Source: a bacterium (GTDB lineage: Bacteria > SZUA-79 > Acidulodesulfobacterales > Acidulodesulfobacteraceae). Taken from it: DNA of 9,280 bases. The position numbers and the translations under genes were made by a program. The notes below the pieces were generated by a model. It worked only from the letters and a program-made list of their open reading frames with translations, made no database searches and was not told where the DNA came from. The stretch is from the NCBI GenBank assembly GCA_021800805.1, contig JAJYYR010000026.1:1-9280 (forward strand), in the 5' to 3' direction. Below, in pieces: positions 1 through 9,280 of this stretch (position 1 is the stretch's first letter; every line of letters starts with the position of its first letter).

Positions 1-659
1 AGCTTTTAATCGTCATCGCCATTATCGGTATTCTGGCGGCGATAGCGATTCCGACGTATTTAAGCTACGTCAACAGGGCAAAGGATTCGGAAGCTATGAC
101 TAACTTGGGGGCAGTATTTACGGATGAGACGTCGTTTAGCGCAACAAACTCAACCTATATTAGCGCTGGTAATGCTAGTAATACTGGTGTGGTTGCACTT
201 CCAGCAACTGGAGCGGCTTCGGCTACGCATCCATTTTATATGACTGGAACAACTTATTACACTGATACTCCTCCATTCACTTGTGCAGGTACAACCCTTG
301 AAACTTATGGCGGTAATACTGCAACAAAAGTTGGAACTCCTCCGCCTGCGGTGACTGCGGCAGGAACAACTTTGGCTGCTCCTGCAAATCCGGGCGGGTT
401 TGGCGATTTAGGTTTTTTGCCAGTAGGAACACTTGATTTTTACTATGAAGCTGTGACGAATAGTACTGCAAGTATTGCCATCCCATCGGCTGCAGGAACA
501 CCGGCAGCAGTACCATTTGCAACGGCTCCAAAGAATGGAACTTGCGGGGGAGGCTATATGGCTTTAGCAGAGAGCAATTTTGCAGGTTCAAATTTACAAG
601 CATATGCTGTTAATGATTTTACTTCTACCCCAACATTGGTTGCAGGAACAGCATACTAA
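1..659 (+). CDS. Type IV pilin (PilA-like major or minor pilin), 5' end outside the window
   Basis: This is a structural subunit of a type IV pilus or related pseudopilus. The reading frame is open from the first base. The visible part starts with LLIVIAIIGILAAIAIPTYL, the hydrophobic N-terminal helix of class III prepilins that anchors the subunit in the inner membrane and packs in the fibre core. The first two bases (AG) fit the end of a GAG codon for the conserved Glu5, so only the leader peptide and about four mature residues are missing. About 218 residues are visible, which is long for a PilA. The globular part is rich in Ala, Gly, Thr and Pro, with recurring AGTT/AGTP segments. It contains two Cys (in PPFTCAG and NGTCGGG), which could form the usual C-terminal disulfide. 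An ATG at 96 is internal and not the real start. A strong terminator follows, so this is the end of its transcript. The family call is secure; whether it is the major pilin is not. Confidence 0.93.
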   Translation, partial: LLIVIAIIGILAAIAIPTYLSYVNRAKDSEAMTNLGAVFTDETSFSATNSTYISAGNASNTGVVALPATGAASATHPFYMTGTTYYTDTPPFTCAGTTLETYGGNTATKVGTPPPAVTAAGTTLAAPANPGGFGDLGFLPVGTLDFYYEAVTNSTASIAIPSAAGTPAAVPFATAPKNGTCGGGYMALAESNFAGSNLQAYAVNDFTSTPTLVAGTAY

Positions 660-690
660 GAATAAAGGTATCAGATTTATTTATTCTCCC

Positions 691-728
691 ACTCCCGACT
701 GCGTTTGACGACGCCGTCGGGAGTTTTT
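691..728 (+). terminator. Rho-independent terminator after the pilin gene
   Basis: A perfect 9-bp stem, ACTCCCGAC (691-699) pairing with GTCGGGAGT (716-724), runs straight into a T tract. An inner GCGT/ACGC pairing lengthens the hairpin. It lies 31 bases after the pilin stop codon and separates the pilin transcript from what follows. Confidence 0.9.
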
Positions 729-859
729 ATTTCCATCCCTGTTTACTTTTTTCGTTTTATTTAAATAAATTAAATAAGGGTCTGATTTATTTATTCCATC
801 ACTTTTGCTCCTTCACTCCCGGCGGTATTTGCCGATAATCTGCAATAGAAATAATAGCA

Positions 860-888
860 TTGCAATATGATTAATTTATATTTATAAT
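860..888 (+). promoter_or_regulatory. Candidate sigma-70 promoter upstream of the SQR-like gene
   Basis: TTGCAA at 860-865 and TATAAT at 883-888 are separated by exactly 17 bases. Transcription would start near 895, leaving a leader of about 115 bases that includes the REP-like palindrome. The surrounding DNA is very AT-rich, so chance matches are likely. No other good promoter is seen in this 280-base gap. Confidence 0.45.
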
Positions 889-961
889 AAACAAATATAC
901 ATATATGAATAATGCAATATATTAAATTAAGCCGTTTTAAACGATTTTATTGAAATTTTAA

Positions 962-991
962 AGACTGCTTTCCCGCTTATGCGGGAATGAC
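962..991. repeat. REP-like palindrome
   Basis: TTCCCGC (970-976) and GCGGGAA (981-987) form a perfect 7-bp stem around a TTAT loop, flanked by AGACTGCT on the left and TGACA on the right. The reverse complement has the form TGTCATTCCCGC...GCGGGAA..AGTCT. This matches the general pattern of repetitive extragenic palindromes found in many copies in diverse bacterial genomes and mobilised by IS200-like (RAYT) transposases. It ends about 20 bases before the start codon of the next gene. The palindrome is seen directly; its membership of a genome-wide family is inferred. Confidence 0.7.
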
Positions 992-1009
992 AAAAGGACG
1001 GGAACGGTT

Positions 1010-2173
1010 ATGAAAAAAATACTAATTTTAGGAGGCGGCTTTGCCGGAATAGAAGCCGCAATACGGTTAAGGAAATATAATTTCGACGTAACGTTAATTT
1101 CCGAAAGAGATTTTATGTATATTTACCCGCTTTCTATATGGATTCCTACCGGCGCATTAGATTTTAAGGATGCGGCGCTGCCTTTAAACAAATTAAGCGC
1201 GGTCCATAAATTTAATTTGATAACGGACTCCGTGGTTAAAATATCTCCGAAAGAAAAGAAAGTTATATGTAAAAACGGTTCTTACGGTTTCGATTATCTC
1301 GTCATCGCCGTCGGCGCGGGGAAATCCAAACCGGAAGGAATAGAAAATACTTATTCTATTTGCGGCGCGCCTGAAGAATCGCTTAAAATAAAAGAGAAAT
1401 TAGCCGAATTGGTTAAAACCGGAAAAGGCAAAATAGCCGTGGGAATAGGCGGAAACCCAAAAGACCCTTCCGCTATGAGGGGCGGACCGGCTTTCGAAGA
1501 GCTGTTTAATATCGACAATCTATTAAGAGATAAAGGATTGCGCCATAACTTCGAATTAAATATCTTTGCTCCCATGGAAACCCCCGGTCTGCGTCTGGGC
1601 GATAAAGCGTATAAACTGCTGAACCGGTTTTACGAAAATCTTAAAATTAATAAATATTTCGGCAAAAAAATAAAAAGATTCGAAAAGGGTGCAGTCGTGT
1701 TTGAAGACGATTCAAGACTTGAAAGCGACCTGATTATTTTTGTTCCCGCCGGAAGCGCGCACGAGATATTTGCCGGCTCGGAACTGCCCCTTACCGAAGC
1801 CGGATTCATAAAAACCGACGACTATTTAAAAGTCGAGGGCATGGAGGACATTTACGCAATAGGGGATTCAGCCAGTCTCGACGGACCTCCTTTCAGGGGA
1901 AAGCAGGGGCATATAGCCGAAATGATGGCGGGTATTGCGGCGCACAATATAAACGAAAAAGAAGCCGGAACGAGTAATTATAAAGGCTACAAAGAGCATG
2001 TACATATCTTGTGCGTAATGGACAACGGGAAGGGCGCCGTTTATGTCAAAAGAGATGCTAATAAGGAAACGGTAATTGCCCTGCCGGTAATAGGACATCT
2101 TTTAAAAAGATTCTGGGGATGGTATTATAAAAACTCTAAATTAAACAGGTTTCCGAGGATTCCGGGGTTTTAA
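1010..2173 (+). CDS. Sulfide:quinone-oxidoreductase-like FAD-dependent flavoprotein
   Basis: A 387-residue protein of the pyridine-nucleotide-disulfide oxidoreductase superfamily that resembles sulfide:quinone oxidoreductase (SQR), a peripheral membrane enzyme passing electrons from sulfide to quinone. The N-terminal FAD-binding glycine motif is GGGFAGIEAA (8-17). DYLVIAVGAG (95-104) and YAIGDSA (282-288) are the second and third FAD motifs. KQGHIAEMM (298-306) matches the segment after the last FAD motif in SQRs. SQR has three functional cysteines: YSICGAPEES (C118) matches the flavin-linked one, and HILCVMDNGKGA (C335) matches the C-terminal redox Cys. The position of the middle redox Cys instead reads SAMRGGPAFE (154-163), with no Cys. 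A basic/aromatic tail (about 366-387) fits membrane attachment. The start has AAAGGA 11 bases upstream and GGGA nearer. It could oxidise sulfide atypically or use another sulfur substrate; the fold is secure, the substrate is not. Confidence 0.8.
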   Translation: MKKILILGGGFAGIEAAIRLRKYNFDVTLISERDFMYIYPLSIWIPTGALDFKDAALPLNKLSAVHKFNLITDSVVKISPKEKKVICKNGSYGFDYLVIAVGAGKSKPEGIENTYSICGAPEESLKIKEKLAELVKTGKGKIAVGIGGNPKDPSAMRGGPAFEELFNIDNLLRDKGLRHNFELNIFAPMETPGLRLGDKAYKLLNRFYENLKINKYFGKKIKRFEKGAVVFEDDSRLESDLIIFVPAGSAHEIFAGSELPLTEAGFIKTDDYLKVEGMEDIYAIGDSASLDGPPFRGKQGHIAEMMAGIAAHNINEKEAGTSNYKGYKEHVHILCVMDNGKGAVYVKRDANKETVIALPVIGHLLKRFWGWYYKNSKLNRFPRIPGF

Positions 2174-2177
2174 TATA

Positions 2178-2197
2178 TTTATTTATGAAACTGAAAA
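2178..2197 (+). repeat. 20-bp exact direct repeat, copy 1 (copy 2 at 3481-3500)
   Basis: TTTATTTATGAAACTGAAAA occurs here and again at 3481-3500, where its ATG is the annotated start of the methyltransferase. In this copy the ATG (2185) opens MKLKIKENKK and then stops, with no clear ribosome binding site. It may be a remnant of a duplicated gene start or part of a dispersed repeat. Confidence 0.75.
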
Positions 2198-2224
2198 TAA
2201 AGGAAAATAAAAAATAAAGGGGTC

Positions 2225-2252
2225 TGACGGGAGTTTTGTGACTGGAGTTTTG
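2225..2252. repeat. 14-bp tandem repeat, two units
   Basis: TGACGGGAGTTTTG (2225-2238) is followed directly by TGACTGGAGTTTTG (2239-2252), differing at one base. It lies between the SQR-like and TPR genes. No function can be assigned. Confidence 0.7.
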
Positions 2253-2290
2253 TTTGTGATTTTATTAATCGTCGCCCGTAAAATAATCTT

Positions 2291-2336
2291 GATAAGCACG
2301 ATTAATATTTACTACTATCGGCTTATCTAATTTTCG
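2291..2336 (+). terminator. Weak hairpin, possible terminator of the SQR-like gene
   Basis: GATAAGC (2291-2297) and GCTTATC (2321-2327) form an inverted repeat. An inner CGA/TCG pairing extends it with one bulged base around an AT-rich loop, and TAATTTT follows. The stem is AT-rich and the T tract is short, so termination is uncertain; an operator is an alternative. Confidence 0.35.
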
Positions 2337-2354
2337 CATTTTCGCTATTCAAAC

Positions 2355-2383
2355 TTGATTATTTGGTGAAATTAATTTAATAT
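2355..2383 (+). promoter_or_regulatory. Candidate promoter for the TPR gene
   Basis: TTGATT (2355-2360) and TAATAT (2378-2383) are 17 bases apart, about 100 bases before the TPR start codon. The AT-rich setting makes this only a reasonable candidate. Confidence 0.4.
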
Positions 2384-2484
2384 AAAAACATAAACAAAAT
2401 CACGGTTTGTTTTTAATCAATAATTTTAAATACTAATGGACGATAATGCGCGATATCGTAAAATCCTAAAAACGGAGACAGTTC

Positions 2485-3405
2485 ATGATTAAAAAAACTT
2501 TATTATTTTTTGTATTTTTTGTATTTATTGCCTCTATCGTTAAAGTTTATGCGGTTCCGCTTCCTCATTCCGTTGCGCAGTGTTTTAAACACTTGCGGGC
2601 GCAGTCTTACAGAAATGCAGAAGTGTGGGGGGTTAAAGCCGTAAATAAACACCCGCGGAGTTTTTATGCCCATATGTGTTTAGCGGCGGCTTATCATAGG
2701 CTTGGAGATTATTTGCCGTCCATTAAAGTTCTCAGTCAGGCGACATCTTTTGTAAGCAATAAAGATGAAATGGAAATTCTTTATGAAGGTATCGGCTCGT
2801 CATATGGCGACGTCGGGGATTATAAAAACGCTATTATATATGATTACAAGGCGCTTGCCCTTGCGAAAGAACTTAAAAATATAGGAGAAGAAAGTACCGA
2901 ATTAACCAATATAGCCGATATATATGGAAAACAGGGCGATTTTAAAAAAGCCCTTTACTATGATAAAAAATCGATGGCATTAGCAAGAACCAAAAGAGAG
3001 ATGATATTTTCATATAATAATATAGGGGCGGACTATAGCGATATGGGGAATTATACCGAAGCCATAAAATATGAGAAAAAGGGTTTAACTTTGGATAAAA
3101 GCATCGGTGATTATTATGCAATTGGGATAGCTTTCTTAAACCTCGGGGATTCATATATTTATATCGGAAACTATTTCAGAGCTAAAAATTATATAACTAA
3201 AGGCCTCAATATCGAGAAAAAAATAGGCGCTAAGGATTGGATAGCTTCGGGATACAGGTATTTTGGCAGTTTATATAGGCATGAAAATAATGGCAAGAAA
3301 GCACTGTCTTATTACACAAAAGCCTTTGCTATATATAACAGCATAGGTGATTCCAAAGGGATGAAAGACTGCCTTTATAGGATAAATAAGATAAAAAATC
3401 AATAA
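2485..3405 (+). CDS. Exported tetratricopeptide-repeat (TPR) protein
   Basis: A 306-residue protein with a clear N-terminal signal: MIKK, then a Phe/Val/Leu-rich hydrophobic stretch (5-19), then KVYA at 20-23, where signal peptidase I would probably cut. The rest is mostly TPR helices that scaffold protein-protein contacts. Repeats of the GDY..A form are recognisable around 61-83 (AYHRLGDYLPSI), 98-130 (SYGDVGDYKNAI), 138-170 (IYGKQGDFKKAL), 178-207 (DYSDMGNYTEAI), 216-247 (SYIYIGNYFRAK) and 257-287 (LYRHENNGKKAL). The spacing of about 38-40 residues resembles the TPR_12-type repeats found in signalling and regulatory proteins. There is no catalytic domain. Its likely location is the periplasm or the outer face of the membrane. 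GGAG (2474-2477) lies 7 bases before the ATG and supports this start. The methyltransferase follows 82 bases on in the same direction. The partner is unknown. Confidence 0.85.
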   Translation: MIKKTLLFFVFFVFIASIVKVYAVPLPHSVAQCFKHLRAQSYRNAEVWGVKAVNKHPRSFYAHMCLAAAYHRLGDYLPSIKVLSQATSFVSNKDEMEILYEGIGSSYGDVGDYKNAIIYDYKALALAKELKNIGEESTELTNIADIYGKQGDFKKALYYDKKSMALARTKREMIFSYNNIGADYSDMGNYTEAIKYEKKGLTLDKSIGDYYAIGIAFLNLGDSYIYIGNYFRAKNYITKGLNIEKKIGAKDWIASGYRYFGSLYRHENNGKKALSYYTKAFAIYNSIGDSKGMKDCLYRINKIKNQ

Positions 3406-3469
3406 TAATTAATTTATTAAAAAACCTCTTTATATAGGGTGGGGGAATGGATTAAATAAAGGAGCCCTA

Positions 3470-3491
3470 TTTATTTATGATTTATTTATGA
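3470..3491 (+). repeat. 11-bp tandem duplication spanning the methyltransferase start codon
   Basis: TTTATTTATGA is present twice, end to end, at 3470-3480 and 3481-3491, so the start region holds two ATGs (3477 and 3488). The ribosome binding site AAAGGAG (3458-3464) lies 12 bases before the first and 23 before the second. The first ATG opens only M-I-Y-L, and its stop TGA (3489-3491) overlaps the second ATG in an ATGA arrangement. The longer 20-bp repeat shared with 2178-2197 begins at 3481. Confidence 0.9.
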
Positions 3492-4051
3492 AACTGAAAA
3501 CATACGATTTGTTTCCCGCATTTTTTTCCTTTATTATCGACAACAGACTTAGAAGTTTGGTAGAAAATATGGAAAGGAACGTTGAAATTATGGGGGTTGA
3601 ACGCGGAATGAAGGTTTTGGAGGCCGGATGCGGAAGCGGATTCGTTACTCCCGCTCTCTCAAAAGCCGTGGGAAAGGAAGGATTTGTAATTTCCGTAGAT
3701 ATTCAGGAAAAGATGATAGAAAAAGCTAAAAAGAAAAGAGGATATTTGCAAAACGTAGATTTTAGAATATCCAGCGTATCGGACTTAAATTCAATCGAAG
3801 ACGGCGGGATAGACTTAGCGTTTCTATATTATTCGTTTCACGAGATTAATAATAAAGAAGGGGCCGTCGGCGAATTACGCCGCGTATTGAAACCAAACGG
3901 CATATTATCCATTAAAGAGCCAAGATTCGAGGTTTCCGGCAAAGATAGGGAATCCTATAAAGAGTTCATAACGGGACACGGTTTTGCGTCTGCCGAAAGC
4001 CCAAAAGACTGCGATTTATTGGGCTGTTATCTCAAATTTATCAAACGTTGA
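3488..4051 (+). CDS. Class I SAM-dependent methyltransferase, small
   Basis: A 187-residue methyltransferase with a Rossmann-like SAM-binding fold. Motif I is VLEAGCGSGFVTPAL (43-57). The acidic residue after strand 2, which binds the SAM ribose, is D71 in ISVDIQEKMIEKA. DFRISSVSDL (91-100) is the next strand-loop, and DLAFLYYSFHEI (109-120) with LRRVLKPNGILSIKEP (130-145) forms the strand 4/5 region typical of the Methyltransf_11/25 group. It is compact, with no added domain. The substrate cannot be inferred; related proteins act on small molecules, quinone precursors or metalloid compounds. The ATG at 3488 is chosen because the protein homology starts here, but the SD AAAGGAG is 23 bases away. 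Initiation may instead use ATT at 3473 (8 bases from the SD, in frame, adding five residues) or re-initiate after the 4-codon ORF from 3477. It converges on the EAL/HDOD gene with 16 bases between. Confidence 0.85.
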   Translation: MKLKTYDLFPAFFSFIIDNRLRSLVENMERNVEIMGVERGMKVLEAGCGSGFVTPALSKAVGKEGFVISVDIQEKMIEKAKKKRGYLQNVDFRISSVSDLNSIEDGGIDLAFLYYSFHEINNKEGAVGELRRVLKPNGILSIKEPRFEVSGKDRESYKEFITGHGFASAESPKDCDLLGCYLKFIKR

Positions 4052-4067
4052 CACGCGCCGCGCCGGC

Positions 4068-5306
4068 TTAAACCAGTCCGGATTTTTTTACTTCTTCAAG
4101 ATACATCAAAGCGTTGGTATTCATTTCAAGAATATCGGAAATCGAGGCGGAAGGGTTAATTCTCTTAAAAAGGGCGTCCGCCGTAATATAATCGGCGCTG
4201 TTATATGCATCCATAAATTCTGCTAATTCTCCTAACTTTCCTTTGTGTTCGACTAACGCTTCATAAATGACGTGGTCTATAGTTATTTTATCGAATAATT
4301 CTTTAATGGACATTCCCAGAGCTACATTGACTAAAGAAAGCATCCCCGCCAAAAAGGCTTTATCCGAAAGCCCTTTGTTTATATATTTTTTGCATATATC
4401 TTCCATCATCCTGCCTTTTATCATAGCGCTTTCCAATAATGGGTCGGACCTGAAGTCGCTTTTTTTAGAAGCGAGAACTATGGTGAGTATCCATCTGGAA
4501 ACATTGTCGTATCCCAAAAGCGCTATAGCCTGTTTTACCGAAGATATTTTTGCCATAAATTCGTAAGCTACCGAATTTATAAGCGTAAGCAGGCGATATA
4601 TCAGGTCGGGGGCCATTTTAAAAAGCGATTCGATTTCTTCTATATCCGCATTAGCCTGAAAGGAATTAAATATATTAAGCAGTATTACATAATCGGGGTC
4701 TAACGTAACGGAAGAAATTATGGAAGGCTTTTGAAAAAAATAACCCTGAAACAAGTCGAAGCCGAGGCTTTTGTAAAAGTGGAAGTCTTCGTCGGTTTCG
4801 ACTTTAGAGGCTATTAATTTCGCTCCGCAGCCTTTCAGGAGCATAAGCATTTCTTTTATTTCGGTCTTTGAATATTGTCTAACATCGAGTTTGACGTAAT
4901 CGGACAAAGACAGAAGCGGTTCCCATACTTCGTCGTATGCAAAATTATTTAGAGAAATCCTAAACCCTTTGCTTTTAAATTCTTTAACGATAGAAACGGC
5001 ATTGCCGTCGATTGTGCTTGTTTCAAGTATTTCAAGTACAATTTTGTCTTTCGGCAAAAGCTCTATCATACCCCTTTTTAAAATATCGGGATTTACGTTT
5101 ATAAATGCAGGATTTTCTCCCATCAGGACTTTAAGCCCCATATCGTATATATTTTCAAGTACGTTTGCGGTAGCGCTTAAATTATCGGATATCGATACGC
5201 CGGAAGAGTTTTCTTCGGCAGTGCTTCTGAATAGTATTTCATATCCGAATATGCTTTTGTCGGCGGTTATTATGGGCTGTCTGCCGATGAAGATTTGTTT
5301 GTTCAT
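4068..5306 (-). CDS. Degenerate-EAL plus HDOD signalling protein (YuxH/CdgJ type)
   Basis: A 412-residue cytoplasmic protein with an N-terminal EAL-like domain (about 1-200) and a C-terminal HDOD domain (about 201-400), the layout of YuxH/CdgJ-type regulators. Active EAL domains hydrolyse cyclic di-GMP. Here the opening GYEILFR (21-27) keeps the Glu, FINVN (68-72) keeps the Asn, LEILET (91-96) keeps the metal-ligand Glu, and YVKLD (137-141) keeps the Lys. However, the essential DDFG is NNFA (120-123), and AEGVE is ASKVE (166-170). Two metal or catalytic positions are therefore lost, and enzymatic hydrolysis is unlikely. In the HDOD part, APDLIYRLLTLINSVAY (232-248) and SSVKQAIALLGYDNVSRW (255-272) are the hallmark helices; it has no HD metal pair. 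Known relatives affect motility and type IV pili, which would suit a pilin-bearing cell. A near-consensus promoter precedes it, and the G-rich SD-like run lies almost against the ATG. Confidence 0.9.
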   Translation of the reverse strand: MNKQIFIGRQPIITADKSIFGYEILFRSTAEENSSGVSISDNLSATANVLENIYDMGLKVLMGENPAFINVNPDILKRGMIELLPKDKIVLEILETSTIDGNAVSIVKEFKSKGFRISLNNFAYDEVWEPLLSLSDYVKLDVRQYSKTEIKEMLMLLKGCGAKLIASKVETDEDFHFYKSLGFDLFQGYFFQKPSIISSVTLDPDYVILLNIFNSFQANADIEEIESLFKMAPDLIYRLLTLINSVAYEFMAKISSVKQAIALLGYDNVSRWILTIVLASKKSDFRSDPLLESAMIKGRMMEDICKKYINKGLSDKAFLAGMLSLVNVALGMSIKELFDKITIDHVIYEALVEHKGKLGELAEFMDAYNSADYITADALFKRINPSASISDILEMNTNALMYLEEVKKSGLV

Positions 5307-5355
5307 GCTCCCCCCAACGCAATTAATTAATAAAAAAGTTAATCTTTATATATTT

Positions 5356-5384
5356 TTTATATAATACCTTTAATTTTAAGTCAA
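5356..5384 (-). promoter_or_regulatory. Promoter of the EAL/HDOD gene
   Basis: On the minus strand TTGACT (5384-5379) and TATAAA (5361-5356) are separated by 17 bases, close to the sigma-70 consensus. Transcription would begin about 45 bases before the ATG at 5306. Confidence 0.65.
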
Positions 5385-5476
5385 TTAAAATCTTTATTAA
5401 ATATAGATAAAAATATTATAATGGTTTATCATAATGTAGAATTAAGATAATTATACAATAGATTGGAGGCGTAAGA

Positions 5477-5743
5477 GTGGAAACGACGAAATTGTACTTT
5501 GAATGCGAAAATTGCGGACAGCCGTTTGACATCGAAATAAGCAGCGGGGATTTTGAATGTATAAAGGAATGCATATATGAGTTCAAAAGCGAATTTCATT
5601 GCTGCGGCAAAAACATCGAGATAAAAATAAATGTACGGCAATATCCGACAGGCGCATATAATAGTCATGATATATATTATAAGGGGCTTAGAAATTTAAG
5701 GACAGGCGATAATTTTAACGACATTGTGAATAAAATAACTTAA
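5477..5743 (+). CDS. Small Cys-rich, zinc-ribbon-like protein, unrecognised
   Basis: An 88-residue protein that I do not recognise. It starts with GTG: TTGGAGG ends 7 bases before it, and no ATG fits better. The N-terminal half carries FECENCGQPFDIE, with C10 and C13 as a CxxC knuckle, then C28 and C32 (CIKEC), then a C42-C43 pair in HCCG. C10/C13 with two of the later Cys could hold one zinc, so a zinc ribbon is plausible; the CC pair is unusual. The C-terminal half (about 47-88) has no Cys and mixes beta-like and polar sequence (KNIEIKINVRQY). There is no signal peptide or membrane segment, so it is probably cytoplasmic. A coiled-coil protein gene follows 19 bases on, suggesting co-transcription. 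The function is unknown; small Zn ribbons of this sort often bind nucleic acid or protein partners. Confidence 0.75.
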   Translation: METTKLYFECENCGQPFDIEISSGDFECIKECIYEFKSEFHCCGKNIEIKINVRQYPTGAYNSHDIYYKGLRNLRTGDNFNDIVNKIT

Positions 5744-5762
5744 GTGGGAGGGGGTAATAAAA

Positions 5763-6032
5763 ATGGAACATGATTTATCTAAGGAAAAAAATGAATTAGA
5801 AAAAGAAAAAAGTGATTTGGAAAAGCAAATCGCTGAAATTATCGGTAAAAAAGGCAATGATTTTTTTAATAAATTCAAAAAGGAAATTGAACTTGAAATT
5901 GAACTTGAATTTAAGAAATTTGCTTACGAAAAAATAGAAAAAAAAGAAAAGGAAAACGATATCGATAATATCAAAACCGATATTTTATCGTTAAGAGTGC
6001 TGTTAAAATATGCGATCAGAAATGACGAATAG
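5763..6032 (+). CDS. Small, highly charged coiled-coil protein, unrecognised
   Basis: An 89-residue, Lys/Glu-rich protein with no known family that I can name. Residues about 4-30 follow a heptad-like pattern (SKEKNELEKEKSDLEKQIAE) and should form a coiled coil. Residues 41-50 alternate acidic and hydrophobic (EIELEIELEF), encoded by an exact 12-bp tandem duplication (5883-5906). A second Lys/Glu helix and LSLRVLLKYAIRN near the end complete it. There is no Cys, signal peptide or membrane segment. The SD GGAGGGGG lies just upstream at 5747-5754, and the gene follows the Cys-rich gene by 19 bases, so the two are probably one transcript. It may be a structural or adaptor partner of its neighbour, but nothing in the sequence proves this. 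Confidence 0.7.
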   Translation: MEHDLSKEKNELEKEKSDLEKQIAEIIGKKGNDFFNKFKKEIELEIELEFKKFAYEKIEKKEKENDIDNIKTDILSLRVLLKYAIRNDE

Positions 6033-6053
6033 ACAAAAACAAAATAAAAATTA

Positions 6054-6082
6054 TTGATAATTAATAATAGAAATAATAATAT
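6054..6082 (+). promoter_or_regulatory. Candidate internal promoter for the YqeY-like gene
   Basis: TTGATA (6054-6059) and TAATAT (6077-6082) are 17 bases apart in the 76-base gap before the YqeY-like gene. The gap is almost all A/T, so the match may be chance. The gene could also be read from upstream. Confidence 0.35.
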
Positions 6083-6108
6083 TTGATTTAATAAAGGAGG
6101 GCAAAATA

Positions 6109-6537
6109 ATGACGTTAAATGAACAAATAAAATCCGACTTTTTAACCGCCAGAAAAAATAACGATAATACAAAAAAGAATATACTTACGATGATTCTTAG
6201 CGATGCGCTAAAACTTACAAAAGAGAAGAATCATAGCGATACCGTAAGCGACGACGATATTATTAAAATAATAAAATCATGGATAAAAAAAACGGAACAG
6301 TCTATCGAAATATTAACGGCTAACAACAAAGACGCTTCGGAGCTTTCTAAAGAAAAAGAGATACTTTTATCGTATATTCCAAAAACATGGTCGCATGAAG
6401 AAACCAAATTGCATATCGAAAGGATTTCTAAAGAAAAAAACAGCAAGGAAATCGGCATTATAATGAGAGAGCTTAAAACTGATTATAACGGTTTATACGA
6501 CAACAAAACCGCGTCCGAAATTATCAGGAGCTTATAA
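6109..6537 (+). CDS. YqeY/GatB-like domain protein
   Basis: A 142-residue protein of the YqeY family (GatB/YqeY domain), close to the usual length of about 148. It starts with MTLNEQIKSDFLTARKNND, matching the family's MSLKEQL..D...A...KD opening. KKTEQSIEIL (60-69), then SELSKEKEILLSYIPKTWS (78-96), match the conserved KQR.ES...F......A.KE..E...L..YLP core. IIMRELKTDYNGLYDNKTASEII (117-139) matches the C-terminal GKVM..L.....G..DG..... part. The domain resembles the tRNA-binding tail of GatB, the aspartyl/glutamyl-tRNA amidotransferase subunit, but the stand-alone protein lacks the catalytic part and its role is unsettled. It often lies near rpsU/dnaG/rpoD, but not here. AAAGGAGG (6093-6100), 8 bases before the ATG, is a near-perfect ribosome binding site. 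Confidence 0.88.
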   Translation: MTLNEQIKSDFLTARKNNDNTKKNILTMILSDALKLTKEKNHSDTVSDDDIIKIIKSWIKKTEQSIEILTANNKDASELSKEKEILLSYIPKTWSHEETKLHIERISKEKNSKEIGIIMRELKTDYNGLYDNKTASEIIRSL

Positions 6538-6601
6538 AAAGGGAATGTTTATGATAAGAGCGTGTTATGTATGGGGTATTTATGCGAACTGCGGTTTTCA
6601 A

Positions 6602-6640
6602 TGGTAGGCGCCGCGGGCGTGGGGGGGGGCGGGGTCTCGA
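6602..6640. other. GC-rich patch with a G9 run, possible G-quadruplex or tRNA-end-like relic
   Basis: In a strongly AT-rich gap this stretch holds GGCGCCGCGGGCG followed by a run of nine G, a C and four G, enough G runs to form a quadruplex on the plus strand. It is bounded by TGGTAGGC (6602-6609) and GGTCTCGA (6633-6640). Both 8-mers also occur, in the same order and orientation, in the tRNA-Val fragment at 7632-7639 and 7646-7653. The likeness may be chance. Confidence 0.4.
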
Positions 6641-6701
6641 TAAAATTGCTCAATACGATTTGAGCGTAATTTTTACAAATATAGCCGATTTAAATAGCCA
6701 C

Positions 6702-6730
6702 TTGACAAATAGTGAAGTATTCAATATTAT
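6702..6730 (+). promoter_or_regulatory. Strong sigma-70 promoter of mscL, with a palindromic spacer
   Basis: A perfect TTGACA (6702-6707) is followed after 17 bases by TATTAT (6725-6730), putting the transcript start near 6737, about 65 bases before mscL. The spacer contains AATAGTGAAGTATT (6708-6721), an imperfect palindrome that could be an operator. Confidence 0.75.
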
Positions 6731-6801
6731 ATAAAAAATAAGAATGGATTAATCGACGATTTTAGCGTTAGATTAAAACGGACTACGCAGGGATATTACT
6801 T

Positions 6802-7278
6802 ATGGGAAGTTTTATTAAAGATTTTAAAACGTTTTTGCAGCGCGGTAATGTAATTGACATGGCCGTGGCATTTGTAGTCGGTGTAGCTTTTTCCGCCATT
6901 GTCACTTCCTTGGTAAAAAATGTGATAATGCCGCCCATCGGCCTCCTTCTGGGCAAGGTGGATTTTAGCAATCTGTTCCTGCTCCTTCACGAGGGTAAGA
7001 CTCCGGGCCCTTACGCGACGCTGGCCGCGGCAGAGAAAGCGGGGGCGGTGACCCTAAATTATGGATTGTTCATTAATTCTATCATCAGTTTTCTGATTAT
7101 TGCTCTGGTGATATTCAGTATGGTGCGGGCTATCAATCGCCTCAATCCTAAGCCGGCGGCGCCGGCCGTAACTAAGAACTGCCCATTCTGCGACACCAGT
7201 ATTCCTCTGGCGGCCAAACGCTGCCCCAATTGTACCTCAAATCTAGAAGCCGCTGATTCTGCCTCGCGAGCATCTTAA
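6802..7278 (+). CDS. mscL: Large-conductance mechanosensitive channel with a C-terminal zinc ribbon
   Basis: This is the inner-membrane channel that opens under high membrane tension and releases solutes on sudden osmotic downshock; it works as a homopentamer. The first 112 residues are typical MscL: the N-terminal amphipathic helix MGSFIKDFKTFLQRGNVIDM, then TM1 with AVAFVVGVAFSAIVTSLVKN (21-40), IMPPIGLLLG (42-51) leading into the periplasmic loop, and TM2 around 88-108 (GLFINSIISFLIIALVIFSM). At 158 residues it exceeds the usual 130-140. The extra tail holds NCPFC and RCPNC (C127, C130, C141, C144), a rubredoxin-like zinc ribbon seen in a subset of MscL proteins. AGGGA (6789-6793) lies 8 bases before the ATG. 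The gene has its own promoter and is clearly richer in G+C than its neighbours (33 of 60 bases at 6961-7020), so it may have been acquired horizontally. Confidence 0.95.
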   Translation: MGSFIKDFKTFLQRGNVIDMAVAFVVGVAFSAIVTSLVKNVIMPPIGLLLGKVDFSNLFLLLHEGKTPGPYATLAAAEKAGAVTLNYGLFINSIISFLIIALVIFSMVRAINRLNPKPAAPAVTKNCPFCDTSIPLAAKRCPNCTSNLEAADSASRAS

Positions 7279-7407
7279 ACCGGTTGCCTTGCGCGATGTT
7301 CGATGTTCCGCAATATCTGAATAAATTGCCGACGCTATTTCCTTGGTGACGTATTTATCTTTCATAAACTTGCGCCAAAAGGTTTTGCCGCGTTTACAGA
7401 TATTCAT
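7243..7407 (-). CDS. Short hypothetical reading frame overlapping the mscL 3' end (doubtful)
   Basis: A 54-codon frame on the minus strand opens at ATG 7407 and runs MNICKRGKTFWRKFMKDKY..., ending inside mscL. It is basic, with a plausible helix VTKEIASAIYSDIAEHRTSR in the part lying outside mscL (7279-7407). That part is GC-richer than the AT-rich DNA to its right. A weak AGGA lies about 11 bases upstream. I do not recognise it. It may be the truncated start of a lost gene whose remainder was replaced by mscL, or a chance frame. Confidence 0.25.
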   Translation of the reverse strand: MNICKRGKTFWRKFMKDKYVTKEIASAIYSDIAEHRTSRKATGLRCSRGRISGF

Positions 7408-7631
7408 TATTATTGCATCCTAACTAAAACTGCAAATAAATTCTATCTATCTTTATTTTATATGATTTTTTATGCGATTTAAATTGTATATAACTTAATC
7501 TAATTTTAAGTAGTAAACGGATAGCAATATGGTAGTAAAAACATCTAATTCCTATACATATTTATAAATTTTTATGCATATGGCTGCCAAGAAGAATGTT
7601 GTCCGAAGTGCTTGTTTATTGCGGTTTTATC

Positions 7632-7677
7632 TGGTAGGCACGGGCGGTCTCGAACCGCCGACCCCTACCGTGTCAAG
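7632..7677 (-). tRNA. 3' fragment of tRNA-Val(GAC), probable attachment-site half of an integrated element
   Basis: Read on the minus strand, this is the 3' part of a tRNA. The anticodon loop TTGACAC (7676-7670) has anticodon GAC. Next come the 3' side of the anticodon stem GGTAG, the variable loop GGGTC, a perfect T arm with GGCGG pairing to CCGCC around TTCGAGA, the acceptor strand CGTGCCT, discriminator A and encoded CCA (7634-7632). The order and wording closely resemble bacterial tRNA-Val(GAC). Upstream of the loop, the expected CTACC is GTTTC, so the stem cannot pair. No D arm or AGGCACG 5' acceptor strand is present nearby. The gene is therefore not functional as it stands. A break at the anticodon stem-loop is the usual crossover zone for tyrosine integrases, so this is probably an att duplicate, with the intact tRNA at the element's other end. 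A plain truncated tRNA is the alternative. Confidence 0.85.
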
Positions 7678-7775
7678 AAACTTTCATAAAATTAATAAAT
7701 TAGCTTTTTGCTTGATATTGCAGATTATACCGCACTTTTAGACCATTTCATATTTTTCGTATTTTTAGTTTATTT

Positions 7776-7804
7776 TTGTATATTTATTTATATTTTGTTA
7801 TAAT
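7776..7804 (+). promoter_or_regulatory. Candidate promoter for the two-TM membrane protein
   Basis: TTGTAT (7776-7781) and TATAAT (7799-7804) are 17 bases apart, about 50 bases before the ATG at 7854. The -10 box is perfect, but the region is almost entirely A/T. Confidence 0.5.
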
Positions 7805-7853
7805 TTTGTTATATTTGCAATAAAATATCAAAAAGGGTGGTTATTCTCAAGAA

Positions 7854-8726
7854 ATGCTAAAATGGCTTTTAGATAAAAGAAAATGGGTTTATAGGAATTA
7901 TTATGATTATTTTATTGGTGTATTATTAGTCGTCGTAATAATTTTTCTGGTATATTTATTCCATTCATTCCCCAAAAACTCCGGTTGGCAAGGCTCTTTT
8001 GTTGTTTCGGCAACAATGATATTGGCTATCGCAGCTTTTGCTCAAATACAATCGCAAATATCGAATCAAAAAGATAGACAAAAGGGCATCTATAATATTT
8101 TTATTGAAAGGATTAATAGTTGGATTGAAGTTATAGACAAAACTCGTGAAGAAATAGATGGACAAAAGCCTCCGTCGCCTCTAACTTTTGCGGAAGCAGT
8201 TACATTGGCGGCTTATAAAAGAACAACAGAAAGTGGTAAAACCGTAACGTTAACTTCAGAATCCGATAGTGCCTTAGAGAGGGCAATTAACAAAGTTAAT
8301 GAGTATTTAAAGCACGATTATATTTTATTAAATATTTTAAAAAGGAGTGAAGAATATCAAATATTATTAAAGGAAAGCGGGCTATTAAAGCCAGAATCGA
8401 TATCTAAATTAATATCTTTGTTTGATTATATTTATCTTTTTAATTTAGAAATTAATGAATTAAATAATGAAAACAATAAACAGAAACAAGATTTAATTCT
8501 TTTTAAAAGCCCTATGCTTAAAGTTTTATGTATTGAATGCCTTTTTTCTCTTTTTAGAGAGGCAAACTTAGAAAGAAAGAATAAAAAAATTATTGAAAAA
8601 TATAAGGAAGATTTGAAAGATTTTTTTAATGGTTTCAAAGGTGAAAATTATGCTTATTTAGAAAATATTCGTCAGAGAATTAAAAAGATTTCCGATGAAT
8701 TCTATATAAAAGGTTTAGATAAATAA
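7854..8726 (+). CDS. Two-transmembrane protein with a long helical cytoplasmic part, unrecognised
   Basis: A 290-residue protein of no family that I can name. A basic N terminus (LLDKRKWVYRNYY) leads into TM1 at about 20-37 (FIGVLLVVVIIFLVYLF). A short linker with a Pro-Lys turn follows, then TM2 at about 48-65 (SFVVSATMILAIAAFAQI). The remaining ~225 residues should be cytoplasmic and mostly helical, with coiled-coil-like stretches around 66-101 (QISNQKDRQKG, then IERINSWIEVIDKTREE), 198-215 and 236-285. There is no nuclease, protease or NTPase motif. Two Cys (C226, C229) lie close together in LCIECL. G+C is very low (13 of 60 bases at 8461-8520), unlike its neighbours, which suggests transfer. 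The SD is weak (AAGGGTGG, 13 bases away). It lies just inside the presumed island edge and 29 bases before a DNA methyltransferase gene. A sensor, anchor or toxin-like membrane partner is possible but unproven. Confidence 0.8.
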   Translation: MLKWLLDKRKWVYRNYYDYFIGVLLVVVIIFLVYLFHSFPKNSGWQGSFVVSATMILAIAAFAQIQSQISNQKDRQKGIYNIFIERINSWIEVIDKTREEIDGQKPPSPLTFAEAVTLAAYKRTTESGKTVTLTSESDSALERAINKVNEYLKHDYILLNILKRSEEYQILLKESGLLKPESISKLISLFDYIYLFNLEINELNNENNKQKQDLILFKSPMLKVLCIECLFSLFREANLERKNKKIIEKYKEDLKDFFNGFKGENYAYLENIRQRIKKISDEFYIKGLDK

Positions 8727-8755
8727 TTAATGAACTTATAGACTTTAATATTAAA

Positions 8756-9280
8756 ATGCAAATAGGCATATTAAATAAAGAATATGTTAAAACGGTTGAT
8801 TATTCGTGGGATTATAGGGGCGAAAACACCAAATCCTATACCCACGGAATACACACCTATCCGGCAATGTTTATCCCTCAAGTCGCAAATAGGATTTTAG
8901 AAAATTACAGCCGGCCGGGCGATACTGTTTGTGATATTTTTTGCGGGTCCGGAACCGCTTTGGTGGAGAGCAAGCTTTTAGGAAGAAACGCTTACGGAGT
9001 AGATTTAAACCCGCTTGCCGTTTTTTTGGCCGAAGCAAAGACTAAGCCGTTAAATCCGGCAAAGATAAGGTCGGAATATACTCAATTACTGTCCGCGATA
9101 GACGGTATAAAAGACGGCGAAATTAAAAGACCGGATTTTAATAATATCGATTTTTGGTTTAAGGAAGAAGTTATCGTTAGACTTGCAAAAATAAAGGAAG
9201 GATTATCGAGGATAAAGGATAAAGATATAAGAAATTTTTTAACAGCTTCATTTAGCGAGACGGTAAGACTGTCTTCAAAT
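8756..9280 (+). CDS. Site-specific amino-DNA methyltransferase, 3' end outside the window
   Basis: The first 175 residues of a DNA methyltransferase of the N6-adenine/N4-cytosine type are visible, with the frame open to the window end. Residues 28-41 (YTHGIHTYPAMFIP) are the HG.H.YPA.F.P block typical of one branch of these enzymes. It is followed by the SAM-binding motif DIFCGSGT (60-67), LVESKLLGRNAYG (69-81) and the acidic D83 in VDLNPLA. The catalytic (D/N/S)PP(Y/F) motif is not yet reached, so it should lie beyond 9280, and the target base and site cannot be read. No SD precedes ATG 8756, but the frame is open back to 8723 (ATA ATT AAT GAA...), so the true start may be non-ATG or coupled to the upstream gene. 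It may belong to a restriction-modification system, a defence system or be an orphan enzyme; genes to the right would decide. Confidence 0.9.
   Translation, partial: MQIGILNKEYVKTVDYSWDYRGENTKSYTHGIHTYPAMFIPQVANRILENYSRPGDTVCDIFCGSGTALVESKLLGRNAYGVDLNPLAVFLAEAKTKPLNPAKIRSEYTQLLSAIDGIKDGEIKRPDFNNIDFWFKEEVIVRLAKIKEGLSRIKDKDIRNFLTASFSETVRLSSN

Follow-up and report, generated by a model that had tools for sequence, protein, structure and literature searches.

INTRODUCTION

Elements that insert into tRNA genes by means of a tyrosine integrase bring the 3' half of the tRNA with them in their attP. Recombination makes the tRNA whole again at the end where the integrase lies and leaves the original 3' half at the opposite end. 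Further elements that insert into the restored gene give rise to tandem fragments. Tandem integration at a shared att site has reportedly occurred with, for example, genomic islands in Bordetella petrii and with SGI1. Tycheposons are another kind of tRNA-flanked mobile segment, with a tyrosine recombinase and variable cargo. According to passages of one published study, ICEs and genomic islands that use tRNA genes have a partial tRNA copy at one end and a complete copy at the other (PMC9897764). The same passages expect partial tRNA copies left by integration to be pervasive across prokaryotic genomes (PMC9897764), and thus the kind of feature described here is already known.

We analyzed a stretch of 9,280 nucleotides (the window) from a contig of 26,259 bp (protein index). 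As in ICEs and genomic islands, a partial 3' tRNA copy stands at one end of what appears to be an inserted element. A relative in genome G002 also resembles ICEs: its complete tRNA adjoins an integrase, it carries type IV secretion system (T4SS) genes and ParA/ParB, and the position of an HTH_17 gene is like that of an excisionase gene. Unlike with ICEs, only one end is visible in the window, and no relaxase is recognized in the G002 relative. The locus resembles the tandem integrations of Bordetella petrii and SGI1 in that several elements and remnants have accumulated at one tRNA, with a 3' half at the boundary of each; it differs from them in that some segments are short or decayed and the neighboring Val tRNAs, GAC and CAC, are both used. 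The relatives described here may be likened to tycheposons in their tRNA-flanked segments, tyrosine recombinase, and variable cargo, but they carry type IV secretion genes. Insertion at a tRNA gene is an ordinary kind of event. It can be read closely here because relatives present the site empty, filled, and repeatedly filled.

RESULTS

We found that positions 7632 to 7676, read on the minus strand, reproduce the 3' part of a tRNA gene: all 45 nt are identical to the intact tRNA-Val(GAC) that ARAGORN reports in the relative locus L004. The sequence begins with TTGACAC, the anticodon loop with anticodon GAC, and runs through CCA. The 38-nt stretch from the 3' side of the anticodon stem to CCA occurs once in the window (7632 to 7669, minus strand), and no match to it, with up to 3 mismatches allowed, is contained in any of 200 dinucleotide shuffles. 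On the 5' side of the loop, 7 of 31 bases agree with tRNA-Val, among them C31 at 7677, and the 5' half is therefore absent. Since ARAGORN reports no tRNA gene in the window, 7632 to 7677 is a fragment, extending from position 31/32 (the start of the anticodon loop) through CCA. A preliminary description made from the letters alone had read the minus strand as the 3' part of a tRNA-Val from the anticodon loop through CCA, with the match ending one base into the 5' side of the anticodon stem and the 5' half missing. The 45/45 identity to the L004 tRNA, the agreement of C31, the 7/31 match beyond it, and the ARAGORN count of zero bear out this reading in full. No exact copy of the 45 nt is present in the viral collection.

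The fragment is followed on the minus strand by a conserved trailer (7554 to 7631) that aligns with the DNA 3' of tRNA-Val ends in L118 and L107. The trailer would lie outside the right-hand element, on the chromosome side or in the arm of an older element. The tRNA fragment, the trailer homology, and matches to the ends of the G002 and G013 elements together make it very probable that 7632 to 7677 is an att junction left by an element that targets tRNA genes and that extends to the right.

Relatives of the locus were found by scanning genome contigs with the Pyr_redox_2 protein of the window (1010 to 2173), which gave 15 loci. Eleven of these were taken into genomes G001 to G011; three loci of other named organisms and the second locus of one genome were left out. 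The analysis covered 30 genomes of the G002 family, G001 to G011 included. L004 has much of the left flank in common with the window (Pyr_redox_2, a methyltransferase, EAL-HDOD, and a small ORF). In that locus, the shared flank is followed by about 2 kb of other DNA, an intact tRNA-Val(GAC), and then DsrE-like and Sqr-like genes (named by eye), which occupy the side where the window has a 290-aa ORF and a methyltransferase. The trailer of L004 is unlike that of the window. In contrast, a window-type trailer follows an intact tRNA-Val in both G012 (L118; 56 of 78 positions identical) and G016 (L107; 46 of 58), an identity of 72 to 79%, and 0 of 500 dinucleotide shuffles reach the score in either case. 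In these alignments, homology spans the tRNA 3' half and the trailer and stops at the anticodon loop. Because a second fragment lies 4.2 kb downstream of the intact tRNA-Val in L107, that locus is empty for the window's element alone. The empty site in relatives for which the preliminary description proposed a search is thus found, as an intact tRNA with its trailer in L107 and L118 and as an intact tRNA beside the left flank in L004. The two closest genomes do not help here: there is no match in G008, and the sole match in G001 is an intact tRNA-Val(CAC).

To the right of the fragment, 7678 to 7853 would be the inner end of the inserted element, made up of the att-proximal arm and an upstream region. 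Here, 7678 to 7728 aligns over 53 columns, 38 of them identical, with the element side of a junction in G013 (L111), and 7688 to 7828 is 76% identical to the end of the G002 element (L103, 270 to 389); 0 of 500 shuffles reach either score. The G013 match covers both sides of the junction. Over window positions 7504 to 7728, the far junction of the G013 element is 83% identical overall (106 of 128 columns on the left side of the fragment and the 38 of 53 on its right), and no shuffle out of 500 reaches the score on either side. The cargo at the G013 junction, a GmrSD-like protein and another methyltransferase, is unlike that of the window. An apparent match of the element-side arm to that of a fragment in G011 (L041) was dropped, with 25 of 500 shuffles reaching the score.

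The inner end is followed on the plus strand by a gene for a 290-aa protein (7854 to 8726), likely membrane anchored as judged by eye, in the place of the 239-aa first ORF of the G002 element. It has no Pfam match reaching the cut-off and no PADLOC match at an E value of 0.01. The protein index lists five relatives besides itself, with longest contigs of 988 to 7593 bp. No match was found among the locally searched loci of more than 4 kb; the two pieces from G002, which have a differing ORF in that place, were outside that search. Next comes an N6/N4 DNA methyltransferase, type II-like (8756 to 9280, plus strand), which is cut by the window end (PF01555, 8.6e-14; PADLOC MTase_II, 3.7e-49). It is 83% identical over 175 aa, and 86% identical at the DNA level, to its counterpart on G002:C126. 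Pattern scans of the viral collection gave no relative for either of these two proteins. By Pfam, there is no tyrosine integrase in the visible 1.6 kb of the element and no T4SS gene in the window. The preliminary description had placed the element to the right of about 7677 and had noted a DNA methyltransferase there; the matches to the G002 inner end and to both sides of the G013 junction agree with the former, and the Pfam and PADLOC matches agree with the latter.

We found a complete element on contig G002:C126 (30,009 bp). A tRNA-Ala(GGC) 3' fragment that begins at the anticodon loop lies at 83 to 127 and an intact tRNA-Ala at 29883 to 29958, both on the minus strand. The integrase gene adjoins the intact tRNA-Ala and is preceded by an HTH_17 gene, and the DNA between the two ends encodes the methyltransferase, an MvaI/BcnI endonuclease, ParA, ParB, and a MoxR ATPase. 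The T4SS genes are VirD4/TraG-like, VirB4/TraC-like, and TrbI/VirB10-like, with a weak CagX match, and their NCBIfam matches are all below the cut-offs. A Pfam scan for relaxases, which covered 32 of the 38 ORFs of 60 aa or more, gave none above the cut-off; the ORF at L103 12743 to 13480 falls just short with Replic_Relax (PF13814; 24.7 bits, cut-off 25.3) and matches no NCBIfam model. Among plasmids, 1848 records match the VirB4-like protein, all at less than 60% identity (20.5 to 23.4% among the 10 matches listed). The integrase has 11 relatives in the viral collection, at 24 to 34% identity.

G013:C1 carries a 31-kb element between tRNA-Val fragments at 4790 and 36041, with an integrase beside the first fragment. 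Twenty of the 38 ORFs of the G002 element are matched there in collinear order, T4SS genes included, and the two elements share 69% identity in the integrase and 90% in the HTH_17 protein. Given its end sequence and methyltransferase, which amount to about 0.7 kb (less than 1 kb) of the right side, the window's element is most likely a relative of the approximately 30-kb T4SS elements of G002 (at tRNA-Ala) and G013 (at tRNA-Val).

The preliminary description had taken the DNA left of the fragment for older chromosome. This holds left of about 6.5 kb, and the DNA left of about 6540 closely matches L001 and L010. It does not hold for about 6.59 to 7.63 kb, which carries apparent scars of earlier insertions. 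At 6590 to 6638 (minus strand) we found what reads as a decayed tRNA-Val 3' end and trailer, an older att scar. Its first part, 6590 to 6609, is a direct repeat of 7620 to 7639, and, for every one of five Val references, the whole scores higher than any of 1000 simple shuffles. Directly beside it, 6639 to 6695 (plus strand) is 89% identical to L103 696 to 752, inside the first ORF of the G002 element, and 0 of 500 shuffles reach the score; we read it as what remains of that ORF in an older, G002-like element. Both the decayed tRNA end and the ORF piece are also present in L001 and L010.

A gene for MscL (6802 to 7278, plus strand; PF01741, 1e-38) forms a GC-richer patch between the two tRNA-end remnants, with a GC content of 0.48 in 6751 to 7250 against 0.35 in 6251 to 6750 and 0.30 in 7501 to 8000. 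The gene, whose start is also present in L010, was probably acquired. Between MscL and the fragment, 7300 to 7407 (minus strand) is probably what is left of the N-terminal part of a tyrosine integrase of a second type; its reading direction leads away from the tRNA fragment. Thirty-six of its residues align, across a 12-residue gap, with the beginning of the L106 integrase (E value of 2.4e-4 in a small local set), and the assignment is also backed by position, since intact integrases stand at a like position in L105 and L106. Because the decayed tRNA end, the piece of a G002-type ORF, and the integrase remnant all lie to the left, at least one older insertion, and probably two, appear to have preceded the present one at the site. 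As separate observations, the MscL protein has a zinc-ribbon-like C-terminal end (UPF0547, just under the cut-off), and the YqeY gene (6109 to 6537) was not found at the corresponding place in L004 or L038.

Across the family, a 67-nt query gave 49 matching places in 23 of the 30 genomes (E ≤ 1e-8); the other 7, for which genome completeness is not given, had no match at this threshold. The places were classed as 23 intact Val-GAC genes, 5 intact Val-CAC genes, and 21 fragments, the last in 13 genomes. In all 21 fragments, identity to the tRNA reaches past the anticodon loop on its upstream side by 0 to 5 nt, which suggests a crossover at the loop; the query began at the loop, so fragments beginning further 3' may have been missed. 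Compared with the Val-GAC query, the fragment on G016:C146 has 9 differences over 45 positions, and the one in G005 is of the Val-CAC type. This last fragment lies in L042 (G005:C5, 6158 to 9513), flanked by UmuD-like peptidase (Pfam S24) and UmuC-like (by eye) genes on one side and by a PIN-domain gene paired with a small ORF on the other, and it indicates that tRNA-Val(CAC) is also used as a target.

An intact tRNA-Val and a downstream fragment on the same strand occur together on 7 contigs of 7 genomes (G021:C12, G017:C4, G016:C28, G020:C1, G026:C48, G006:C227, and G013:C3), at a spacing of 0.2 to 17.6 kb. In G017 (L106), for example, the order over 15.9 kb is a DsrE-like gene, the intact tRNA, an integrase, a type III restriction-modification pair, and the fragment. 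Pfam confirmed a tyrosine integrase beside the tRNA or fragment in G002, G006, G013, G016, G017, G020, and G021; in G026 and, with the frame broken into two parts, in G015, one was detected only by tblastn. At L109 (G013:C3, 7853 and 8039), the intact tRNA-Val and the fragment are 186 bp apart with an identical trailer, which resembles a postexcision scar. In L038 (G009:C145, 3404 to 12131), CobO (Pfam) and RNase R-, UbiB-, and RibF-like genes (by eye) lie between two tRNA-Val 3' fragments, and this block interrupts a HicAB segment that is continuous in L039. A reading of the L038 segment as one neat element was dropped, with core-type genes set inside the split HicAB segment.

DISCUSSION

We propose that an integrative element entered tRNA-Val(GAC) and that 7632 to 7677 is its distal attachment junction. 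A tyrosine integrase would have joined the tRNA gene to an attP that has a tRNA 3' half of its own, and the crossover would lie within or beside the anticodon loop. The tRNA would then have been made functional again at the far, right-hand end by the 3' half that the element brought, while the original 3' half, along with the trailer behind it, would have been displaced to 7632 to 7677. From this displaced 3' half, the element would start at about 7678 and run rightward past the window end. The integrase and the intact tRNA are predicted about 30 kb to the right, and the element may be capable of conjugative transfer.

Methyltransferases are also mobile on their own, and the right-hand element could be a small nonconjugative island, such as a restriction-modification island with its own integrase, that obtained its methyltransferase and end sequence by module exchange. 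Such segments exist in the family. Those between Val 3' halves in L105, L106, L107, and L039 span 0.9 to 17.6 kb, carry restriction-modification genes (L105 and L106), HicA (L039), or toxin-antitoxin-like pairs by eye (L107), and have no match to the G002 T4SS proteins; the window itself has no T4SS gene. Even so, we consider a small island unlikely, given that the end sequence and the methyltransferase match G002 in the same order and orientation and that the junction matches the G013 element. A decayed or rearranged element, with the fragment as an old scar and no intact partner end left in the genome, strikes us as rather improbable. Decayed remnants do lie nearby (6590 to 6695 and 7300 to 7407), and the L038 fragments bound core-type genes (CobO by Pfam, the rest by eye) in a way that resembles rearrangement. 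Against this, the 45 nt are free of mutations and the methyltransferase reading frame runs uninterrupted to the edge of the window, which together suggest a recent event.

We see hardly any chance that the tRNA half is a coincidence or a functional non-att sequence, such as a tRNA-derived small RNA, an antisense RNA, or a CRISPR spacer. Rfam reports nothing in the whole window at gathering thresholds. A match to the antisense RNA HPnc0260 at 7518 to 7670 falls below threshold (47.2 bits against a cut-off of 59) and, by eye, rests mainly on complementarity to the tRNA half; moreover, such fragments number 21 in 13 genomes, several of them beside integrase genes. In a loose Rfam run over 7500 to 7800, this match, which overlaps the tRNA half, and a PyrD leader (E value of 1.7) were set aside.

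An att junction with a relative of the G002 and G013 elements on its right thus remains our preferred reading. A broader idea, which we put forward tentatively and regard as somewhat doubtful, concerns a lineage of such elements in these uncultured bacteria: one backbone of about 30 kb (ParA/ParB, T4SS, MoxR, HTH_17, and integrase) might carry variable, often restriction-modification cargo at its integrase-distal end, switch between tRNA-Ala(GGC) and tRNA-Val(GAC) with a repeat that starts at the anticodon loop, and transfer without a recognizable relaxase. One backbone at two tRNAs in two relatives would allow a direct comparison of integrase specificity.

The junction would also supply an exact mobile-element boundary for a group met here as metagenome bins only. 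It further points to tRNA-Val(GAC), and at times the neighboring tRNA-Val(CAC), as a heavily used insertion site in the family, with restriction-modification and toxin-antitoxin cargo. In a text search, PMC6776010 gave no match to the terms integrase, conjugative, genomic island, or transposase and one tRNA count in a table.

Smaller features of the locus also recur among relatives. Two small ORFs in the window (5477 to 6032), of 88 aa (no Pfam family) and 89 aa, adjoin tRNA-Val(GAC), on either side, in several relatives (L044, L045, L046, and L047). In L046 compared with L004, tRNA-Val(GAC) and its upstream flank are inverted relative to the neighboring small ORFs and the DsrE-like operon, and G002 has both orientations of tRNA-Val relative to the small ORFs, on two contigs. 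A terminator-like stretch after a pilin-like gene (658 to 732) recurs in L004, L002, L014, and L117, and local BLAST found three extra copies of it in L004.
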